A stretch of DNA of 64,000 nt from Bacteroidota bacterium (GTDB lineage Bacteria; Bacteroidota; Bacteroidia; Flavobacteriales; Flavobacteriaceae): NCBI GenBank assembly GCA_018267095.1, contig JAFDZC010000018.1, positions 62,001-126,000 of the forward strand. The letters run 5' to 3'. Below the pieces are notes generated by a model. The model searched no databases, was not told where the DNA came from, and saw nothing but the letters and a program-made list of their open reading frames with translations. The position numbers and the translations under genes are program-made. Shown here piece after piece: positions 1 through 64,000 of this stretch (within the stretch, counting starts at the first letter, position 1; each line of letters begins with the position of its first letter).

Positions 1-464
1 CCAATACCTCCTTTTTGACGTTCAAGGTGCGTCCACATTCCGGAGAGGCGAGGCAATAAATATTGACATTGGGCCAATTCAACTTGGGTGCGGGCATATG
101 ATGTCTCGGCACGTTGAGCAAAAATATCCAGAATCAAATTGGTTCGGTCAAGCACTTTGCAGTTCAGGATTTTGCCGATGTTTTTTTGTTGTGAAGGAGA
201 AAGTTCATCATCAAAAATAACGGTGGCAATTTGATGTTCTCGAACGAATAAATTGATTTCTTCCATTTTTCCGGTTCCGAGAAAAGTCTTTGGGTTGGGA
301 CGTTCCATTTTTTGAAAAAAACGTTTGATGACCTCGCCTCCGGCCGTAAAAGTTAAGAACTCAAGCTCGTCAAGGTATTCATGGAGCTTTTCTTCCGATT
401 GGTTTTGGGTTACAATGCCCACCACCACGGTTCGTTCATAATTTATGTTTTCTTTTTCTAACAT
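1..464 (-). CDS. hflX: GTPase HflX, N-terminal part (cut by window edge)
   Basis: The reverse strand encodes 154 codons from an ATG at 464, running off the left edge. The visible part is the HflX N-terminal domain: it begins MLEKENINYERTVVVGIV, has the family's GTGK-containing segment and a FDDELSPSQQ stretch, then a Cys-Gln-Tyr helix and RLSGMWTHLERQKGGIG, which in the family leads straight into the glycine-rich linker and G domain. HflX is a ribosome-associated GTPase that splits stalled or hibernating ribosomes. The GTPase domain lies outside the window, so only the N-terminal match supports the name. It is divergent from the adhesin gene, with 187 bp between the starts. Confidence 0.93.
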   Translation of the reverse strand, partial: MLEKENINYERTVVVGIVTQNQSEEKLHEYLDELEFLTFTAGGEVIKRFFQKMERPNPKTFLGTGKMEEINLFVREHQIATVIFDDELSPSQQKNIGKILNCKVLDRTNLILDIFAQRAETSYARTQVELAQCQYLLPRLSGMWTHLERQKGGI

Positions 465-594
465 AGAGTAATTTTCGATTGCAAAACTAATCAAATAAGT
501 AACATTTCACCTGATTTTATGGGCATTATACCGATGATTTTTCAATGATGTACGTTAAAAAGTAAATTTCTCTTAACGCTTTCATATATTTTGT

Positions 595-602
595 TAAATT
601 TG
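595..602 (+). promoter_or_regulatory. Bacteroidetes -7 element upstream of the adhesin gene
   Basis: TAAATTTG matches the Bacteroidetes -7 consensus TAnnTTTG exactly and lies 49 bp before the adhesin ATG. No clear TTG/TTTG sits 19-21 bp upstream, so only half of the promoter is supported. Confidence 0.45.
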
Positions 603-651
603 GGGCTCAAAAATTGCAATACTTTAACAAACCACCTAAATTTTCATTGTT

Positions 652-3600
652 ATGAAAAAAATTATTCTATTCTTTTTTGTTGCCTTGTACAGTCTCGTTG
701 GACAGGCTCAGCTAAACGAGGGATTTGAGGGTGCACCAACTACAGCTGACGCTTCGGGTGTTTGGGCGCTTACCTCAGGAAACTGGTTGGTCAGAGACAA
801 CAGAACCAATGTTGGTCAAAACTGGAAAAAGAACACAGTCGCTTTTCCGGCCTATCAAGGAACCGACTGCGCCTTTGTAGATCGTGAAAACACCGGTCAA
901 GGAGTTTTGGCCGAAGAGTGGCTCATTACCCCTCAGATTACGGGAATTCCAGCAAGTAGTCAATTCAGGTTTTTTACCAGACAAACCTTGTCTGGCGACA
1001 CCGGAACCAAGTATCAGATTCGCGTTTCATCATCTGCCGATCAAACAGACTTAAGTGCTTTTACGGTTTTGCAAGAGTACACAGAAACCGAGTTGAGCAC
1101 GCTAACGGCTGATCAGCTAGACTACGAAGAAAAAATCATTAATCTGACTTTTACAGGAGCCAGATATTTTGCGTTTGTTAAAGTATTCACCCAACCCGGT
1201 GCTGCTACTGGCGGAGATCGTTGGTTGGTTGACAATGTAAGAATTATTCAGAGATGTCCGGATCCGGCCAACTTATTGGCACCAACTATTACTTCGTCGA
1301 CTGCTACCTTAACATGGACTGCGCCAACAGGGATTAATGATTTCCAAATCATTTATGGCCCAACAGGTTTTGACCCCGAGGCAGTACCAGCTCAAACAGG
1401 TGTTGTAACAACCCCAACTTTTAATACGACCTCAACTCCCAGAACAACACAAATAACCGGTTTAACATCGGGACAAAATTATCAATATTATGTCCGTTCG
1501 GTTTGTCCGGAGAGCACCAGTATCTGGGTTGGTCCTTTTTTAATTCCCGTGCCGCCTCTAGGTTCTTTGTGTTCTGACCCAAGACCAATCACTACCTTGC
1601 CGTTTCAAGAAAACAGCAATACACTTATTTATGGAGATAATATTGCTCCAACAGGTGATACGCCCGGGAATTCATGTGGAACAACAGGAGCTTACCTAGC
1701 CAGTAATGATGTGGTTTATTCATATACGAACAGCGCTGCAACGGCTACTCTATTAGCGATTAGTATGAACCCTCAGGGAAGCACCAATACAGGGGTATTT
1801 GTTTATGGTTCTTGTGGTTCAATCGGAACAACTTGTTTGGGCGGTGTAGCCAATGCGAATGCTAGTATTAGAAACCTTACAGTGAATGTTGGTGCAGGAT
1901 CAACCGTATATATTGTATTATCATCAACCACAGCAACACCAAATTATCCTTATACGTTAATTGTTCAAGAAGCCAATTGTGTAGCTCCGATCAATTTATC
2001 AGTTCCATCATTTACAACCACAAGTGCTAACCTTTCTTGGGCTAACGGGACGGGTAGTATCTCAACAACATGGGAAGTAGCGGTGCAACTTGAAGGCGCA
2101 CTGATTCCTTCAGGAGCAGGTGTTTTGGCCGTGACCAACACAAATTTTCCTGTAACCGCACAACTAGACGGCACACCATTAGTTGCTGGAACTAAATATC
2201 AGTATTGGGTAAGAGCCGATTGTGGCAATGGATTGTTTAGTCCATGGTCAGGGCCGTTCTTATTCAACACAGATGTTTGCGAGGCCGTCAATAAATGTAA
2301 TTACACTTTTGTTTTGTCTACTTCAACCGGAAACGGATGGAAAGGCGCCATCATGCAAATCAAACAAGCGGGTATTGTGGTAGGAAGCATCGGCCCAACA
2401 TTTACTACAGGCTTAGGTCCGGTGAATGTTACCGTTCCGTTGTGTAATGCTTTACCATTTGATTTGGTATGGACAACCGCCGGAACTAATGCGAACTCAG
2501 TTCGTTTGTTGGTAAAAAACAGCTTTGACCAACCTATTTATTCTATAACCACAAACAGCGGAAGCCAAGTTGGCAATACTTTGCTCACTAAAATGGTGGA
2601 TTGTTTGAATCCGGAATGTCAACCACCTTCTGGAATTATTGTCCCAACAGCAACCATAGCAACTACTTCGGCGGTAATCAATTGGACGTCTTCTGGAATT
2701 CCAACTACAGATTGGGGTATTTATATTGTTCCTTTTGGGCAGCCAGCGCCAACAGGAACTACTCCTCCGACATATACTGTGCCGGGTTCAGTGAATCCGC
2801 CTACGTTTACAATTCCTGTAGGAACCTTAATTCCAGATACACAATATAGTGTTTATATTCAGTCAATCTGCTCTGTAAATAGTCCAAGTACATGGGCGGG
2901 TCCTACTAACTTTACAACAATTCCAACCTGTTTTAGACCGACAGCAGTAGCGGTTACAGCAGCTAGTATTACCACTACATCAGCTACTGTTACTTGGACC
3001 AACGGTCAACCAACAGACAACCACTGGGAAGTTTTGTTAATTCCTGCAGTGCTGACTCCACAAGGACCAACAGCACCACCAACACCAGGGGTTGTACCAC
3101 CTAGTGGAAATGGAGAATTGTTATTTGATGTAACTGCTCCGGGATCTCCGTTCACAGCTACAGGTTTACAGCCGGCAACCATATATTATGTATATGTAAG
3201 AACCGTTTGTTCACCATCTGATTCAAGTGTTTGGCAGCCAGCTACGACGCCAAGTTTTAATACTGTAACTTGTGACCCGGCTACCAAATGTAATTACAAG
3301 TTCGTATTGACTAACACTGCTGGAAACACATGGAATGGTGGTAGAATGCTGGTAAGACAAAATGGTATTACCGTTGCGACTTTAGGAGCTAACCAAATTA
3401 ACAATGCTGCTGGTGTTACCGTTGCCATGTGTCCGGGTGTTCCATATGATTTATACTGGAGCGTTGCGGGAACTTCACCTGATTTAATAGGTGTTACCGT
3501 TGTTAACCCATTTTTGGATGTTCTTTATACAAAATTACCGGGTCAAGGAGCTCCGCTTACAGTATTGTATAGTGGAACAGGAAATTGTACTCCTGCACCT

Positions 3601-6600
3601 TGTTCTAAACCAACAGGTATGACAGCCGTTACAACTGCCACTTCAGCGACGCTTTCTTGGACAGACAACTCATCTCCTGCATCTCCGGATTTTGCTATCT
3701 ATGTAGTAGCTACAGGACAACCGGCGCCAACGAACATTCCTCCGACACCGCCCACTATTGCGTCAACAGGAGGTCTTACTTCATATGTTTTATCACCTCT
3801 TACTCCGTCGACTTCGTACACTTTTTATGTAAAAGCGTTGTGTTCTGATACAGAAACAAGTGCGTGGACGGTTTTAACTCCAGTTACATTTGTCACTAAA
3901 CCACTAAATGATGAGTGTTTAGCTGCTACACCGGTGCCTGTAAATCCGGGGCAAGCTTGTGTTACGACTGTGGCAGGAAATACCTTTGGGGCAACTGCAT
4001 CACTGCCGATTTTAACCCCACCTTTATCGGGAACAGGTTGTGGTCAAGCCAATAATGACGTTTGGTATAGTTTTGTGGCTACGGCTACCAGCCATAGCAT
4101 TAATTTGACGGATTTAGTGGGGACACCCGCTACTGCAACATTAAACCACAGTGTTTTTTCAGGCGATTGTAACAACTTAGTAAAATTGTATTGTAGTACA
4201 GCGCTTAACAGTGGTGCTACGGGATTAACAGTAGGAAATACCTATTACATCCGAGTGTACAATTCAAATACTACAGCGGGTCAATCAGTTACTTTTAATA
4301 TTTGTATCACTTCACCACCTGCCAACGATGAATGCCTTGGAGCTATTGATGTGCCGGTGAATCCCGATCGAGTTTGTAATCAACAAACAGCAGGTAATAC
4401 ACTAGGAGCAACAGCTTCGGCACCTACTTTAACTGGGACTGGTTGTACAGGAAGCGATGACGATGTTTGGTTCAAATTTACTGCGACCAATAACATCCAC
4501 ATGATTGAAATCAAAGATTTGATCCCAACACCAGCATCGGCTACCGTAGCGTTGAGCCATACTTTATTTTCAGGGGACTGTGGTACTTTGACAAACATTT
4601 ACTGCAGCAATCAAACCCAAAGTGTTGCCACTGGTTTGGTGGTTGGACAAACCTATTATATTCGCGTTTATACCAATGGAACAACAGCAGGTCAATCAGC
4701 AACCTTTAATGTTTGTATTAAAACGCCACCACCACCAGCAACGAATGATGCTTGTGCAAATGCAATTCCTGTAACCGTAAATCCAAATGCGGTATGTACT
4801 TTTACTACCCCAGGAAACGTCATTGGAGCCACAGCTTCAACACCAGCACCAACGGCTTGTCAAGGAAATGCGAATGATGATGTTTGGTTTAGTTTTGTTG
4901 CGACAGGTACCAGACATATAATTTCATTATTAAACGTTGAAGGAACAACAACCAATTTAAATCACGCGGTTTATTCAGGAACTTGTGGTGCTTTGGTTCA
5001 AAAATACTGTAGCGCTGCCAATAGTTTAACCAGTAACGATAACACTTTTGTGGTGGGTCAAACTTATTATATTCGTGTTTGGTCTAATGAAGCCACGAGT
5101 CAAGTAACAACTTTCGATCTTTGTGTAAAATCAGTTTCTACTTGTGAGAATGCAGCTCCGTTCTGTGGTTCATCACCAACAGATCCATATATTTTTGAAA
5201 ACACAACCGGAATTCCGAGTACTGGTCAAATAGCTTGTTTGGGCTCAAACCCGAATCCAACTTATTATACACTACACGTTGGACAAACCGGACCATTGTA
5301 TTTTAATATTTTACAAAATACCGCTATTGATGCTGCGGGTAATCCAACAGGTCAAAACTTAGATGTTGATTTTGTAGCTTGGGGACCATTTACATCAACA
5401 CAAGCTTGTAGTCAAATTGCGTTTTCTGATTGTCCTACTTGTCCGTTTGACAACTTTCCGCCAAATAACACTTTTTATCCGTTTGGAAATATTGTAGACT
5501 GCAGTTACAGTGCCAGTTTTACAGAGACCCTTAGTATTCCTAACGCTCAACAAGACGAGTATTACATCATTTTGATTACCAATTTTAATGGTGCTGCTGG
5601 ATTTATCAAGTTGGTTCAAACCAATTTCACAGATCCTGATGCAGGTGAGACCATTTGTTGTGGTGTCGAACTCGGACCAAACAAATCCGTTTGTGACCCT
5701 ACTGTTACGCTCAATGCTTTAGAAGGTGTTGTTGATTTGAATAATGTTCCTGGCTCATATCAGTGGTTCTATAACGGATCGACTACTCCAATTCCAGGCG
5801 AAACAGGCCCAACTATTACTGTAAATCAATCAGGTTCGTACAAAGTTACCGGAGCTTGTGGTTTGAACGAAGTTGAGGATACTATTGATGTAACTTTTAA
5901 TGTAACCCCTACACCAGATATTACCATTACACAACCTACATGTGAAAACTTGTTAGGAAGTATATTAGTTAATTCTCCAGTTGGGACTACCGCTGCATTA
6001 CCTTCAAACTTATATATCTCTGAAGTGACCGACGAACCAAATGGCTCGACTTCAGCTTCTTTGACCTATGTTGAAATCTATAACGGAACAGGCGCAGCAG
6101 TTGACTTGAGCGGATACAAAATCAAACAATACAACAATGGAATTGCTGGAGCTCAATGTGATTTTGCTCTTTCAGGAAACATAGCCAACAACGCAACAGT
6201 TGTTGTTAAGTTAAGTAATGATAATAATTTGTTTGGTATTACTCCTCAGATGTCAGCAACAACATGTTCAGGAGTCAATACAGACGATAGTATTGTATTA
6301 ACGACCAGTGCTGATGTAGTAGTGGATGTTTGGGGTGTAAACGGAACCAACTTTACACCATTAAATGCCGCGGGTTATGACTACAGACGTAACGCTTCAG
6401 CGATTGCGCCAAGTACTACTTGGAATTCATCGGATTGGACCGTGATTGATTGGACAGGTACCACCACAGCGGCTGATTACAGTAATATTGGTTCGCACTC
6501 TGCGGCCCCAGTTTCAGGATATCAGTACAATGTTGATAACACACCTTGGCAAACGTTGTCTCCTCCGGTGACCTTTACTGGACTAGCTGTTGGAACGCAT

Positions 6601-8841
6601 ACAATATATGTTAGAGATTTGACAACGACTTGTATATCGTCACTTACTTTTGAGATTACTCCTTCAAATGTCAATCAGCCAGTCACATCGTGTGAATACC
6701 CTGCGGTAGTTTGTATTTCAGATCCAAACCCAACTAATTCATTTGTTGGATTGACTCCGAACGGACAATTCACCACAAATTCGGCTCAGTTGGTCATTGA
6801 CCCTGTAACCGGTGAAGTTAATTTGGCGGCCTCTCAACCTGGCTCATACCAAATTACTTATACTTTCGCAGGAGATTTGCCGAATTGTATTGGAACAGGA
6901 AGTACAACAGTACCAATTGTAGTAACTCCTTTGACTATTCCTGTATTTACCCAAATTGACCCGATTTGTTCTGGTACAACGGCGCCAAGCTTTGCCAATA
7001 TCTCTAGCAACGGTATAACAGGAAGTTGGAATCCACCAACAATCAGCAATACTAATTCTGATACATATATCTTTACGCCTGATGCAGGTCAGTGTGCCGA
7101 TATAGCAACCATGACTATTCAGGTTACAACGCAAAATATCACACCAACATTTACTCAAATAAATCCATTCTGTCAAGGAACACCTGCGCCGGCATTACCA
7201 GTAACTTCCAACAATGGTATGACTGGAGTTTGGACTCCTGCTACAGTTAGTAATACTGCTAGTGATACCTATACATTTACCCCAGACCCAGGACAATGTG
7301 GTGTCGCGGTACAAATGACTATTCAAGTAACACCGCCGAATATTACGCCGAGCTTCACTCAGATAGCACCTTTCTGCGAAGGTACTTCTGCGCCAACTTT
7401 GCCGGCTACTTCAACGGAAGGAATTACAGGTGTATGGGCTCCTGCTACAGTAAGCAATACCGCTACTGATACATATACATTTACACCAGATGCTGGTCAA
7501 TGTGCTGTTCCGGTTCAAATGACTATTCAGGTTACACCACCTAATATTACACCGACCTTTACCCAGATAGCGCCATTCTGTGAAGGTACAACGGCGCCAA
7601 CTTTGCCGGCTACATCAACAGAAGGCATTACCGGTGTATGGACTCCTGCTACAGTAAGCAATACCGCTACTGATACATATACATTTACACCAGATGCTGG
7701 TCAGTGTGCTGTTCCGGTTCAAATGACTATTCAGGTTACACCACCGAATATTACACCGACCTTTACCCAGATAGCACCATTCTGTGAAGGGACTACTGCG
7801 CCAACTTTACCGGCTACATCAACAGAAGGCATTACCGGTGTATGGGCTCCTGCTACAGTAAGCAATACCGCTACTGATACATATACATTTACACCAGATG
7901 CGGGTCAATGTGCTGTCTCGGTACAAATGACTATTCAAGTAACACCGCCGAATATTACGCCTACATTTACTCAAATTTTGCCGTTTTGTTCTGGTGTTAC
8001 AGCGCCAATATTACCTGCAACATCTAATGAAGGAATTACAGGTGTTTGGAGTCCTGCTACGGTTAGCAATACGACTTCGGATACATATACTTTTACACCA
8101 AATGCAGGGCAGTGTGCTTTAGGTCAAACAATGACCATCACGGTTAATCCGACTTTAACACCTGATTTTGCAACGATTCCACCTATTTGCGAAGGCAGTC
8201 CAATACCAACCTTAGACAGCACTTCACCAAATGGAATTCCAGGCGTTTGGACTCCGGCAACCATTACTCAGAGCGGTACCTATACCTTTAGCCCTGCGCC
8301 TAATGTTTGTGCTCTTTCTCAAACTTTAGAGGTTACGATAGTTCCTAAACCAGTGTTCACTGTTGATGGAGGTTGTATAGGTGCGAATTATACATTAACC
8401 GTTTCACCTGAAATTCAAGGAGCTACCTATGTTTGGAAAGACGAGAACGGAAATGTAATTGTAGATGCTAATTCTTCAACTTTAGTGGTTACTCAAACAG
8501 GTAATTATTCTTGTGAAGTTACTACTAATGGCTGTTCGGATACCCAACCGGTATCGGTTACTACCATTTCATGTTTGATTCAAAAAGGTATATCGCCTAA
8601 AGGAACCGGTAGAGGAGATGATAAAAATGATTACTTCGATTTGGAAGGATTTAATGTATCTAAACTTCAAATCTTTAACAGATACGGAACCAAAGTTTAC
8701 AGCAAATCTAGATATGTAAACGAATGGTACGGACAATCTGATAACGGAGATGAATTGCCTGATGGAACCTATTTCTATGTTATTGACATTGATGGTCAGA
8801 AATCAAAATCTGGATGGATTTATATCAACCACGAGCAATAG
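652..8841 (+). CDS. giant modular surface adhesin with T9SS C-terminal sorting domain
   Basis: A 2729-residue exported protein. It has a signal peptide (about residues 1-19), then a choice-of-anchor J/cleaved-adhesin domain (about 20-200, ending WLVDNVRI), several fibronectin-type-III-like modules (about 200-1080), three homologous modules starting NDEC/NDAC near residues 1086, 1225 and 1365, a lamin-tail-like domain (about 1784-1950), seven 68-residue repeats (about 2098-2570), and a C-terminal type B sorting domain (about 2642-2729; LQIFNRYGTKVY, DGTYFYVI). This architecture is that of cell-surface or secreted T9SS cargo related in layout to SprB-type adhesins; the ligand cannot be read from sequence. 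The next two genes encode a PorP/SprF-like protein and an OmpA/PD40 protein, the usual partners of such cargo. The usual NGDG-type start of the sorting domain is altered (SPKGTGRGDDKND). Confidence 0.9.
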   Translation: MKKIILFFFVALYSLVGQAQLNEGFEGAPTTADASGVWALTSGNWLVRDNRTNVGQNWKKNTVAFPAYQGTDCAFVDRENTGQGVLAEEWLITPQITGIPASSQFRFFTRQTLSGDTGTKYQIRVSSSADQTDLSAFTVLQEYTETELSTLTADQLDYEEKIINLTFTGARYFAFVKVFTQPGAATGGDRWLVDNVRIIQRCPDPANLLAPTITSSTATLTWTAPTGINDFQIIYGPTGFDPEAVPAQTGVVTTPTFNTTSTPRTTQITGLTSGQNYQYYVRSVCPESTSIWVGPFLIPVPPLGSLCSDPRPITTLPFQENSNTLIYGDNIAPTGDTPGNSCGTTGAYLASNDVVYSYTNSAATATLLAISMNPQGSTNTGVFVYGSCGSIGTTCLGGVANANASIRNLTVNVGAGSTVYIVLSSTTATPNYPYTLIVQEANCVAPINLSVPSFTTTSANLSWANGTGSISTTWEVAVQLEGALIPSGAGVLAVTNTNFPVTAQLDGTPLVAGTKYQYWVRADCGNGLFSPWSGPFLFNTDVCEAVNKCNYTFVLSTSTGNGWKGAIMQIKQAGIVVGSIGPTFTTGLGPVNVTVPLCNALPFDLVWTTAGTNANSVRLLVKNSFDQPIYSITTNSGSQVGNTLLTKMVDCLNPECQPPSGIIVPTATIATTSAVINWTSSGIPTTDWGIYIVPFGQPAPTGTTPPTYTVPGSVNPPTFTIPVGTLIPDTQYSVYIQSICSVNSPSTWAGPTNFTTIPTCFRPTAVAVTAASITTTSATVTWTNGQPTDNHWEVLLIPAVLTPQGPTAPPTPGVVPPSGNGELLFDVTAPGSPFTATGLQPATIYYVYVRTVCSPSDSSVWQPATTPSFNTVTCDPATKCNYKFVLTNTAGNTWNGGRMLVRQNGITVATLGANQINNAAGVTVAMCPGVPYDLYWSVAGTSPDLIGVTVVNPFLDVLYTKLPGQGAPLTVLYSGTGNCTPAPCSKPTGMTAVTTATSATLSWTDNSSPASPDFAIYVVATGQPAPTNIPPTPPTIASTGGLTSYVLSPLTPSTSYTFYVKALCSDTETSAWTVLTPVTFVTKPLNDECLAATPVPVNPGQACVTTVAGNTFGATASLPILTPPLSGTGCGQANNDVWYSFVATATSHSINLTDLVGTPATATLNHSVFSGDCNNLVKLYCSTALNSGATGLTVGNTYYIRVYNSNTTAGQSVTFNICITSPPANDECLGAIDVPVNPDRVCNQQTAGNTLGATASAPTLTGTGCTGSDDDVWFKFTATNNIHMIEIKDLIPTPASATVALSHTLFSGDCGTLTNIYCSNQTQSVATGLVVGQTYYIRVYTNGTTAGQSATFNVCIKTPPPPATNDACANAIPVTVNPNAVCTFTTPGNVIGATASTPAPTACQGNANDDVWFSFVATGTRHIISLLNVEGTTTNLNHAVYSGTCGALVQKYCSAANSLTSNDNTFVVGQTYYIRVWSNEATSQVTTFDLCVKSVSTCENAAPFCGSSPTDPYIFENTTGIPSTGQIACLGSNPNPTYYTLHVGQTGPLYFNILQNTAIDAAGNPTGQNLDVDFVAWGPFTSTQACSQIAFSDCPTCPFDNFPPNNTFYPFGNIVDCSYSASFTETLSIPNAQQDEYYIILITNFNGAAGFIKLVQTNFTDPDAGETICCGVELGPNKSVCDPTVTLNALEGVVDLNNVPGSYQWFYNGSTTPIPGETGPTITVNQSGSYKVTGACGLNEVEDTIDVTFNVTPTPDITITQPTCENLLGSILVNSPVGTTAALPSNLYISEVTDEPNGSTSASLTYVEIYNGTGAAVDLSGYKIKQYNNGIAGAQCDFALSGNIANNATVVVKLSNDNNLFGITPQMSATTCSGVNTDDSIVLTTSADVVVDVWGVNGTNFTPLNAAGYDYRRNASAIAPSTTWNSSDWTVIDWTGTTTAADYSNIGSHSAAPVSGYQYNVDNTPWQTLSPPVTFTGLAVGTHTIYVRDLTTTCISSLTFEITPSNVNQPVTSCEYPAVVCISDPNPTNSFVGLTPNGQFTTNSAQLVIDPVTGEVNLAASQPGSYQITYTFAGDLPNCIGTGSTTVPIVVTPLTIPVFTQIDPICSGTTAPSFANISSNGITGSWNPPTISNTNSDTYIFTPDAGQCADIATMTIQVTTQNITPTFTQINPFCQGTPAPALPVTSNNGMTGVWTPATVSNTASDTYTFTPDPGQCGVAVQMTIQVTPPNITPSFTQIAPFCEGTSAPTLPATSTEGITGVWAPATVSNTATDTYTFTPDAGQCAVPVQMTIQVTPPNITPTFTQIAPFCEGTTAPTLPATSTEGITGVWTPATVSNTATDTYTFTPDAGQCAVPVQMTIQVTPPNITPTFTQIAPFCEGTTAPTLPATSTEGITGVWAPATVSNTATDTYTFTPDAGQCAVSVQMTIQVTPPNITPTFTQILPFCSGVTAPILPATSNEGITGVWSPATVSNTTSDTYTFTPNAGQCALGQTMTITVNPTLTPDFATIPPICEGSPIPTLDSTSPNGIPGVWTPATITQSGTYTFSPAPNVCALSQTLEVTIVPKPVFTVDGGCIGANYTLTVSPEIQGATYVWKDENGNVIVDANSSTLVVTQTGNYSCEVTTNGCSDTQPVSVTTISCLIQKGISPKGTGRGDDKNDYFDLEGFNVSKLQIFNRYGTKVYSKSRYVNEWYGQSDNGDELPDGTYFYVIDIDGQKSKSGWIYINHEQ
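6937..8360 (+). repeat. tandem 204-bp coding repeats in the adhesin
   Basis: About seven head-to-tail units of 204 bp (68 codons). Equivalent positions, encoding a TFTQIxPFC-like start, fall near 6943, 7147, 7351, 7555, 7759, 7963 and 8164. The third to fifth units (about 7351-7960) are nearly identical at the DNA level, while outer units have diverged, which suggests recent internal duplication. Each unit carries two cysteines (PFCEG and AGQCA) and GVWxPATVSN. Confidence 0.9.
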
Positions 8842-8899
8842 TCAAATTTGAGATTAATTGAAGTTTAAAAACAAAGCAAACTTTACAAAAAGTATTACA

Positions 8900-9823
8900 A
8901 TGAAAAGAATAATCTATACGTCGTTACTCTTGGTTTTGACCTCACTTGGCGCTATCGCTCAGCAAGACCCTCACTATACTCAGTACATGTATAACATGAA
9001 CGTAATTAACCCTGCTTATGCCGGCTCAAAAGAGAATTTGTCTTTTGGGTTGTTATACAGAAAGCAATGGGTTGATATTGAAGGAGCTCCTTCGACGTTC
9101 TCTCTTGCGGGCTCAATGCCTGTTGGCAAGAATGTCGGTTTGGGACTTTCGATGATTTCGGATAAAATCGGTCCTATTTCAGAGAACAATGTTTATGCTG
9201 ATTTCTCATACACGCTCAGTCTTGGAGGAGAACATAAATTAGCTTTTGGTATGAAAGGTGGAGCTACCTTTCACAAAGTAGGTTTATACAGTGAAATCGG
9301 TCAAAGCAATGTGCCTGACTTGAATGACCCGGCCTTTGCTGAAAACACGAGCAACACGTTTTTAAATATTGGGTCTGGGGTGTTCTATTATACCAATAAG
9401 TATTATTTGGCTTTCTCTGTACCCAACATGCTTAAATCAACGCATTTGGATTATAACGGAAGAAAATACGGGAATGAGTCTGTGCACTATTTCTTAACAG
9501 GAGGTTATGTATTCCAGCTCTCTGACATGTGGAAGTTCAAACCTTTTGCTATGGTAAAAACCGCTTTTGGTTCACCGATTTCTTATGATATCTCAACCAA
9601 CTTTTTATACAATGAGCGATTTGAAATGGGTGCCACTTACAGAAGAGATGATAGTTTTGGAGCCATGGTTAATTATTCCATCAATCCCAACTTGAGAATT
9701 GGTTATGCCTACGATCATGTTATCTCTGATTTGAAAGTAGCTACAACATCGTCGCACGAGATCATCTTGTTGTTCGATTTGAACTTCCCGAAAAAAGTAT
9801 CTCAGTCTCCTCGTTATTTCTAA
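8900..9823 (+). CDS. PorP/SprF family T9SS membrane protein
   Basis: A 307-residue outer-membrane beta-barrel protein of the PorP/SprF family, recognised by its N-terminal signal peptide ending at GAIAQ followed by QDPHYTQYMYNMNVINPAYAG, which is diagnostic. The reading frame is open to a TTG at 8858, but the ATG at 8900 begins a proper signal peptide and is preferred. In flavobacteria, SprF-type proteins are encoded just downstream of large type B-signal adhesins and are needed for their surface localisation. Here it lies 58 bp after the adhesin and 20 bp before the OmpA/PD40 gene, so it is probably dedicated to this adhesin; that pairing is inferred from position. Confidence 0.93.
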   Translation: MKRIIYTSLLLVLTSLGAIAQQDPHYTQYMYNMNVINPAYAGSKENLSFGLLYRKQWVDIEGAPSTFSLAGSMPVGKNVGLGLSMISDKIGPISENNVYADFSYTLSLGGEHKLAFGMKGGATFHKVGLYSEIGQSNVPDLNDPAFAENTSNTFLNIGSGVFYYTNKYYLAFSVPNMLKSTHLDYNGRKYGNESVHYFLTGGYVFQLSDMWKFKPFAMVKTAFGSPISYDISTNFLYNERFEMGATYRRDDSFGAMVNYSINPNLRIGYAYDHVISDLKVATTSSHEIILLFDLNFPKKVSQSPRYF

Positions 9824-9843
9824 TCTCTTAAAGCAAGCTTAAC

Positions 9844-11712
9844 ATGAAAAAGTTATATATAGCCCTTAGTTTTGCGATTACTTGTAGTATAACTGCGCAA
9901 AACGCCGATACGCAGAAAGCGGATAAACTTTACAACCGCTACGAATACGTTTCTGCCGCTAAAGAGTATTTGAAACTCGTTGAGAATGGCAAAACAAGCC
10001 CTTATGTTTACAAACAATTGGCGGATACTTATTTTAATATGTTTGATACAGCTGAAGCAGCAAAATGGTATGCACAGGCGACGCAAACAGATCAAGATGC
10101 CGAAACATATTATCGCTATGCGCAAATGCTCAAATCAAACGGTAAATACGAAGAGTCGAACAAGCAAATGCAAAAGTTTGCGGCTTTGGCTCCAAATGAT
10201 CAACGTGCGATTTCATTCAAACAAAACCCGAATTATGTTCCTAAATTGTTGGATAAACACAAAAATTTCACGGTTAAACCGCTGGAAATCAATAGTGATA
10301 AATCTGATTTTGGAGCTGTTCTTTACGATAATCAATTGTATTTTACTAGCGCCCGCAACACCGCACGTAAAGATTATGGATGGACCAAAGAACCTTTCCT
10401 AGATATTTACAAAGCCGATTACAATATTGACGGAACTTTTACCAACGCTACAACCGTTAACGAACTCAATTCAAAACGTCATGACGGACCGGTAACCATC
10501 AGTGCTGATGGGAATACAGTTTATTTCAGCAGTGATAGTTTCCGCGAAAAGGTATTCGAGAAAGACAAAAAAAACAATCTTCAATTGGGTAAGAACAATC
10601 TTTTTGTTTGCACTAAAGAAAACGGAAAATGGGGTAAAATCATTTCGCTTCCGTTTAACTCAAAAGAATATTCTACCAGCAATCCAAGTTTAAGCCGTGA
10701 TGGCAAAACCTTATACTTCTCATCTAATATGCCAGGGAGCATTGGAGGAGTTGATATTTGGAAAGTTGCCGTTAATGCGGATGGAACCTTTGGAGAACCT
10801 GTTAATTTAGGCACCAAAATCAATACAGAAGCCAACGAGAGTTTCCCGTTTATTGCTGATGACAACACTACTTTGTATTATGCATCAACAGGTAAGCAAG
10901 GGCTTGGCGGCTTAGACGTTTTCGTGGCTGATTTAGCCAAAGGAACAGAAGCCGTGAATATGGGACAACCGATCAACAGTGAAAAGGATGATTTTGACTT
11001 TACATTTAACAAGGACAAAAACATTGGTTTCTTTGCCAGCAATCGTGGAGAAAGTGATGATATTTACATAGCGACTCCGTTGTGCGGTGTTGAAATTATC
11101 GCTACGATTACCAATGCAAAAACAGGGGCAATTATACCAGGCGCCAAAGTGGCAATCTTAGACGATAAAAACAATGTGATTACGTCCAAAAATGCGGATG
11201 AAAAAGGACAGGTTTCTTATGATGTTGAATGTGACAAAGCATATAGCCTAGAAGTATCTAATGAAGGTTTTGAAAGCAATACATTTGCTGTTACCAAAAC
11301 CAAAGGCGGCAAAAAAGAAATGCCTTTATCTATTCAACCTATTGAAGCGATTATCACCGAAACAGAAGTGGTGTTGAATCCAATTTATTTTGAGTACAAT
11401 AAAGCTAATATTACGCGCGAGGGAGCCTTTGAGTTAGACAAGTTGGTTCAAGCGCTTAAAGCGAACCCTAATATGGTTATTTTGGCTAAATCGCACACCG
11501 ATAACCGCGGTAGCGATGTGTATAACTTAAATCTTTCTGATAAGCGTGCTCAATCAACTGTTCAGTATGTAATTTCTAAAGGAATTGCCGCTGAGCGTAT
11601 CTCAGGAAAAGGAATGGGAGAAATTGAGCCTAAAGTAGATTGTAAAGAAAACTGTACTGAAGAGCAACACGCTCAAAACAGACGTTCAGAATTCCTTATT
11701 GTCAAAAAATAA
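9844..11712 (+). CDS. OmpA family protein with TPR and PD40 propeller (PorE/SprD-like)
   Basis: A 622-residue periplasmic protein with a signal peptide (about 1-19). The order of domains is TPR-like helices (about 20-125), PD40/WD40-like propeller repeats (about 150-405; ISADGNTVYFSS, LSRDGKTLYFSS), a carboxypeptidase-regulatory-like domain (about 410-500) and an OmpA peptidoglycan-binding domain (about 505-622; SHTDNRG, NLSDKRAQ, KGMGE). This is the architecture of PorE and related T9SS-associated OmpA proteins, which link the machinery or its outer-membrane partners to peptidoglycan. It is the last gene of the adhesin operon and is followed by a strong terminator. Confidence 0.9.
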   Translation: MKKLYIALSFAITCSITAQNADTQKADKLYNRYEYVSAAKEYLKLVENGKTSPYVYKQLADTYFNMFDTAEAAKWYAQATQTDQDAETYYRYAQMLKSNGKYEESNKQMQKFAALAPNDQRAISFKQNPNYVPKLLDKHKNFTVKPLEINSDKSDFGAVLYDNQLYFTSARNTARKDYGWTKEPFLDIYKADYNIDGTFTNATTVNELNSKRHDGPVTISADGNTVYFSSDSFREKVFEKDKKNNLQLGKNNLFVCTKENGKWGKIISLPFNSKEYSTSNPSLSRDGKTLYFSSNMPGSIGGVDIWKVAVNADGTFGEPVNLGTKINTEANESFPFIADDNTTLYYASTGKQGLGGLDVFVADLAKGTEAVNMGQPINSEKDDFDFTFNKDKNIGFFASNRGESDDIYIATPLCGVEIIATITNAKTGAIIPGAKVAILDDKNNVITSKNADEKGQVSYDVECDKAYSLEVSNEGFESNTFAVTKTKGGKKEMPLSIQPIEAIITETEVVLNPIYFEYNKANITREGAFELDKLVQALKANPNMVILAKSHTDNRGSDVYNLNLSDKRAQSTVQYVISKGIAAERISGKGMGEIEPKVDCKENCTEEQHAQNRRSEFLIVKK

Positions 11713-11734
11713 CATAAGCTTTTATTATTTTTAA

Positions 11735-11761
11735 AGCGGAGTCAGATGGCTCCGCTTTTTT
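11735..11761 (+). terminator. intrinsic terminator of the adhesin operon
   Basis: AGCGGAG and CTCCGCT form a 7-bp stem around an 8-base loop, followed directly by a run of T. It lies 22 bp after the OmpA/PD40 gene stop. Confidence 0.9.
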
Positions 11762-12364
11762 GTTTCTATACACTTGACAGTATCGATAACCATATAATAA
11801 ATAGTGCAAATCATTTGTTCAATATGCTTCTGTTGCAAGGCTAGTTAGATTTTATTCTGGTTAATTTTCACTATGAAAAGACTAATTTTAAAAGATTATC
11901 ATCGAATCAAACAGCGGATTTTGCTAGCCTTTATAAGTTCTAACAAAACAAGTATAGATTTTTAAACGACAAAAAGTATAAGATGAATCTTGCCAAGTGA
12001 TTGATTATTTTTTTTTAGTAGGTCAGTGAATTTAAGTTTTAGTGAGCGCTCGCTCAAGTGAATGTTTAAATTTCTTATCGGATACTCTGACCAGAGATAG
12101 TTGTATTTCAGAAAAGGCATGTAAATCTGTTGCAACTAGCTATAGGCTTATATGTGAGTAGTGTTAGTTTCATTAAATTATACAAAAGCGGAACATCAAG
12201 TATCGAGCTAATAAATTCCAGCAACGACGCTTGATTTGCGGTTCTTGGATGCCCACTGATTGTAGATTTCGTTTCTTACAGTAAAACTTTTTAGCTCTCT
12301 CGTTGCAATAATTTTTTACTTAACGATTTAAAATTAAATCAAGTTCAGTTTTGATTTCTTAAAA

Positions 12365-12445
12365 CGTGTCAAAATTTTATTTTTTTTTAAAATGACACAG
12401 AATTCGTGTCAAAAAAAAAATTTTGAAAAAAATGACACAAAAATT
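12365..12445. repeat. two tandem 40-bp units with GTGTCA/TGACAC ends
   Basis: GTGTCA occurs at 12366 and 12406, and TGACAC at 12393 and 12433. Each GTGTCA is followed by TGACAC exactly 27 bp later, and the two units are 40 bp apart. Each unit can fold as a hairpin with an AT-rich centre; the first also pairs TTTTA with TAAAA inside the stem. The inner pair (TGACAC at 12393, GTGTCA at 12406) forms its own dyad around GAATTC. Confidence 0.7.
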
Positions 12446-12481
12446 GTTGCGATTTGTTTTCACATTTTTGAATTGCAACAA
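12444..12481. repeat. 11-bp inverted repeat next to the tandem units
   Basis: TTGTTGCGATT (12444-12454) pairs with AATTGCAACAA (12471-12481) with one G-U, leaving a 16-base loop. It directly follows the two GTGTCA/TGACAC units. No T-run follows, so it is not a standard terminator. Confidence 0.6.
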
Positions 12482-12591
12482 AATATTTTGATTTCGGCAA
12501 ATATTTTCGAATTGCTTAAATCTATCCGAGATTCAACTTGGAGATTGCCATGATCAATTATTATCATTGATTTTTGAGGTAAGGATAAAAT

Positions 12592-12620
12592 AAAAAAAGA
12601 GGCCTTAAAGCCTCTTTTTT
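12592..12620 (-). terminator. terminator of the TonB receptor/lipoprotein operon
   Basis: AGAGGC and GCCTCT pair across a six-base loop, flanked by A-run and T-run so that it can work in both directions. It lies 23 bp beyond the stop of the minus-strand lipoprotein gene. Confidence 0.85.
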
Positions 12621-12642
12621 ATTTCATATAATTATAAAATAA

Positions 12643-13998
12643 TTAGTTCGGGGTAATCTTTACATTGTCAACTTCCCAAGTCGCAGATGCGCTGGTGGTG
12701 GAAGTATATTTAAAGGCTACATAAACGGTACTGTTACCTGAACCTGTAAATGAGTCGATGTTGACATCTCCTGAACCGGTCCAAACATAATTTCCGTTAA
12801 TAGGTGACAAAGTAGCTGTAATTGGTGTCCAAGTTACACCGGCAGCATTAGGTGTTCCAGAACCGGGATAATTGTTGGAAATGAATACCTGAAGCGCGTT
12901 TCCTTGAAATTTAGTAGCTGTATCAAAAGTTAAAGTAGCACCATTGGTCAACAAAGATAAATCTTGTGCTGGTGATATTAACCAATCTTCATTGGCGTTG
13001 TTAGCGCTGTTAGCAAAACCAGACATTTTCGCACAAGCCCCTGGGTTTCCAAATGAAGCGCTTTGCGCCCACACTTGAGCCCCAGAAACACTAAAAGCAA
13101 CCCATGAACCGATACCTCCGGTAAATGATTCGTTCAGTAAAATTTTTAATCTATTAGGATTGGTTAAACGAACATCACGAGTAGTTCTGACCATAAATTG
13201 GTAATCGCTACCGTATTTGGTCATAACGCCCAATATTTTACCGCTGCTGCTTGGTACAGATTCCCCAGCAAAACCGGCATATTGGCTCACGCGTAAAATC
13301 AATTCATTTCCTTGAATATCCTGAATGGTGTGGTTGGTAGCACTTCCTAAATTATTCAAAGTTGGATCAAAGTATTTTTTTCCCAAAGAAGTTTCAACAA
13401 ATTGAACATTGTCAAGCTCTATAAGTTTGTTCAAATTAGCGTCGTTTTTGGCTTCTGCAATGGTCATTTTCTGAACTAAATCTTCTTCAGCTTTGTAGTC
13501 ACTACATGAAGGAGTCAAAATTGTTTTGTAGTCTATAGCTGAAACTCTGCCCACTTCGTCGTCAAAAGTGTCATCAGGAGTTCCGTTGTTGTATAAAGAC
13601 CCAATGACTGTTGAACTGTTTTGTTTCACAAAATAACGGTTACGCATCTGAATGTAAACCAACCTTCCCGGTTCGTATTTAGTGTACAAGTTGTAATCGT
13701 CAATGGGCATACTAAAACCTACAGTTCCGTCTTTAGAAACAAAAGAAATCGATTTGTAGAAGTTTCCACCTTCATCACTTGAAGTCACGTAAGCTTCCAT
13801 GATAGAATCTTTATCAGCAAACTTTATATAGGAACCAGTAGCTGCAGAAGTTACTTCCGTAACATCAAGATCAGCTGTTACATCAGAGCAATTGTCTTTT
13901 AAGTCTGAATCATTCGGAACACCATAATGTTCAGGATTGGTACAGCTAATTAAAGCACCCAAAAGGATCGAAACGGATAAGAATTTATATTTTTTCAT
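12643..13998 (-). CDS. lipoprotein with DUF5689 and choice-of-anchor J domains
   Basis: A 451-residue lipoprotein with the lipobox LISC at the end of a short signal sequence. The N-terminal half (about 35-285) matches the DUF5689 type of Bacteroidetes surface proteins (EAYVTSSDEGGNFYKS, GRLVYIQMRNRYF). The C-terminal part (about 290-451) is a choice-of-anchor J jelly-roll-like domain (DWLISPAQDLS, TWEVDNVKI). It is the last gene of a three-gene operon with a TonB receptor, so it probably sits at the outer membrane and helps capture the receptor's substrate. The ligand is unknown. Its C-terminal domain is a close paralogue of the whole next gene upstream. Confidence 0.85.
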   Translation of the reverse strand: MKKYKFLSVSILLGALISCTNPEHYGVPNDSDLKDNCSDVTADLDVTEVTSAATGSYIKFADKDSIMEAYVTSSDEGGNFYKSISFVSKDGTVGFSMPIDDYNLYTKYEPGRLVYIQMRNRYFVKQNSSTVIGSLYNNGTPDDTFDDEVGRVSAIDYKTILTPSCSDYKAEEDLVQKMTIAEAKNDANLNKLIELDNVQFVETSLGKKYFDPTLNNLGSATNHTIQDIQGNELILRVSQYAGFAGESVPSSSGKILGVMTKYGSDYQFMVRTTRDVRLTNPNRLKILLNESFTGGIGSWVAFSVSGAQVWAQSASFGNPGACAKMSGFANSANNANEDWLISPAQDLSLLTNGATLTFDTATKFQGNALQVFISNNYPGSGTPNAAGVTWTPITATLSPINGNYVWTGSGDVNIDSFTGSGNSTVYVAFKYTSTTSASATWEVDNVKITPN

Positions 13999-14024
13999 GA
14001 TCTATGTTATTTAGGATTTGCCAA

Positions 14025-14621
14025 TTAGTTTTTCCCGTAAATTTTTACATTATCTATCTCCCAAGTAGAAGATGCCGAGGTGGTTGAAGTGTATTTAAAA
14101 GCGACATATACCGCGTTGTTTCCTGAACCTGCAAAACCCGAGATGTCAAGCAAACCAGAAGACACATACGCATAGTTACCCGGAGACAGATTAGCACCTT
14201 CAATTTTGGTCCAAGTAACACCAGTAGCATTTGGGTCTCCGCTTCCAGAATAGTTTCTAGAAACATATACTTCAATTGCCGGGCCGTCAAATTTGTAAGC
14301 ATTATCAAAAGCGATTGATGCACTAGAATAACTTGATAAATCTTGAGCAGGCGAGATTAACCAGTCAACATTTGCATTATTTCCGCCAGAGTAACCAGAC
14401 ATTTTAGCACAAGCGCCCGGATATGGGTTTCCAAAAGTTGGATCTAAAGTCCATACTTGAGCACCGACCTCGCTGTATTTTACCCAATTTGGGAAATTTG
14501 TTTCAAAGTCCTCTTTAAAAGTTGGATTGTCAAGATAAGGAATGTCGGTCTTATCGTCACAACTGCCCAAAACACCCGTAAAGAGCGATGAAATCAATAA
14601 AAATTTAAAAATATTTTTCAT
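14025..14621 (-). CDS. choice-of-anchor J domain lipoprotein
   Basis: A 198-residue lipoprotein (lipobox LGSC) that consists almost only of a choice-of-anchor J domain (about 35-198). It shares GACAKMSG, DWLISPAQDLS, VTWTKI, VYVAFKYTSTTSAS and TWEIDNVKI with the C-terminus of the neighbouring DUF5689 lipoprotein, showing a tandem duplication. It lies 11 bp after the TonB receptor gene and 26 bp before the DUF5689 gene. Role probably as accessory surface lipoprotein of the receptor; no catalytic motif seen. Confidence 0.82.
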   Translation of the reverse strand: MKNIFKFLLISSLFTGVLGSCDDKTDIPYLDNPTFKEDFETNFPNWVKYSEVGAQVWTLDPTFGNPYPGACAKMSGYSGGNNANVDWLISPAQDLSSYSSASIAFDNAYKFDGPAIEVYVSRNYSGSGDPNATGVTWTKIEGANLSPGNYAYVSSGLLDISGFAGSGNNAVYVAFKYTSTTSASSTWEIDNVKIYGKN

Positions 14622-14632
14622 AGAATTTTTGA

Positions 14633-17476
14633 TTAGAAGTTAAGATAAACATTTACAAAAAACGTTCTTCCGTAGCCTTGGAAGTATTTTGGTCCAAATG
14701 AAGGTGTTCCGTTGCCATTGTCGGCTACATAATCTGGATAAGTTGCTTTTCTTGATTGCTCAAAACCTCCTGTTTTGTATTTAATATCAAAAACGTTGTT
14801 TACGGAAGCAAAGAAACCAAAAGTATCATTTTTGATTTTCCACGATTTACCACCTACTAAATTAACCAATGTTATTGGGTCAAATTTTTCTTGTTTTAAA
14901 ACGTTGCGCAAAATACTTTCGGTTAAGCCATCATAAGTGTCAGTTCCACCGTTGGTTACCACCGTAAAGTTGTTGGTTCTCAAAACACCTGAAATATCTC
15001 TGTAAGTGTCTGCCAAGTAGTTCACATTAGCACCAATCCACCAAAATTTAGGATCTCTATATTCAAGCCCAAACGAATAAGCTTGTTGTGGAGCTCCGGC
15101 CACACGATAGTTTTTCCAATATGCGTATCCAAAGTCAGTTAACGGAACCGGATTTGTTGATGAAGCCTGATTATCGTCATTGATACTTAACCTAGGGTTG
15201 TTATCATAGATTGATTGACTGTAAGTAGCAGCCCCAGTAGCTTTGATAGTTGAAGTAATTTGGTATTCAAAACCAAACTCAACCCCCATGTTTTTCTTGT
15301 TGATGCCGGTAATGACTTCACTGACGAATGAGTCTTCATTTCCTTCACCTACTTCACCGGTGTCAAATAAGTCCTCACCATAGAAATAAGACAATTTAGT
15401 CGAATTCATAATTTTACTGAAGTATCCAGTCAAGCGAGATTTAAATTTAGGAGTTTTAATGATGTAACTAGCATCAAAACTCATAATTCTCTCGCTGTCA
15501 ATATTTGGGGTAATATTGTTGTTGGCACGAGCGTTAATAAATAAGTTTCTCATGTAAGGGGCTTTTGTTAAATAAGCGCCATTAAAATCAAACATGTGCC
15601 TTCCTGTAATTTTATAAGTCAAACCACCTTTGAAACCAAAGTTTTCAAAAATAAGCTTATCGCTATATCCATATGAATTGCTGGCATAGATACCATTTTT
15701 GTACAAACCTTCTCTTCTATATTCTGAACGAGAAAAAGACTGTCCTAAATAAAAGTCTACTTTTTTGTAGTTAAATTTAAACTGAGTGAATCCGTCAAAT
15801 GTTGTTGCATACAAATTGTAATCATATCCGAAAGCATCGCCCACTTTTACATCTCTGTTCGGGTTATTCAAGTCAGACTGCAAAGCATCGCCTTGATAGA
15901 AAACGTTTACATCTCTAAAGTATTCACCGCCCAGCAAATCAAGCATTTTGGCGTAATTTCTAGACTTTAATTTTTTGAAATTAATACCTGCATTAACGGT
16001 AATGTTATCGTTGATTGACGAGTTCAAAATAGAATTAGCGGTCCACTGTTTGTCGTCTGTGCGGTCTTCATACAAAGCATAAACACTGCGCCCGTTTTGA
16101 TTTTTTGACATATTGGCCCGGTACATGGCATTCCAGTCAATTTGACCATTGGCTACAAAAGCATTTTGAGCATTAATTGCAGTCGGGTTGGTATAGGTTG
16201 GGTTACCGTCTGGGTCGAGGATTGGGTTTCCACTACCATCGACAGCCGGAACATAATAGTCCAAAGAGTTCAAATAATAACTTGGTAAGTATTTATAGTA
16301 AGTTGGGTCAGGATTATTGGCCAACTGATATGCTAACCTGCTGTTTCCAACCGAACCCGTCTGGAAAGCAACATTGGTGTTTAAGTTGGTTTTGTCAGTG
16401 ATTTTCCAGTAGTGACTTAGCATATTTATTGGTTCTTCAATACTTTTTACACGCGAGTTTCTCTTTTTACCATCTTGCCATCCCCAGTAAGAATTGTATT
16501 CGTTTCCTTTCAAATCAAGAACTTCTTGAGTGTTAGGCGAAACTTTGCCACGACGATTTTGCGCGTAGATAGATGTAAAGTTTAATGAGTGTTTTTCATT
16601 TATTTTTTTCTCAACACTTGCAAAAATTGAATTAGCTCCGTAATCGGTGCCTTCAAAATAACCTTCTTTTGCCCATCTTCTGGAGGCTGAAACTACAAAA
16701 GCCCAACCATTGGTGTTCATTCCAGAGGCATGTGTTCCCATAGCCCTCCAGCTGTAGTTGGTATTGGTTCCTGAGAAAGAAATGCGCGAACCTTTACGGT
16801 AAATTGATGCGCGTGTATTGATTTCTTGTGAACCTAAAATGTTTCCGAAAGTGTAATCAGAAGGGCTACTTCCTAAAGTAAACTCTTGGTTTCTGGTGGC
16901 GTCGTTGAGTCCGCCCCAATTGCTCCATTGTGGTCTGCCATCGTACAATTTATTCATCACTACACCATTAATCATAGTAGTTCCGTATTCATTGTCCAAA
17001 CCTCTGATTTTGAAACGTGCTTGTCCCCAATTGAAGGCAGCGGCTTGTTGATAATTGTCTCTACTGGCTTGTAGCAAACCTGAAGTACTTTCTGAACCGC
17101 TGTTGTCATCGCCCAAATCATTTTCAGTAATGGTAATGAGGCTTAATTGCTGCTCTTGCGTAATGTCTTCTGAAGCGACAACATTTCCTAAATCGAGCAT
17201 TTGTCCGGCGGTGATTTCAATTTGAAGTAATTGGACTTCATATCCTTGCGTTTCAATTTTAAGGGTATGACTACCCGCAGGCAAATCATTCAACGAGAAC
17301 TTACCGGTATTGTCGGTGAGTGTGGTCATCGGTGAATTTACAATAGACACAACTACATTCTGCAATGCTTTGTTGTTTTTTGAATCGACAACTTTTCCGG
17401 TAACTCCGGTTAAGTTTTGTGCAAAAGCAAAAAACACTTGCATGACAAACAATGTACAGAGAACAAGTTTTTTCAT
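14633..17476 (-). CDS. TonB-dependent receptor with carboxypeptidase-like N-terminal domain
   Basis: A 947-residue outer-membrane receptor. A signal peptide (about 1-19) is followed by a CarboxypepD_reg-like domain (about 22-105; GKVVDSKNNKALQNVVVSI), a plug (about 125-230; FKIRGLDNEYGTTMINGVVMN) and a large beta-barrel ending in aromatic FFVNVYLNF. Such receptors import substrates with energy from TonB-ExbBD. There is no SusD partner, so it is not a standard glycan locus. It is the first gene of an operon with two surface lipoproteins and is divergent from a secreted endonuclease-fold enzyme, which hints at nucleic acids or other phosphodiesters as substrate; this is inference from context. 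Confidence 0.92.
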   Translation of the reverse strand: MKKLVLCTLFVMQVFFAFAQNLTGVTGKVVDSKNNKALQNVVVSIVNSPMTTLTDNTGKFSLNDLPAGSHTLKIETQGYEVQLLQIEITAGQMLDLGNVVASEDITQEQQLSLITITENDLGDDNSGSESTSGLLQASRDNYQQAAAFNWGQARFKIRGLDNEYGTTMINGVVMNKLYDGRPQWSNWGGLNDATRNQEFTLGSSPSDYTFGNILGSQEINTRASIYRKGSRISFSGTNTNYSWRAMGTHASGMNTNGWAFVVSASRRWAKEGYFEGTDYGANSIFASVEKKINEKHSLNFTSIYAQNRRGKVSPNTQEVLDLKGNEYNSYWGWQDGKKRNSRVKSIEEPINMLSHYWKITDKTNLNTNVAFQTGSVGNSRLAYQLANNPDPTYYKYLPSYYLNSLDYYVPAVDGSGNPILDPDGNPTYTNPTAINAQNAFVANGQIDWNAMYRANMSKNQNGRSVYALYEDRTDDKQWTANSILNSSINDNITVNAGINFKKLKSRNYAKMLDLLGGEYFRDVNVFYQGDALQSDLNNPNRDVKVGDAFGYDYNLYATTFDGFTQFKFNYKKVDFYLGQSFSRSEYRREGLYKNGIYASNSYGYSDKLIFENFGFKGGLTYKITGRHMFDFNGAYLTKAPYMRNLFINARANNNITPNIDSERIMSFDASYIIKTPKFKSRLTGYFSKIMNSTKLSYFYGEDLFDTGEVGEGNEDSFVSEVITGINKKNMGVEFGFEYQITSTIKATGAATYSQSIYDNNPRLSINDDNQASSTNPVPLTDFGYAYWKNYRVAGAPQQAYSFGLEYRDPKFWWIGANVNYLADTYRDISGVLRTNNFTVVTNGGTDTYDGLTESILRNVLKQEKFDPITLVNLVGGKSWKIKNDTFGFFASVNNVFDIKYKTGGFEQSRKATYPDYVADNGNGTPSFGPKYFQGYGRTFFVNVYLNF

Positions 17477-17535
17477 AAAAATAAAAGAGATTAATTTTCT
17501 GGTTTAGCCAAGCTTAATAAAAACTTAACAGCCGA

Positions 17536-17543
17536 CAAATGTA
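17536..17543 (-). promoter_or_regulatory. -7 element for the TonB receptor operon
   Basis: On the minus strand this reads TACATTTG, an exact TAnnTTTG match, 60 bp before the receptor start. No clear -33 element. Confidence 0.45.
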
Positions 17544-17563
17544 CATCTTTTAATAATAAATTA

Positions 17564-17571
17564 TACTTTTG
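17564..17571 (+). promoter_or_regulatory. -7 element for the endonuclease-family gene
   Basis: TACTTTTG matches TAnnTTTG exactly, 48 bp before the ATG at 17619. Together with the minus-strand element 20 bp away it makes a compact divergent promoter region. Confidence 0.45.
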
Positions 17572-17618
17572 ACTCGAAATTTATAGATAGGTTCACCTTA
17601 ATTTAACGCTACGATTTT

Positions 17619-18725
17619 ATGAGAATTAGCAAAATAACAACCCTCTTCATTGTATTATTCGCAATTCAAACCGCCATTGGACAGAAAAAATTTTCAGTTC
17701 ACACAGTTGCTTTTTACAACTTTGAAAACCTGTTTGATACCATCAACAATCCAAATAACGACGATGAGTGGTTGCCCAACGGAGCCCAAAACTGGACCTC
17801 TAAAAAATATCACAAAAAACTCGAGAATCTAGCGCGTGTACTTTCAGAAATCGGAACCGGAGATAATCCGCATTCGCCTACTTTGATAGGTGGAGCAGAA
17901 ATTGAAAACCGAGGTGTGCTTGAAGATTTAATCAAACAACCCAAACTGGCCGCTTCAGACTATGGCATTGTTCATTTTGATTCACCGGACAAGCGCGGAA
18001 TAGACGTAGCGCTACTATACCAAAAAAAGCACTTTAAACCAGTGAGCTCTGTTAATATTCCTTTGATGATCTATCGCGACGATAAAAAAGAAGATAAAAG
18101 CAAAGAAAAAGAGTCTGAAGACGAAAAAGAAGACAAGGATAAAGTAGAAGTAGGCAATGGTGAGCGTGTTTACACAAGGGATATTTTATTGGTTACCGGA
18201 TATCTTGATGGTGAAGAAGTTAATATCATGGTTAATCACTGGCCTTCTCGTTCTGGCGGTGAGAAAAAGAGTAGCCCATTCAGAGAAGCAGCCGGAAGGC
18301 TCAACCGCAAAATCATGGATTCTATTTTCAAGATTAACCCAAATGCCAAAATCATTACCATGGGAGATTTGAACGATGGAACCTATAACAAAAGCGTCAA
18401 AGAAGGCGTGGGAGCTAAACGCAAAAAAGAAGAAGTTAAAGAATTTGGCATTTACAATCCGTTTGAGCAAATGGCGCGCGAAGGGAACGCAACATTATTT
18501 CACCGAGATGCCGGAGATATTTTTGACCAAATTATGGTGTCCGAACCGCTCATCAGAAATGATTATTCTTCGTTTAGATATTGGAAAGCCGGAATTTACA
18601 ACCCGCAGTATTTAATTCAAAAAACCGGACAATACAAAGGATATCCGCTCAGACACGGCGCCAATGAAGTCGGATTTAGCGATCACTTTCCGGTCTACAT
18701 TTATCTGATTAAAGAAATAAAATAA
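17619..18725 (+). CDS. secreted endonuclease/exonuclease/phosphatase family protein
   Basis: A 368-residue protein with a signal peptide (about 1-21, ending AIGQ). The fold's motifs are present: VAFYNFENLFDT near the N-terminus, GGAEIENRGVLEDL (metal-binding Glu), NHWPSRSGG, MGDLND and GFSDHFPVYIY (catalytic Asp-His). These support metal-dependent phosphodiester or phosphomonoester hydrolysis outside the cytoplasm. A highly charged Lys/Glu/Asp insertion sits at about residues 150-176, between the core motifs. It is divergent from the TonB receptor operon and followed by its own terminator. Substrate (DNA, RNA, lipid headgroup) cannot be decided from sequence. Confidence 0.88.
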   Translation: MRISKITTLFIVLFAIQTAIGQKKFSVHTVAFYNFENLFDTINNPNNDDEWLPNGAQNWTSKKYHKKLENLARVLSEIGTGDNPHSPTLIGGAEIENRGVLEDLIKQPKLAASDYGIVHFDSPDKRGIDVALLYQKKHFKPVSSVNIPLMIYRDDKKEDKSKEKESEDEKEDKDKVEVGNGERVYTRDILLVTGYLDGEEVNIMVNHWPSRSGGEKKSSPFREAAGRLNRKIMDSIFKINPNAKIITMGDLNDGTYNKSVKEGVGAKRKKEEVKEFGIYNPFEQMAREGNATLFHRDAGDIFDQIMVSEPLIRNDYSSFRYWKAGIYNPQYLIQKTGQYKGYPLRHGANEVGFSDHFPVYIYLIKEIK

Positions 18726-18730
18726 AACTC

Positions 18731-18756
18731 AAGGACAGCTGCGGTTGTCCTTTTTT
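18731..18756 (+). terminator. terminator after the endonuclease-family gene
   Basis: AAGGACA and TGTCCTT form the stem, followed by TTTTTT. It begins 5 bp after the stop codon. Confidence 0.85.
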
Positions 18757-18789
18757 CATGCTGTATCTTAGCAACTCAAAAAACAACAT

Positions 18790-19329
18790 ATGGCTTTGCA
18801 GAAACCGTTTAACTTAAACCGCTGGATTCAAGACAATCGTCATTTGCTTCAACCGCCGGTAGGAAACAAAAACATTTATGTCGATTCAGACGATTATATT
18901 GTCATGATTGTAGCCGGACCCAACGCCCGAAAAGACTATCATTACAACGAAACCGAAGAACTGTTTTATCAACTTGAAGGCAGTATCAAAGTCATTGTTC
19001 AAGACCAGGGCGAGCGCAAAGAGATGGAATTGCACGCCGGAGATATGTATTTGCATCCGGCCAAAATGCCGCATTCACCGGTTCGTTCAGAAAACTCTAT
19101 AGGATTGGTGGTTGAACGCAAACGTGCCGGGAGAGGTTTTACCGACGGATTGCTTTGGCATTGTGAAAACTGCAACCACAAACTCTATGAAGTATATTTT
19201 GAACTTCATGATATTGAAAAAGATTTCTTACCGCACTACCAACATTTTTATCAGTCTGAAGAACTCAGAACCTGTGATAACTGCGGAACGGTTTTGCCGG
19301 CCGATGCTAAATATTTAGCTCAGGATTAA
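18790..19329 (+). CDS. nbaC: 3-hydroxyanthranilate 3,4-dioxygenase
   Basis: A 179-residue cupin enzyme that opens the ring of 3-hydroxyanthranilate to give 2-amino-3-carboxymuconate semialdehyde, in the kynurenine pathway. Evidence: N-terminal FNLNRWIQDNRHLLQPPVGN, cupin metal ligands in DYHYNETEELFYQLEG (His, Glu) and HAGDMYLHPAKMPHSP, and a C-terminal rubredoxin-like metal site with CENC and CDNC, all as in the bacterial family and at the usual length. It is followed after 117 bp by an aldehyde dehydrogenase with its own promoter. Other kynurenine-pathway genes are not in this window. Confidence 0.95.
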   Translation: MALQKPFNLNRWIQDNRHLLQPPVGNKNIYVDSDDYIVMIVAGPNARKDYHYNETEELFYQLEGSIKVIVQDQGERKEMELHAGDMYLHPAKMPHSPVRSENSIGLVVERKRAGRGFTDGLLWHCENCNHKLYEVYFELHDIEKDFLPHYQHFYQSEELRTCDNCGTVLPADAKYLAQD

Positions 19330-19354
19330 AAAATCACGTTTAAAAAAGAGATCG

Positions 19355-19417
19355 ATGTGCAGATAATTTAATCTGATGAGCGAGTGGTTGCACATTCTTA
19401 AATATCAACTACATTTG
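19355..19417 (+). promoter_or_regulatory. promoter and overlapping dyad of the aldehyde dehydrogenase gene
   Basis: TTG (19388-19390), a 19-bp spacer and TACATTTG (19410-19417) match the Bacteroidetes -33/-7 consensus. An inverted repeat, ATGTGCA (19355-19361) with TGCACAT (19389-19395), overlaps the -33 element, with a smaller CAGAT/ATCTG dyad inside (19360-19375). The dyad could be an operator. Confidence 0.65.
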
Positions 19418-19446
19418 CATAGCCAAAAATAAATAATCATAAAAAT

Positions 19447-21000
19447 ATGTCAACAATTGCACAACAATTCGGCATGACCGAAGCGTTAGAAATATTAGGA
19501 ATTAAAGCCATTAACGAAGGAACATCCACTGGAGCGAATTGGTTTTCAGGCGGAGAAATCATCGAAAGCTACTCACCTGTAGACGGCGAGCTTATTGCCA
19601 AAGTAAAAGCTTCTACCGAAGCCGATTACGAAAAAGCCATGCAAGCCGCCACAGAAGCTTTCAAAACATTTCGCTTGATGCCGGCGCCAAAACGCGGCGA
19701 AATCGTGCGTCAGTTTGGTGAAAAATTGCGTCAATACAAAGAACCGCTTGGGAAATTGGTTTCATACGAAATGGGCAAATCGCTTCAAGAAGGTTACGGA
19801 GAAGTTCAAGAAATGATTGACATCTGTGACTTCGCTGTTGGGTTGTCGCGTCAATTGCACGGATTGACCATGCATTCAGAGCGTCCGTCACACCGTATGT
19901 ATGAGCAATATCATCCGCTGGGCGTGGTCGGAATTATTTCGGCCTTTAACTTTCCGGTAGCCGTTTGGTCTTGGAATACAGCTTTGGCCTGGATTTGCGG
20001 GGATGTTTGCATTTGGAAGCCTTCTGAAAAAACACCTTTGTGCGGGGTGGCTTGTCAAAACATTATTGCTGAGGTATTGCGCGAGAACAACTTGCCGGAA
20101 GGTATTTCTTGTTTGGTCAACGGCGATTACAAAATTGGGCAACTATTAAACCGCGATACGCGCGTGCCTTTGGTTTCAGCAACAGGATCTACCCGCATGG
20201 GTAAAATCGTCGCGCAAGAAGTGGCGGCTCGTTTGGGTCGTTCATTGCTTGAATTAGGTGGAAACAATGCCATCATCGTTACTCCGGATGCCGACATCAA
20301 AATGACGGTGATTGGTGCTGTATTTGGTGCCGTGGGCACTGCCGGACAGCGCTGTACTTCTACACGTCGATTGATTATTCACGAAAGCATTTACGACAAA
20401 GTAAAAGATGCGATTGTGGCTGCTTATGGACAACTGCGCATCGGAAATCCACTGGATCAAAACAACCATGTGGGACCACTCATTGATACTCATGCAGTTG
20501 AATTATACAACAAAGCTCTGGAGCAAGTGGTGGCCGAAGGCGGAAAAATCTTGGTTGAGGGCGGTGTGCTTTCAGGGCAAGGTTATGAAAGCGGGTGCTA
20601 TGTAAAACCAGCGATTGCCGAAGCCAAAAATAGTTTTGCCATTGTACAACACGAAACCTTTGCACCTGTATTGTATCTCTTGAAATACAGTGGAGATGTG
20701 ACCGAAGCCATTGAAATTCAAAACGGCGTGGCGCAAGGTTTGTCTTCTGCCATCATGACCAACAACTTGCGCGAGGCAGAAGCGTTTTTATCCGCAGCCG
20801 GATCAGATTGTGGTATTGCCAATGTCAACATCGGAACTTCGGGTGCTGAAATCGGTGGCGCTTTTGGCGGCGAAAAAGAAACCGGAGGCGGTCGTGAATC
20901 AGGCTCAGATGCTTGGAAAGTTTATATGCGTCGTCAAACCAATACGATCAACTATTCGACCAGTTTACCGTTGGCACAAGGCATCAAATTTGACTTGTAA
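19447..21000 (+). CDS. aldehyde dehydrogenase, ALDH7-like
   Basis: A 517-residue NAD(P)-dependent aldehyde dehydrogenase. Family landmarks are GVVGIISAFNFPVAVWSWN, the glycine-rich GSTRMGK, the catalytic Glu in LELGGNN and the catalytic Cys in GQRCTSTRR. HGLTMHSERPSHRMYEQYHP and the overall match point to the ALDH7 (antiquitin / alpha-aminoadipic semialdehyde or piperideine-6-carboxylate dehydrogenase) group, which acts in lysine catabolism. The position after 3-hydroxyanthranilate dioxygenase raises the alternative of 2-aminomuconate semialdehyde oxidation, but the sequence favours ALDH7. Own promoter upstream, strong terminator downstream. Confidence 0.9.
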   Translation: MSTIAQQFGMTEALEILGIKAINEGTSTGANWFSGGEIIESYSPVDGELIAKVKASTEADYEKAMQAATEAFKTFRLMPAPKRGEIVRQFGEKLRQYKEPLGKLVSYEMGKSLQEGYGEVQEMIDICDFAVGLSRQLHGLTMHSERPSHRMYEQYHPLGVVGIISAFNFPVAVWSWNTALAWICGDVCIWKPSEKTPLCGVACQNIIAEVLRENNLPEGISCLVNGDYKIGQLLNRDTRVPLVSATGSTRMGKIVAQEVAARLGRSLLELGGNNAIIVTPDADIKMTVIGAVFGAVGTAGQRCTSTRRLIIHESIYDKVKDAIVAAYGQLRIGNPLDQNNHVGPLIDTHAVELYNKALEQVVAEGGKILVEGGVLSGQGYESGCYVKPAIAEAKNSFAIVQHETFAPVLYLLKYSGDVTEAIEIQNGVAQGLSSAIMTNNLREAEAFLSAAGSDCGIANVNIGTSGAEIGGAFGGEKETGGGRESGSDAWKVYMRRQTNTINYSTSLPLAQGIKFDL

Positions 21001-21024
21001 AATCTAAACTCAGATAAAAAAGAA

Positions 21025-21052
21025 AGCGTCCCGATATGAGGACGCTTTTTTA
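21025..21052 (+). terminator. terminator between convergent genes
   Basis: AGCGTCC and GGACGCT form a 7-bp stem followed by a T-run; A-rich sequence before the stem lets it act in both directions between the aldehyde dehydrogenase and PhnA-domain genes. Confidence 0.88.
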
Positions 21053-21070
21053 TTTTTAATAGCCTGAAAA

Positions 21071-21643
21071 CTACTTTGTTTTCTTAACGTATTGCGTTAG
21101 AATCACAATATATTGACCTTCGACACGACCTTCAATTTGCTCGGCATTGTCCCAAACCAATTTGATGTTGTGCACCGCGGCTCCGCGTTTGGCCGTAAAG
21201 TTGGCACCTTTTACATCTAAATCTTTGATCAAAACAACCGAATCGCCGTCGTTCAATATATTTCCGTTGGAATCTTTGTGAATGATTTTCCCTTCGTCAT
21301 CATCGCCTTCACCGGTTGCTTTGGCCCATTCAAGCGCCTCTTCATCCAGATACATCATCTCGAGTAAATCGTGGTTTTTCAGACGCGCAAGCATACGCCA
21401 AGAAACAATTTGCACCGGCAGATGCTCATTCCACATGCTTTCGCTAAGCCCGCGCCAATCATTGGGTTCTGTGGTATCGGGGTTTTCAATTTGATCTCTG
21501 AGTTTTTTTGAAATCAATATGCTATTTTCAAGACTTTCGGATGTTTTTGGGAGAACGGTATACACGACCAAATCATCGCTGCTGCCGCTAATTTCGCAAA
21601 CAGAACCACTGCGATCGTGTAGTTTTTTTTCGATTACAGACAT
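21071..21643 (-). CDS. PhnA domain-containing protein
   Basis: A 190-residue cytoplasmic protein. The C-terminal part (about 118-190) is a PhnA domain: DSNGNILNDGDSVVLIKDL, then a short RGAAVHNIKLV and an end in VEGQYIVILTQYVKK. The N-terminal part (about 10-40; SVCEISGSSDDLVVYTV) occupies the place of the zinc-ribbon of PhnA proteins but has a single Cys, so it may not bind zinc. Despite the name, PhnA-domain proteins are not part of C-P lyase; their role is not settled. Four bases separate it from the upstream barrel gene, implying co-transcription. Confidence 0.85.
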   Translation of the reverse strand: MSVIEKKLHDRSGSVCEISGSSDDLVVYTVLPKTSESLENSILISKKLRDQIENPDTTEPNDWRGLSESMWNEHLPVQIVSWRMLARLKNHDLLEMMYLDEEALEWAKATGEGDDDEGKIIHKDSNGNILNDGDSVVLIKDLDVKGANFTAKRGAAVHNIKLVWDNAEQIEGRVEGQYIVILTQYVKKTK

Positions 21644-21646
21644 AGG

Positions 21647-22141
21647 TTATAAGTTAAAGCTGGCGCCGATGTTAAAGACAAACTGATTGTTGTACTTCTC
21701 AAAGCCTTCAACATGTGAGTCATATTTGGCAAACGGGGTATTGGCCTCTGCAAACACGCCAAATCCGTCGGTAAAGAAATATCTAAAACCCAAATGCCCG
21801 CCAAAATTTTTAAGCCCTAAATCAAGCCCCGGATAAATGTCCATGCTTTTGTCTAATTTAAAAACATTGCCGATGTTGGCGTTGAAACGCACTTTTAAAT
21901 CAAAACGATCTTTGAATTTTGGGCCATCACCATCAATCTCAACAGTATTCAAAAGATAATTACTGGTCACACCAAACGAGATGTTTTCGCCCATGCCATA
22001 ATCAGCCGAAGCAAAAATCCCCGTTCCGTGATCTTGCGTGTTCAAACCCACTTGAGCTTTAATATCGCCTTTGCCTTTGTAGGCTTGAGCTTGAACCAAC
22101 ACACAGGCACAAAGCGCCAAAAGGGTGCATACTTTTTTCAT
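21647..22141 (-). CDS. small outer-membrane beta-barrel protein (DUF6646-like)
   Basis: A 164-residue exported protein with signal peptide (about 1-19, LVQAQ). The rest alternates polar and aromatic/hydrophobic residues in short strands with glycine turns (GIFASADYGMG, ISFGVTSNYLL, GHLGFRYFF) and ends in FNIGASFNL, typical of an outer-membrane barrel of about eight strands. It resembles short flavobacterial barrel proteins of unknown function. First gene of a pair with the PhnA-domain gene. Confidence 0.75.
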   Translation of the reverse strand: MKKVCTLLALCACVLVQAQAYKGKGDIKAQVGLNTQDHGTGIFASADYGMGENISFGVTSNYLLNTVEIDGDGPKFKDRFDLKVRFNANIGNVFKLDKSMDIYPGLDLGLKNFGGHLGFRYFFTDGFGVFAEANTPFAKYDSHVEGFEKYNNQFVFNIGASFNL

Positions 22142-22190
22142 AATTAATAAGAATTAGATTTCAAAAGCAAAGATAAAAATATACAGCAAA

Positions 22191-22916
22191 CTAATTGCGT
22201 CCTTTTTCATCAGGATATAAAGATGCTACGGAGTCGCTTTGCCAGAATTCTTTAGTGTCAATATCCAGCGCGGTTAGGGGTCCCAAAAAAGCAGCTCCGG
22301 TATCAATGTTCCAAACACAGGCTCTTTGTTGTGGCGTTGTTTGATTGATTTGGGTCACTGGCGTGTGGCCAATGTATATTTCGTCGTAAATTAAAAACCT
22401 TTTCGGATAGGATAAATCGGTTTTTGAAAGGTTTGGATTGACCGCTAAGGCCGATTCCCATAGTGTTCGCTCCCAATAAAACATCTTCGGAAAATATTCA
22501 TAATCAACGCCTTTTAAATTGGTAAAACCGGCGTGAATGAAAAGGCGGTTTTGATTGTCGAGATAGAAGTTCTCAAGCGATTTTAAAAAATCAACATGTC
22601 GTTTTTTTGTTTCGTCATCAAGTTTTTGATATGCTGCAACCGTCGATGCTCCGCCATGGTTGAGCCACATAGGATTGTCGCGTCCGTAATCGAGCCATCC
22701 ACAAAGCAATTCGTCGTGATTTCCGCGCATGAAAATGCAACGATGGGTTTGTTTTAGATCAATTAGAAAATCAATCAACTTGGCAGAATCGCTCCAACCA
22801 TCGACATAATCGCCCAGAAAAATCAATTGGTCTTTTGGGGTTATTTGTGCTCTTTCAAAAAGTTGTTTTAAGGCTTCTAAACCGCCATGTATATCGCCAA
22901 TAACAAGGGTGCGCAT
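22191..22916 (-). CDS. metallophosphoesterase (PPP-type serine/threonine phosphatase-like)
   Basis: A 241-residue calcineurin-like phosphoesterase. The motifs GDIHGG, GDYVDGW, RGNHDE and a later HAGF plus GHTP give the complete binuclear metal site. The short size and motif set match bacterial PPP-type phosphatases and symmetrical diadenosine tetraphosphatase-like enzymes; the substrate is not decided. The frame extends to an upstream ATG at 22964, but MRTLVIGDIHGG from 22916 places the metal motif at its usual position near the N-terminus. Confidence 0.9.
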   Translation of the reverse strand: MRTLVIGDIHGGLEALKQLFERAQITPKDQLIFLGDYVDGWSDSAKLIDFLIDLKQTHRCIFMRGNHDELLCGWLDYGRDNPMWLNHGGASTVAAYQKLDDETKKRHVDFLKSLENFYLDNQNRLFIHAGFTNLKGVDYEYFPKMFYWERTLWESALAVNPNLSKTDLSYPKRFLIYDEIYIGHTPVTQINQTTPQQRACVWNIDTGAAFLGPLTALDIDTKEFWQSDSVASLYPDEKGRN

Positions 22917-23068
22917 AAGAAAAACGTTAATGGCACAAAAATACGGTAAAACACTTAACATCAATTGAGGAAAATCTGCAATAGGCTCAATTTTAATGGG
23001 ACTAATTTTACTTCAATACCAGCGCGATTGCTGGCAGAAATCAGTTCAATTCAAAATTTTTATTAGCC

Positions 23069-23482
23069 ATGAAAAAATTAATTTTAGGTTTAATCGCCGC
23101 AGTCTTGATTAGCTTTTCAGCTAACGCACAAACGAACGTTTATGCAAAATCAGGAATGGTCATACTAGTGACTCAAGCAAAAAGCAGTTATGTTAAAGGC
23201 AGTTCTTACAAAGATTGGCTGACCAAACAGACCGGAAGTTCCACTTCAAAATCTCCTGAAGAGGAAAAATTGTTTAGAGAGGTTTATGGTTTTTTGTCTA
23301 CCAACTCAAACGCTGAAACTATATTCAAAAACTCAGATGGTTCTTCTTTGGTCGAACTTGCCAAAGCGAGACAAAAAGATGGAGTTCTTGCTTCAGAACC
23401 GAACGCTAAATGTGGGTTTTGGTGTCAATTAATCATTGAAATCATACAAATCATTATCGACACATTGCCTTTAATGCCTTGA
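23069..23482 (+). CDS. small exported protein with hydrophobic Cys-containing tail
   Basis: A 137-residue protein I do not recognise. It has a clear signal peptide (about 1-20, cut after SANA). The middle (about 25-105) is polar and helical in character. The C-terminus carries C115-G-F-W-C119 followed by a strongly hydrophobic, Ile-rich amphipathic segment (IIEIIQIIIDTLPLMP). Such a tail could insert into a membrane or dock to a partner. It is first of four co-directional exported proteins, 59 bp before the aspartic protease gene. A 5-bp hairpin (CCAGC/GCTGG at 23019-23034) lies in its leader. Confidence 0.7.
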   Translation: MKKLILGLIAAVLISFSANAQTNVYAKSGMVILVTQAKSSYVKGSSYKDWLTKQTGSSTSKSPEEEKLFREVYGFLSTNSNAETIFKNSDGSSLVELAKARQKDGVLASEPNAKCGFWCQLIIEIIQIIIDTLPLMP

Positions 23483-23541
23483 CAAGAAAGATGTTGGGTT
23501 TTTAAACTGTAAATTTTATCGTTTCACTAATTTAACGAAAG

Positions 23542-24681
23542 ATGAAGAATAATTGGTCATTATGTTTCTTGAGTGTTTTTATTATGGAAATTTCTTGCAC
23601 TTCAGTTAGAAGAATAGCCAATCAAGAAATTACTCTTAAGAATAATGTGGCGCAATTAAGTTTTTCGAGAAAAACTCCGCTTTTGACAGTATATGTGGAC
23701 AATAACGACGCAAGGTTTATTTTTGATACAGGCGCTACAGTTTCTGTGCTGCATGATTCTACAATAGTGTCTAACTTTACCAACAGAACTTTTGACTTTT
23801 TTTTATCAGCCAAAGGAGCAGACGGAAAAAAAATAAGAAACAGAAAAATCTCAGTTTTGCTTTCGTCTGCTTTATTTGAAAGTCCGAACAAGGTTCTTAC
23901 CTACATTAATACTCCGTTGTTTGATTGTTCGGCTAGGAAGCCATATTCGGGAATAGTTGGGATGGACGTTTTCTTTGCTGAGAAAAAATCGCTTCAAATG
24001 GATTTTACTAAGAATACAATAGCCAACATTTCTCAGGAGCAACTCCAGAAAGCTGTGACAGCGGAAGATTATAAACTGGTTAAATCTAGTTGTAAATTGG
24101 GTCAAATTCGGATTTTTCTATCTGTTGAAGGTGTTGAATATCCGTTTCTTTTAGACACAGGATACAGCGGGGCAATTATATTCCCCGAGGATAAGAAACG
24201 GGTCTTTAAAAACAACTCAAAACTAGAGTTGGAAGGATCTATTTTTCAGACTGTTTCTGCAACTACGCAAGGGAAAGAAACTATTTATGAGAACATGCCG
24301 ATTCGTTTTTCAGATTATGACTTTGATGTAAAAATAAATGTTTCAAGCTCTATCAAAGCTCAAAACATTGGCATTGAATTCATCAAAGCCTTTGATTGGC
24401 TCATTGATTATAACCACAATAAAGTCTATGTCAAACGAAACCAGAATAAAATTGAAGATACATTTAAGAGAACGATTTCTTATTATGCAAAAGCTCAAGA
24501 AGGAAAGCTATTGGTTTCTGTGAAAGAAAAATCGCAAACTCGATTCAACTTAGGCGATCAAATCATCGCGGTTAATGGACATAAAGTTTTGCCTGAAAAC
24601 ATCTGTCAACTTATGGATTTATTGAACAAAACCGAAGATTGGAATACTTTAAAAATAGAAACAATTCCCGTCCAAAGGTAA
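23542..24681 (+). CDS. retropepsin-like aspartic protease lipoprotein with PDZ domain
   Basis: A 379-residue predicted lipoprotein (lipobox EISC near residue 19). Two retropepsin-like halves are visible: FIFDTGATVSVLHDS with the active-site Asp at 62, and FLLDTGYSGAIIFPE with Asp at 205. A C-terminal PDZ domain (about 310-379; GDQIIAVNGHKVLP) follows. This is the arrangement of Bacteroidetes aspartyl-protease/PDZ proteins, active outside the cytoplasm. It lies between the small tail protein and a helical exported protein; processing of a neighbour is a plausible but untested role. Confidence 0.85.
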   Translation: MKNNWSLCFLSVFIMEISCTSVRRIANQEITLKNNVAQLSFSRKTPLLTVYVDNNDARFIFDTGATVSVLHDSTIVSNFTNRTFDFFLSAKGADGKKIRNRKISVLLSSALFESPNKVLTYINTPLFDCSARKPYSGIVGMDVFFAEKKSLQMDFTKNTIANISQEQLQKAVTAEDYKLVKSSCKLGQIRIFLSVEGVEYPFLLDTGYSGAIIFPEDKKRVFKNNSKLELEGSIFQTVSATTQGKETIYENMPIRFSDYDFDVKINVSSSIKAQNIGIEFIKAFDWLIDYNHNKVYVKRNQNKIEDTFKRTISYYAKAQEGKLLVSVKEKSQTRFNLGDQIIAVNGHKVLPENICQLMDLLNKTEDWNTLKIETIPVQR

Positions 24682-24718
24682 TTTCCAAAACACACAAGCC
24701 ATTTTAAAAATTCAGGTT

Positions 24719-25858
24719 ATGAAAAATCATTTCCTAATTGCCGTTTTATGGCTTTTTGGGCCAACTAACTTATTAGCTTCATTGCCGCCTGATGAAATTA
24801 GCCTAGAAGCAGTATTGCTTGAATTGTCTATTGAAATCAATGCCGTCAACACTTGTTTCGAGCAACAAATTTCACAACAAGAATCTTTGCTCATCGAGAT
24901 TCGACAAAATTTACTCTTGACCACCGATTATCATCAAAAAGTCGATTTGCTCATTTTGAAATCTCAAATAGAGGAACAAATCCAAAAAATTCAGACCGAA
25001 AACACCGCTGAAATTGCTAAAATCCGATATTTAAAAGGGCTACAGATTATTAAAATTCTTTACGAAAAAGTCTTAAGCCTTGACCATCATTTTGCTTCCG
25101 TTCGAACTTTTAATGAAATCAGCAAAATGGCTAATCCGAATCAATATCCGGAATACAATAAACTTAGAGAATTAATTGCTGCCAAGAAAGACAAAAAAGG
25201 AGGCTTTGAACTCACTTCGCTTTTGGGAACCAATATGGTGGCTTCTGTAATGCAAACTTTTTCAAATTTAGTTGTGTCTAGCTTGACCAAAGCCGAAAGA
25301 GAAACAGAATTGTCCAAAGTTGAATGCATCCTTGATTTTAGTCTGCGTATGCAAAAAGACTTGAACACCATTTATTATGAAACGGCTTTTTTGCAAAACA
25401 ACAATCAAAAAATCAAGCAAGACATTGAAGCACTTTTTAAAGAATATACCAAACCGATTGCTTATTTATCAACATTAGAAAGCTGCCGGACTAATGATGA
25501 TTGGGAAAATTTAACCCAAAAAATGGAGGATTATCTTAAAAAAATGAAATCAACCGCCGGAAATAACCAATTGAAAATGAAAGTTAATATTGACTTTCCC
25601 ATTGACCGATTGCTTTTGTTTATTTCTCAGTATAATAACTTCATTGATCAGGGCGGGAAATTCTATGAAAAGTTTAGCGTGATTTTGAATAGTTATGAAA
25701 ACGAAAAACCCTGTGAAACAAAATTGCCTCTTGAGTACAAAAAACTTAAAGCCGACATCAATCTAGCCATTGAAAAATTTAACGTTGCATACAAGCCTGT
25801 CGAAATTAATGGCAGCAAGATGAAGGAAATACTCTACGGAATTAATGAATTTGACTAA
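24719..25858 (+). CDS. exported alpha-helical protein of unknown function
   Basis: A 379-residue protein with a signal peptide (about 1-20, ending LLAS). I do not recognise a family. It looks largely helical with long heptad-like stretches (about 25-130 and 195-260). In the middle a hydrophobic, glycine/alanine/serine-containing segment (about 163-190; LLGTNMVASVMQTF, SNLVVSSLTK) is flanked by these helices, a layout seen in helical pore-forming proteins, but this is only a resemblance. Its TAA stop overlaps the ATG of the next gene (TAATG), so the two are translationally coupled. Confidence 0.7.
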   Translation: MKNHFLIAVLWLFGPTNLLASLPPDEISLEAVLLELSIEINAVNTCFEQQISQQESLLIEIRQNLLLTTDYHQKVDLLILKSQIEEQIQKIQTENTAEIAKIRYLKGLQIIKILYEKVLSLDHHFASVRTFNEISKMANPNQYPEYNKLRELIAAKKDKKGGFELTSLLGTNMVASVMQTFSNLVVSSLTKAERETELSKVECILDFSLRMQKDLNTIYYETAFLQNNNQKIKQDIEALFKEYTKPIAYLSTLESCRTNDDWENLTQKMEDYLKKMKSTAGNNQLKMKVNIDFPIDRLLLFISQYNNFIDQGGKFYEKFSVILNSYENEKPCETKLPLEYKKLKADINLAIEKFNVAYKPVEINGSKMKEILYGINEFD

Positions 25859-26469
25859 TGAACTCCAAAAATATAATCATCGTTTTATGGCTGATATTTT
25901 CTTGCCGGTTGTCAGCGCTCAATATCCATGAAGTAAATGTTACACAAATAGACAATCATCGAATTCGGGTAAGTCTATACACCGAAGCAGTTGAACTGTA
26001 TTATTATCAAACTTGGCAATATTCAATTGACCAAAGAGAGATTACCATGAGTGTTTTATTTGTGCCCGGTTTTGGCTCAAAAATCGCTGTTTTGAACAAT
26101 AATTTTGAGCTTTACTTTAATGACAATTTGATGGATTCATACAAGCTGACCGTCAAAGTTTATTATGACGTTTTTGATGAGAATCAACTTCAAGACACCA
26201 TAAGCGGGACTTTGTCATTTCCGATTTTAAACTCAATTAGTTTAAAAAGCGAATTGTTCAATACAAAAGAATGTAGTTGTTGTTTTGAACCACACAAAAA
26301 CGTTGAGATTAATATTTTTGACATATCAAATAAACTAATTTGTACAACTCTAGAATCTAATATTTATAAGGCCTTACAAGACTTTTCGGATGGATTTTAT
26401 TTAATGGTTTACCAAATGGATGACAAACGCTGCATTCGGAAGATAATTCTCAAAAAACAGCCTTATTGA
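25858..26469 (+). CDS. exported protein with T9SS type A-like C-terminal domain
   Basis: A 203-residue protein with a signal peptide (about 1-22). The N-terminal two thirds form beta-rich sequence (VNVTQIDNHRIRVSLYTE) similar in style to small flavobacterial T9SS cargo. A Cys cluster (CSCC) precedes the last 56 residues (about 148-203), which have the pattern of a type A sorting domain: VEINIFDISNKLI, then SDGFYLMVYQ and a basic IRKIILKK end. Start overlaps the stop of the helical-protein gene. It probably leaves the cell by T9SS; function unknown. Its end overlaps the convergent AlbA_2 gene by 7 bp. Confidence 0.7.
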   Translation: MNSKNIIIVLWLIFSCRLSALNIHEVNVTQIDNHRIRVSLYTEAVELYYYQTWQYSIDQREITMSVLFVPGFGSKIAVLNNNFELYFNDNLMDSYKLTVKVYYDVFDENQLQDTISGTLSFPILNSISLKSELFNTKECSCCFEPHKNVEINIFDISNKLICTTLESNIYKALQDFSDGFYLMVYQMDDKRCIRKIILKKQPY

Positions 26470-27602
26470 ACATCATATTTCATCTTCCTCAAAACGCGCA
26501 AAGCTTCTTTGAATGATAAGTAAACACTAGGAAAAGGCTTGAGTAGTAACTTAGCGTCAATGAGTTTTTGTTTGGCATCATCAAAACCATTCAAATAACA
26601 AATCATCATAGTTGCTGGTAAATGTTCTAAGTCTCGAATTTCTCTGTTGGTCAAAGGAATTTTCTTCGACAGTTTTTCAAGCAAAGCCAAAGTCGAATTG
26701 TAAATGTGATACAACATTTTTCGGTTGAACTCAGGCGGTTGAAACAAAAAGGTTCGGTCGATTTTATAGTAACCATTTTCGTAAAACCGAATGGTTTGTT
26801 GTTCGAGCGGATAATAGCTTGTCCGATCATTTAGCCCCAACGGAACGTATTCGGTAATAGTAAAACTATCTTCGTCAAACTCAATGGTTACTTCGTCTAA
26901 GGCTGAATAAAACAATTTAATTTGCTCATTAATCAGCTCAATATCTACTCGAGACAGAAAGGTTTTCTCTCTAATTCGTTTGGGAATTCCGGCCCAACAA
27001 ATCACAAAGAACTCTTTAAAAACGAGATATTTTGAGTTCAAATCTTTATGCCTAAAATTCATAAAGTCAATGACACCATCTAAGGTGAGACCGATGCTGT
27101 TGCGCGAATTATTTTCAATTCCGATGACGGTTTCTGTATTTTGATGATTGCGGTCTAAATCACCTTCAACCGGAATGGTGTTGCTGCCAATCCGGACAAA
27201 GACCGTGTTTGGTAATATCGTATGAATTCCCTTTTTAAAAAAAGAAACTTTGCTATTGGGTTTTATGGTTACCAAACCCACCACTTTGTCTTTGGGTAAA
27301 TTCGGAAAAGGAACATTTTCGTATTGAATCGTTGGCGGATTTTCTAAAAAGGCATTCACCAAGTTTTGAATCCGGCTGTCATCAAAGAAATCATCGCCCA
27401 CAATCTCGTTGTCTTGGTCTTCAACACCCACAACGATGTATGAATTATTGCTCGGATTTGAATTCGATAAGCCACAAATATGCTTGAGAAACTTAGCCTT
27501 ACCTTCGCGCGAGTGCAAATTCAACTGACGCTTTTTGTCATAAAAACTGTTCTCATCGTGATGAGCCAATAAATTTTTAATCAAAAGGCGCTTATTAATC
27601 AT
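26463..27602 (-). CDS. AlbA_2 (Schlafen-type) domain protein
   Basis: A 379-residue cytoplasmic protein. The N-terminal part (about 15-135) fits the AlbA_2 putative DNA-binding/ATP-binding domain: FLKHICGLSNS, SYIVVGVEDQDNEIVG, DKVVGLVTIKP and VFVRIGSNTIPVEG in the expected order. The rest (about 150-379) is helical with no motif that I can name. Proteins of this type occur widely in Bacteroidetes; some AlbA_2 proteins are transcription regulators, others are linked to nucleic-acid cleavage or defence, and the sequence does not decide. It is 10 bp downstream of the aldo/keto reductase and likely co-transcribed. Confidence 0.8.
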   Translation of the reverse strand: MINKRLLIKNLLAHHDENSFYDKKRQLNLHSREGKAKFLKHICGLSNSNPSNNSYIVVGVEDQDNEIVGDDFFDDSRIQNLVNAFLENPPTIQYENVPFPNLPKDKVVGLVTIKPNSKVSFFKKGIHTILPNTVFVRIGSNTIPVEGDLDRNHQNTETVIGIENNSRNSIGLTLDGVIDFMNFRHKDLNSKYLVFKEFFVICWAGIPKRIREKTFLSRVDIELINEQIKLFYSALDEVTIEFDEDSFTITEYVPLGLNDRTSYYPLEQQTIRFYENGYYKIDRTFLFQPPEFNRKMLYHIYNSTLALLEKLSKKIPLTNREIRDLEHLPATMMICYLNGFDDAKQKLIDAKLLLKPFPSVYLSFKEALRVLRKMKYDVQ

Positions 27603-27612
27603 TACTCAAAAT

Positions 27613-28488
27613 TTAAGGAACTTTGTTTCCGGCGCTCTCCACCCAAATGGCAAACCAATCTTGAATGTCTAGGTTGATTTCAATGGCGCGGGGTAAATTC
27701 TTAATTCTTTGCGCATCAGTCGTTCCACAAACCGGCAAAATTCCCGCCGGATGTTTTAAAATCCAAGCCAACAAAATCACATCTGAAGTAGTGTTGTGTT
27801 GTTCGGCTAGTTGCTCAGCGATTTTTTTGACACGCAATGATTTTTCATCTTCACTTTTAAAAGCAGTACCGAGCGGACTCCAAGCCATCGGAATAATGCT
27901 GTTAAGTTGCATATAGTCTAAACTACCGTTGAGCATTGCTTCGAGATTTGTAGCCGAAAATTGAATTTGATTATAATGTACCGGCGTGGTTTTTTGAATC
28001 AAATCAGTTTGCATCGTTGTAAAATTCGAAACACCAAAATCTTTTATTTTTCCGCTCGATATTAATTTTTCAACGGCTGAGGCAATTTCTTCGGCGCGCA
28101 TCAATGGGCTGGGGCGATGCAAAAGCAATAAATCTAAATAATCCGTTTGCAGATTTTGAAGCGATTGCTCAACCGACCAAATAATGTAATCTTCAGAATA
28201 ATCGTAGTGCTTAATTCTGTTGTTTCGAATCTCGGCAGTGTACTGTATACCACATTTGGAAATGAGTTGAATTTCTGTTCTAGAAACCCCAGAATCTTTA
28301 AAAGCCTTTCCAAAAGCCGCCTCTGTGGTATATCCTCCGTATATGTCTGCATGGTCAAAAGTACTGATGCCCGCATCAAGGCAAACATGCATTAGTGAAG
28401 ACATTTCAGCGGTGTTTAAATTCTTTCCCCAAACACCCCAAGTCATCGTGCCGGCAATGATTTTAGAAAATGGATTTTTATGAGTCAT
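27613..28488 (-). CDS. aldo/keto reductase (YdhF-like oxidoreductase)
   Basis: A 291-residue NADPH-dependent TIM-barrel reductase. The catalytic tetrad is visible: Asp and Tyr in FDHADIYGGYT, Lys in ISKCGI, and His in LLLHRPSPLM; the family segment FGVSNFT and the cofactor-binding WSPLG are also present. The substrate is a carbonyl compound that cannot be specified. It is the first gene of a two-gene unit and diverges from the MoxR-Bat operon. Confidence 0.9.
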   Translation of the reverse strand: MTHKNPFSKIIAGTMTWGVWGKNLNTAEMSSLMHVCLDAGISTFDHADIYGGYTTEAAFGKAFKDSGVSRTEIQLISKCGIQYTAEIRNNRIKHYDYSEDYIIWSVEQSLQNLQTDYLDLLLLHRPSPLMRAEEIASAVEKLISSGKIKDFGVSNFTTMQTDLIQKTTPVHYNQIQFSATNLEAMLNGSLDYMQLNSIIPMAWSPLGTAFKSEDEKSLRVKKIAEQLAEQHNTTSDVILLAWILKHPAGILPVCGTTDAQRIKNLPRAIEINLDIQDWFAIWVESAGNKVP

Positions 28489-28638
28489 TAGTTTTTTATC
28501 TATGAGCTTAAAAGTCGCTTTGAAGTTACGGTTTTAAAGTTCTTAAAAATATAAAAATGCTATCACAAATCATCCTTAAAATTGAAGGAATGCGGGAACT
28601 TTTAACCATTCTTTAACATCTAGCTTCTGAAAAAAAAT

Positions 28639-28646
28639 TCAATTTG
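28639..28646 (+). promoter_or_regulatory. possible -7 element of the MoxR-Bat operon
   Basis: TCAATTTG differs from TAnnTTTG by one base and lies 47 bp before the moxR start. Weak support. Confidence 0.3.
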
Positions 28647-28692
28647 CACCGTCAATTTTAACAGTACCTCAGTACCATTAATAACAGTAAAA

Positions 28693-29697
28693 ATGGAAGA
28701 AACAACTGCAACGCTAGACATTCGTGCGATCAATGAAAAAATAGAAAGAGAAAGCGCCTTTATTGATTTGCTTTCCATGGAAATGAATAAAGTTATCGTC
28801 GGTCAAAAACACATGGTAGAGCGCTTGCTCATCGGATTGTTGGGGCAAGGCCACATTCTTTTAGAAGGCGTTCCCGGATTGGCCAAAACACTCGCCATTA
28901 ATACGCTTTCAAAAGCGGTGCACGGTTCGTTTAGCCGTATTCAGTTTACCCCTGATTTATTGCCGGCGGATGTGGTGGGAACCATGATTTACAACATCAA
29001 GCAAAACGAATTTTCCATCAAAAAAGGACCGATTTTCGCCAATTTTGTTTTGGCCGATGAGATCAACCGAGCGCCGGCCAAAGTGCAATCGGCTTTGCTT
29101 GAAGCCATGCAAGAGAAACAAGTAACCATTGGTGATACCACCTTTAAACTCGACCAGCCGTTTTTGGTATTGGCTACACAAAACCCCATTGAACAAGAAG
29201 GAACTTATCCGCTTCCGGAAGCACAAGTCGATCGTTTTATGCTCAAAACCGTGATTGACTATCCAAAAATGGAAGAAGAACGACTCGTTATTCGTCAAAA
29301 CCTCAATGGTGGCGGAGAAAAAGTGACACCAGTCGTTTCAGTAGAGCAAATCATCAAAGCCCAACAAACCGTCCGAGAAGTCTACATGGATGAAAAAATT
29401 GAAAAATACATTCTCGATATCATCTTTGCTACACGTCAGCCAGAAAAATACAAGCTCGACAGCATCAAACATCTCATCAGTTACGGAGCTTCACCACGCG
29501 GAAGCATCAACTTGGCTACAGCGGCCAAATGCTACGCGTTTATCAAACGTCGCGGTTATGTAATTCCCGAAGATGTACGTGCGGTAGTGCACGATGTGTT
29601 GCGTCACAGAATAGGTGTTACCTATGAGGCTGAAGCCGAAAACATCACTTCGGTGGACATCATCAATAAAATCGTGAACGAAGTTGAAGTGCCTTAA
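28693..29697 (+). CDS. MoxR family AAA+ ATPase
   Basis: A 334-residue AAA_3 ATPase. Walker A is GVPGLAKT (59-66), Walker B/sensor region is FVLADEINRAPAK, and LATQNPIEQEGTYPLPEAQ is the MoxR signature. MoxR proteins act as chaperone-like ATPases with von Willebrand factor A proteins encoded beside them. It heads an eight-gene operon (MoxR, DUF58, membrane protein, BatA-E) with short gaps or overlaps, so it probably serves the Bat VWA proteins. Confidence 0.96.
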   Translation: MEETTATLDIRAINEKIERESAFIDLLSMEMNKVIVGQKHMVERLLIGLLGQGHILLEGVPGLAKTLAINTLSKAVHGSFSRIQFTPDLLPADVVGTMIYNIKQNEFSIKKGPIFANFVLADEINRAPAKVQSALLEAMQEKQVTIGDTTFKLDQPFLVLATQNPIEQEGTYPLPEAQVDRFMLKTVIDYPKMEEERLVIRQNLNGGGEKVTPVVSVEQIIKAQQTVREVYMDEKIEKYILDIIFATRQPEKYKLDSIKHLISYGASPRGSINLATAAKCYAFIKRRGYVIPEDVRAVVHDVLRHRIGVTYEAEAENITSVDIINKIVNEVEVP

Positions 29698-29755
29698 TAG
29701 TCGCAAAGTTATATAAACAAAGTCGCAAACTGACTTGAAGACATTCGGCTAAATT

Positions 29756-30619
29756 ATGGAAACCAAAGACCTGCTCAAAAAAGTCCGCAAAATTGAAATC
29801 AAAACCCGAAGATTGAGTGATCATATCTTTTCGGGCGAATATCACACGTCTTTTAAAGGGCGCGGGATGACTTTTTCAGAAGTGCGCCAATATCAGTACG
29901 GCGACGATATTCGCGCTATTGATTGGAATGTGACTGCGCGCTACAATGAGCCTTATGTAAAGGTTTTTGAAGAAGAACGCGAACTCACTATGATGCTCAT
30001 GGTCGATATCAGCGGATCGGAGAGTTTTGGAACCAAAGCCGAATTCAAAAAAGACATCATCACTGAAATTGCTGCAACTTTAGCTTTTTCAGCCACCCAA
30101 AACAACGATAAAATCGGGCTCATTTTGTTTACGGATCAAATCGAGTTGTACATTCCGCCGCAAAAAGGGCGCTCGCATGTATTGCGCATCATTCGTGAGC
30201 TGATTGAATTCAAGCCCAAAAGCGCCAAAACGGATTTGGCACAGGCGCTTCGGTTTTTATCGAGTACCCAAAAAAAGAAAGCGATTGTTTTTGTGCTCTC
30301 AGATTTTATGACTTCTGATTATGAGCAAACTTTGAAAATAGCTTCTAAAAAGCACGACATCACAGGCATTCGTGTTTATGACGTCCGCGAAGAAAAAATG
30401 CCCAATTTAGGTATGGTTCCGATGCAAGACGCCGAAACCGGAGCGATTGCTTGGATCAATACCGCATCTGCAACTGTTCGCGCTCATTATGAAAAACACT
30501 ACCGAGAACAGCTTCAGTATTTCAAAGAAACCTTTTCAAAATCAGGTTCCGGAGTTGTGGACACCCGTGTTGACGAGAGTTATGTTACCAAATTATTAGG
30601 TTATTTTAAATCGAGATAA
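29756..30619 (+). CDS. DUF58 domain-containing protein
   Basis: A 287-residue DUF58 protein with a VWA-like fold: GRGMTFSEVRQYQYGDDIR and DWNVTARYNEPYVKVFEEER are the family signature, and MVDISGSESFG holds a MIDAS-like DxSGS motif. It normally pairs with MoxR in Bat-type operons and is probably soluble or membrane associated. 58 bp after moxR, 13 bp before the next gene. Confidence 0.95.
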   Translation: METKDLLKKVRKIEIKTRRLSDHIFSGEYHTSFKGRGMTFSEVRQYQYGDDIRAIDWNVTARYNEPYVKVFEEERELTMMLMVDISGSESFGTKAEFKKDIITEIAATLAFSATQNNDKIGLILFTDQIELYIPPQKGRSHVLRIIRELIEFKPKSAKTDLAQALRFLSSTQKKKAIVFVLSDFMTSDYEQTLKIASKKHDITGIRVYDVREEKMPNLGMVPMQDAETGAIAWINTASATVRAHYEKHYREQLQYFKETFSKSGSGVVDTRVDESYVTKLLGYFKSR

Positions 30620-30632
30620 TTGTTTCAAACAC

Positions 30633-32267
30633 ATGAGAAGTAAACTATTAATTCTGGGAATACTGTTCTGTGCTATGAGCTTGACGGCTCAACAAAAACA
30701 ATTGTCCACCAGTCTCGACAAAACCAAAAATAAAATTGGAGCCGAGTTTAAGCTAACACTTAAAACAACGGTAGACACTTCGGCCAGAGTGGTTTTTCCC
30801 GAACCCAAAACGCTCGGTGCGCTTGAAGTAATCAATTCCTATAAAATTGATACCGTTGACCAAGGAAGTCGCCGCGAACTTATCAAAAAATACGGATTAA
30901 CACAATTTGACAGCGGTCGATACGCAGTGCCTAGCATCAAAGTACTCATCAACAACAAACCCTACTATTCAGATAGTTTGCGCGTTGAGGTCAACAATGT
31001 TCAGGTGGATACTTTGCGCCAAAAAATGTACGATATCAAACCCATTGCCGCGGCTCCGTCTGATTACTCTTGGCTTTGGAAGTGGCTCATCGCCTTGGCT
31101 GTTTTGGTTGGTTTGGCTTGGCTTGTTTATCGATTCGTCAAAAATCGTCAGAAGAAAAAAATAGAAGAAGAAGTCTATAAAACGCCCATCGAAAAAGCAA
31201 CAATTTTACTCAATACCCTAGAGCAAAAACAGCTTTGGCAAAAAGGCGAAATCAAAGAATACTACAGCGAACTCACCAATATTGCTCGAAATTACATTGA
31301 AGAAGCCATTGAAATTCCGGCCATGGAAAGCACCACAGCCGAGCTCATCGAGGCTCTGCAACGCGCGTCGGTCAAAAAGAAAATGACTCTAACACCCGAA
31401 ACCGTTGAGAATTTACAACGCGTTTTACAACAAGCCGATTTGGTCAAATTTGCCAAATCAAAACCGCTTGATTTTGAAATTGCCGAAGACCGCAAAAAGA
31501 TTGAAAAAACCATTGTAACCCTTGATCAGTCTATCCCGGCTGTTGAGGTGGTGGAAGAAGAATCATTGCTCAACGAAATGCAACGTCAAGAGCAAATCAA
31601 ACAGCAATTGCGCAAGAAAAGAAAGAAACGTATCGTTGTTGTAACGGTTTTTGTTTTTTCATTTATGATTGCGGCTTTTACCGGAGCTGTATTGGTCAAA
31701 GGCTACACTTATGTCAAAGACACCATCATCGGCAATAGTTCAAAAGAATTGCTAGAAGGCGAATGGATTACCAGTGAATACGGAAATCCCGGAGTGGTCA
31801 TCAGTACGCCTCATGTACTTACGCGTGTTGATGTAAGCAAAACGCTCCCGGCAGAAGGAATGGCACTCATTAAAGAAATGCAGAGTTTTATTTTCGGAAG
31901 TTTGAAGGCCAGATTTATGGTCATGATTTCAACCACAAAACTCAAACAATCGGGCGAAATAGATTTGAACAAGGCGAGCGAAGTTTCAATGCAATATTAT
32001 CAAATGCTTGGTGCTCAGAACATGATTGTCAAGCAAGAAGAATTTTCAACCAAAGAAGGACTTAAGGGTATGCGCTCATACGGAACCTTCTCTATGATTG
32101 ATAAAATCACCAAGAGCAGCAGCAAATTTTATTATGAAGTTTTGCTCTTTAATCAAGAAGGAGGTTTGCAGCAAATCACTTTGGTGTATGAAGAAGGTGA
32201 TCAATATGCCGGACAAATGAGCGAGCGCATCTTAAATTCAGTTGAACTCAGAAAAGCACAGCCATGA
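30633..32267 (+). CDS. membrane protein of the Bat operon
   Basis: A 544-residue protein with signal peptide (about 1-19), an N-terminal beta-rich BatD-like periplasmic part (about 20-140), a transmembrane helix (about 147-165), a helical cytoplasmic part (about 170-325) and a second transmembrane helix (about 331-355; IVVVTVFVFSF), then a C-terminal domain of unknown type. This position, between DUF58 and BatA, is occupied by a similar conserved protein in Bacteroidetes Bat operons. It may sense or anchor the complex at the inner membrane. Its stop overlaps the batA start (ATGA). Confidence 0.8.
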   Translation: MRSKLLILGILFCAMSLTAQQKQLSTSLDKTKNKIGAEFKLTLKTTVDTSARVVFPEPKTLGALEVINSYKIDTVDQGSRRELIKKYGLTQFDSGRYAVPSIKVLINNKPYYSDSLRVEVNNVQVDTLRQKMYDIKPIAAAPSDYSWLWKWLIALAVLVGLAWLVYRFVKNRQKKKIEEEVYKTPIEKATILLNTLEQKQLWQKGEIKEYYSELTNIARNYIEEAIEIPAMESTTAELIEALQRASVKKKMTLTPETVENLQRVLQQADLVKFAKSKPLDFEIAEDRKKIEKTIVTLDQSIPAVEVVEEESLLNEMQRQEQIKQQLRKKRKKRIVVVTVFVFSFMIAAFTGAVLVKGYTYVKDTIIGNSSKELLEGEWITSEYGNPGVVISTPHVLTRVDVSKTLPAEGMALIKEMQSFIFGSLKARFMVMISTTKLKQSGEIDLNKASEVSMQYYQMLGAQNMIVKQEEFSTKEGLKGMRSYGTFSMIDKITKSSSKFYYEVLLFNQEGGLQQITLVYEEGDQYAGQMSERILNSVELRKAQP

Positions 32268-33265
32268 TGAAAGAAGTAACCTTTTTAAATCCGCAGTTTT
32301 TCTGGTTGTTTGCACTAATGCCCTTGGCGATTGGTTGGTATATCTGGAAATTCAATCAGCAATCGGCTACACTCAAAATCAGCTCGCTTAAAGGTTTTGG
32401 AAAACCGAGTATGATTGCCCGACTAAAGCCTATTTTGTTTGTTTTGCGATTATTGGCTTTGAGTGCAATTATCGTAGCAATGGCCCGACCAAGAACCGTT
32501 GATGTCAGCAATCAAACCAAAACTACCAAAGGAATCGATATTGTCATCGCGGTGGATGTATCGGGCAGTATGCTGGCCAAAGATCTAAAGCCGAATCGAA
32601 TGGAAGCGCTCAAACGCGTGGCGGCAAATTTTGTCGAAAAACGTCCGAATGACCGCATTGGATTGGTGGTTTATGCAGCTGAAGCCTACACCAAAACTCC
32701 GGTGACCAGTGATAAAGCTATTGTGCTCGATGCAATCAACAGTATTAAATACGACAATACATTGCAAGACGGAACCGGAATAGGGATGGGGCTGACCACT
32801 GCGGTGAATCGACTCAAAGACAGCAAAGCCAAAAGTAAAGTGATTATTTTGCTTACTGACGGAGTCAACAACGCCGGATTTATTGAGCCTGAAACCGCTT
32901 CAGATATCGCTGAGCAATACGGAATAAAAGTTTATACCATCGGCATTGGCACCAACGGAATGGCCGAATTTCCGTATGCCATTGCGCCCAACGGACAGTT
33001 TTTATTCCGAATGATGCAAGTAGAAATTGACGAAAAACTCATGCAAAGCATTGCGCGTAAAACCGGAGGAAAATACTTCCGCGCCACGAGCAACAACAAA
33101 TTGCAACAGATTTATAACGAAATCAATAAACTGGAAACCACCGAAATTCAAGAGTTGCGCTTTTATGACTACGACGAAAAATACCGTTCGTGGGTCTGTG
33201 CTGCCGGCCTATTGCTGTTGCTTGAATTTGGCCTGCGTCAAACCGTTTTTAGAAGTTTTATATAG
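32264..33265 (+). CDS. batA: BatA, VWA domain membrane protein
   Basis: A 333-residue inner-membrane protein with helices near the N-terminus (FFWLFALMPLAIGWYIW; IVAMARP preceded by a second helix) and at the C-terminus (SWVCAAGLLLLLEF). The VWA domain (about 85-300) has a complete MIDAS: DVSGS starting at residue 98, with the later Thr and Asp in LLTDGVNNAG. BatA and BatB are the paired VWA proteins of the aerotolerance operon, first linked to oxygen tolerance in Bacteroides. Overlaps the upstream gene by 4 bp and precedes batB by 2 bp. Confidence 0.93.
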   Translation: MMKEVTFLNPQFFWLFALMPLAIGWYIWKFNQQSATLKISSLKGFGKPSMIARLKPILFVLRLLALSAIIVAMARPRTVDVSNQTKTTKGIDIVIAVDVSGSMLAKDLKPNRMEALKRVAANFVEKRPNDRIGLVVYAAEAYTKTPVTSDKAIVLDAINSIKYDNTLQDGTGIGMGLTTAVNRLKDSKAKSKVIILLTDGVNNAGFIEPETASDIAEQYGIKVYTIGIGTNGMAEFPYAIAPNGQFLFRMMQVEIDEKLMQSIARKTGGKYFRATSNNKLQQIYNEINKLETTEIQELRFYDYDEKYRSWVCAAGLLLLLEFGLRQTVFRSFI

Positions 33266-33267
33266 CC

Positions 33268-34305
33268 ATGTACGAATTAGACGAATCAAAATATCTGTAT
33301 TGGCTGGGCATTTTGCCGGTGTTGGTGCTTGTGTTTTTATATCAGCTTTGGTGGAAACGCAAAAAACAACGCGAATTTGGCGACTTAGCGTTGGTCAAAA
33401 AACTCAGTCCTGAACGGTCGGTGTTTAAACCGTCGCTCAAATTTGCGTTTTTACTTTTGGCATTGTGCGGTTTGATTATGGGCTTGGTCAATCCGAAAAT
33501 CGGCACCAAAATGGAAAAAGTAAAACGCGAAGGCATCGACATTGTTTTTGCAATGGACGTTTCTAAAAGTATGCTCGCCGAAGACGTTGCGCCCAATAGA
33601 TTAGAAAAAAGCAAACAACTTGTTTCGCAAATCATCAACCAACTCGCCAACGACCGCATCGGGATTGTGGCTTATGCCGGAAGCGCGTTTCCGGTTTTGC
33701 CGATTACCAGTGATTACGCTGTTTCTAAGATGTTTTTGCAAAGTATGAATACATCAATAGTTTCATCGCAAGGAACTTCGCTCGAAGACGCAATCAAATT
33801 ATCGGCGTCATATTTTGACAAAAAACACAAAACCAGCAAATTGCTCATTTTGATTTCTGACGGAGAAGATCACTCAGAAGGAGCCGCCGAAGCCGCCGCC
33901 GAAGCGAATAAAATCGGAATGAAAATCATTACCATAGGTGTAGGAACTCCTAAAGGCGGACCGATTCCACTCAAGCAAAACGGAGTCGTGCAGAGCTTTA
34001 AACGCGATCAGAACAACGAAGTGGTCATCACCAAACTCAACGAGCAAAGTTTGCGGGAGATTGCCAAAGAAACCAAAGGCGGATACATCAACGGCAGCAA
34101 TACCAAAGCAGTGTTGGATTATGTCAAAAAAGCCTTAGAAAATATCGAAAAAACGGAATTTGAATCAACCGAAATGGCCGACTTTCAATCGCAATTTCAG
34201 TGGTTTTTAGGTTTTGCCTTTTTGCTGTTGTTCTGCGATATTTTCTTGCTCGAGCGCAGAACCGAGTGGATTCAGAAGTTGAACCTGTTTAATGAAAAAG
34301 AATGA
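33268..34305 (+). CDS. batB: BatB, VWA domain membrane protein
   Basis: A 345-residue paralogue of BatA. N-terminal helices (YWLGILPVLVLVFLYQLWW and FAFLLLALCGLIMGLV), VWA domain (about 85-290) with MIDAS DVSKS from residue 97 (canonical DxSxS) and LILISDGEDHSEGA, and a C-terminal helix (FLGFAFLLLFCDIFLL). It overlaps batC by 4 bp (ATGA). Confidence 0.93.
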   Translation: MYELDESKYLYWLGILPVLVLVFLYQLWWKRKKQREFGDLALVKKLSPERSVFKPSLKFAFLLLALCGLIMGLVNPKIGTKMEKVKREGIDIVFAMDVSKSMLAEDVAPNRLEKSKQLVSQIINQLANDRIGIVAYAGSAFPVLPITSDYAVSKMFLQSMNTSIVSSQGTSLEDAIKLSASYFDKKHKTSKLLILISDGEDHSEGAAEAAAEANKIGMKIITIGVGTPKGGPIPLKQNGVVQSFKRDQNNEVVITKLNEQSLREIAKETKGGYINGSNTKAVLDYVKKALENIEKTEFESTEMADFQSQFQWFLGFAFLLLFCDIFLLERRTEWIQKLNLFNEKE

Positions 34306-35048
34306 TGAAGCAATTATTCATATATGGTTTATTTTTTCTTTCTTTGGCCGGTTTCGCTCAAAAAAAAGACAAGCATTTAACCCAAGGAAATGACGATTTC
34401 TCGGATAAAAGCTATAGTTCGGCTGAGGCAGAATACCGTCAATCTTTGGCACAAAATCAAGCAAACGCTGCCGCGGCATATAATTTAGGCAATTCGATTT
34501 ACCGACAAAACCAACCGGCTGAGGCCAAATATTCGTTTGCCAAAGCCGTCAAAAGCGCGCAAACCAAAGAACAGAAATATCAGGCGTATCACAATTTAGG
34601 CAACAGCTTGATGCAAGAAAAAGATTATGCTGGCGCTGTTGAGGCTTATAAAAATGCTTTGCGCAACAATCCGTCTGACGAACAAACGCGGTATAATTTT
34701 GCTTTGGCCAAGAAAATGCTCAAAGACAATCCGCCAAAGCAAGACAAAAAAGACGATAAAAAGGAGAATAAAAAAGACAACAAACAAGATCAGAAAAAGC
34801 AAGATCAAGATAAAAAAGACGATCAAAACAAAGATCAAAAAGATAAAAAAGACGGCAATCAAGACAAGAAAGACGATCAAGGAAATCAAGACCAACCCAA
34901 CCAGCCCAAACCAAAACCGGGTGGAATTTCAAAAGAAAGATTGCAGAATTTGCTCGATGCCGTAAACAACGAAGAAAAGAAAATTCAAGATAAAGTTAAC
35001 GCTAAAAAAGTCAAAGGAAGACCGGTACAAACCGAAAAAGATTGGTAA
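34302..35048 (+). CDS. batC: BatC, TPR protein with charged tail
   Basis: A 248-residue exported protein. A signal peptide (about 1-19) is followed by three TPR repeats (about 25-140; AAAYNLGNSIYRQNQPAEA, AYHNLGNSLMQEKDYAGAV) and a long Lys/Asp/Gln-rich, unstructured tail (about 145-210) made of KKDD/QDK-type repeats, ending in a short helical segment. TPR proteins of Bat operons are thought to scaffold the complex. The tail is translated from an A-rich stretch that also produces long spurious frames. Confidence 0.92.
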   Translation: MMKQLFIYGLFFLSLAGFAQKKDKHLTQGNDDFSDKSYSSAEAEYRQSLAQNQANAAAAYNLGNSIYRQNQPAEAKYSFAKAVKSAQTKEQKYQAYHNLGNSLMQEKDYAGAVEAYKNALRNNPSDEQTRYNFALAKKMLKDNPPKQDKKDDKKENKKDNKQDQKKQDQDKKDDQNKDQKDKKDGNQDKKDDQGNQDQPNQPKPKPGGISKERLQNLLDAVNNEEKKIQDKVNAKKVKGRPVQTEKDW

Positions 35049-35050
35049 AA

Positions 35051-36814
35051 ATGAAAAAGATTTTAGTCCTTTTTTTGATTGCTTTTAACACGCTTTGCGC
35101 TCAAGTTCAGTTTGAAGCCAAGGTGAGCAAAACCTCTTTGGGGCTCAATGAACGTTTGCGTATTGATTTCTCGATGAATGCCGACGGAGATAATTTTAAT
35201 CCGCCGTCGTTTGAAGGTTTTCGCATCGTGGCCGGACCGAGTCAACAAGTAAGCCAATCTTGGATCAACGGCCGCAGTTCGTTTAACAAATCGTATTCGT
35301 ACTTTTTGTTGCCGATGCAAAAAGGCACACTGACCATCAAACAAGCTACCGTTGAAATCAACGGACAGATTTACAAAACCAACCCAATTAAAATCAACGT
35401 AACGGCAGCTGTTCCACAACCGCGGGATCCGAACGATGAACCGCAAATTTCATCAGATGACGCCTTGCATCTGGTGGCCGAAATTACCAAAGGAAATCCG
35501 TACATCAACGAGCCGATTACGGTGGTTTACAAGCTCTACTTTAGCTACAATATTGGAATTACCAACTGGCGCGAACTCAACAAACCCAAGTACAACGATT
35601 TCTGGAGTCAGAATATTGACATCAAACAATTGGTCGCCGAAGAAGGACGCTACAACGGCGAGCGTTATCGCTATGTGGTTTTGCGAAAAACGGTTTTGTA
35701 TCCTCAGAAATCAGGCAAACTTGAAATCGAGCCGCTTTCATTGGATATTGACGTTCAATTGCCGACCAATCGACGCAATATTTTTGGACAAGTTCAAATT
35801 GTAAACGACAACAAACGCGTATCAGCCGGAAGCAAAACCATCAACGTAAAACCTTTGCCCGAAGCCGGAAAGCCCGCCGATTTCTCTGGTGCTGTCGGTA
35901 GGTTTAACTTCTCGGTAACACCCTCTAAAACCACGCTTAAAAACGGAGAATCGTTAGATTTGAAAGTTGCTGTTTCAGGCACCGGAAACCTTAAATTGTT
36001 TTCACTTCCAAAACCTGTTGTGCCGAATTCGCTCGAAATGTATGATCCGTCGCACAAAGAAAACGTGCAAACACCGCTTTCTGGCATGAACGGAAGCATC
36101 TCGGATACCTACACGATTATTCCGCAATTCAAAGGCAAATATCCAATCAAACCCATGTCGTTTAGCTATTTTGATTTGGCCAGCGGACGATACAAAACCA
36201 TCACTTCGCCCGAGATTATGATCAACGTGCTCGACGGTCCGGGTGGACAACAATTGGCACAAGCGGATACCAATGCTCCAAGTGCCAACAAAGTTCAAGT
36301 AAACGCGAATCAGCAATTTGGCTTTATCAAACTCAAAACGCAATTGCAAAAAATGAGTCGTGAGGATTTTCTCGGTTCGACCTTGTTTTACATTTTGCTG
36401 TTTTTACCGCTGGTTGTGATTCCGATTATTGTTTTGCTCAAAAAGAAAAAAGAAGCTATTGATGCAGATGTAACCGGAAACAGAATCCGTCAATCGAATA
36501 AATTGGCCAAACAATTCTTGTCAGAAGCGCAAAAACAACTCGGACAAAAAGAACCGTTTTACATTGCCCTTGAAAAAGCTTTGCACAATTTTATGAAGGC
36601 CAAATTGCACATTGAAACCTCAGAGATGAGTAAAGACAATATTCGATTACTCATGGCCTCTAAGAATGTTCAGTCTGACACAACCGCTTCTTTGATGGCG
36701 CTGATCGAAAATTGCGAGATGGCTCGTTATGCGCCTTCTTCAGCCGCTGCCATTCAGCAAGATTATGACCGCGCGGTGACGCTTATTTCAGATTTAGAAA
36801 AACAAATTTCATAA
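35051..36814 (+). CDS. batD: BatD family protein
   Basis: A 587-residue protein with signal peptide (about 1-17, LCAQ), large BatD beta-sandwich region (about 20-420; PSFEGFRIVAGPSQQVSQSW, PVTVVYKLYFS-like strand), one transmembrane helix (about 440-462; LFYILLFLPLVVIPIIVLL) and a C-terminal helical cytoplasmic domain. BatD/oxygen-tolerance proteins are anchored with most of the chain in the periplasm. The frame is open to TTG at 35042, but ATG at 35051, 2 bp after batC, starts the signal peptide. Confidence 0.93.
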   Translation: MKKILVLFLIAFNTLCAQVQFEAKVSKTSLGLNERLRIDFSMNADGDNFNPPSFEGFRIVAGPSQQVSQSWINGRSSFNKSYSYFLLPMQKGTLTIKQATVEINGQIYKTNPIKINVTAAVPQPRDPNDEPQISSDDALHLVAEITKGNPYINEPITVVYKLYFSYNIGITNWRELNKPKYNDFWSQNIDIKQLVAEEGRYNGERYRYVVLRKTVLYPQKSGKLEIEPLSLDIDVQLPTNRRNIFGQVQIVNDNKRVSAGSKTINVKPLPEAGKPADFSGAVGRFNFSVTPSKTTLKNGESLDLKVAVSGTGNLKLFSLPKPVVPNSLEMYDPSHKENVQTPLSGMNGSISDTYTIIPQFKGKYPIKPMSFSYFDLASGRYKTITSPEIMINVLDGPGGQQLAQADTNAPSANKVQVNANQQFGFIKLKTQLQKMSREDFLGSTLFYILLFLPLVVIPIIVLLKKKKEAIDADVTGNRIRQSNKLAKQFLSEAQKQLGQKEPFYIALEKALHNFMKAKLHIETSEMSKDNIRLLMASKNVQSDTTASLMALIENCEMARYAPSSAAAIQQDYDRAVTLISDLEKQIS

Positions 36815-36817
36815 GCC

Positions 36818-37564
36818 ATGAAAAAAGCAGCTTTATTACTCATTTTGGTGGCTCAGGTTTTTTGGGCACAAAACAATTTTGAAAACGGCAATAAACTCTA
36901 TCAACAAGGGCAATACGAAGCCGCTGCGGATGCCTATCAAAGTGTTCTGAATGGACGGCAAGAATCAGCGGAGTTGTATTTTAATCTGGCCAACTGTTAT
37001 TACAAGCTCAATAAAGTGGCGCCTGCTATTTACAACTATGAAAAAGCTTTGACACTTCGGCCGGGTGATGCCGAAATTTTGAACAATCTGCATTTTGCAC
37101 AAAAAATGACCATTGACGAAATCAAAGAAGTGCCCAAAGTAGGATTTGCCAAGCTTTTGCGCGATTTTACCGGATTGCTTTCTTACGACGGTTGGGCATG
37201 GATGGCTGTAGGATTTTCTACTTTGTTTTTGTTGTTTTTTATCGGCTACTATTTCTCGAGCTTCACCCTCTACAAGCGTATATTCTTTGTGGGGATGTTT
37301 GTTTTGATTTTTGTGATTTTGATCAGTTTGCTCTCGGCAGTATTTGAAAAAAGTCATGCCAAAAATGAACGCCCAGCTATTGTATTTGCCGAAAGCGCCG
37401 AAGTTAAAAGTGAACCGCGTGCAGCCGGATCTGACGTTGTGGTGTTGCACGAAGGAACCAAAGTCATGGTACTCGAAGTGCTCGATGATTGGAAAAAAGT
37501 TGAATTACTAGACGGCTCTGAAGGCTGGATACAAAGCGCCTCCATCAAAGAAGTAAAGCCTTAA
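36818..37564 (+). CDS. batE: BatE, TPR and SH3 domain protein
   Basis: A 248-residue protein with signal peptide (about 1-17), TPR repeats (about 20-95; YFNLANCYYKLNKVAPAIYN), two transmembrane helices (about 125-180) and a C-terminal bacterial SH3-like domain (about 190-248; EGTKVMVLEVLDDWKKVEL, EGWIQSA). Last gene of the Bat operon, 3 bp after batD; its stop overlaps the convergent CvpA gene stop. Confidence 0.92.
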   Translation: MKKAALLLILVAQVFWAQNNFENGNKLYQQGQYEAAADAYQSVLNGRQESAELYFNLANCYYKLNKVAPAIYNYEKALTLRPGDAEILNNLHFAQKMTIDEIKEVPKVGFAKLLRDFTGLLSYDGWAWMAVGFSTLFLLFFIGYYFSSFTLYKRIFFVGMFVLIFVILISLLSAVFEKSHAKNERPAIVFAESAEVKSEPRAAGSDVVVLHEGTKVMVLEVLDDWKKVELLDGSEGWIQSASIKEVKP

Positions 37565-38085
37565 TCTTCGGTTTTGATTTTTAAATCTTCCGAATCAAGG
37601 TTTTCAAGCCAATGAGTGACCGAAGGATACAAAGCTTTTGAAACACTCAAAATGGGCGCGGCCAACATCGACTTTTGAATGTCTTCTTTCGAAACGATTT
37701 TATGCGCAAAATCAAGTTGTAATATGGCGAGTATAACACTCGTCATCAAAATAGCTTTGAGCACTGCAACGATGCTTCCGAGCATACAGTTGACCAGACC
37801 AATCGGTGTTTTGTTGATGGCTTTGGTCAGCACTTTTCCGAGCAATGAAACACCCAAAACCACCACGGCAAAAGTAATGACAAAAGCAACGAGTTGGGTT
37901 TTTTGGCCTGTCCACGAAACGCGAATTTTAAGCGCTGATTCGGCCACAGAAGAGAATTCCATCGCTGCCCAAATGCCCAATAAAATAATCACCATCGAGA
38001 GCATTTCAAGCAAAAAACCGCGCCGCCATCCGTTAAAAATGGCCAGTAAGAAGGCCAACCCAATAAAGATGTCTACCAAGTTCAT
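37561..38085 (-). CDS. CvpA family membrane protein
   Basis: A 174-residue integral membrane protein with four hydrophobic segments. MNLVDIFIGLAFLLAIFNGW at the N-terminus and a later TKAINKTPIGLVNCMLGSIV are typical of the CvpA/colicin V production family. The frame is open to an ATG at 38244, but the extra 53 residues are polar and overlap the divergent gene; the ATG at 38085 fits the family start. Exact function is not established. Confidence 0.88.
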   Translation of the reverse strand: MNLVDIFIGLAFLLAIFNGWRRGFLLEMLSMVIILLGIWAAMEFSSVAESALKIRVSWTGQKTQLVAFVITFAVVVLGVSLLGKVLTKAINKTPIGLVNCMLGSIVAVLKAILMTSVILAILQLDFAHKIVSKEDIQKSMLAAPILSVSKALYPSVTHWLENLDSEDLKIKTED

Positions 38086-38117
38086 AAAAACAGTATTTTT
38101 GCCCAAAAATATCAATA

Positions 38118-38942
38118 ATGAGTTTACAAAAAAGATTTCGTTATTTTGTTTTAATTGTTTCTGCCATTGTATTTGTTTCTTGTTCGGATAATGATAAAAC
38201 ATTGAATTTGGCAAAGAGACCAGTTGTTTCAGAGCCAATTGCAAGAGGGTTACAAATAAAAAAAATTACTCAAAGCACATATGTAACATCAATGAATACA
38301 GATATTTCTGTAACTGACTTCATATACAGCGGAAATAAATTAATTGGCACCCATGGACAAGACGAGAATTCATACTCTGATGCACAAATTATTTACAACG
38401 GAAATAAAATAAGTCAAATAATTTCTCAAAGAAATGGAAGCACACAGGTTCAAAACGACTTATTTTACGGAGGTATTTTTCTGACATCATTACAAAATCA
38501 ATACGAAAGAACAGAATTCACTTACGATTCCAACGGGAACATACAATCCAAAAAGCAATTTTATTTAAATCCTGACCAGGGAATAGAACAATTAGCTTCA
38601 ACAATAAATTATACATATCAAAATGGGAATGTAGTTCAAGAAGAGAGGACTGATTTGCAATTTGGAAATTCCACGACTTTTTTAAATTATATATACGACG
38701 ATAAAATCAACCCAACCAAAGGAATGAACAAATATTTTAGGTTGATATTTCAATCAGAGGGCTTTAATGGCTTGAGCAGTAATAATCCGATCTCACGCTC
38801 ATATTATCAAGACGGAAATCAGAATAGCCCAACAGTTCAAACCTACCAACTAGAATACAATACTCAAAATTATCCGGTTCGAATCAAGCGTTTTTCAGAG
38901 AACAACACCCTGATTTCAGATACCCTTATAGAATATAGATAA
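38118..38942 (+). CDS. lipoprotein of unknown function with RHS/YD-like strands
   Basis: A 274-residue predicted lipoprotein (signal sequence with lipobox FVSC at about residue 22). The mature part is rich in Asn, Gln, Ser and Tyr with beta-hairpin repeats such as FTYDSNGNIQSKKQF and YTYQNGNVVQEERTD, like DUF4595/YD-style lipoproteins of Bacteroidetes. Sequence is visibly more AT-rich than the flanking housekeeping genes. It sits between CvpA (divergent, 32 bp apart) and a 118-residue gene that starts directly at its stop. Probable lineage-specific insertion; ligand and role unknown. Confidence 0.75.
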   Translation: MSLQKRFRYFVLIVSAIVFVSCSDNDKTLNLAKRPVVSEPIARGLQIKKITQSTYVTSMNTDISVTDFIYSGNKLIGTHGQDENSYSDAQIIYNGNKISQIISQRNGSTQVQNDLFYGGIFLTSLQNQYERTEFTYDSNGNIQSKKQFYLNPDQGIEQLASTINYTYQNGNVVQEERTDLQFGNSTTFLNYIYDDKINPTKGMNKYFRLIFQSEGFNGLSSNNPISRSYYQDGNQNSPTVQTYQLEYNTQNYPVRIKRFSENNTLISDTLIEYR

Positions 38943-39299
38943 ATGTCTAGAGACACTCAACTCAAAGAACGCTGGGAGCGCGTTGTTGCTCAATTGTCCC
39001 ATCAATTTGCACCGGGCGATGAACTTGATTTAGATGCCATTATTTACCTAATTGGCGTTCAAGAATTGGCTCAGTTGCACCGCACCTTTAAAAAAGACGA
39101 GAAAGTCAATTTGATGCACATTGCCATTTGCCGCTTGCTCGAACCATACGGTTACTACGAATTTGACTACATTGACCGCGAAGGTTGGCCGCATTATAAA
39201 GTAAAAGCCGAACTGCCGCCGCTCAAAGCCGGAGAACAATCAGTGCTCATGAAAGAAGCCATCGTTCAGTATTTTCTCGAGCGATCGTATATTGATTAA
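38943..39299 (+). CDS. conserved hypothetical protein upstream of pheS
   Basis: A 118-residue soluble protein that I cannot assign to a function. It starts [15 protein letters not shown], has a helical first half and a [17 protein letters not shown] segment near residue 70-90, and contains no signal peptide or membrane helix. It begins the base after the lipoprotein stop and lies 80 bp before pheS. Codon use is like the housekeeping neighbours, not like the lipoprotein. Confidence 0.8.
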
Positions 39300-39348
39300 A
39301 CAGCGCCAAAAAACTTTGCTCTACTGCGCTCTTTACGGGCATTTTTAA

Positions 39349-39356
39349 TACATTTG
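39349..39356 (+). promoter_or_regulatory. -7 element of pheS
   Basis: TACATTTG, exact TAnnTTTG match, 23 bp before the pheS ATG. No -33 motif at the usual distance. Confidence 0.45.
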
Positions 39357-39379
39357 CAGACTCAAATTACAAGCAAATC

Positions 39380-40399
39380 ATGATAGATCAAATCAAAGAA
39401 CACATTGCCCAAGTCCATGCTTTTACAGCGCAAAACGCCGCTGATCTAGAAGCTTTCCGCATCAAATATTTAGGAAGCAAAGGCCTGCTCAAAGATTTTT
39501 TCGCCGAATTCAAAAACGTTCCCAACGAACAAAAGAAAGAATTTGGTCAAGTCATCAATTTGCTCAAAACATCTGCTGAAGAAAAGGTAAAAACGCTGCA
39601 AGAATCTTTTGAAAACGCACAAGAATCACGCGGTATTTACGGAGATTTAACGCGTCCGGGCGAACCGTTTTCTATTGGGTCGCGTCACCCGATATCGCTT
39701 GTTAAAAACCAAATCATCGATATTTTTTCCAACATCGGATTCAACGTTTCTGAAGGCCCGGAAATCGAAGATGATTGGCACAATTTCACCGCGCTGAATT
39801 TGCCCGAATATCATCCGGCACGCGACATGCAAGACACGTTTTTCATCCAAACCAATCCGGATATTTTGCTCAGAACCCACACTTCGTCGGTTCAGGTGCG
39901 TTATATGGAAGCCAACAAGCCGCCGATTAGAACCATATCGCCGGGGCGTGTATTCCGCAACGAAGCCGTTTCATCGCGTTCGCACTGCATTTTTCACCAG
40001 GTTGAAGGTTTGTATATTGACAAAGATGTGTCGTTTGCTGATCTCAAACAAACACTGTTGTATTTCACCAAAGAAATGTTTGGCAAGAGCAAAATTCGTT
40101 TGCGTCCGTCGTATTTTCCGTTTACCGAGCCCAGCGCTGAGGTTGATATTTATTGGGGGCTTAAAACCGAAACCGATTACCGCATCACCAAAGGAACCGG
40201 TTGGCTGGAAATTATGGGTTGTGGGATGGTCGATCCGAACGTGCTCAAAAACTGCAACATCAACCCCGATGAATACAACGGATTTGCTTTTGGAATGGGC
40301 ATTGAGCGCATCGCGATGTTGCTATACCAAATTGGCGATATCCGCATGTTTTATGAAAACGACGTACGTTTCTTAGAGCAATTTAAAATCAGTATTTAA
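39380..40399 (+). CDS. pheS: phenylalanyl-tRNA synthetase alpha subunit
   Basis: A 339-residue catalytic subunit of PheRS. N-terminal coiled coil (about 1-85), then class II motifs: motif 2 region [23 protein letters not shown] and motif 3 [15 protein letters not shown], with family stretches [13 protein letters not shown] and [16 protein letters not shown]. Full usual length. pheT is not adjacent in this window. Confidence 0.97.
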
Positions 40400-40408
40400 T
40401 TTTTTCAG

Positions 40409-40484
40409 AAGCTGATCCGGCTGTCCACTATATCTTTTGCGCTGAACCCCAGCACAAAAGGATGACGTTTCCATCCGGGCTAGC
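40409..40484. repeat. REP-like hairpin element
   Basis: Between pheS and the next gene. A strong imperfect hairpin (40432-40463) pairs ATCTTTTGCGCTG with CAGCACAAAAGGAT. It is flanked by CCGGCTGTCC (left) and CATCCGGGCTAG (right). From memory this layout resembles a short palindromic repeat found many times between genes in Flavobacterium genomes; only one copy is seen here. Confidence 0.65.
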
Positions 40485-40507
40485 AGAGTAACTTCTCATA
40501 GATTTGT

Positions 40508-40915
40508 ATGCGCAAAGACATCACCATTCCCGAAGTAGAAAACGTTTTTATGGCCGCTGTTCAAGAGTGGAACGACGACTTTCTCGACAACGTTTGGAAC
40601 GTTTATCTCATCAACGATTCTGACCATGATTTGCACGATATTATGGTCGTTTCTAAAGCTTTTGGAACCCTCAACGGAGAAATGCGCAAAACTTCATTGC
40701 TTCGACACGCACTGGTTGAAATGCCGGCGGTTTCAGCCGTTAAAATCGAAATGATTGAAAGCAGTGTTTTGGCTTTGAACAACGAGTTTATGCTCACGTA
40801 TTTTATCGGTAATACGCTTTACGACCGCAAATACACTTTTAAAGCGGGTGTTTTAGGCAAGCAAACTCTTGAAGAAGTGCCGATTCTGTTTAAAGACGGC
40901 GTGATTGTTCGCTGA
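40508..40915 (+). CDS. conserved hypothetical protein downstream of pheS
   Basis: A 135-residue soluble protein with no signal peptide or membrane helix. It has an alpha/beta look with SDHDLHDIMVVSKAFG and VSAVKIEMIESSVLALNNE and ends in FKDGVIVR. I do not recognise a function; it looks like a conserved flavobacterial protein by its regular codon use. It is convergent with gpsA, whose stop follows directly. Confidence 0.8.
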   Translation: MRKDITIPEVENVFMAAVQEWNDDFLDNVWNVYLINDSDHDLHDIMVVSKAFGTLNGEMRKTSLLRHALVEMPAVSAVKIEMIESSVLALNNEFMLTYFIGNTLYDRKYTFKAGVLGKQTLEEVPILFKDGVIVR

Positions 40916-41911
40916 TTAATCGAGCTTTTCGGTCAGTTTTTTAAAGACTTTTTTGGCTTCTTTTCCTTCGTATAAAATGGCGTGAACCGCATCAATGATC
41001 GGCGTTTTAGCACCGTATTGTTGGTTGAGTTCCCAAGCACTTTTGGCGGCGTAATAACCTTCGGCTACCATGCTCATTTCCATCATGGCGCTTTGCACGG
41101 TGTAGCCTTTTCCGATCATATTTCCGAACATACGATTGCGCGAAAACACCGAATAACCCGTCACGAGCAAATCGCCCAAATAAGCCGAATTGTTGATGTT
41201 GCGCTTCATTTTGTGCACTTTTCTGATGAATTTTTTCATCTCGCGAATCGCATTGCTCATCAGCACCGACTGAAAGTTGTCACCGTAGCCAATTCCGTGG
41301 GCTATTCCGGCGGCAATGGCGTAAATGTTTTTGAGCATCGCGGCATATTCGGTTCCAATCACATCATCAGTGATTTTGGCTTTGATGTAATTGCCCGATA
41401 AGCAATTGGCCACCATTTTAGCTTTATTAGCATCTTGACAAGCAATGGTCAGATAAGATAATCTTTCGAGCGCTACTTCTTCGGCATGGCACGGACCGGT
41501 AATGACACCGATATTTTCCCAAGGAATATTGTACGTTTTTTGAAAATGCTCCCCCACAATCAAACTAGTTTCCGGCACAATTCCTTTGATGGCCGAGAAA
41601 ACAACTTTGTCTTGCAAGTTTTGAGTTAATTTGCTCAATTCGCGATCTAAAAACGCCGATGGAATGGCAAAAATGATATAATCTGCATAAGCCACCGCCT
41701 CATTGATATCGCTGGTGAGTTTGAGTTTTTCAATGTTGAACTCAACTGAACTCAAATAGTTGGGATTGTGATGTTGGGTTTTGAGGTGGTTAATCGCTTC
41801 TTCATTACGCATATACCAAGCGATTTCAGGCAAATTGACACAAAGCATTTTGGCAATGGCCGTGGCCCAGCTTCCGCCACCGATGACGGCAAATTTTGGA
41901 TTTTTTGTCAT
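40916..41911 (-). CDS. gpsA: NAD(P)-dependent glycerol-3-phosphate dehydrogenase
   Basis: A 331-residue enzyme that reduces dihydroxyacetone phosphate to sn-glycerol 3-phosphate for phospholipid synthesis. The N-terminal Rossmann motif is VIGGGSWATAIAKML; the catalytic Lys lies in AMLKNIYAIAAGIAHGIGYGDN, and VITGPCHAEE is family-specific. The frame is open to a GTG at 41917, but the ATG at 41911 is the better start. A TATTTTTG (41996-42003 on the minus strand) may be its -7 element. Confidence 0.95.
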   Translation of the reverse strand: MTKNPKFAVIGGGSWATAIAKMLCVNLPEIAWYMRNEEAINHLKTQHHNPNYLSSVEFNIEKLKLTSDINEAVAYADYIIFAIPSAFLDRELSKLTQNLQDKVVFSAIKGIVPETSLIVGEHFQKTYNIPWENIGVITGPCHAEEVALERLSYLTIACQDANKAKMVANCLSGNYIKAKITDDVIGTEYAAMLKNIYAIAAGIAHGIGYGDNFQSVLMSNAIREMKKFIRKVHKMKRNINNSAYLGDLLVTGYSVFSRNRMFGNMIGKGYTVQSAMMEMSMVAEGYYAAKSAWELNQQYGAKTPIIDAVHAILYEGKEAKKVFKKLTEKLD

Positions 41912-42086
41912 GAACACTTTCTTTAGTCAGGAGCATAGAAAATTCTAGCCACTGTAATAAAACGCTCAAAATATTTTGGAGAGCAATTTTGCTTTCAAAA
42001 ATAACCAAAAAAACCGAACGGCAGTTATAACGCTAAACACTGAAACAGCACAATAATGAGGGTTTAAAAAAATTAACTTCTATTAT

Positions 42087-42117
42087 TTTGATATTCAACA
42101 CAATAGTTTTAAATTTG
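42087..42117 (+). promoter_or_regulatory. consensus promoter in front of a non-coding transcript
   Basis: TTTG (42087-42090), a spacer of 19 bp and TAAATTTG (42110-42117) match the Bacteroidetes consensus (TTTG, 19-21 bp, TAnnTTTG) perfectly. No coding start follows within 130 bp; instead a structured region and terminator follow. Transcription would begin near 42121-42124. Confidence 0.75.
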
Positions 42118-42120
42118 ATA

Positions 42121-42236
42121 CGTTAACTCAACAATAAAGTACAGTAAATGTTAACTGTGCTTCCACCATGAGTTAGTTACGTTTTGTTTTAATGTTGAAA
42201 AAGGCGTTCAAGAATCAGTTCCTGAACGCCTTTTGA
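42121..42236 (+). ncRNA. predicted structured small RNA, about 115 nt
   Basis: The region begins right after a consensus promoter and ends in an intrinsic terminator. The 5' part folds as a long hairpin: an outer stem joins 42120-42130 to 42169-42182 (7 bp, a 3-nt bulge, 4 bp), a symmetric 7/7 internal loop follows (42131-42137 and 42162-42168), then an 8-bp stem AGTACAGT/ACTGTGCT (42138-42145 with 42154-42161) with an 8-nt loop. A closing stem, central bubble and terminal stem is the layout of 6S RNA, and a flavobacterial 6S-like family is known; this identity is only a hypothesis. It contains no useful frame. Confidence 0.6.
42200..42236. terminator. bidirectional terminator between small RNA and YqhD-like gene
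   Basis: AAAGGCGTTCA (42200-42210) pairs with TGAACGCCTTT (42223-42233): 11 bp, loop of 12 bases, with T-runs on both strands. It can end the plus-strand small RNA and also the minus-strand alcohol dehydrogenase gene, whose stop is 20 bp away. Confidence 0.85.
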
Positions 42237-42255
42237 ATTTTTATAAAATTCTTTA

Positions 42256-43419
42256 TTAATAACTCATCTCAACAATTTCCCGCACTTTTTCGGGCGTGAT
42301 GTTTTGTTTTTCGCCCATGGCCAACCAACCGCGTTCTTCAAAACGTTTTACGATAAAATCGGCGGTGTTTTCAATGTTTTGTGCGTTTTCAGAAATACGG
42401 GTTTTCATGCCCATGGTATGGAAGAAGTCCACCGTTTTTTCAATGGCTTCACGTGCGATTTCTTCTTCGGTTCCGGTTAATTTCCAAATGCGATTGCCGT
42501 ATTGCGCAAGTTTTTCTTTTTTGGTATCAAACATCACGCGGTATAAATTCGGGCCGATGATGGCCAAAGTGCGCGCGTGGTCAATTTCGTATAAAGCCGT
42601 GAGTTCGTGACCAATCATATGCGTAGCCCAATCGGTTGGAACGCCTTTCTGAATCAGGCCATTGAGCGCCATCGTGGCTGACCAAACAAAATTCGACGCC
42701 AACTTATAATCGGTAGGATTTTCTACTACATCCGGGCCGATTTCAATGAGTGTTTTTAAAATACCTTCAGCGATTCGATCTTGCAACAAAGCCTCGTGCG
42801 GATATGTCAAATATTGCTCCATGACATGCGTAAAAGCATCCACCACGCCGTTTTGCAGTTGTCTTTTAGGCAAAGAAGCGATTACGGTTGGGTCAACAAT
42901 CGAAAACTTCGGAAAAAGAGCGCTACCGCCTAGGGTGAGTTTTTCTTGTGTAGCTTCAATAGTAACCACCGCGCCCGAATTCATCTCAGAACCGGTCGCC
43001 GGCAAAGTCAAAACGGTTCCAAACGGAACACAAACAGAAGCATCTTTAAACAAAATACGTTTTCTAAGGATGTCCGCAGCATCACCCGAATAATGAACAG
43101 CCGCTGAGATAAATTTCACACCATCAATAACGCTTCCGCCACCAACAGCCAAGACGAAACCAATGTTTTGTGCACGGATAATTTCTACGGCTTTCATCAA
43201 AGTTTCATAACGCGGATTGGGTTCAATGCCGCCAAACTCAACAATTTCATAACCGGACAAAGCGGTTTTTACTTGATCGTATACGCCATTTTTAAAAATA
43301 CTTCCGCCCCCATATGCCAAAAGAATTTTGGTGTTTTTAGGAGTAAGTTCAGAGAGTTTTGAGATTTGGCCTTTACCAAAAATGTAATTGACCGGATTGT
43401 ATAATTCAAAATTATTCAT
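42256..43419 (-). CDS. iron-containing alcohol dehydrogenase (YqhD-like)
   Basis: A 387-residue group III alcohol dehydrogenase. NAD(P)-binding region LAYGGGSIFKNGVYDQV and VLAVGGGSVIDGVKFI, the family TLPATGSEMNSGAVVT, and metal ligands in MIGHELTALYEIDHARTLAI. Closest in motif pattern to YqhD/butanol dehydrogenase, NADPH-dependent aldehyde reductases that remove short-chain aldehydes. Single gene with a terminator after it. Confidence 0.92.
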   Translation of the reverse strand: MNNFELYNPVNYIFGKGQISKLSELTPKNTKILLAYGGGSIFKNGVYDQVKTALSGYEIVEFGGIEPNPRYETLMKAVEIIRAQNIGFVLAVGGGSVIDGVKFISAAVHYSGDAADILRKRILFKDASVCVPFGTVLTLPATGSEMNSGAVVTIEATQEKLTLGGSALFPKFSIVDPTVIASLPKRQLQNGVVDAFTHVMEQYLTYPHEALLQDRIAEGILKTLIEIGPDVVENPTDYKLASNFVWSATMALNGLIQKGVPTDWATHMIGHELTALYEIDHARTLAIIGPNLYRVMFDTKKEKLAQYGNRIWKLTGTEEEIAREAIEKTVDFFHTMGMKTRISENAQNIENTADFIVKRFEERGWLAMGEKQNITPEKVREIVEMSY

Positions 43420-43488
43420 GACTAAGTTTTTTGTGAGCGCAAAGTTAAACCAAAGTCCTCAGCACAAATGGTAAGAGAATGTTAAGCC

Positions 43489-44082
43489 TTAGTAATAAAG
43501 TTGACTTTTGTCAATTTCTTTCCAGACTTTTTCGGGCAATAATGGACGAACATTTTTGCGATTTTTGATGCCCTCGCGAATAGCTGTTGACGAAATTTCA
43601 ACCACCGGCGCATTAATTTTATGAATATTCAGATGTTGTGCAATTTCAGGTAAAATGGTTTCTTTTTCTGTAGCTTCACTTGCCATTCTTGGATAAACAT
43701 AAATGCGATGTTGTGCTAAAATAGCTTCGTAGTTTTTCCATTTGTGCAATGTACGCAAGTTGTCTTCGCCCATGATCAGCGAAAACTCATCATCCGGATA
43801 CTTGTCTTGCAAATGCGCCAAAGTATTCACCGTATAATTGGGTTGTGGCAGTTTGAATTCAAAATCCGAAGGTTTGATTTTTGGGTAATCTTCGGTAGCT
43901 AAATACACCAAATCCAAACGCAGATAATCGTTGAGCAAAGTTTCTTTTTTCTTGTGCGGATTGTGTGGCGTGACCATCATCCAGATTTGATCCAAACCCG
44001 AATATTCAGCCATATGGTTGGCAATGATGAGATGTCCCACATGAATGGGGTTGAAGGTTCCGAAATACAATCCGATTTTCAT
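43489..44082 (-). CDS. nadD: nicotinate-nucleotide adenylyltransferase
   Basis: A 197-residue nucleotidyltransferase of NAD synthesis, making deamido-NAD from nicotinate mononucleotide and ATP. GTFNPIHVGHLIIANHM holds the HxGH motif; ISSTAIRE is the second nucleotide-binding motif; MVTPHNPHKKK is family-typical. The frame is open to TTG at 44091, but MKIGLYFGTFNP from 44082 is the correct start. Lies in a run with the acetyltransferase, gmk and yicC genes. Confidence 0.95.
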   Translation of the reverse strand: MKIGLYFGTFNPIHVGHLIIANHMAEYSGLDQIWMMVTPHNPHKKKETLLNDYLRLDLVYLATEDYPKIKPSDFEFKLPQPNYTVNTLAHLQDKYPDDEFSLIMGEDNLRTLHKWKNYEAILAQHRIYVYPRMASEATEKETILPEIAQHLNIHKINAPVVEISSTAIREGIKNRKNVRPLLPEKVWKEIDKSQLYY

Positions 44083-44091
44083 GAAATACAA

Positions 44092-44649
44092 TTATTGAAC
44101 GTAAGCGATTCCGTGTTTCTCTACCGTTTTTATGAGGTGCTTTTTCATTTCTTCAGAAGCGTTTTCTGATTCTGAATAAGTTCTGTCAAAACAGTTTTCT
44201 GCCTGCATTTTTTCTTTTTCATGTGCGAGATAAATATCTGTCTTTTGAACAAATTTAGCCGGATTTCCCACATAAACAGAATTGTCAGGAATGTCTTTAG
44301 TAACCACCGAACCCGCACCAACAATGACATCGTCTCCAATGGTAACGCCCGGCAAAATGATACTCGAAGCACCGATAAAAACCCGATTTCCAATGTGGGT
44401 GTTTTTAATTTTTGTATACCCTAGGTGAGTCCAAGTACTGGCGTCATGAGCTAAAATATGAACGTTCGGCGCCAAAGTAACATCGTCGCCAATACAGATG
44501 TGCCAAGCATGGGAATAATCAATAATACAACCTTCGCGCATGTTGAAGTTTTGGCCAACTTTCAACCCTTTTTTCTTTAAAATCTCCAAAGTATTTGGGC
44601 TTTTGATTCCCAAAAGAGCTTTGATAAAATTTTTTAGGCGCGCATTCAT
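44092..44649 (-). CDS. hexapeptide-repeat acyltransferase
   Basis: A 185-residue left-handed beta-helix protein. Hexapeptide repeats run through about residues 35-150 (ICIGDDVTLAPNVHILAH, IGNRVFIGASSIILPG, VTIGDDVIVGAGSVVTKDI, and PDNSVYVGNPAKFV), the pattern of the maltose/galactoside O-acetyltransferase and serine acetyltransferase superfamily. The acceptor is unknown; cell-envelope sugar is plausible. Gene spacing of 9 bp to nadD and 5 bp to gmk suggests one transcript. Confidence 0.88.
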   Translation of the reverse strand: MNARLKNFIKALLGIKSPNTLEILKKKGLKVGQNFNMREGCIIDYSHAWHICIGDDVTLAPNVHILAHDASTWTHLGYTKIKNTHIGNRVFIGASSIILPGVTIGDDVIVGAGSVVTKDIPDNSVYVGNPAKFVQKTDIYLAHEKEKMQAENCFDRTYSESENASEEMKKHLIKTVEKHGIAYVQ

Positions 44650-44654
44650 AACCG

Positions 44655-45227
44655 CTATTTTCTGATGAATGATTGAACCAATTCGTAGGCTTCTCGTTTG
44701 GCTTGATCTAAATCATAATTCTTGATGATTTTGTCAAATTGCGGAGCAGTCGCCAACTCAACGTGTGCTTTGGCAATGCGCATATTGATTTTATCTTCGC
44801 TTTCGGTAGAGCGTTCTTTGAGTCGTCGTTTGAGCTCATCTACACTCGGCGGTTTGACAAAAACTGCCAAGGTTTCTTCGGGAAATTTCTTTTTGATACG
44901 CAAACCACCGGCTACATCAATGTCAAAAATCACATTTTTGCCTAAAGCCCAAATTCGCTCAACTTCGCTTTTTAGGGTACCGTAAAAGTTGTCGCGGTAT
45001 ACTTCTTCCCATTCAATAAAATCTTCGGCTTTGATGTGTTTTTTAAAATCCTCGATAGACATGAAATAATAGTCTTTCCCGTCTATTTCTTGTCCGCGCG
45101 GTGCGCGCGTGGCTGCAGAAATCGAGAATTCTAATTCGAGTTCGGGCAATCCCAATAAATGTCTGACAATGGTGGTTTTGCCTGAGCCAGATGGCGCCGA
45201 AAAGACAATGAGTTTCCCTTTTTTCAT
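44655..45227 (-). CDS. gmk: guanylate kinase
   Basis: A 190-residue kinase converting GMP to GDP. P-loop SAPSGSGKTTIVRHLL at the N-terminus, GMP-binding SISAATRAPRGQEIDGKDYYF and the FIEWEEVYRDNFYGTLKSEVE stretch, all at family positions and normal length. Confidence 0.97.
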   Translation of the reverse strand: MKKGKLIVFSAPSGSGKTTIVRHLLGLPELELEFSISAATRAPRGQEIDGKDYYFMSIEDFKKHIKAEDFIEWEEVYRDNFYGTLKSEVERIWALGKNVIFDIDVAGGLRIKKKFPEETLAVFVKPPSVDELKRRLKERSTESEDKINMRIAKAHVELATAPQFDKIIKNYDLDQAKREAYELVQSFIRK

Positions 45228-45257
45228 CAGTAGATACAGTTATGCTGTTGTTGTATG

Positions 45258-46118
45258 TTAGAGTACATTGAGTACTTGCTCTTTGATTTTTTCAAGTTCA
45301 TCCTTCATCATTACCACAAGTTTTTGCATTTCGGAATGATTGGATTTAGAACCCATCGTATTGATTTCACGCCCCATTTCTTGGGTAATAAAACCGAGTT
45401 TTCTGCCATTGGCTTCACTTCCGGCTAAGGTTTCAATGAAATAATTCAGATGACTTTCCAGACGAACTTTCTCTTCAGTGATGTCGTATTTTTCGAGGTA
45501 AAAAATGAGTTCTTGCTCAAATCTGTTTTCGTCTACATTTTCTTTGAGTTCATCTAAAGCTGTGCGCAGTCTGGTTTTAACGGTTTCTACGCGCTCAGCA
45601 TCATACGCCAAAGCCTGATGCATCAAACTCAAAATATTGCCAATGCGGTGCAAGAATTCTTTTTCGAGCGCAACGCCTTCGTCTTTTCGGAATTGATTGA
45701 TGTTGTCTAATGCTTGATTGATGACGGTTTGAATTTGTTTCCACTCTTCGGGATCAATATCGTCGCGTTCGGTTTTGAGCGCATCAGGCATACGAACAGC
45801 CATTTTCATGAGCTCGGTCGGATCGGCCTCGGGCAAAATTTCCCGCATCTGTGCAATGTAACCTTTGATAATCGGCGCATTGATTTTTGAAGAAGTTTCC
45901 TCGCCGGTAATTTCAACAAAAATCGAAAAATCTACTTTTCCACGCTCGAGCGATTGTGCGATTTGATTGCGCAAACTAAGTTCCATTTCACGATAGACCG
46001 AAGGCATACGCGTGTTTAAATCTAAGCCTTTGCTGTTGAGTGATTTGATTTCGACAGTAATTTTTTTGGTGGCCAACTGCAAGGTTGCTTTACCAAAACC
46101 GGTCATGGATTGTATCAT
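45258..46118 (-). CDS. YicC/YloC family endoribonuclease
   Basis: A 286-residue protein with the family's N-terminal MIQSMTGFGKA, the SLNSKGLDLNTRMP segment and the conserved end REINTMGSKSNHSEMQKLV followed by MKDELEKIKEQVLNV. Members are implicated in RNA decay, including small RNA turnover. Lies directly upstream of gmk (30 bp), the common arrangement. Confidence 0.95.
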   Translation of the reverse strand: MIQSMTGFGKATLQLATKKITVEIKSLNSKGLDLNTRMPSVYREMELSLRNQIAQSLERGKVDFSIFVEITGEETSSKINAPIIKGYIAQMREILPEADPTELMKMAVRMPDALKTERDDIDPEEWKQIQTVINQALDNINQFRKDEGVALEKEFLHRIGNILSLMHQALAYDAERVETVKTRLRTALDELKENVDENRFEQELIFYLEKYDITEEKVRLESHLNYFIETLAGSEANGRKLGFITQEMGREINTMGSKSNHSEMQKLVVMMKDELEKIKEQVLNVL

Positions 46119-46163
46119 ACTAATTCAATAAAAAAGAAACCAAAGATACACAAAACCGCTAGT

Positions 46164-47060
46164 TTAGGACGATGGCTTGGGCGTATTTTTCTGAGTGACC
46201 AAATAAACACCCGCAAAAATCAAAGCCGCGGCGGTGAGTTTGATGCTGTTGAGCTGATCTTTACCCAAACCAATCGCAATGAGCGCTGCAAACAAAGGCT
46301 GCAAGTAGATAAAAACAGCCACGGTGGTTGGCTTGAGTTCGCGCATCGAAAGCAAGTTGAGCAAATACGTTCCAAAGGTTGAAAACACGATGACAAAGCC
46401 AATTTTCCAATACAAATCAGTTGGAATTTGACACCAAACAATTTCACCTAATTCACTCCAACCAAAAGGCAAAACCATCAAAAGGCCGAAGGTGTAAATC
46501 CATTTTACGAGCACAAAAGCATCATAACGCGCCATAATGTTTTTAACGATGATTAAATACAGTCCGTAAGAAACCGCATTGATAAAAACCAATAAATTCC
46601 CCAAAGTAGCGTTGGGCGCGCCGCTGTATGATTTGCCAAACGCAATGAGCAATAAAGTTCCGGCCAGTCCGAGCAAGATGCCCAAAACTTTGAGCGGTTT
46701 CATTTTTTCACGCAACAAAAGCGCTGACAAAACCAAAACGATGATGGGCGTTGTCACCATAATTACCGCTGCTGAAATAGGCGAAGTCAAACTCAATCCT
46801 TTGAAAAAAGTCAACATGTTGATGGCGACACCAAAAAGAGCGGCTGCCATAATTCTGAAATAATCTTCGCGGGCGATTTTTTGTTTTTTCCGAAAAGCCG
46901 CTATCAGCCAAAAAAGGATAGTAGAGCCCGCCACCCGCAGTAAGATAAAACCAAAAGGTTGAACATACCTCGGCATGACATCTTTAGCAATGGTAAAAGT
47001 CATTCCGTAGATGATTGAAACCGATAGAGCGGCCAACAAGGCCCATTTGCGCGCCGTCAT
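46164..47060 (-). CDS. EamA/DMT family transporter
   Basis: A 298-residue membrane protein with ten hydrophobic segments and two EamA repeats; second repeat includes GTYLLNLLSMRELKPTTVAVF and YLQPLFAAL, which are family hallmarks. Likely exports or takes up small metabolites; substrate unknown. Its start overlaps the stop of the ArsC/Spx-like gene by one base. Confidence 0.92.
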   Translation of the reverse strand: MTARKWALLAALSVSIIYGMTFTIAKDVMPRYVQPFGFILLRVAGSTILFWLIAAFRKKQKIAREDYFRIMAAALFGVAINMLTFFKGLSLTSPISAAVIMVTTPIIVLVLSALLLREKMKPLKVLGILLGLAGTLLLIAFGKSYSGAPNATLGNLLVFINAVSYGLYLIIVKNIMARYDAFVLVKWIYTFGLLMVLPFGWSELGEIVWCQIPTDLYWKIGFVIVFSTFGTYLLNLLSMRELKPTTVAVFIYLQPLFAALIAIGLGKDQLNSIKLTAAALIFAGVYLVTQKNTPKPSS

Positions 47061-47410
47061 TATTCTAGAGCTTCTATGGCTTTTTGAACAATTGCTGCTT
47101 GGTTGCCGATGAATATTTTTCCGTCAATAACAAAAACTGGACGACTCAAAAAAGTATAGTGTTCCAGCAAATACCGGCGATAATCTTCTTCGGAAAGATT
47201 TTGGTCTTTGAGGCCGAGCGATTTATACAATTGGGCTTTTCGGCTAAAGAGCGCCTCGTAGCTTCCGGCCAATGATTTCAATTTATCTACTTCTACTTCG
47301 GTGAGCGGCGCTTGTTTGATGTCGTGTAGTTGCAAGCCGTGATTTTCAGGCAGCGACTTAAGAATCTTTTGGCAGGTATCGCATGATTTGAGATAGTAAA
47401 CGGTATTCAT
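47060..47410 (-). CDS. ArsC/Spx family protein
   Basis: A 116-residue thioredoxin-fold protein. The N-terminal YYLKSCDTCQKIL carries a CxxC (Cys10 and Cys13), and FLSRPVFVIDGKIFIGNQ matches the SRP-type C-terminal part of the family. Members include arsenate reductases and Spx-like regulators; the CxxC fits an Spx-like redox protein, but the RNA polymerase-binding role is not shown. Confidence 0.88.
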   Translation of the reverse strand: MNTVYYLKSCDTCQKILKSLPENHGLQLHDIKQAPLTEVEVDKLKSLAGSYEALFSRKAQLYKSLGLKDQNLSEEDYRRYLLEHYTFLSRPVFVIDGKIFIGNQAAIVQKAIEALE

Positions 47411-47477
47411 AGAAAATCTTTTTGCAAAGAAAATTCATTTGCCGCCAAAATGAGTACTTTTAAGCAAAAATATCTCT

Positions 47478-47939
47478 ATGCAAACTGCTTTTGAAATCAA
47501 CAGAACCAGCCGAAATGTATTGCTTTCATTTCTAGACAAATATTCATTAGAACAACTCAATAAAATTCCCGATGGCTTTTCAAACAATCTGATTTGGAAC
47601 ATTGGTCATATTATCGTAGTGCAGCAAATGTTGGTCTATAAACTTTCGGGTTTGCCGATGATGGTATCGGATGAGGTGGTTGAAAAATACCGAAAAGGCA
47701 CCAAGCCGGAAGACGAAGCGAGCGCAGCTGAAGTAGCACAAATTCGCGATTTATTGTTTAAAACCATCGAGCAAACACAAGCCGATTATCAAGCCGGAAA
47801 ATTTAACGGAACTACTTTTAACGGATTTACTTCGATGTCGGGTTTTACGATGAATTCAGTCGAAGATGCGATTTCATTCAACAATTATCACGAAGCCACA
47901 CATACCGGCATCATGATGGGCATTCGCAAGTTTATTTGA
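47478..47939 (+). CDS. DinB-like domain protein
   Basis: A 153-residue four-helix protein of the DinB/YfiT type. The metal site is marked by NLIWNIGHIIVVQQM and NYHEATHTGIMMG with histidines in the usual places. Such proteins include thiol transferases and uncharacterised metal-dependent enzymes. Ends overlapping the convergent lipoprotein gene by 8 bp. Confidence 0.88.
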   Translation: MQTAFEINRTSRNVLLSFLDKYSLEQLNKIPDGFSNNLIWNIGHIIVVQQMLVYKLSGLPMMVSDEVVEKYRKGTKPEDEASAAEVAQIRDLLFKTIEQTQADYQAGKFNGTTFNGFTSMSGFTMNSVEDAISFNNYHEATHTGIMMGIRKFI

Positions 47940-48693
47940 GCTTGAGCAACGGTTCAATTTCTTTGCGCGGAACAGCCACTTCAATATCGCCGAAGGCATA
48001 AGCAGCAATTTCATAAGGATTGTAATGAAAAACCACCGCTGTTTTGGTCAAATAAATATTCTCGGGTAAAAAGAACTGATTGTTCGGAATGAAATATCCG
48101 GCTTCAGTTAAGGAAGTTTTCGAATCAATTTTATTTTGTTTTCGGAACTGTTTTTCCACCAGAGAAGCTACTGAAAGGGTGTCGGTAAACAATTGTCGGC
48201 TGGAAATTCTTTGACCGGTTTTTGAATCGTAAAATTCAGATAAAGTAGCGCCATAACCATGAGCTCCACCGGTAAAAGTGTAGTATTCCAACACCATATT
48301 CACCATTCGATCTGATTGCCATTGAAGACGACATTTTCCGGTCGCTTCCCATGAAGGAGGAAGCACTTTGAATCGCTCGAGAAATTCACTTTTGATCTGA
48401 TTGTGCGTATTGATAAAACTATTAGTCAGTTCAAGATAGTTTTTGGCTTCCTGCGGTTTTTCGCCCACATACATAGCGCGGCGAATCATTTTAAAAACTG
48501 AATTATTGATGCTATCGGCTGCAGTTGATTTGTCCGTTGCTGCAACGATGTCTAAATTGAATTTGGCGCAACCTTCATGCGGCTGACAATTCTCTTTGCT
48601 CTGCGCTTGATAGTGTTGCGGCTCAAAGGTAATTTTTGATTGACACGAAGCGAGAATCAAGGCTGAAAAACACAAAAACCAAAGCTTTTTCAT
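47932..48693 (-). CDS. DUF4163/DUF3298 lipoprotein
   Basis: A 253-residue predicted lipoprotein (lipobox ASC after the signal sequence). It has a DUF4163-type N-terminal half and a DUF3298 C-terminal half, with the family stretch GGAHGYGATLSEFYDSKTGQ and FHYNPYEIAAYAFGDIEVAVP. DUF3298 domains occur in secreted and cell-wall-associated proteins such as RsiV-type anti-sigma factors, where they bind lysozyme in Bacillus; whether this applies here is unknown. Confidence 0.85.
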   Translation of the reverse strand: MKKLWFLCFSALILASCQSKITFEPQHYQAQSKENCQPHEGCAKFNLDIVAATDKSTAADSINNSVFKMIRRAMYVGEKPQEAKNYLELTNSFINTHNQIKSEFLERFKVLPPSWEATGKCRLQWQSDRMVNMVLEYYTFTGGAHGYGATLSEFYDSKTGQRISSRQLFTDTLSVASLVEKQFRKQNKIDSKTSLTEAGYFIPNNQFFLPENIYLTKTAVVFHYNPYEIAAYAFGDIEVAVPRKEIEPLLKLK

Positions 48694-48742
48694 AAGTTGC
48701 TATATTTTTACTAAAGGTAACGCATGATTTGATAATTAAAGA

Positions 48743-48750
48743 TAAATTTG
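48743..48750 (+). promoter_or_regulatory. -7 element of the PLP-enzyme gene
   Basis: TAAATTTG, exact TAnnTTTG match, 17 bp before the ATG at 48767. The TTTG at 48728-48731 is only 11 bp away, too close for a standard -33. Confidence 0.45.
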
Positions 48751-48766
48751 GCAAAAAATAAAATAT

Positions 48767-49909
48767 ATGAAATTCAATACCAAAACCATACACGGCGGAC
48801 AACACCACGAGCCGGTCACCGGAGCGGTCATGCCCCCGGTTTTTCAGACTTCAACTTATGCGCAAGTAACACCCGGAAAACCTGTTGGGGATTATGAATA
48901 CAGTCGTGCCGCAAATCCGACGCGACAAGCTTTAGAAGACGCTTTGGCCTCGATTGAGAACGGTGCGCGCGGTTTGGCTTTTTCATCCGGATTAGCCGCT
49001 ACCGACTGTTTGTTGCGCATGTTTAAAGCCGGCGATGAAGTCATTGCGATGGATGATTTGTACGGAGGAACGTATCGTTTGTTTACGCGTTTGTACCAAG
49101 ACAGCGGCATCAAGTTTCACTTTGTGGACATGAACGATTTTGAGAAATTTCAGTCGCTCATCAATCAAAACACAAAACTGGTTTGGGTCGAAACTCCGAC
49201 CAATCCGCTGATGAAATTGGCCGATATTGCAGAAATTGCTAAAATTACTAAAAAGCACAACATTCTATTTGCGGTTGACAACACCTTTGCCACACCTTAT
49301 TTGCAACGCCCATTAGACTTAGGCGCCGACATTGTGATGCATTCAGCTACCAAATATTTGGGCGGACACAGCGATGTCATTGCCGGAGCTTTGATCATTA
49401 AAGACAAAGAACTCGGCGATGAATTGCACTTCAAACAATTCGCCACCGGAGGAACGCTTGGGCCGATGGATAGCTATTTGGTTTTGCGCGGCATCAAAAC
49501 ACTGCATTTGCGTGTGCAGCGTCATTGTGAGAACGGAGAGAAAGTTGTTGCTTTTTTGAGCAGTCATCCTAAAATTGCACAAGTATATTATCCTGGCTTG
49601 GCGTCACATCCTTTTCACGAAGTAGCCAAAAAGCAAATGAGTGGTTTTGGCGGAATGGTTTCGTTTACGTTTAAATCCGGTTTGAAAAAAGATGCTACGG
49701 ATTTCCTTGAAAAACTCAAAGTTTTCACCTTGGCCGAGTCGTTGGGCGGCGTTGAATCTTTGGCCAACCACCCAGCACTGATGACGCATGCTTCTATTCC
49801 TGAAGACAAACGAAAAGAAATCGGAATCACCGATGATTTGGTTCGATTGAGCGTCGGAATTGAAGATGCTGATGATTTAATTGAAGACTTAAAACAAGCA
49901 TTATTGTAA
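48767..49909 (+). CDS. Cys/Met metabolism PLP-dependent enzyme (cystathionine gamma-synthase/lyase type)
   Basis: A 380-residue gamma-family PLP enzyme. PLP-binding Lys is in HSATKYLGGHSDV; AFSSGLAATDCLLR and VETPTNPLMKLADI are cofactor-contact stretches; TLAESLGGVESLANHPALMTH binds substrate. Both cystathionine gamma-synthase and gamma-lyase have this motif set, so the direction of the reaction is not decided. Single gene between divergent lipoprotein gene and a terminator. Confidence 0.94.
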   Translation: MKFNTKTIHGGQHHEPVTGAVMPPVFQTSTYAQVTPGKPVGDYEYSRAANPTRQALEDALASIENGARGLAFSSGLAATDCLLRMFKAGDEVIAMDDLYGGTYRLFTRLYQDSGIKFHFVDMNDFEKFQSLINQNTKLVWVETPTNPLMKLADIAEIAKITKKHNILFAVDNTFATPYLQRPLDLGADIVMHSATKYLGGHSDVIAGALIIKDKELGDELHFKQFATGGTLGPMDSYLVLRGIKTLHLRVQRHCENGEKVVAFLSSHPKIAQVYYPGLASHPFHEVAKKQMSGFGGMVSFTFKSGLKKDATDFLEKLKVFTLAESLGGVESLANHPALMTHASIPEDKRKEIGITDDLVRLSVGIEDADDLIEDLKQALL

Positions 49910-49913
49910 TAAA

Positions 49914-49942
49914 AAAAGCCCGATGAACAATCGGGCTTTTTT
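49914..49942. terminator. bidirectional terminator between the PLP enzyme and barrel-protein genes
   Basis: AAAAGCCCGAT pairs with ATCGGGCTTTT across a 5-base loop: 11 bp with T-runs on both sides, between two convergent genes. Confidence 0.92.
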
Positions 49943-49964
49943 ATGAATATAATATCAATATCTA

Positions 49965-50753
49965 TTATTGAATGTAATAAATGTATCCTACGTTAAACCA
50001 AATGAGCCAATCGTTAGCTTTGTTCTCAGTATAGATATTGGGGTTCGGATTCAAACCGTCGACCCAATCAGAGAAGTAATACTGCCATCTAAAATCCGCG
50101 AGTAAATCAGAAGAAGAGGTGAGTTTATAACGTGTTCCTACACTCCAAACCACTGACCAGACTGTTCCGGTTCCGTTTTCGGTAGCATTGTAATATTTTA
50201 CAGGAGTTGTTGCAGGTTGATTTAATTTGCCCAGTGTTGAATATGCACTAGGGTCATAAAAACTGAATTGTCCTCCGAAACTCACATAAGGAGCAAAAGC
50301 GCCAACAGTCGCTGTAAAGTCTCTAATGCTTAGAGGAAAATACTCTAATTGCATACCGATATTGGTCACAGCAGTTGATCCGCGCATGGCTCTTAGCTGA
50401 CGATTGAAGAGCTTTTTTCGATCTCCGTCTACCCATTCTCCGTAGTGACGCAAATTGGTTTTATTGAAAGACAATTCACTTCTGAGTTTGAAGTGGTCAT
50501 TAAAATAAGTTTCGGGATTGTAGCAATTACAATCAGCTCGATAAGAGAAATTCAGATAGTGAATGAGCCCGATTCCGTATCCGGTATTTCCGGCATTGGT
50601 GTTATAGTTATGTCTTTCGCCATAGTCTGACTGAAAAGCCACTGGCCCGGCTATAACTCCGACTTCATGCGAAAAACCAAACTGAGCTTGCGCTTGCTTG
50701 GAAAGCCCCAAAACAAATAGCAAGGTCAATAAAAGATACTTGGGCATTTTCAT
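49965..50753 (-). CDS. THC0290_0291-type outer-membrane protein
   Basis: A 262-residue exported protein; start at ATG 50753 (MKMPKYLLL) gives a signal peptide ending AQAQF, while an upstream start would add an unlikely 20-residue tail. The mature chain has many beta strands (HEVGVIAGPVAFQSDYG, FRWQYYFSDWVDGLNPNPN) and ends FNVGYIYYIQ, as in outer-membrane barrels. It matches a flavobacterial protein type named THC0290_0291, of unknown function. Confidence 0.8.
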   Translation of the reverse strand: MKMPKYLLLTLLFVLGLSKQAQAQFGFSHEVGVIAGPVAFQSDYGERHNYNTNAGNTGYGIGLIHYLNFSYRADCNCYNPETYFNDHFKLRSELSFNKTNLRHYGEWVDGDRKKLFNRQLRAMRGSTAVTNIGMQLEYFPLSIRDFTATVGAFAPYVSFGGQFSFYDPSAYSTLGKLNQPATTPVKYYNATENGTGTVWSVVWSVGTRYKLTSSSDLLADFRWQYYFSDWVDGLNPNPNIYTENKANDWLIWFNVGYIYYIQ

Positions 50754-50950
50754 ATGGATTATTTCAATTCTCGACAAATATATAAAAACATCATTCACTT
50801 TAAAAAAAAACATTTTTTATTAAACGATGAAATGTAGATTTTGGTTTTTGGTTTCAATATATTAACACACAAAACATGTTTTTGCCAAGCATTCAATTGA
50901 GCTTAGATTAAGAATCTGAAAAAAAAGTATCGGTCAAATTCATAAAAATG

Positions 50951-50958
50951 TATATTTG
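50951..50958 (+). promoter_or_regulatory. -7 element of gdhA
   Basis: TATATTTG, exact TAnnTTTG match, 50 bp before the ATG at 51008. It overlaps an open upstream extension of the frame, which supports the downstream start. Confidence 0.5.
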
Positions 50959-51007
50959 TCGCCGAATAACGAAAACGTTTTCATTAAACGATTATAATCT
51001 ACAAATT

Positions 51008-52351
51008 ATGTCACAAAGTATCAATGCATTTATCGACTTGGTTGCTAAAAGAAACGGTCACGAACCTGAGTTTATGCAAGCAGTTAAGGAAGTAGCTGAA
51101 ACAGTTATTCCGTTTATCGAACAAAATAAAAAATACCAAAACAAAATGCTCTTGGAGCGCATGGTTGAACCAGAACGTGTGATTATGTTCCGCGTTTGTT
51201 GGATTGATGATGCCGGAAACACACAAGTGAACCGCGGTTACAGAATTCAAATGAATTCTGCCATTGGCCCATATAAAGGAGGAATTCGTTTTCATCCTAC
51301 CGTAAATTTGAGCATTTTGAAATTCTTGGCTTTTGAGCAAGTATTCAAAAACTCATTGACCACTTTACCAATGGGCGGTGGTAAAGGAGGTTCTGATTTT
51401 GATCCGAAAGGAAAATCAGACAACGAAATCATGCGTTTCTGCCAAGCATTCATGACTGAATTACAAAGACATATCGGAGCTGATACCGACGTTCCTGCAG
51501 GAGATATCGGTGTGGGTGGAAGAGAAGTAGGTTATATGTTTGGTCAATACAAAAAATTGCGCAACGAGTTCACCGGAGTTCTTACCGGAAAAGGAATTTC
51601 GTTCGGAGGTTCACTGATTCGTCCTGAAGCCACTGGATATGGCGATGTGTATTTTGCACAAAACATGTTGGCTACCCGCGGAGAAAGTTTTGCTGGTAAA
51701 ACGGTCGTAGTTTCTGGTTCAGGAAATGTGGCACAATACGCTATTGAAAAAGCTACAGAATTGGGCGGAAAAGTAGTTACGGCTTCTGATTCATCAGGAT
51801 ATATTTACGATGCCGACGGAATCAACGCTGAGAAATTGGCTTTCTTGATGGAAATCAAAAACGTTCGTTACGGGCGTATCAATGAATATTTAGAAAAATA
51901 TCCAAACGCAAAATTTGTCGCCGGAAAACGCCCATGGGAAGTAAAATGCGATGTGGCGCTTCCGTGCGCAACGCAAAACGAACTCAATGGAGATGAAGCA
52001 AAAATGCTTGTTGCCAATGGATGTATCTGTGTGGCTGAAGGTGCTAATATGCCATCAACGCCTGAGGCTATTGAAGTATTCTTGGCTGCGAAAATTTTGT
52101 TTGCTCCCGGAAAAGCTTCTAACGCCGGTGGTGTTGCCACTTCAGGTTTAGAGATGTCACAAAACTCATTGCGTTTGAGTTGGACACGTGAAGAAGTAGA
52201 TCAACGTTTACACAGAATTATGAGTGATATTCACGAAGCTTGTGTACAATACGGTAAAGACGAAACCGGATTTGTTGACTATGTAAAAGGAGCTAATATT
52301 GCCGGTTTTGTAAAAGTAGCCGACGCAATGTTAGGTCAAGGAGTTGTATAA
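51008..52351 (+). CDS. gdhA: NADP-specific glutamate dehydrogenase
   Basis: A 447-residue enzyme that makes glutamate from 2-oxoglutarate and ammonia. The substrate Lys region is PMGGGKGGSDFDPKGKSD; the nucleotide-binding motif is VVSGSGNVAQYA; NAGGVATSGLEMSQN is conserved in hexameric bacterial enzymes. The frame extends back to 50948, but MSQSINAFIDLVAKRN from 51008 fits the family and the promoter lies inside the extension. Confidence 0.95.
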   Translation: MSQSINAFIDLVAKRNGHEPEFMQAVKEVAETVIPFIEQNKKYQNKMLLERMVEPERVIMFRVCWIDDAGNTQVNRGYRIQMNSAIGPYKGGIRFHPTVNLSILKFLAFEQVFKNSLTTLPMGGGKGGSDFDPKGKSDNEIMRFCQAFMTELQRHIGADTDVPAGDIGVGGREVGYMFGQYKKLRNEFTGVLTGKGISFGGSLIRPEATGYGDVYFAQNMLATRGESFAGKTVVVSGSGNVAQYAIEKATELGGKVVTASDSSGYIYDADGINAEKLAFLMEIKNVRYGRINEYLEKYPNAKFVAGKRPWEVKCDVALPCATQNELNGDEAKMLVANGCICVAEGANMPSTPEAIEVFLAAKILFAPGKASNAGGVATSGLEMSQNSLRLSWTREEVDQRLHRIMSDIHEACVQYGKDETGFVDYVKGANIAGFVKVADAMLGQGVV

Positions 52352-52371
52352 TCAACCACCACCAAATATAG

Positions 52372-52406
52372 AAAGCCTTTCTGCAGTTGTCGGAAAGGCT
52401 TTTTTT
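52372..52406 (+). terminator. terminator of gdhA
   Basis: AAAGCCTTTC pairs with GAAAGGCTTT around an 11-base loop, followed by TTTTTT. Confidence 0.92.
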
Positions 52407-52445
52407 ATGATTGAATATTAAATCGAAGCTTTTTTCGTTTTCTGC

Positions 52446-52453
52446 TATATTTG
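52446..52453 (+). promoter_or_regulatory. -7 element of porZ
   Basis: TATATTTG, exact TAnnTTTG match, 20 bp before the ATG at 52473. No -33 at the usual distance. Confidence 0.5.
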
Positions 52454-52472
52454 TGACTCAATAAACTTGTTC

Positions 52473-54776
52473 ATGAGAGCATACTTTACAGCGCTTTTCT
52501 TTTTTAGCTTCAGTTTGGGCGCCCTAGCCCAATACAATAAATCCTGGAAAGGATATTTTTCATTCAATCAAATAACCGATCTTGCCCAGAGTTCAAACAA
52601 GTTGATTGCATCTTCTGAGAACGCTATTCTCATTCAAGATGTTTTGACCGGTAACATCAAAACACTCAATACGGTTGATGGGCTTTCGGGATTAACCATC
52701 ACGGCTGTTTACTATAGTTCTTCCCTTAAAAAAATACTCATTGGCTATGAAAATGGGCTTATGATTGTTTACAATGAAGTGGACGGCTCTATTTTATATG
52801 TTGTTGATATTCTCAACAAATCAATCCCGCAAAACGTTAAACGCGTCAATCATTTTATGGATGTGGCCGGAATTATCTATGTTTCTTGCGATTTTGGTGT
52901 TGTACAATACAATCTCAATACACTTCAGTTTGGAGATACCTATTTTATTGGTCCGGGCGGAAGTCAAATCAACATATCACAAACAACCGTTTTTAATGGA
53001 CGAATTTATGCGGCTTCAAAAACCAACGGCATTTTTAGCGCCGATTTGAATAACCCAAATTTAAACGATTATAACCAGTGGCTCAACGTAAGTAGTTTTG
53101 GCTGTGTAGCGGTTGAAAAAACCGGAATTAATCTGGTGGCCGTGACCAATTCGGGCAACTTGCAGCGTTGGCAAGGAAGTTCTTTCGGTTCACTTGCACA
53201 ACTCCCGGAAGTTGCTGTTGATGTCCGTGGTAATGATCAGTATTTGCTTATTTCAACGGCCAATCACGTATTGGTTTACAATGCATCATTAGCATTGCAA
53301 TCAGACATTCAAAGCGGTCAAATTACTTCGGCACCATCATCGTTTACTTGTGCAAATTTGGTGGATAACAATTTATTTGTCGGAACGCAACAAAACGGAA
53401 TTTTCAATAAAGTCATGACGGAGTCTGCTTTTAATAGCATTACTCCGGATGGACCTATCAGAAACAATGTTTTTGCTATTACAACCACAGCCAATAACCT
53501 TTGGGCGGTATACGGAGGATACGACCTAGATTATAACCCGTACAGTTTTTTTGGTTTTTCATTGCCTAAATTCGGTATGAGCAAACTCACCAAAAGCGGA
53601 TGGCTCAACATATCTGCCGAAGAAGTACTCAACGCACGGTCTTTGTGTAGAATTGCGGTAAATCCAAATAATGAAAAACAGGTTTTTGTGAGCTCTTATT
53701 ATTCGGGCTTGCTTAAAATTGAAAACGATATCCCCAATTTTTTATATAATGTAACCAATACGGCACCTAATGGATTACAAACCGTTCCGGGTCAGGTTCC
53801 TGATGATATCCGGGTCAACGGATCTGTCTTTGACAATGAAGGAAATTTATGGATGACTAACAGTATGGTTGCTAAAGGAATCAAGGTTTTAAAAAGCAAT
53901 GGTCAATGGCAATCATATGACATGCAGGATGTTGTTACGACTTCGACTCAATTCAAATCTGGCAGAATGATTGTCGATAAAAACGGCACCAAGTGGATGA
54001 CCAGTTGGCGCAACGGAATTATTGGCTTTAACGAAAAATACAACAACCGTTTCAAGGTTATTTCGAATTCGGCCGACGGAGGAAATCTTCCGTCTTTTGA
54101 CACAAGAGCCGTTGCCGTTGACAATCGTAATCAACTTTGGATCGGAACCTTGAACGGACTTCGGGTTTTACCCAGTGTGGACAGTTTTTTTTCGAATGAT
54201 GTTTTACAATCAAACCCGATCATCATTGTTGAAGACGGTTTGGCACAAGAGTTATTGTACGAGCAATCGATTAGTGACATTTTCGTTGACGGAGCCAATA
54301 ACAAATGGATTGCCACGGTTGATTCAGGTGTTTTTTATGTTTCATCAGACGGTCAAAAGACTATTTATCACTTTACTACATCGAATTCACCTTTGCCAAG
54401 CAACAACATTAATGATGTCGAGGCCAATCCGGTTACCGGAGAAGTATTTTTTGCCACGGCAAAAGGCATGGTTTCATTCAAAGGGACTGCCACCGAAGCC
54501 AACAACAACTTGAGCAATGTTTATGTTTACCCCAATCCGGTGCGACCGGAATATTCGGGAACTGTCAAAATCAGTGGGCTTACCGATAAAGCCCATGTAA
54601 AAATCGCTGACATTGAAGGCAATTTAGTTGCAGAATTTATCACCGAAGGCGGAACCATTGAATGGGACACTACAGCTTTTGGGAAATACCGCGTGGCCTC
54701 GGGAGTGTATATGATTTTTGTGTCATCAGAAGACGGCTCTGACACGACGGTTAAAAAAGTCATGATTGTTCGATAA
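52473..54776 (+). CDS. porZ: PorZ-like T9SS protein, beta-propeller with sorting domain
   Basis: A 767-residue exported protein. Signal peptide (about 1-20, LAQ), then two seven-bladed-type propellers of two-component-regulator/PorZ repeats (about 25-680; NLWMTNSMVAKGIKVL, NKWIATVDSGVFYVS, QLWIGTLNGLRVLPS) and a type A sorting domain (about 690-767; NVYVYPNPVRPEY, VKIADIEGNLVAEF, SGVYMIFVSS). PorZ works at the cell surface with the T9SS sortase complex in delivering the A-LPS anchor to cargo. ATG at 52473 preferred over TTG at 52467. recO follows 35 bp later, the common flavobacterial neighbour. Confidence 0.9.
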   Translation: MRAYFTALFFFSFSLGALAQYNKSWKGYFSFNQITDLAQSSNKLIASSENAILIQDVLTGNIKTLNTVDGLSGLTITAVYYSSSLKKILIGYENGLMIVYNEVDGSILYVVDILNKSIPQNVKRVNHFMDVAGIIYVSCDFGVVQYNLNTLQFGDTYFIGPGGSQINISQTTVFNGRIYAASKTNGIFSADLNNPNLNDYNQWLNVSSFGCVAVEKTGINLVAVTNSGNLQRWQGSSFGSLAQLPEVAVDVRGNDQYLLISTANHVLVYNASLALQSDIQSGQITSAPSSFTCANLVDNNLFVGTQQNGIFNKVMTESAFNSITPDGPIRNNVFAITTTANNLWAVYGGYDLDYNPYSFFGFSLPKFGMSKLTKSGWLNISAEEVLNARSLCRIAVNPNNEKQVFVSSYYSGLLKIENDIPNFLYNVTNTAPNGLQTVPGQVPDDIRVNGSVFDNEGNLWMTNSMVAKGIKVLKSNGQWQSYDMQDVVTTSTQFKSGRMIVDKNGTKWMTSWRNGIIGFNEKYNNRFKVISNSADGGNLPSFDTRAVAVDNRNQLWIGTLNGLRVLPSVDSFFSNDVLQSNPIIIVEDGLAQELLYEQSISDIFVDGANNKWIATVDSGVFYVSSDGQKTIYHFTTSNSPLPSNNINDVEANPVTGEVFFATAKGMVSFKGTATEANNNLSNVYVYPNPVRPEYSGTVKISGLTDKAHVKIADIEGNLVAEFITEGGTIEWDTTAFGKYRVASGVYMIFVSSEDGSDTTVKKVMIVR

Positions 54777-54811
54777 CGGTTTTTCAAGACAAGCTTAAAT
54801 AGGCCGCAAGC

Positions 54812-55525
54812 ATGTTAGTCAAAACCCAAGCTATTGTTATTTCATCGGTTCGCTATCAAGAGAAAAGCTTGATAGTTCGATGCTTTACAGCCTCAGACGG
54901 CCTCAAATCATATTTTGTGCGCGATGCTTTTTCAAGCAAGAAAAACCTTCAGAAAATCGCTTACTTTCAGCCATTAACCTTACTTGAAATTGAGGCTATT
55001 CACAAGAACAAAGGCTCACTCGAACAATTCAAAGAAATCAAACTGCATCAGGCATACGAACAAATACCAACAGATATCCGCAAAAGCACGATAGCTCTTT
55101 TTTTGGCCGAGATGCTGCAGCATTCTATTCGAGAAGAAGAACCCAACTCTGGGCTTTTTACTTTTTTACAAACCGCTTTTCTTTGGCTTGACACCCATGA
55201 AAGTGTATCTAATTTTCATTTGGTTTTCTTGCTTGAACTTACAAGACATTTGGGTTTTTATCCCGACGTTTCAGAGCGTGAATTGCCCTTGTTCCATTTG
55301 CAAGAAGGTGTTTTTACCCAGCAAATTTTGCCCGGAACGCTCAATGAATTTGAAACCGAAATGTTTAAAAAACTCATCGATCTCAATTTTGACCAATCAG
55401 CCCATTTGTTTCATGTGTCAGAGCGCCAACAATTGCTCAAAATATTAGTTGCCTATTATTCGAGTCATCTAGACGGTTTTAAAAAGCCCCAATCACTCGA
55501 AGTTTTACAAGCTGTTTTTTCATAA
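54812..55525 (+). CDS. recO: DNA repair protein RecO
   Basis: A 237-residue protein. N-terminal OB-fold (MLVKTQAIVISSVRYQEKSLIV, LKSYFVRDAF) and C-terminal helical part as in Bacteroidetes RecO. It works with RecR to load RecA on SSB-coated single-stranded DNA. The C-terminal zinc-site cysteines of some RecO proteins are absent here. Confidence 0.93.
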   Translation: MLVKTQAIVISSVRYQEKSLIVRCFTASDGLKSYFVRDAFSSKKNLQKIAYFQPLTLLEIEAIHKNKGSLEQFKEIKLHQAYEQIPTDIRKSTIALFLAEMLQHSIREEEPNSGLFTFLQTAFLWLDTHESVSNFHLVFLLELTRHLGFYPDVSERELPLFHLQEGVFTQQILPGTLNEFETEMFKKLIDLNFDQSAHLFHVSERQQLLKILVAYYSSHLDGFKKPQSLEVLQAVFS

Positions 55526-55644
55526 TTAGAAAGACTTTGTTGTTGTTTAAAAATGTTTATTTTAGCCCCAGATACACGTTCTACAAGATTTAAATCCAGA
55601 ATTTATCAGGTTGTAAAGTCTTGAAAAGCCATTAATTAAAATTT

Positions 55645-57540
55645 ATGAATCGAATCTTGACAACCTATTCTCTGGCTTTTGTTTTAGGGTTTCTTTTTAT
55701 TGGAGTTACCAGCGCGCAAACAACCAGTCAAAAATCATACATCATCAGCAAGTCTGATTTTTACACTTTTGATATCAACAAGAATGATACTCCGGTTATT
55801 ACGCTTAATTCAGAAGAAAAAAAATGGGTAGGCGATAAAGAAGATCCTTTGGTTCAAGGAAACAGAATCGATTATTCAGATGCTTTCGAATCGGTGTACG
55901 ACATTGAGGCTTACAGCATTACTCCCGAAAATAAGAAAATAAAAGTTCGATACATCGACACCAAAGACCGAGAAATAGAAAACATTTTTTATCACGATCA
56001 AAAAATGAAAATCTATTATTTTCCGGATTTAAAAAATGGTTCAGAGACGTATTCATACTACAAAAAATCATATTACAATCCTCATTTTTTGGATCCGTTT
56101 TATTTTAAGGACGACCTCGAATGCAAGGAAGCAAAAATTACTTTAAAGGTTTCAAACAAAATAGAAATCGGATATGTTTTGAAAGGAAGAGAAACCGATA
56201 AGATTCAATTTACAACCCAAAAAGAAGGCGATTATACCCTCTACACTTGGCGATTGACCGACAGTCAAAAGGTCGAATATTTTGATGACGGACCTAAATT
56301 GTCGTACTATACACCTCATTTGATTTTTTTTATAAAAAGCTATGTAAATTCTGCAGGCAAGCAACCGGTAGTTGGTTCGGTTGATAATCTGTATCATTTT
56401 TACACGCAAACCATCAAAGACATCAATAAAGCCGATGAATCTAGCTTGCGGGCTCAAACCCTTGAGTTGATCAAAGGACTTTCTTCAGATTTAGATAAAA
56501 CCAAAGCCATTTTTGATTTTGTGCAATCAAAGGTTCAATATGTTGCATTTGAAGATGGTATGGGCGGCTTTATTCCGCGTGAATCAGCCGATGTTTTTCA
56601 AAAAAAATACGGCGATTGCAAAGACATGGCCAACTTGCTGAACCAGATGTTGCATGTGGCGGGAATTGAGTCCAACATTGCTTGGATTGGCACCCGACAC
56701 AACAATTATTCTTATGAAGAAGTTCCTTCGCCGATAGTCGATAACCACATGATTTGTATTGCCAACATTGACAAACAAAATTATTTTTTAGACGCGACCG
56801 GGCAGTATACTATTTTCCCAAGTTTTACTCCATTTATTCAAGGAAAACAAGCTCTTTTAAAAATTGACGATCATCAGTATAAGATTATTCCCGTTCCGAT
56901 AGTTGCTTCAGAGGCCAACCAAAATTCGGGAAAAATCAAAATAAATATCGACGAAGATAAACTTGCAGGAACAGCCCAGTTTCAGATGAGTGGTTTTTTG
57001 AAAACCCAATTTTTGGCCTCGTATAAAAACTCGGTTGAAAAAGAAAAAATGCTCAAAAATTATCTTTCCCGATTTATTGTCAATTTAACCGCAAACAACT
57101 TTGAGGTAAAAAACGACGATTTATCTCGAAATCCGGTTTCGGTTTTATGTCAATTCAGCGTGGATAAATGGATCAAAAAAGTTGAGAATCAGCTATTGTT
57201 CAAACCCATTTTGTTTTTCCCTTTTTCAGATTCCCGCATTGACACTCAAATCAGAAAGGTTCCCTACATGTTTGATTTTAATAAATCGTACAATTTTGAA
57301 TATGAAATTGCTATACCGAATGGGTATAAACTTGACTTCAAACCTGATGACTACTCCATGTCCAACGATCTTGTCAAGGCCAAAATCAAATACAAACTTC
57401 AGGATCGAAAAATAGTGGTTAATCAAGAGTTGGAACTCAACAAACTATTGCTCGAAACCGAAGATTTTGAGTCGTGGAATACCATCATTAAAAGCATTAC
57501 CAAACAATACAATCAGAACATAATTTTAGTAAAAGAATGA
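55645..57540 (+). CDS. DUF3857 protein with transglutaminase-like domain
   Basis: A 631-residue exported protein with signal peptide (about 1-24). The N-terminal half is DUF3857 (about 50-270), followed by a transglutaminase-like domain (about 280-400) with a complete Cys-His-Asp triad: C325 in KYGDCKDMANLL, H368 in DNHM and D383 in LDATGQY, then DUF3858-like C-terminal strands. The activity (protease, amidase or transglutaminase) and substrate are unknown. Its end overlaps the start of the next, related gene (ATGA). Confidence 0.9.
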   Translation: MNRILTTYSLAFVLGFLFIGVTSAQTTSQKSYIISKSDFYTFDINKNDTPVITLNSEEKKWVGDKEDPLVQGNRIDYSDAFESVYDIEAYSITPENKKIKVRYIDTKDREIENIFYHDQKMKIYYFPDLKNGSETYSYYKKSYYNPHFLDPFYFKDDLECKEAKITLKVSNKIEIGYVLKGRETDKIQFTTQKEGDYTLYTWRLTDSQKVEYFDDGPKLSYYTPHLIFFIKSYVNSAGKQPVVGSVDNLYHFYTQTIKDINKADESSLRAQTLELIKGLSSDLDKTKAIFDFVQSKVQYVAFEDGMGGFIPRESADVFQKKYGDCKDMANLLNQMLHVAGIESNIAWIGTRHNNYSYEEVPSPIVDNHMICIANIDKQNYFLDATGQYTIFPSFTPFIQGKQALLKIDDHQYKIIPVPIVASEANQNSGKIKINIDEDKLAGTAQFQMSGFLKTQFLASYKNSVEKEKMLKNYLSRFIVNLTANNFEVKNDDLSRNPVSVLCQFSVDKWIKKVENQLLFKPILFFPFSDSRIDTQIRKVPYMFDFNKSYNFEYEIAIPNGYKLDFKPDDYSMSNDLVKAKIKYKLQDRKIVVNQELELNKLLLETEDFESWNTIIKSITKQYNQNIILVKE

Positions 57541-59438
57541 AAAAAGTATTAGTTGTTATCACCGTTTTGTTGACTCAATTAACCCACGCTCAAAAAGAAG
57601 AGGTTAAAAATTATGAATGGGAAGTAGCTCCGAAATTCAGAGAAGTTCCAGAGGAATTCAAGAAGTATCCGGCGGTGGTTTTAAAAGATTACAGGCTCTA
57701 TGACAACAGAGTTGGACAATATGCCTATAAAGCGTTTGTGGTCATGCATTCGGCGATAAAAATCCTTACCGAAGACGGCGTGAACGATTACAATAAAGTA
57801 AAAATTAACAAGCAATACGTTCGAGATTATCGCGATTTAAAAGCGCGCGTTATCAAAGCCAATGGCAAGATTGAGGTTTTATCAGAAGATAAGATTATTG
57901 AAAAAGAAAAATCTGACGAGCGTCAATTTGTTTTTGAAGGTGTTGAAAAAGGCGACATTATTGAATATTACTACGTCATCAAGGATTTTCCTGACTTTAG
58001 TGGTGTTGAATATTTTCAGCGCGACATTCCGGTTTTGGAAGCGAAATTTCAAATCAACGCCAATGTGAGTTCGGCGGTTACTTCGGTTTATGGTTACAAC
58101 GGTATGAAAGACGAAAGTGTCAAAAGACACCGTGTTTTTACAGCGACTAATTTACCGGCTTACAAAGAAGAAGTCAATGCTGCCAACTTAGCCAATATGG
58201 CAAAAGTTTACTATTACACTGACATCAACCGAAATTACAGTTACATCACCTATTATAAAGAGTTGACTGAATTTGCCGAAGGCGTCAATGCTAAATCCAT
58301 GGTTAAAAACTTCATCAGAGACCAAAAATTAGACGATGAGACCATTGCGCTGGATGAGCGTCTCAAGAGAATGGATATTTATTTAAAAGAAAACGTAGAG
58401 ATTGTCAATCAAAACGAGTTTTATAACTATAAAAAGATTTTTGACGAGAACAAAATTACCGGTAGAATGTGTCTTTATCTTTACAAAGACATTTTAGATT
58501 ACCTCAGAATTCCGTATCAGTTTTTGGCATCAACCGATAAATTCGACAATCATTTAGACAAAGAAAATGTGGTTCCGGCCACACTTTCAGAAATTATGAT
58601 TTACATTCCCGAAACCCAAAAATATCTTTCGCCTTTTTATTATTGGATGCCTTACGGACCGCCTAATTCTGTTAGCGTTAACAACGATGCAATCTTTTTT
58701 GAACAAAAGCGAGGCAGCGCCAAAATTGATTATCATTTTGAAAAAACACAAGGCATTTCCATGAACGACAACGTGGTTAAAACCACGAGTCTGGTCAAAC
58801 TCGACGACGATATGGAAACGGTTACGGTCAAGAAAAAACTCGAATTAACGGGTTATCGCGCTTATTATTACAGAAGCGTGCTCAAGTATATCAAAGAAGA
58901 CAAGATTAAAGAAATGGTTAACGATGCTGTTTTTAGCAAAGTTGATATCGATTTGAAATCGCACAGTTTTTCAAACAAAGAATACAAATACAATTATGGT
59001 TCTGACCATCCTTTTACCATTGACACCGATGTAGTTATAAAAGAATCATGGGTTGAAAACGCCGGAAAGAACTATCTGGTTTCACTCGGAAAAGTACTCG
59101 GCGAGCAAACCAATTTATATCAAGAAACCGATCGAAGACAAGACATAGATTTATATTATCCCAAAAAATATATCCACAGTATTGTTTTTGAAATTCCTCC
59201 AGGTTATACCGTAAAAAACGCCGAACAATTAAAGATGCATAAAGAACTTAAAGATGCACAAAATAAGGTGGTTGGTAGTTTTGATTCGACCGCTAAAGTC
59301 GAAGGGAATCAACTTAAAATTAACATAGAAGAGTTTTACGATTTTACCCATTTAGGAAAAGAAAAATACCCTCAATACAGAGATTTAATTGACACTGCGT
59401 ATGATTTTTTCAAAGCTTCGGTAGTTTTAACAAAGTAA
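57537..59438 (+). CDS. DUF3857 protein with degenerate transglutaminase-like domain
   Basis: A 633-residue paralogue of the upstream gene with signal peptide (about 1-18), DUF3857 domain (about 40-250) and a transglutaminase-like region (about 290-390). At the catalytic Cys position the normal YGDCKDMANLL is replaced by TGRMCLYLYKDIL, and the Asp position after LSEIMIYIPETQKYL is SPF, so the triad is not intact; it is probably non-catalytic. It overlaps the upstream gene by 4 bp, so the two products are likely made in fixed proportion. Confidence 0.85.
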   Translation: MKKVLVVITVLLTQLTHAQKEEVKNYEWEVAPKFREVPEEFKKYPAVVLKDYRLYDNRVGQYAYKAFVVMHSAIKILTEDGVNDYNKVKINKQYVRDYRDLKARVIKANGKIEVLSEDKIIEKEKSDERQFVFEGVEKGDIIEYYYVIKDFPDFSGVEYFQRDIPVLEAKFQINANVSSAVTSVYGYNGMKDESVKRHRVFTATNLPAYKEEVNAANLANMAKVYYYTDINRNYSYITYYKELTEFAEGVNAKSMVKNFIRDQKLDDETIALDERLKRMDIYLKENVEIVNQNEFYNYKKIFDENKITGRMCLYLYKDILDYLRIPYQFLASTDKFDNHLDKENVVPATLSEIMIYIPETQKYLSPFYYWMPYGPPNSVSVNNDAIFFEQKRGSAKIDYHFEKTQGISMNDNVVKTTSLVKLDDDMETVTVKKKLELTGYRAYYYRSVLKYIKEDKIKEMVNDAVFSKVDIDLKSHSFSNKEYKYNYGSDHPFTIDTDVVIKESWVENAGKNYLVSLGKVLGEQTNLYQETDRRQDIDLYYPKKYIHSIVFEIPPGYTVKNAEQLKMHKELKDAQNKVVGSFDSTAKVEGNQLKINIEEFYDFTHLGKEKYPQYRDLIDTAYDFFKASVVLTK

Positions 59439-59484
59439 TTGACTATTAGGCCTTGGGATTTGTGACTAATCAATCAAAATTGAT

Positions 59485-59492
59485 TACTTTCG
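59485..59492 (+). promoter_or_regulatory. probable -7 element of ileS
   Basis: TACTTTCG, one mismatch from TAnnTTTG, 27 bp before the ileS start. Confidence 0.4.
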
Positions 59493-59518
59493 CGCATTGA
59501 TTTTTACTCGATAATTCC

Positions 59519-62500
59519 ATGGCTAAAAAGTTTACTGAATACAAGGGAATCGACCTGCCTACTGTAGCGTCAGAAGTTCTTGATTTTTGGAAAAAAGAAA
59601 ACATTTTCGAAAAAAGTGTCACCTCGCGCGAAGGCCAAAAGCCGTATGTGTTTTTTGAAGGTCCGCCTTCGGCTAACGGATTACCCGGAATTCACCACGT
59701 GATGGCGCGCGCCATTAAAGATATTTTTTGTCGATACAAAACCCAAAAAGGCTTCCAGGTGAAGCGTAAAGCAGGTTGGGATACACACGGATTGCCGGTT
59801 GAACTCGGTACTGAAAAAGAACTCGGCATTACCAAAGAAGACATCGGAACCAAAATCACCGTCGCTGAATACAACGAAGCCTGTAAAAAAACGGTCATGC
59901 GCTACACCGATGTGTGGAATGACTTGACCGAAAAAATGGGTTATTGGGTCGATATGGACGATCCTTATGTGACCTACAAACCCAAATATATGGAAACCGT
60001 TTGGTGGTTGCTCAAACAAATCTACAACAAAGATTTGTTGTATAAAGGATACACCATTCAGCCGTATTCGCCCAAAGCCGGAACCGGATTGTCTTCGCAC
60101 GAGGTCAACCAACCGGGCACTTATCGCGATGTTTCAGATACGACCATTGTGGCTCAGTTCAAAGCGGTTCATGCTTCTTTACCGGATTTTTTAAAAAATT
60201 TCGGCGATATTCACTTCTTGGCTTGGACCACTACCCCTTGGACTTTGCCGAGTAATACAGCGCTAACGGTCGGACCTAAAATCGATTATGTATTGGTACA
60301 AACTTTTAATCAATACACTTTTGAGCCGATTAAAGTTATTTTGGCCAAGCCGCTTTTAGCTAAAATTTTTTCTGGAAAATATGCCGCTGCTGAAACAGCA
60401 ACAGAATTAGAAAATTATAAGTCTGAAGACAAAAAAATACCTTATACCATTCTGGTCGAAGCCAAAGGAGCAGACTTGGTCGGTATTCGCTACGAGCAAT
60501 TGTTGCCTTATGTGTTGCCTTATCAAACACCTGAAAACGCTTTTAGGGTAATTGCCGGAGATTTCGTAACCACCGAAGACGGAACCGGAATCGTTCACAC
60601 CGCGCCTACTTTTGGCGCCGATGATGCCAAAGCAGCCAAAGAAGCAACGCCTGAAGTTCCGCCGATGCTTGTTTTAGATGCCGCCGGAAATCCGGTGCCG
60701 TTGGTTGATTTGCAAGGACGATTCATACAAGGCTTAGGCGATTTATCAGGCAAATATGTCAAGAATGAATATTACAATGACGGAGAATCGCCTGAAAAAT
60801 CAGTAGATGTAGAAATTGCCATCCGACTTAAAGAAGAAAACAAAGCTTTTAAAGTTGAGAAATACGTTCACAGTTATCCACATTGTTGGCGCACCGATAA
60901 ACCGATTTTATATTATCCGCTCGATTCGTGGTTCATCAAAGTAACCGAACGCAAAGAGCGTATGTTTGAACTCAACGACACCATCAATTGGAAACCGAAA
61001 GCCACCGGTGAAGGGCGTTTTGGAAATTGGCTCAAAAACGCCAACGATTGGAATTTATCGCGTTCGCGTTATTGGGGTATTCCGCTTCCAATCTGGAGAA
61101 CCGAAGATAAGAAAGAAGAAATTTGCATCGGCTCGGTAGAAGAACTTTACACTGAAATTGAAAAATCAATAGCTGCTGGTTTTCAAAAAGATAATCCATA
61201 TCAAGGCTTTGAAATCGGCAACATGTCTGAGGCTAATTACGACCTGATTGACCTGCATAAAAATGTGGTTGATTCGATTGTTTTGGTGTCGCCTTCAGGT
61301 CAGAAAATGTTCCGCGAAACCGATTTGATTGATGTTTGGTTTGATTCGGGCGCGATGCCGTATGCACAATGGCATTATCCGTTTGAGAACAAAGACTATA
61401 TTGACAATCACGAGGCTTATCCGGCAGATTTCATTGCCGAAGGTGTTGATCAAACCCGCGGTTGGTTCTATACTTTGCACGCCATTTCAACGTTGGTTTT
61501 TGATCAAGTATCGTATAAAAATGTCGTGTCGAATGGATTGGTACTTGACAAAAACGGACAAAAAATGTCTAAGCGTTTGGGCAATGCAATTGATCCTTTC
61601 CAAACCATTTCTGAGCACGGACCCGATGCTACACGTTGGTATATGATATCCAATGCCAATCCGTGGGATAACCTTAAATTTGATTTAGAAGGCATTACCG
61701 AAGTGCGCCGTAAATTCTTCGGAACCTTATACAATACGTATTCGTTTTTTGCACTCTATGCCAACATCGACAACTTCCAATACAACGAACCAGAAGTTCC
61801 GCTCAGCGAACGTCCGGAAATTGACCGCTGGATTTTGTCAGAGTTGCATACGCTCATCAAAAATGTGGATTCTTATTACGCCGATTACGAACCGACCAAA
61901 GCTGCGCGCGCCATTTCTGATTTTGTGCAAGAGCATTTGAGCAATTGGTACGTACGTTTGTGCCGTCGTCGTTTCTGGAAAGGCGAATATGCCCAAGATA
62001 AAATTGCGGCTTATCAAACCTTGTATACTTGTTTGCTTACGGTAAGCAAGTTGGGCGCGCCCATCGCTCCGTTCTTTATGGATAAACTGTATCGTGATTT
62101 GACACAGGCCACTGGTAGTGAGTCTTTTGAGAGTGTTCACTTAGCAGAATTTCCGGTTTGCGTTGAAAACTTTGTTGATAAATCACTCGAGCACAAAATG
62201 GAGTCGGCTCAAACCATTTCATCATTAGTGTTATCGCTGCGCAAGAAAGAGATGATTAAAGTGCGTCAACCGCTCAAAAGGGTTATGATTCCTATACTTG
62301 ACAAAAATCAGCGCACTGAGATTGAGGCCGTTTCTGACTTGATTAAAGCGGAGGTAAACGTCAAAGAAATAGAGCTGATGGACGATGCTTCAGGCATTTT
62401 GGTGAAGCAAATCAAGCCTAATTTCAAAACATTAGGGCCCAAATTCGGAAAAGATATGGGTTTGATTTCCAAAGAGATACAGTCTTTTTCAGCAGCTCAA

Positions 62501-62920
62501 ATCCAGCAAATAGAATCTTCAGGCGCTTTGGATATTGATATTTCAGGAAAAAATATAACTTTATCGCTAGAAGATGTAGAAATTTCTACACAGGATATTG
62601 CAGGATGGCTGGTGGCCAGTTCCAACGGAATCACTGTCGCACTCGACATTACTTTGTCAGAAGAACTCAAGGATGAAGGGATTGCGCGTGAATTGGTCAA
62701 CAGAATTCAAAATATCCGCAAAGACTCAGGTTTTGAAGTAACCGATACCATTCGCGTGGTTCTTGAAAAAGAAGCGCGATTGGAACAAGCAGTTCAAAAT
62801 AACTTGGCGTATATCAAGGCGGAAACGCTGACCGAATCGCTGGCTTTTGAATCGCAACTTTCGGAAGGTTCAGAAATTGAGTTTGACGACATTAAAACAA
62901 GAATATTCATTTCAAAGTAG
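59519..62920 (+). CDS. ileS: isoleucyl-tRNA synthetase
   Basis: A 1133-residue class I synthetase. HIGH-type motif in SANGLPGIHHVMARAIKD (His59, His60), editing-domain TTPWTLPSNTALTV, KMSKR at 682-686, and tRNA-binding C-terminal helices. The length and the GLPGIHHV form are those of the long, eukaryote-like group typical in Bacteroidetes. Followed 7 bp later by the DksA/TraR-like gene and then lspA. Confidence 0.97.
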   Translation: MAKKFTEYKGIDLPTVASEVLDFWKKENIFEKSVTSREGQKPYVFFEGPPSANGLPGIHHVMARAIKDIFCRYKTQKGFQVKRKAGWDTHGLPVELGTEKELGITKEDIGTKITVAEYNEACKKTVMRYTDVWNDLTEKMGYWVDMDDPYVTYKPKYMETVWWLLKQIYNKDLLYKGYTIQPYSPKAGTGLSSHEVNQPGTYRDVSDTTIVAQFKAVHASLPDFLKNFGDIHFLAWTTTPWTLPSNTALTVGPKIDYVLVQTFNQYTFEPIKVILAKPLLAKIFSGKYAAAETATELENYKSEDKKIPYTILVEAKGADLVGIRYEQLLPYVLPYQTPENAFRVIAGDFVTTEDGTGIVHTAPTFGADDAKAAKEATPEVPPMLVLDAAGNPVPLVDLQGRFIQGLGDLSGKYVKNEYYNDGESPEKSVDVEIAIRLKEENKAFKVEKYVHSYPHCWRTDKPILYYPLDSWFIKVTERKERMFELNDTINWKPKATGEGRFGNWLKNANDWNLSRSRYWGIPLPIWRTEDKKEEICIGSVEELYTEIEKSIAAGFQKDNPYQGFEIGNMSEANYDLIDLHKNVVDSIVLVSPSGQKMFRETDLIDVWFDSGAMPYAQWHYPFENKDYIDNHEAYPADFIAEGVDQTRGWFYTLHAISTLVFDQVSYKNVVSNGLVLDKNGQKMSKRLGNAIDPFQTISEHGPDATRWYMISNANPWDNLKFDLEGITEVRRKFFGTLYNTYSFFALYANIDNFQYNEPEVPLSERPEIDRWILSELHTLIKNVDSYYADYEPTKAARAISDFVQEHLSNWYVRLCRRRFWKGEYAQDKIAAYQTLYTCLLTVSKLGAPIAPFFMDKLYRDLTQATGSESFESVHLAEFPVCVENFVDKSLEHKMESAQTISSLVLSLRKKEMIKVRQPLKRVMIPILDKNQRTEIEAVSDLIKAEVNVKEIELMDDASGILVKQIKPNFKTLGPKFGKDMGLISKEIQSFSAAQIQQIESSGALDIDISGKNITLSLEDVEISTQDIAGWLVASSNGITVALDITLSEELKDEGIARELVNRIQNIRKDSGFEVTDTIRVVLEKEARLEQAVQNNLAYIKAETLTESLAFESQLSEGSEIEFDDIKTRIFISK

Positions 62921-62927
62921 CTAGATT

Positions 62928-63308
62928 ATGGTAGATGAAATTACACGTTACTCTGACGCAGATTTGGCAGAGTTCAAAGAACTAATCCTCAAAAAAATCC
63001 AAAAAGCACAGGCCGATTTAGACTTGATTAAAAGCGCCTATATGAATGACCTCAACAACGGAACCGATGACACCTCGCCGACGTTCAAAGCTTTTGAAGA
63101 AGGTAGCGAAACCATGTCAAAAGAAGCGAACTCACAGTTGGCTATCCGTCAAGAGAAATTCATCCGCGATCTCAAAAATGCACTGTTCCGCGTTGAAAAT
63201 AAAACCTACGGAATTTGCAAAGTAACCGGAAAACTCATCAGCAAAGAGCGCTTGATGATTGTGCCACATGCTACGATGAGTATCGAGGCCAAAAATATGC
63301 AGAGATAA
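62928..63308 (+). CDS. DksA/TraR family protein with reduced zinc finger
   Basis: A 126-residue protein with helical coiled-coil N-terminal part (about 1-85) and a C-terminal TraR/DksA-like finger (YGICKVTGKLISKERLMIVP). Only one of the four finger cysteines is present; the others are Thr, His or Ala, the form common in flavobacterial homologues. DksA proteins bind RNA polymerase; that role is inferred by family. It lies between ileS and lspA, 7 bp after ileS. Confidence 0.88.
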   Translation: MVDEITRYSDADLAEFKELILKKIQKAQADLDLIKSAYMNDLNNGTDDTSPTFKAFEEGSETMSKEANSQLAIRQEKFIRDLKNALFRVENKTYGICKVTGKLISKERLMIVPHATMSIEAKNMQR

Positions 63309-63329
63309 GCATCTCAAAACCCAAAAATT

Positions 63330-63355
63330 AACGCTCCAACCGGGGCGTTTTTTTT
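63330..63355 (+). terminator. terminator after the DksA-like gene
   Basis: AACGCTCC pairs with GGGGCGTT (one G-U) across AACC, followed by eight T. It lies 21 bp after the stop, so lspA, which starts at 63395, is probably transcribed separately. Confidence 0.85.
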
Positions 63356-63394
63356 AGAAAATAGTAGTACTTTTGGCGCACTAAAAATTTAAAA

Positions 63395-64000
63395 ATGTCT
63401 TTACGTAACGCGTATTTCCTGATATTCATCATTCTGTTGGTCGATCAAGTGACCAAGATTTACATCAAAACCAATTTTGTTTTGGGCGAAGAGGTCAGCG
63501 TTTTTGGCTGGTTTAAAATTCTCTTTATCGAAAATGAAGGAATGGCTTGGGGCACCGAAATTCCCGGCGCGTACGGAAAACTCATTTTAACTTTGTTTCG
63601 ACTCGTTGCGGTAAGCGCGATTGGTTATTGGCTTTGGGATTCTGTGCACAAAGGAGGTTCAAAATATTTGATTGTAGCCATCGCGCTCATTTTAGCAGGA
63701 GCATTTGGAAACATCATTGATTCTGTTTTTTACGGAATTGTTTTCGATGATAGCCACGGCAAATTGGCCCAACTTTTCTCGGCGCAACCATACGGAACAC
63801 TCTTTCACGGAAAAGTGGTCGATATGCTTTATTTTCCGATGGTGGATACGCATTTTCCGCAGTGGTTTCCGGTAGTGGGCGGTAAAGAATTCAAATTCTT
63901 TAATGCGATTTTCAACATTGCTGATATGGCCATTTCAACCGGCGTGGGAATTTTGATTGTCTTCAACAGAAAAGCATTTCACAAAAACCACAGTCCGATT
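63395..64000 (+). CDS. lspA: lipoprotein signal peptidase LspA (cut by window edge)
   Basis: An ATG at 63395 opens a frame of 202 codons to the window end, without a stop yet. Four membrane segments and the catalytic regions are visible: LLVDQVTKIYIK, ENEGMAWG, NIIDSVFYG, VVDMLYFP and FNIADMAIS, the last two holding the catalytic Asp pair. The loop between (DDSHGKLAQLFSAQ) is the Bacteroidetes form. LspA removes the signal peptide of prolipoproteins, several of which are encoded in this window. Confidence 0.95.
   Translation, partial: MSLRNAYFLIFIILLVDQVTKIYIKTNFVLGEEVSVFGWFKILFIENEGMAWGTEIPGAYGKLILTLFRLVAVSAIGYWLWDSVHKGGSKYLIVAIALILAGAFGNIIDSVFYGIVFDDSHGKLAQLFSAQPYGTLFHGKVVDMLYFPMVDTHFPQWFPVVGGKEFKFFNAIFNIADMAISTGVGILIVFNRKAFHKNHSPI

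Follow-up and report, generated by a model that had tools for sequence, protein, structure and literature searches.

A probable orthologue of the small RNA Rfp11 in the gpsA-alcohol dehydrogenase spacer of a Flavobacterium genome, with two overlapping predicted promoters

Rfp11 (THC0290_N_0107) is a transcript detected in the fish pathogen Flavobacterium psychrophilum (strain OSU THCO2-90), where it starts at position 182564 from a promoter of the SM6 type (PMC9723704). It is placed among the RNAs that are conserved in other species and have a strong predicted structure, and the portion of that report available to us assigns it no function (PMC9723704). The SM6 motif of F. psychrophilum, whose hallmark is a CGT box at -10, is presumed to be the target of an ECF sigma factor and is strongly induced when nutrients are scarce, as in freshwater (PMC9723704).

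The window, by which we mean the whole 64,000-nucleotide (nt) stretch of DNA analyzed here, contains a spacer (positions 41918 to 42255) bounded on one side by gpsA (40916 to 41917, minus strand) and on the other by a gene for an iron-containing alcohol dehydrogenase (42256 to 43419, minus strand). In this spacer, the first-pass annotation had placed a structured small RNA of about 115 nt, and direct reading together with folding of positions 42087 to 42236 confirmed the promoter-hairpin-terminator layout on the plus strand. Taking the first transcribed nucleotide to lie about 5 nt downstream of the -7 box sets the predicted start at about 42122, as against about 42121 in the original proposal, and with an end at the terminator the predicted transcript is 115 nt long (42122 to 42237), the same features, the fold and a covariance model of the family (R1, below) delimiting it. 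The start, length and growth condition of this RNA are predictions. The segment from 42119 to 42237 folds at -38.3 kcal/mol (z = -6.3, terminator included), and none of 200 shuffled sequences folded equally well; the hairpin part of the window copy alone has a z-score of -4.6.

Relatives of the element occur throughout the genus. When the whole spacer was used as a blastn query, 17 of 60 genomes, including its own, gave matches, although some of these (e.g., L010, L012 and L017) were unrelated and were set aside. A stricter pattern, composed of the parts that 12 aligned sequences have in common, was found in 63 of 249 genus genomes, at one place in each, and its reversed control in none. The covariance model R1, built from 31 sequences including that of the window, matches 281 of the 397 genus genomes with completeness of at least 90%, a count that includes the window's own genome and the sources of the model. 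Among 395 genomes of the family Flavobacteriaceae, R1 gave five matches, four of them in the same genus (the window's genome included) and one in another genus. The match in the other genus (G549; L269, approximately 1500 to 1630, minus strand) is weak (E = 1.4e-4); ACAATA-N15-CGTT is present there, as is GAGTTAGTTA, twice, followed by a different terminator, and the neighboring genes differ. Rfam has no match at the element in the window, and at E up to 10 the spacer gives only matches far below threshold. These weak matches (RsaJ, mir-4850, ctRNA_pT181, BTnc049 and others) all lie far below the cutoffs and were dismissed as chance or terminator matches.

The gene order around the element is largely constant. 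Across 94 different elements, crude calls of open reading frames (ORFs) gave gpsA as the nearest upstream gene in 79 and an alcohol dehydrogenase gene as the nearest downstream one in 81. In 13 of the 94 elements, a count that sets aside one spurious 76-aa call, the gene upstream lies on the plus strand, and here ACAATA-N15-CGTT stands before the element in 12 cases and GCAATA-N15-CGTT in one. The retention of this motif where the upstream gene differs indicates that the motif is part of the element rather than of gpsA.

The closest relatives of the window copy were collected from 398 genus genomes with the block TTAGTTACGTTTTGTTTTAATGTTGA, allowing up to three mismatches. Of six matches, one with three mismatches (L259) was dropped because it lay in Gly-rich, coding-like DNA without the promoter, and the remaining five genomes (G000, G305, G143, G248 and G337, G000 being the window's own) constitute what we call the window's subclade.

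The element of F. psychrophilum DSM 3660 (G457:C3:6443-6561) is divergent but is recognized by R1 (58.4 bits, E = 4.2e-7), and it too lies between gpsA and the alcohol dehydrogenase gene. In strain THCO2-90, the locus tag THC0290_0143 stands for a MoxR ATPase, _0149 for a probable alcohol dehydrogenase and _0164 for sodA, according to the part of that source available to us (PMC5682007). When genes are counted from the alcohol dehydrogenase gene, the MoxR-like gene falls at 0143 and superoxide dismutase at 0165, or at 0164 if a doubtful 76-aa frame is subtracted; the MoxR ATPase was named by eye (no NCBIfam family at 1e-10) and superoxide dismutase by motif. All three anchor genes fit the count, which places the element between THC0290_0148 and _0149. 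Interpolation between two anchors given in Table 2 of the Rfp11 report (_0031 at 49622 and _0297 at 356002; PMC9723704) puts the _0148/_0149 boundary at about 185 kb, within about 3 kb of the published start of Rfp11. Judged by the order of the genes, the interpolated position and the type of promoter, the RNA of the window is very probably the orthologue of Rfp11, so the suggestion that it might be a new RNA finds, for the most part, no support. Rfp18 had been our first idea for the published counterpart and was given up for Rfp11 on the strength of the SM6 table (PMC9723704).

The promoter singled out by the first-pass annotation is present exactly as claimed, with TTTG at 42087 to 42090, a gap of 19 bp and TAAATTTG at 42110 to 42117, all on the plus strand. 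Taken alone, this pattern of the housekeeping (sigma-A) type is not beyond chance: it occurs at 2 sites in the 64 kb, against 0.83 expected, and 22 of 100 shuffled sequences contain two or more. It gains weight because TTTG-N19-TAnnTTTG is kept in all five genomes of the window's subclade. A TAnnTTTG box just before the CGTT position was found in only 4 of 171 elements, all from this subclade (its fifth member, L260 of G337, is outside the set of 171), indicating that the predicted housekeeping promoter is a conserved subclade feature superimposed on a promoter of the family.

The promoter common to the wider family, missed by the first-pass annotation, emerged from the alignment of relatives. 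It is a candidate ECF-sigma (SM6-like) promoter, ACAATA-N15-CGTT, that spans 42100 to 42124 on the plus strand and overlaps the housekeeping one. In the first 12 aligned relatives, the spacing between ACAATA and CGTT is 15 nt in 11 cases and 16 nt in one, with GCAATA and ACAATG each replacing ACAATA once. Over the set of 171 elements, which was partly selected by means of the ACAATA/CGTT pattern, the exact motif ACAATA-N15-CGTT is present in 108 and CAAT-N15..17-CGTT in 145. About 820 kb of the window's own genome contains the exact motif at two sites, the element and one site within a gene. Within the subclade, CGTT is kept in four of five members (not in G143) and ACAATA also in four (not in G337). 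In the sister species G143 (L218 and L262), CATA stands in place of CGTT and the housekeeping -7 box is retained, as if its ECF promoter were in the process of being lost.

In the genome of F. psychrophilum, ACAAT-N16-CGTT is not enriched, with 30 sites against 38 for the reversed pattern, and a crude frame test assigned 25 of the 30 sites to the interior of open frames longer than 170 codons. The five sites outside such frames comprise that of the Rfp11-type element, three that precede gldN (by 31 nt), the longest gldJ frame (by 84 nt) and the gene for a murein transglycosylase D (by 66 nt), and one for which no downstream gene start was called. Two others, which precede rmlB by 93 nt and gldK by 207 nt, are within open frames. 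Both gldN and rmlB are listed in the selected SM6 table (PMC9723704), and of the 10 other entries in that table, they are the only ones recognized among the pattern sites. The sites before gldJ, gldK and the murein transglycosylase D gene are represented by L171, L162 and L175; gldJ and gldK do not appear by name in the selected SM6 table of that source (PMC9723704). The usual promoter of the family is very probably of the SM6 (ECF-sigma) type, which some genes for gliding and type IX secretion also have, and the window's subclade has very probably gained a housekeeping promoter on top of it.

The 5' part of the predicted RNA (42123 to 42176, plus strand) folds as a stem, an internal loop and a second stem. 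The stem-bubble-stem form and the 8-nt terminal loop were as originally described, but the dimensions were not: the outer helix has 8 pairs (7 plus a U-G pair) in place of 11, the internal loop is 6/6 in place of 7/7, and the inner stem has 9 pairs in place of 8. In the fold of 42119 to 42237, four more pairs (ACGT/ACGT) form only with a 3-nt bulge and lie partly before the predicted +1. The architecture is the same in all five subclade members, whose predicted RNAs are 114 to 116 nt long, in agreement with the length first proposed, while pairwise identity within the hairpin part is only 48 to 63%. The z-scores of the five hairpins are -4.6, -4.0, -2.7, -1.2 and -1.3 (combined z = -6.2), the last two not being individually significant; five short control pieces from upstream gave one value of -3.9 and others between -0.8 and 0.3.

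When the hairpin halves of the five members were exchanged, a molecule's own halves folded at a mean of -16.1 kcal/mol and foreign halves at -9.1 kcal/mol, and only 1 of 20 foreign pairs reached the value of the weakest own pair. By this folding measure, the two halves of the hairpin co-evolve within the window's subclade. Pair counts in a fixed register were not clearly above those of shuffles: 65.5% paired versus 63.8% (173 of 500 shuffles as high), and there were 6 double-change pairs versus 3.9 (77 of 500 as high). In the folds of two members, the register of the outer helix is off by one base. Over the family as a whole, the variable 5' region is not generally more structured than chance would give (median z = -0.23 over 153 elements), indicating that the hairpin belongs to some clades and that the core of the family consists of the terminator and the block preceding it.

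This core is evident in the alignment, where a variable stretch is followed, in most of the 12 aligned sequences, by a GAGTTAGTTAG-TTTTGTTTTAGTATTTT-like block that runs into AAAAGGCGTTC...GAACGCCTTTT. In the window, the conserved non-terminator part is the GAGTTAGTTACGTTTTGTTTTAATGTTGA segment (42168 to 42198, plus strand), the beginning of which doubles as the 3' arm of the outer helix; we infer that this segment is a base-pairing region. The terminator that follows, AAAAAGGCGTTC-loop-GAACGCCTTTT, is present, as the first-pass annotation had proposed, at approximately 42199 to 42236. A simple scan of the region for terminators, whose rule demands a loop of 3 to 8 nt and a run of T, returned none. 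The hairpin folds on both strands, so that it could end the alcohol dehydrogenase transcript on the minus strand as well as the small RNA on the plus strand. Among 137 distinct hairpins of this kind, 73 are more stable in their minus-strand form and 48 in their plus-strand form, with 16 equal.

The arms of the terminator partly co-vary. The arm pairs in the 137 hairpins include GTTC/GAAC (70), GTCT/AGAC (9), GTTT/AAAC (3), ACTC/GAGT (3) and ATTC/GAAT (2), and in 22 of the 137 a GGCGTCC left arm faces GAACGCC (GTCC/GAAC), a combination that is mismatched in the plus-strand hairpin and forms a G-U pair in its minus-strand counterpart. In all five subclade members, a 14-codon frame (42190 to 42237 in the window, plus strand; read by eye) runs from ATGTTGAAAAAG, or ATGTTGAGAAAG in two of them, through the terminator, and this is probably a by-product of the palindrome.

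The existence of relatives across the genus, mostly in the same synteny and of equal predicted length, and the preservation of the subclade hairpin despite sequence change argue for a small RNA. The comparison supports the original proposal that a structured small RNA is encoded here together with a promoter and a terminator of its own, and it is very probable that a genuine small RNA gene, the window's counterpart of Rfp11, lies in the spacer. From the promoter motifs, hairpin, terminator, conservation and orthologous position, all of which the comparison of sequences shows, we assemble an explanation to which we give a probability of roughly 0.83, namely, that the spacer encodes an Rfp11 orthologue, an independent structured small RNA that has the SM6-type promoter of its family and the housekeeping box of its subclade and that most likely acts in trans. 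Under this explanation, the RNA of the family would be transcribed from the SM6-type ACAATA-N15-CGTT promoter and induced when nutrients are poor, as in F. psychrophilum. The housekeeping TTTG-N19-TAnnTTTG on the same DNA implies that, in the subclade, ordinary growth probably yields the RNA as well; both transcription in the window's species and the condition for it are what we infer from the motifs. Transcription would stop about 115 nt on, at the terminator common to the convergent alcohol dehydrogenase gene, the 5' hairpin would stabilize the RNA, and pairing with target mRNAs would fall to the conserved GUUAGUUA...UUUUGUUUU segment. Action in trans by such base pairing is probable; a target test over the starts of 693 genes, roughly a quarter of the genome, yielded no excess over 60 shuffled seeds.

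Several other readings assign the same conserved DNA a different role. The spacer could encode no RNA of its own and be regulatory DNA only, combining the gpsA promoter region with the alcohol dehydrogenase gene's 3' terminator. The gpsA start is 181 bp from the element, on the opposite strand, and the terminator does fold on the minus strand, more stably in 73 of the 137 hairpins, but this reading leaves the conserved segment beyond the alcohol dehydrogenase terminator unexplained and is opposed by the motif kept in the 13 elements with a plus-strand upstream gene, by the co-evolving hairpin halves of the subclade and by the detection of Rfp11 as a transcript in F. psychrophilum, according to the part of that report available to us (PMC9723704), all of which make it highly improbable. 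Convergent orientation in 81 of the 94 elements, based on the crude ORF calls, would also suit an RNA that acts in cis, as an antisense RNA or a convergent-transcription regulator of the alcohol dehydrogenase gene. Such a role is improbable, as the predicted RNA stops at the common terminator, short of the coding sequence, and elements persist beside other downstream genes (e.g., nadD, the nearest called gene in L013 and L108). A 6S-type RNA, which would mimic an open promoter and bind RNA polymerase, had been considered in the first-pass annotation because of the stem-bubble-stem shape, and 6S-Flavo RNA is indeed a stem with a central bulge. The single 6S-Flavo match in the window's own genome (3.13 Mb in 19 contigs) is, however, on another contig (G000:C14:153804-153912; 70.5 bits, E = 1.6e-11, below the curated cutoff of 85), covariance searches with the 6S families found nothing at 41900 to 42300 even at E up to 10, and the hairpin is not general to the family, the pre-terminator segment being conserved instead, so that a 6S-type RNA is scarcely credible here.

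A reading of a different sort adds a peptide to the RNA. In a derived clade (L053, L003 and 71 other elements), the conserved block can be read as a possible ORF, mostly of 12 to 15 codons and of the type M..IELVSFVLVF, as in MNLAKIELVSFVLVF and MRIELVSFVLVL. The block is present in 113 of the 171 elements (58 are without it), and 73 of these 113 have an in-frame ATG and stop. Several features are those of a translated frame: in 71 of the 73 frame-bearing elements, the stop precedes AAAAGGC by 1 to 4 nt, the stop codon alternates between TAA and TGA, ATGs in the 30 nt upstream number 77 in frame versus 9 and 1 in the other frames, and summed deviations fall mostly at third codon positions (59 versus 16 and 25). 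Against this, the third-position excess also appears in block-bearing relatives without the frame (98 versus 44 and 52), so that constraint at the RNA level could explain it, and 40 of the 113 elements lack the frame. The rows also share ancestry; on a tree of 146 rows, the state changes between frame and no frame at least 12 times (the tree kept 146 of 172 rows, those without an alcohol dehydrogenase stretch of at least 80 residues being left out, and L219 and L260 are absent from it). As read from the sequences, neither the window's subclade nor F. psychrophilum has the ORF. A dual-function RNA, in which the conserved 3' segment is also translated into a peptide of 12 to 15 residues in part of the genus and the lineage of the window is RNA-only, is accordingly a tentative suggestion, on balance unlikely. 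A broader version treats Rfp11 as a switching, dual-function locus (an RNA that acts in trans under ECF control in much of the genus, carries a translated peptide in the derived clade, was rewired to housekeeping control in the window's clade and lost CGTT in one species of that clade) and is speculative and rather doubtful.

With the independent small RNA as the preferred reading, Rfp11 of F. psychrophilum gains a genus-wide comparative picture. An RNA that has no Rfam match is yet found by a covariance model in most Flavobacterium genomes analyzed, mostly at one locus, and its relatives display an apparent change of promoter within a genus. The model also makes the function of the RNA testable in tractable laboratory species.

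The element can be set beside four described RNAs. Flavo-1 RNA (RF01705) is an Rfam family present in the window (40410 to 40485, minus strand; 69.5 bits, E = 3.4e-13), where it sits between pheS and a 135-aa ORF without an NCBIfam or Pfam match at E = 0.001, and it has no match at the element. In two of the five subclade genomes (L219, 962 to 1066, and L260, 1727 to 1810, both minus strand), a Flavo-1 RNA precedes the Rfp11-type element by no more than a few hundred bases, on the same strand; none was found at the element of the window. 6S-Flavo RNA (RF01685) resembles the candidate in being an independent RNA with a bulged stem and differs in having a separate locus in the same genome. Rfp18 is likewise a Flavobacterium small RNA for which base pairing to mRNAs has been proposed, but it is separately named, and its predicted pairing region, as described in the part of the source available to us, is the third stem-loop and not a segment preceding the terminator (PMC9723704). 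Rfp11 has, like the window copy, a place in the gpsA/alcohol dehydrogenase spacer (by gene count and interpolation) and a CGT-box promoter. It has been published as an independent transcript, conserved and with a strong predicted structure; the predicted RNA of the window differs from it in an added promoter of the sigma-A type and in a 5' hairpin of its own.
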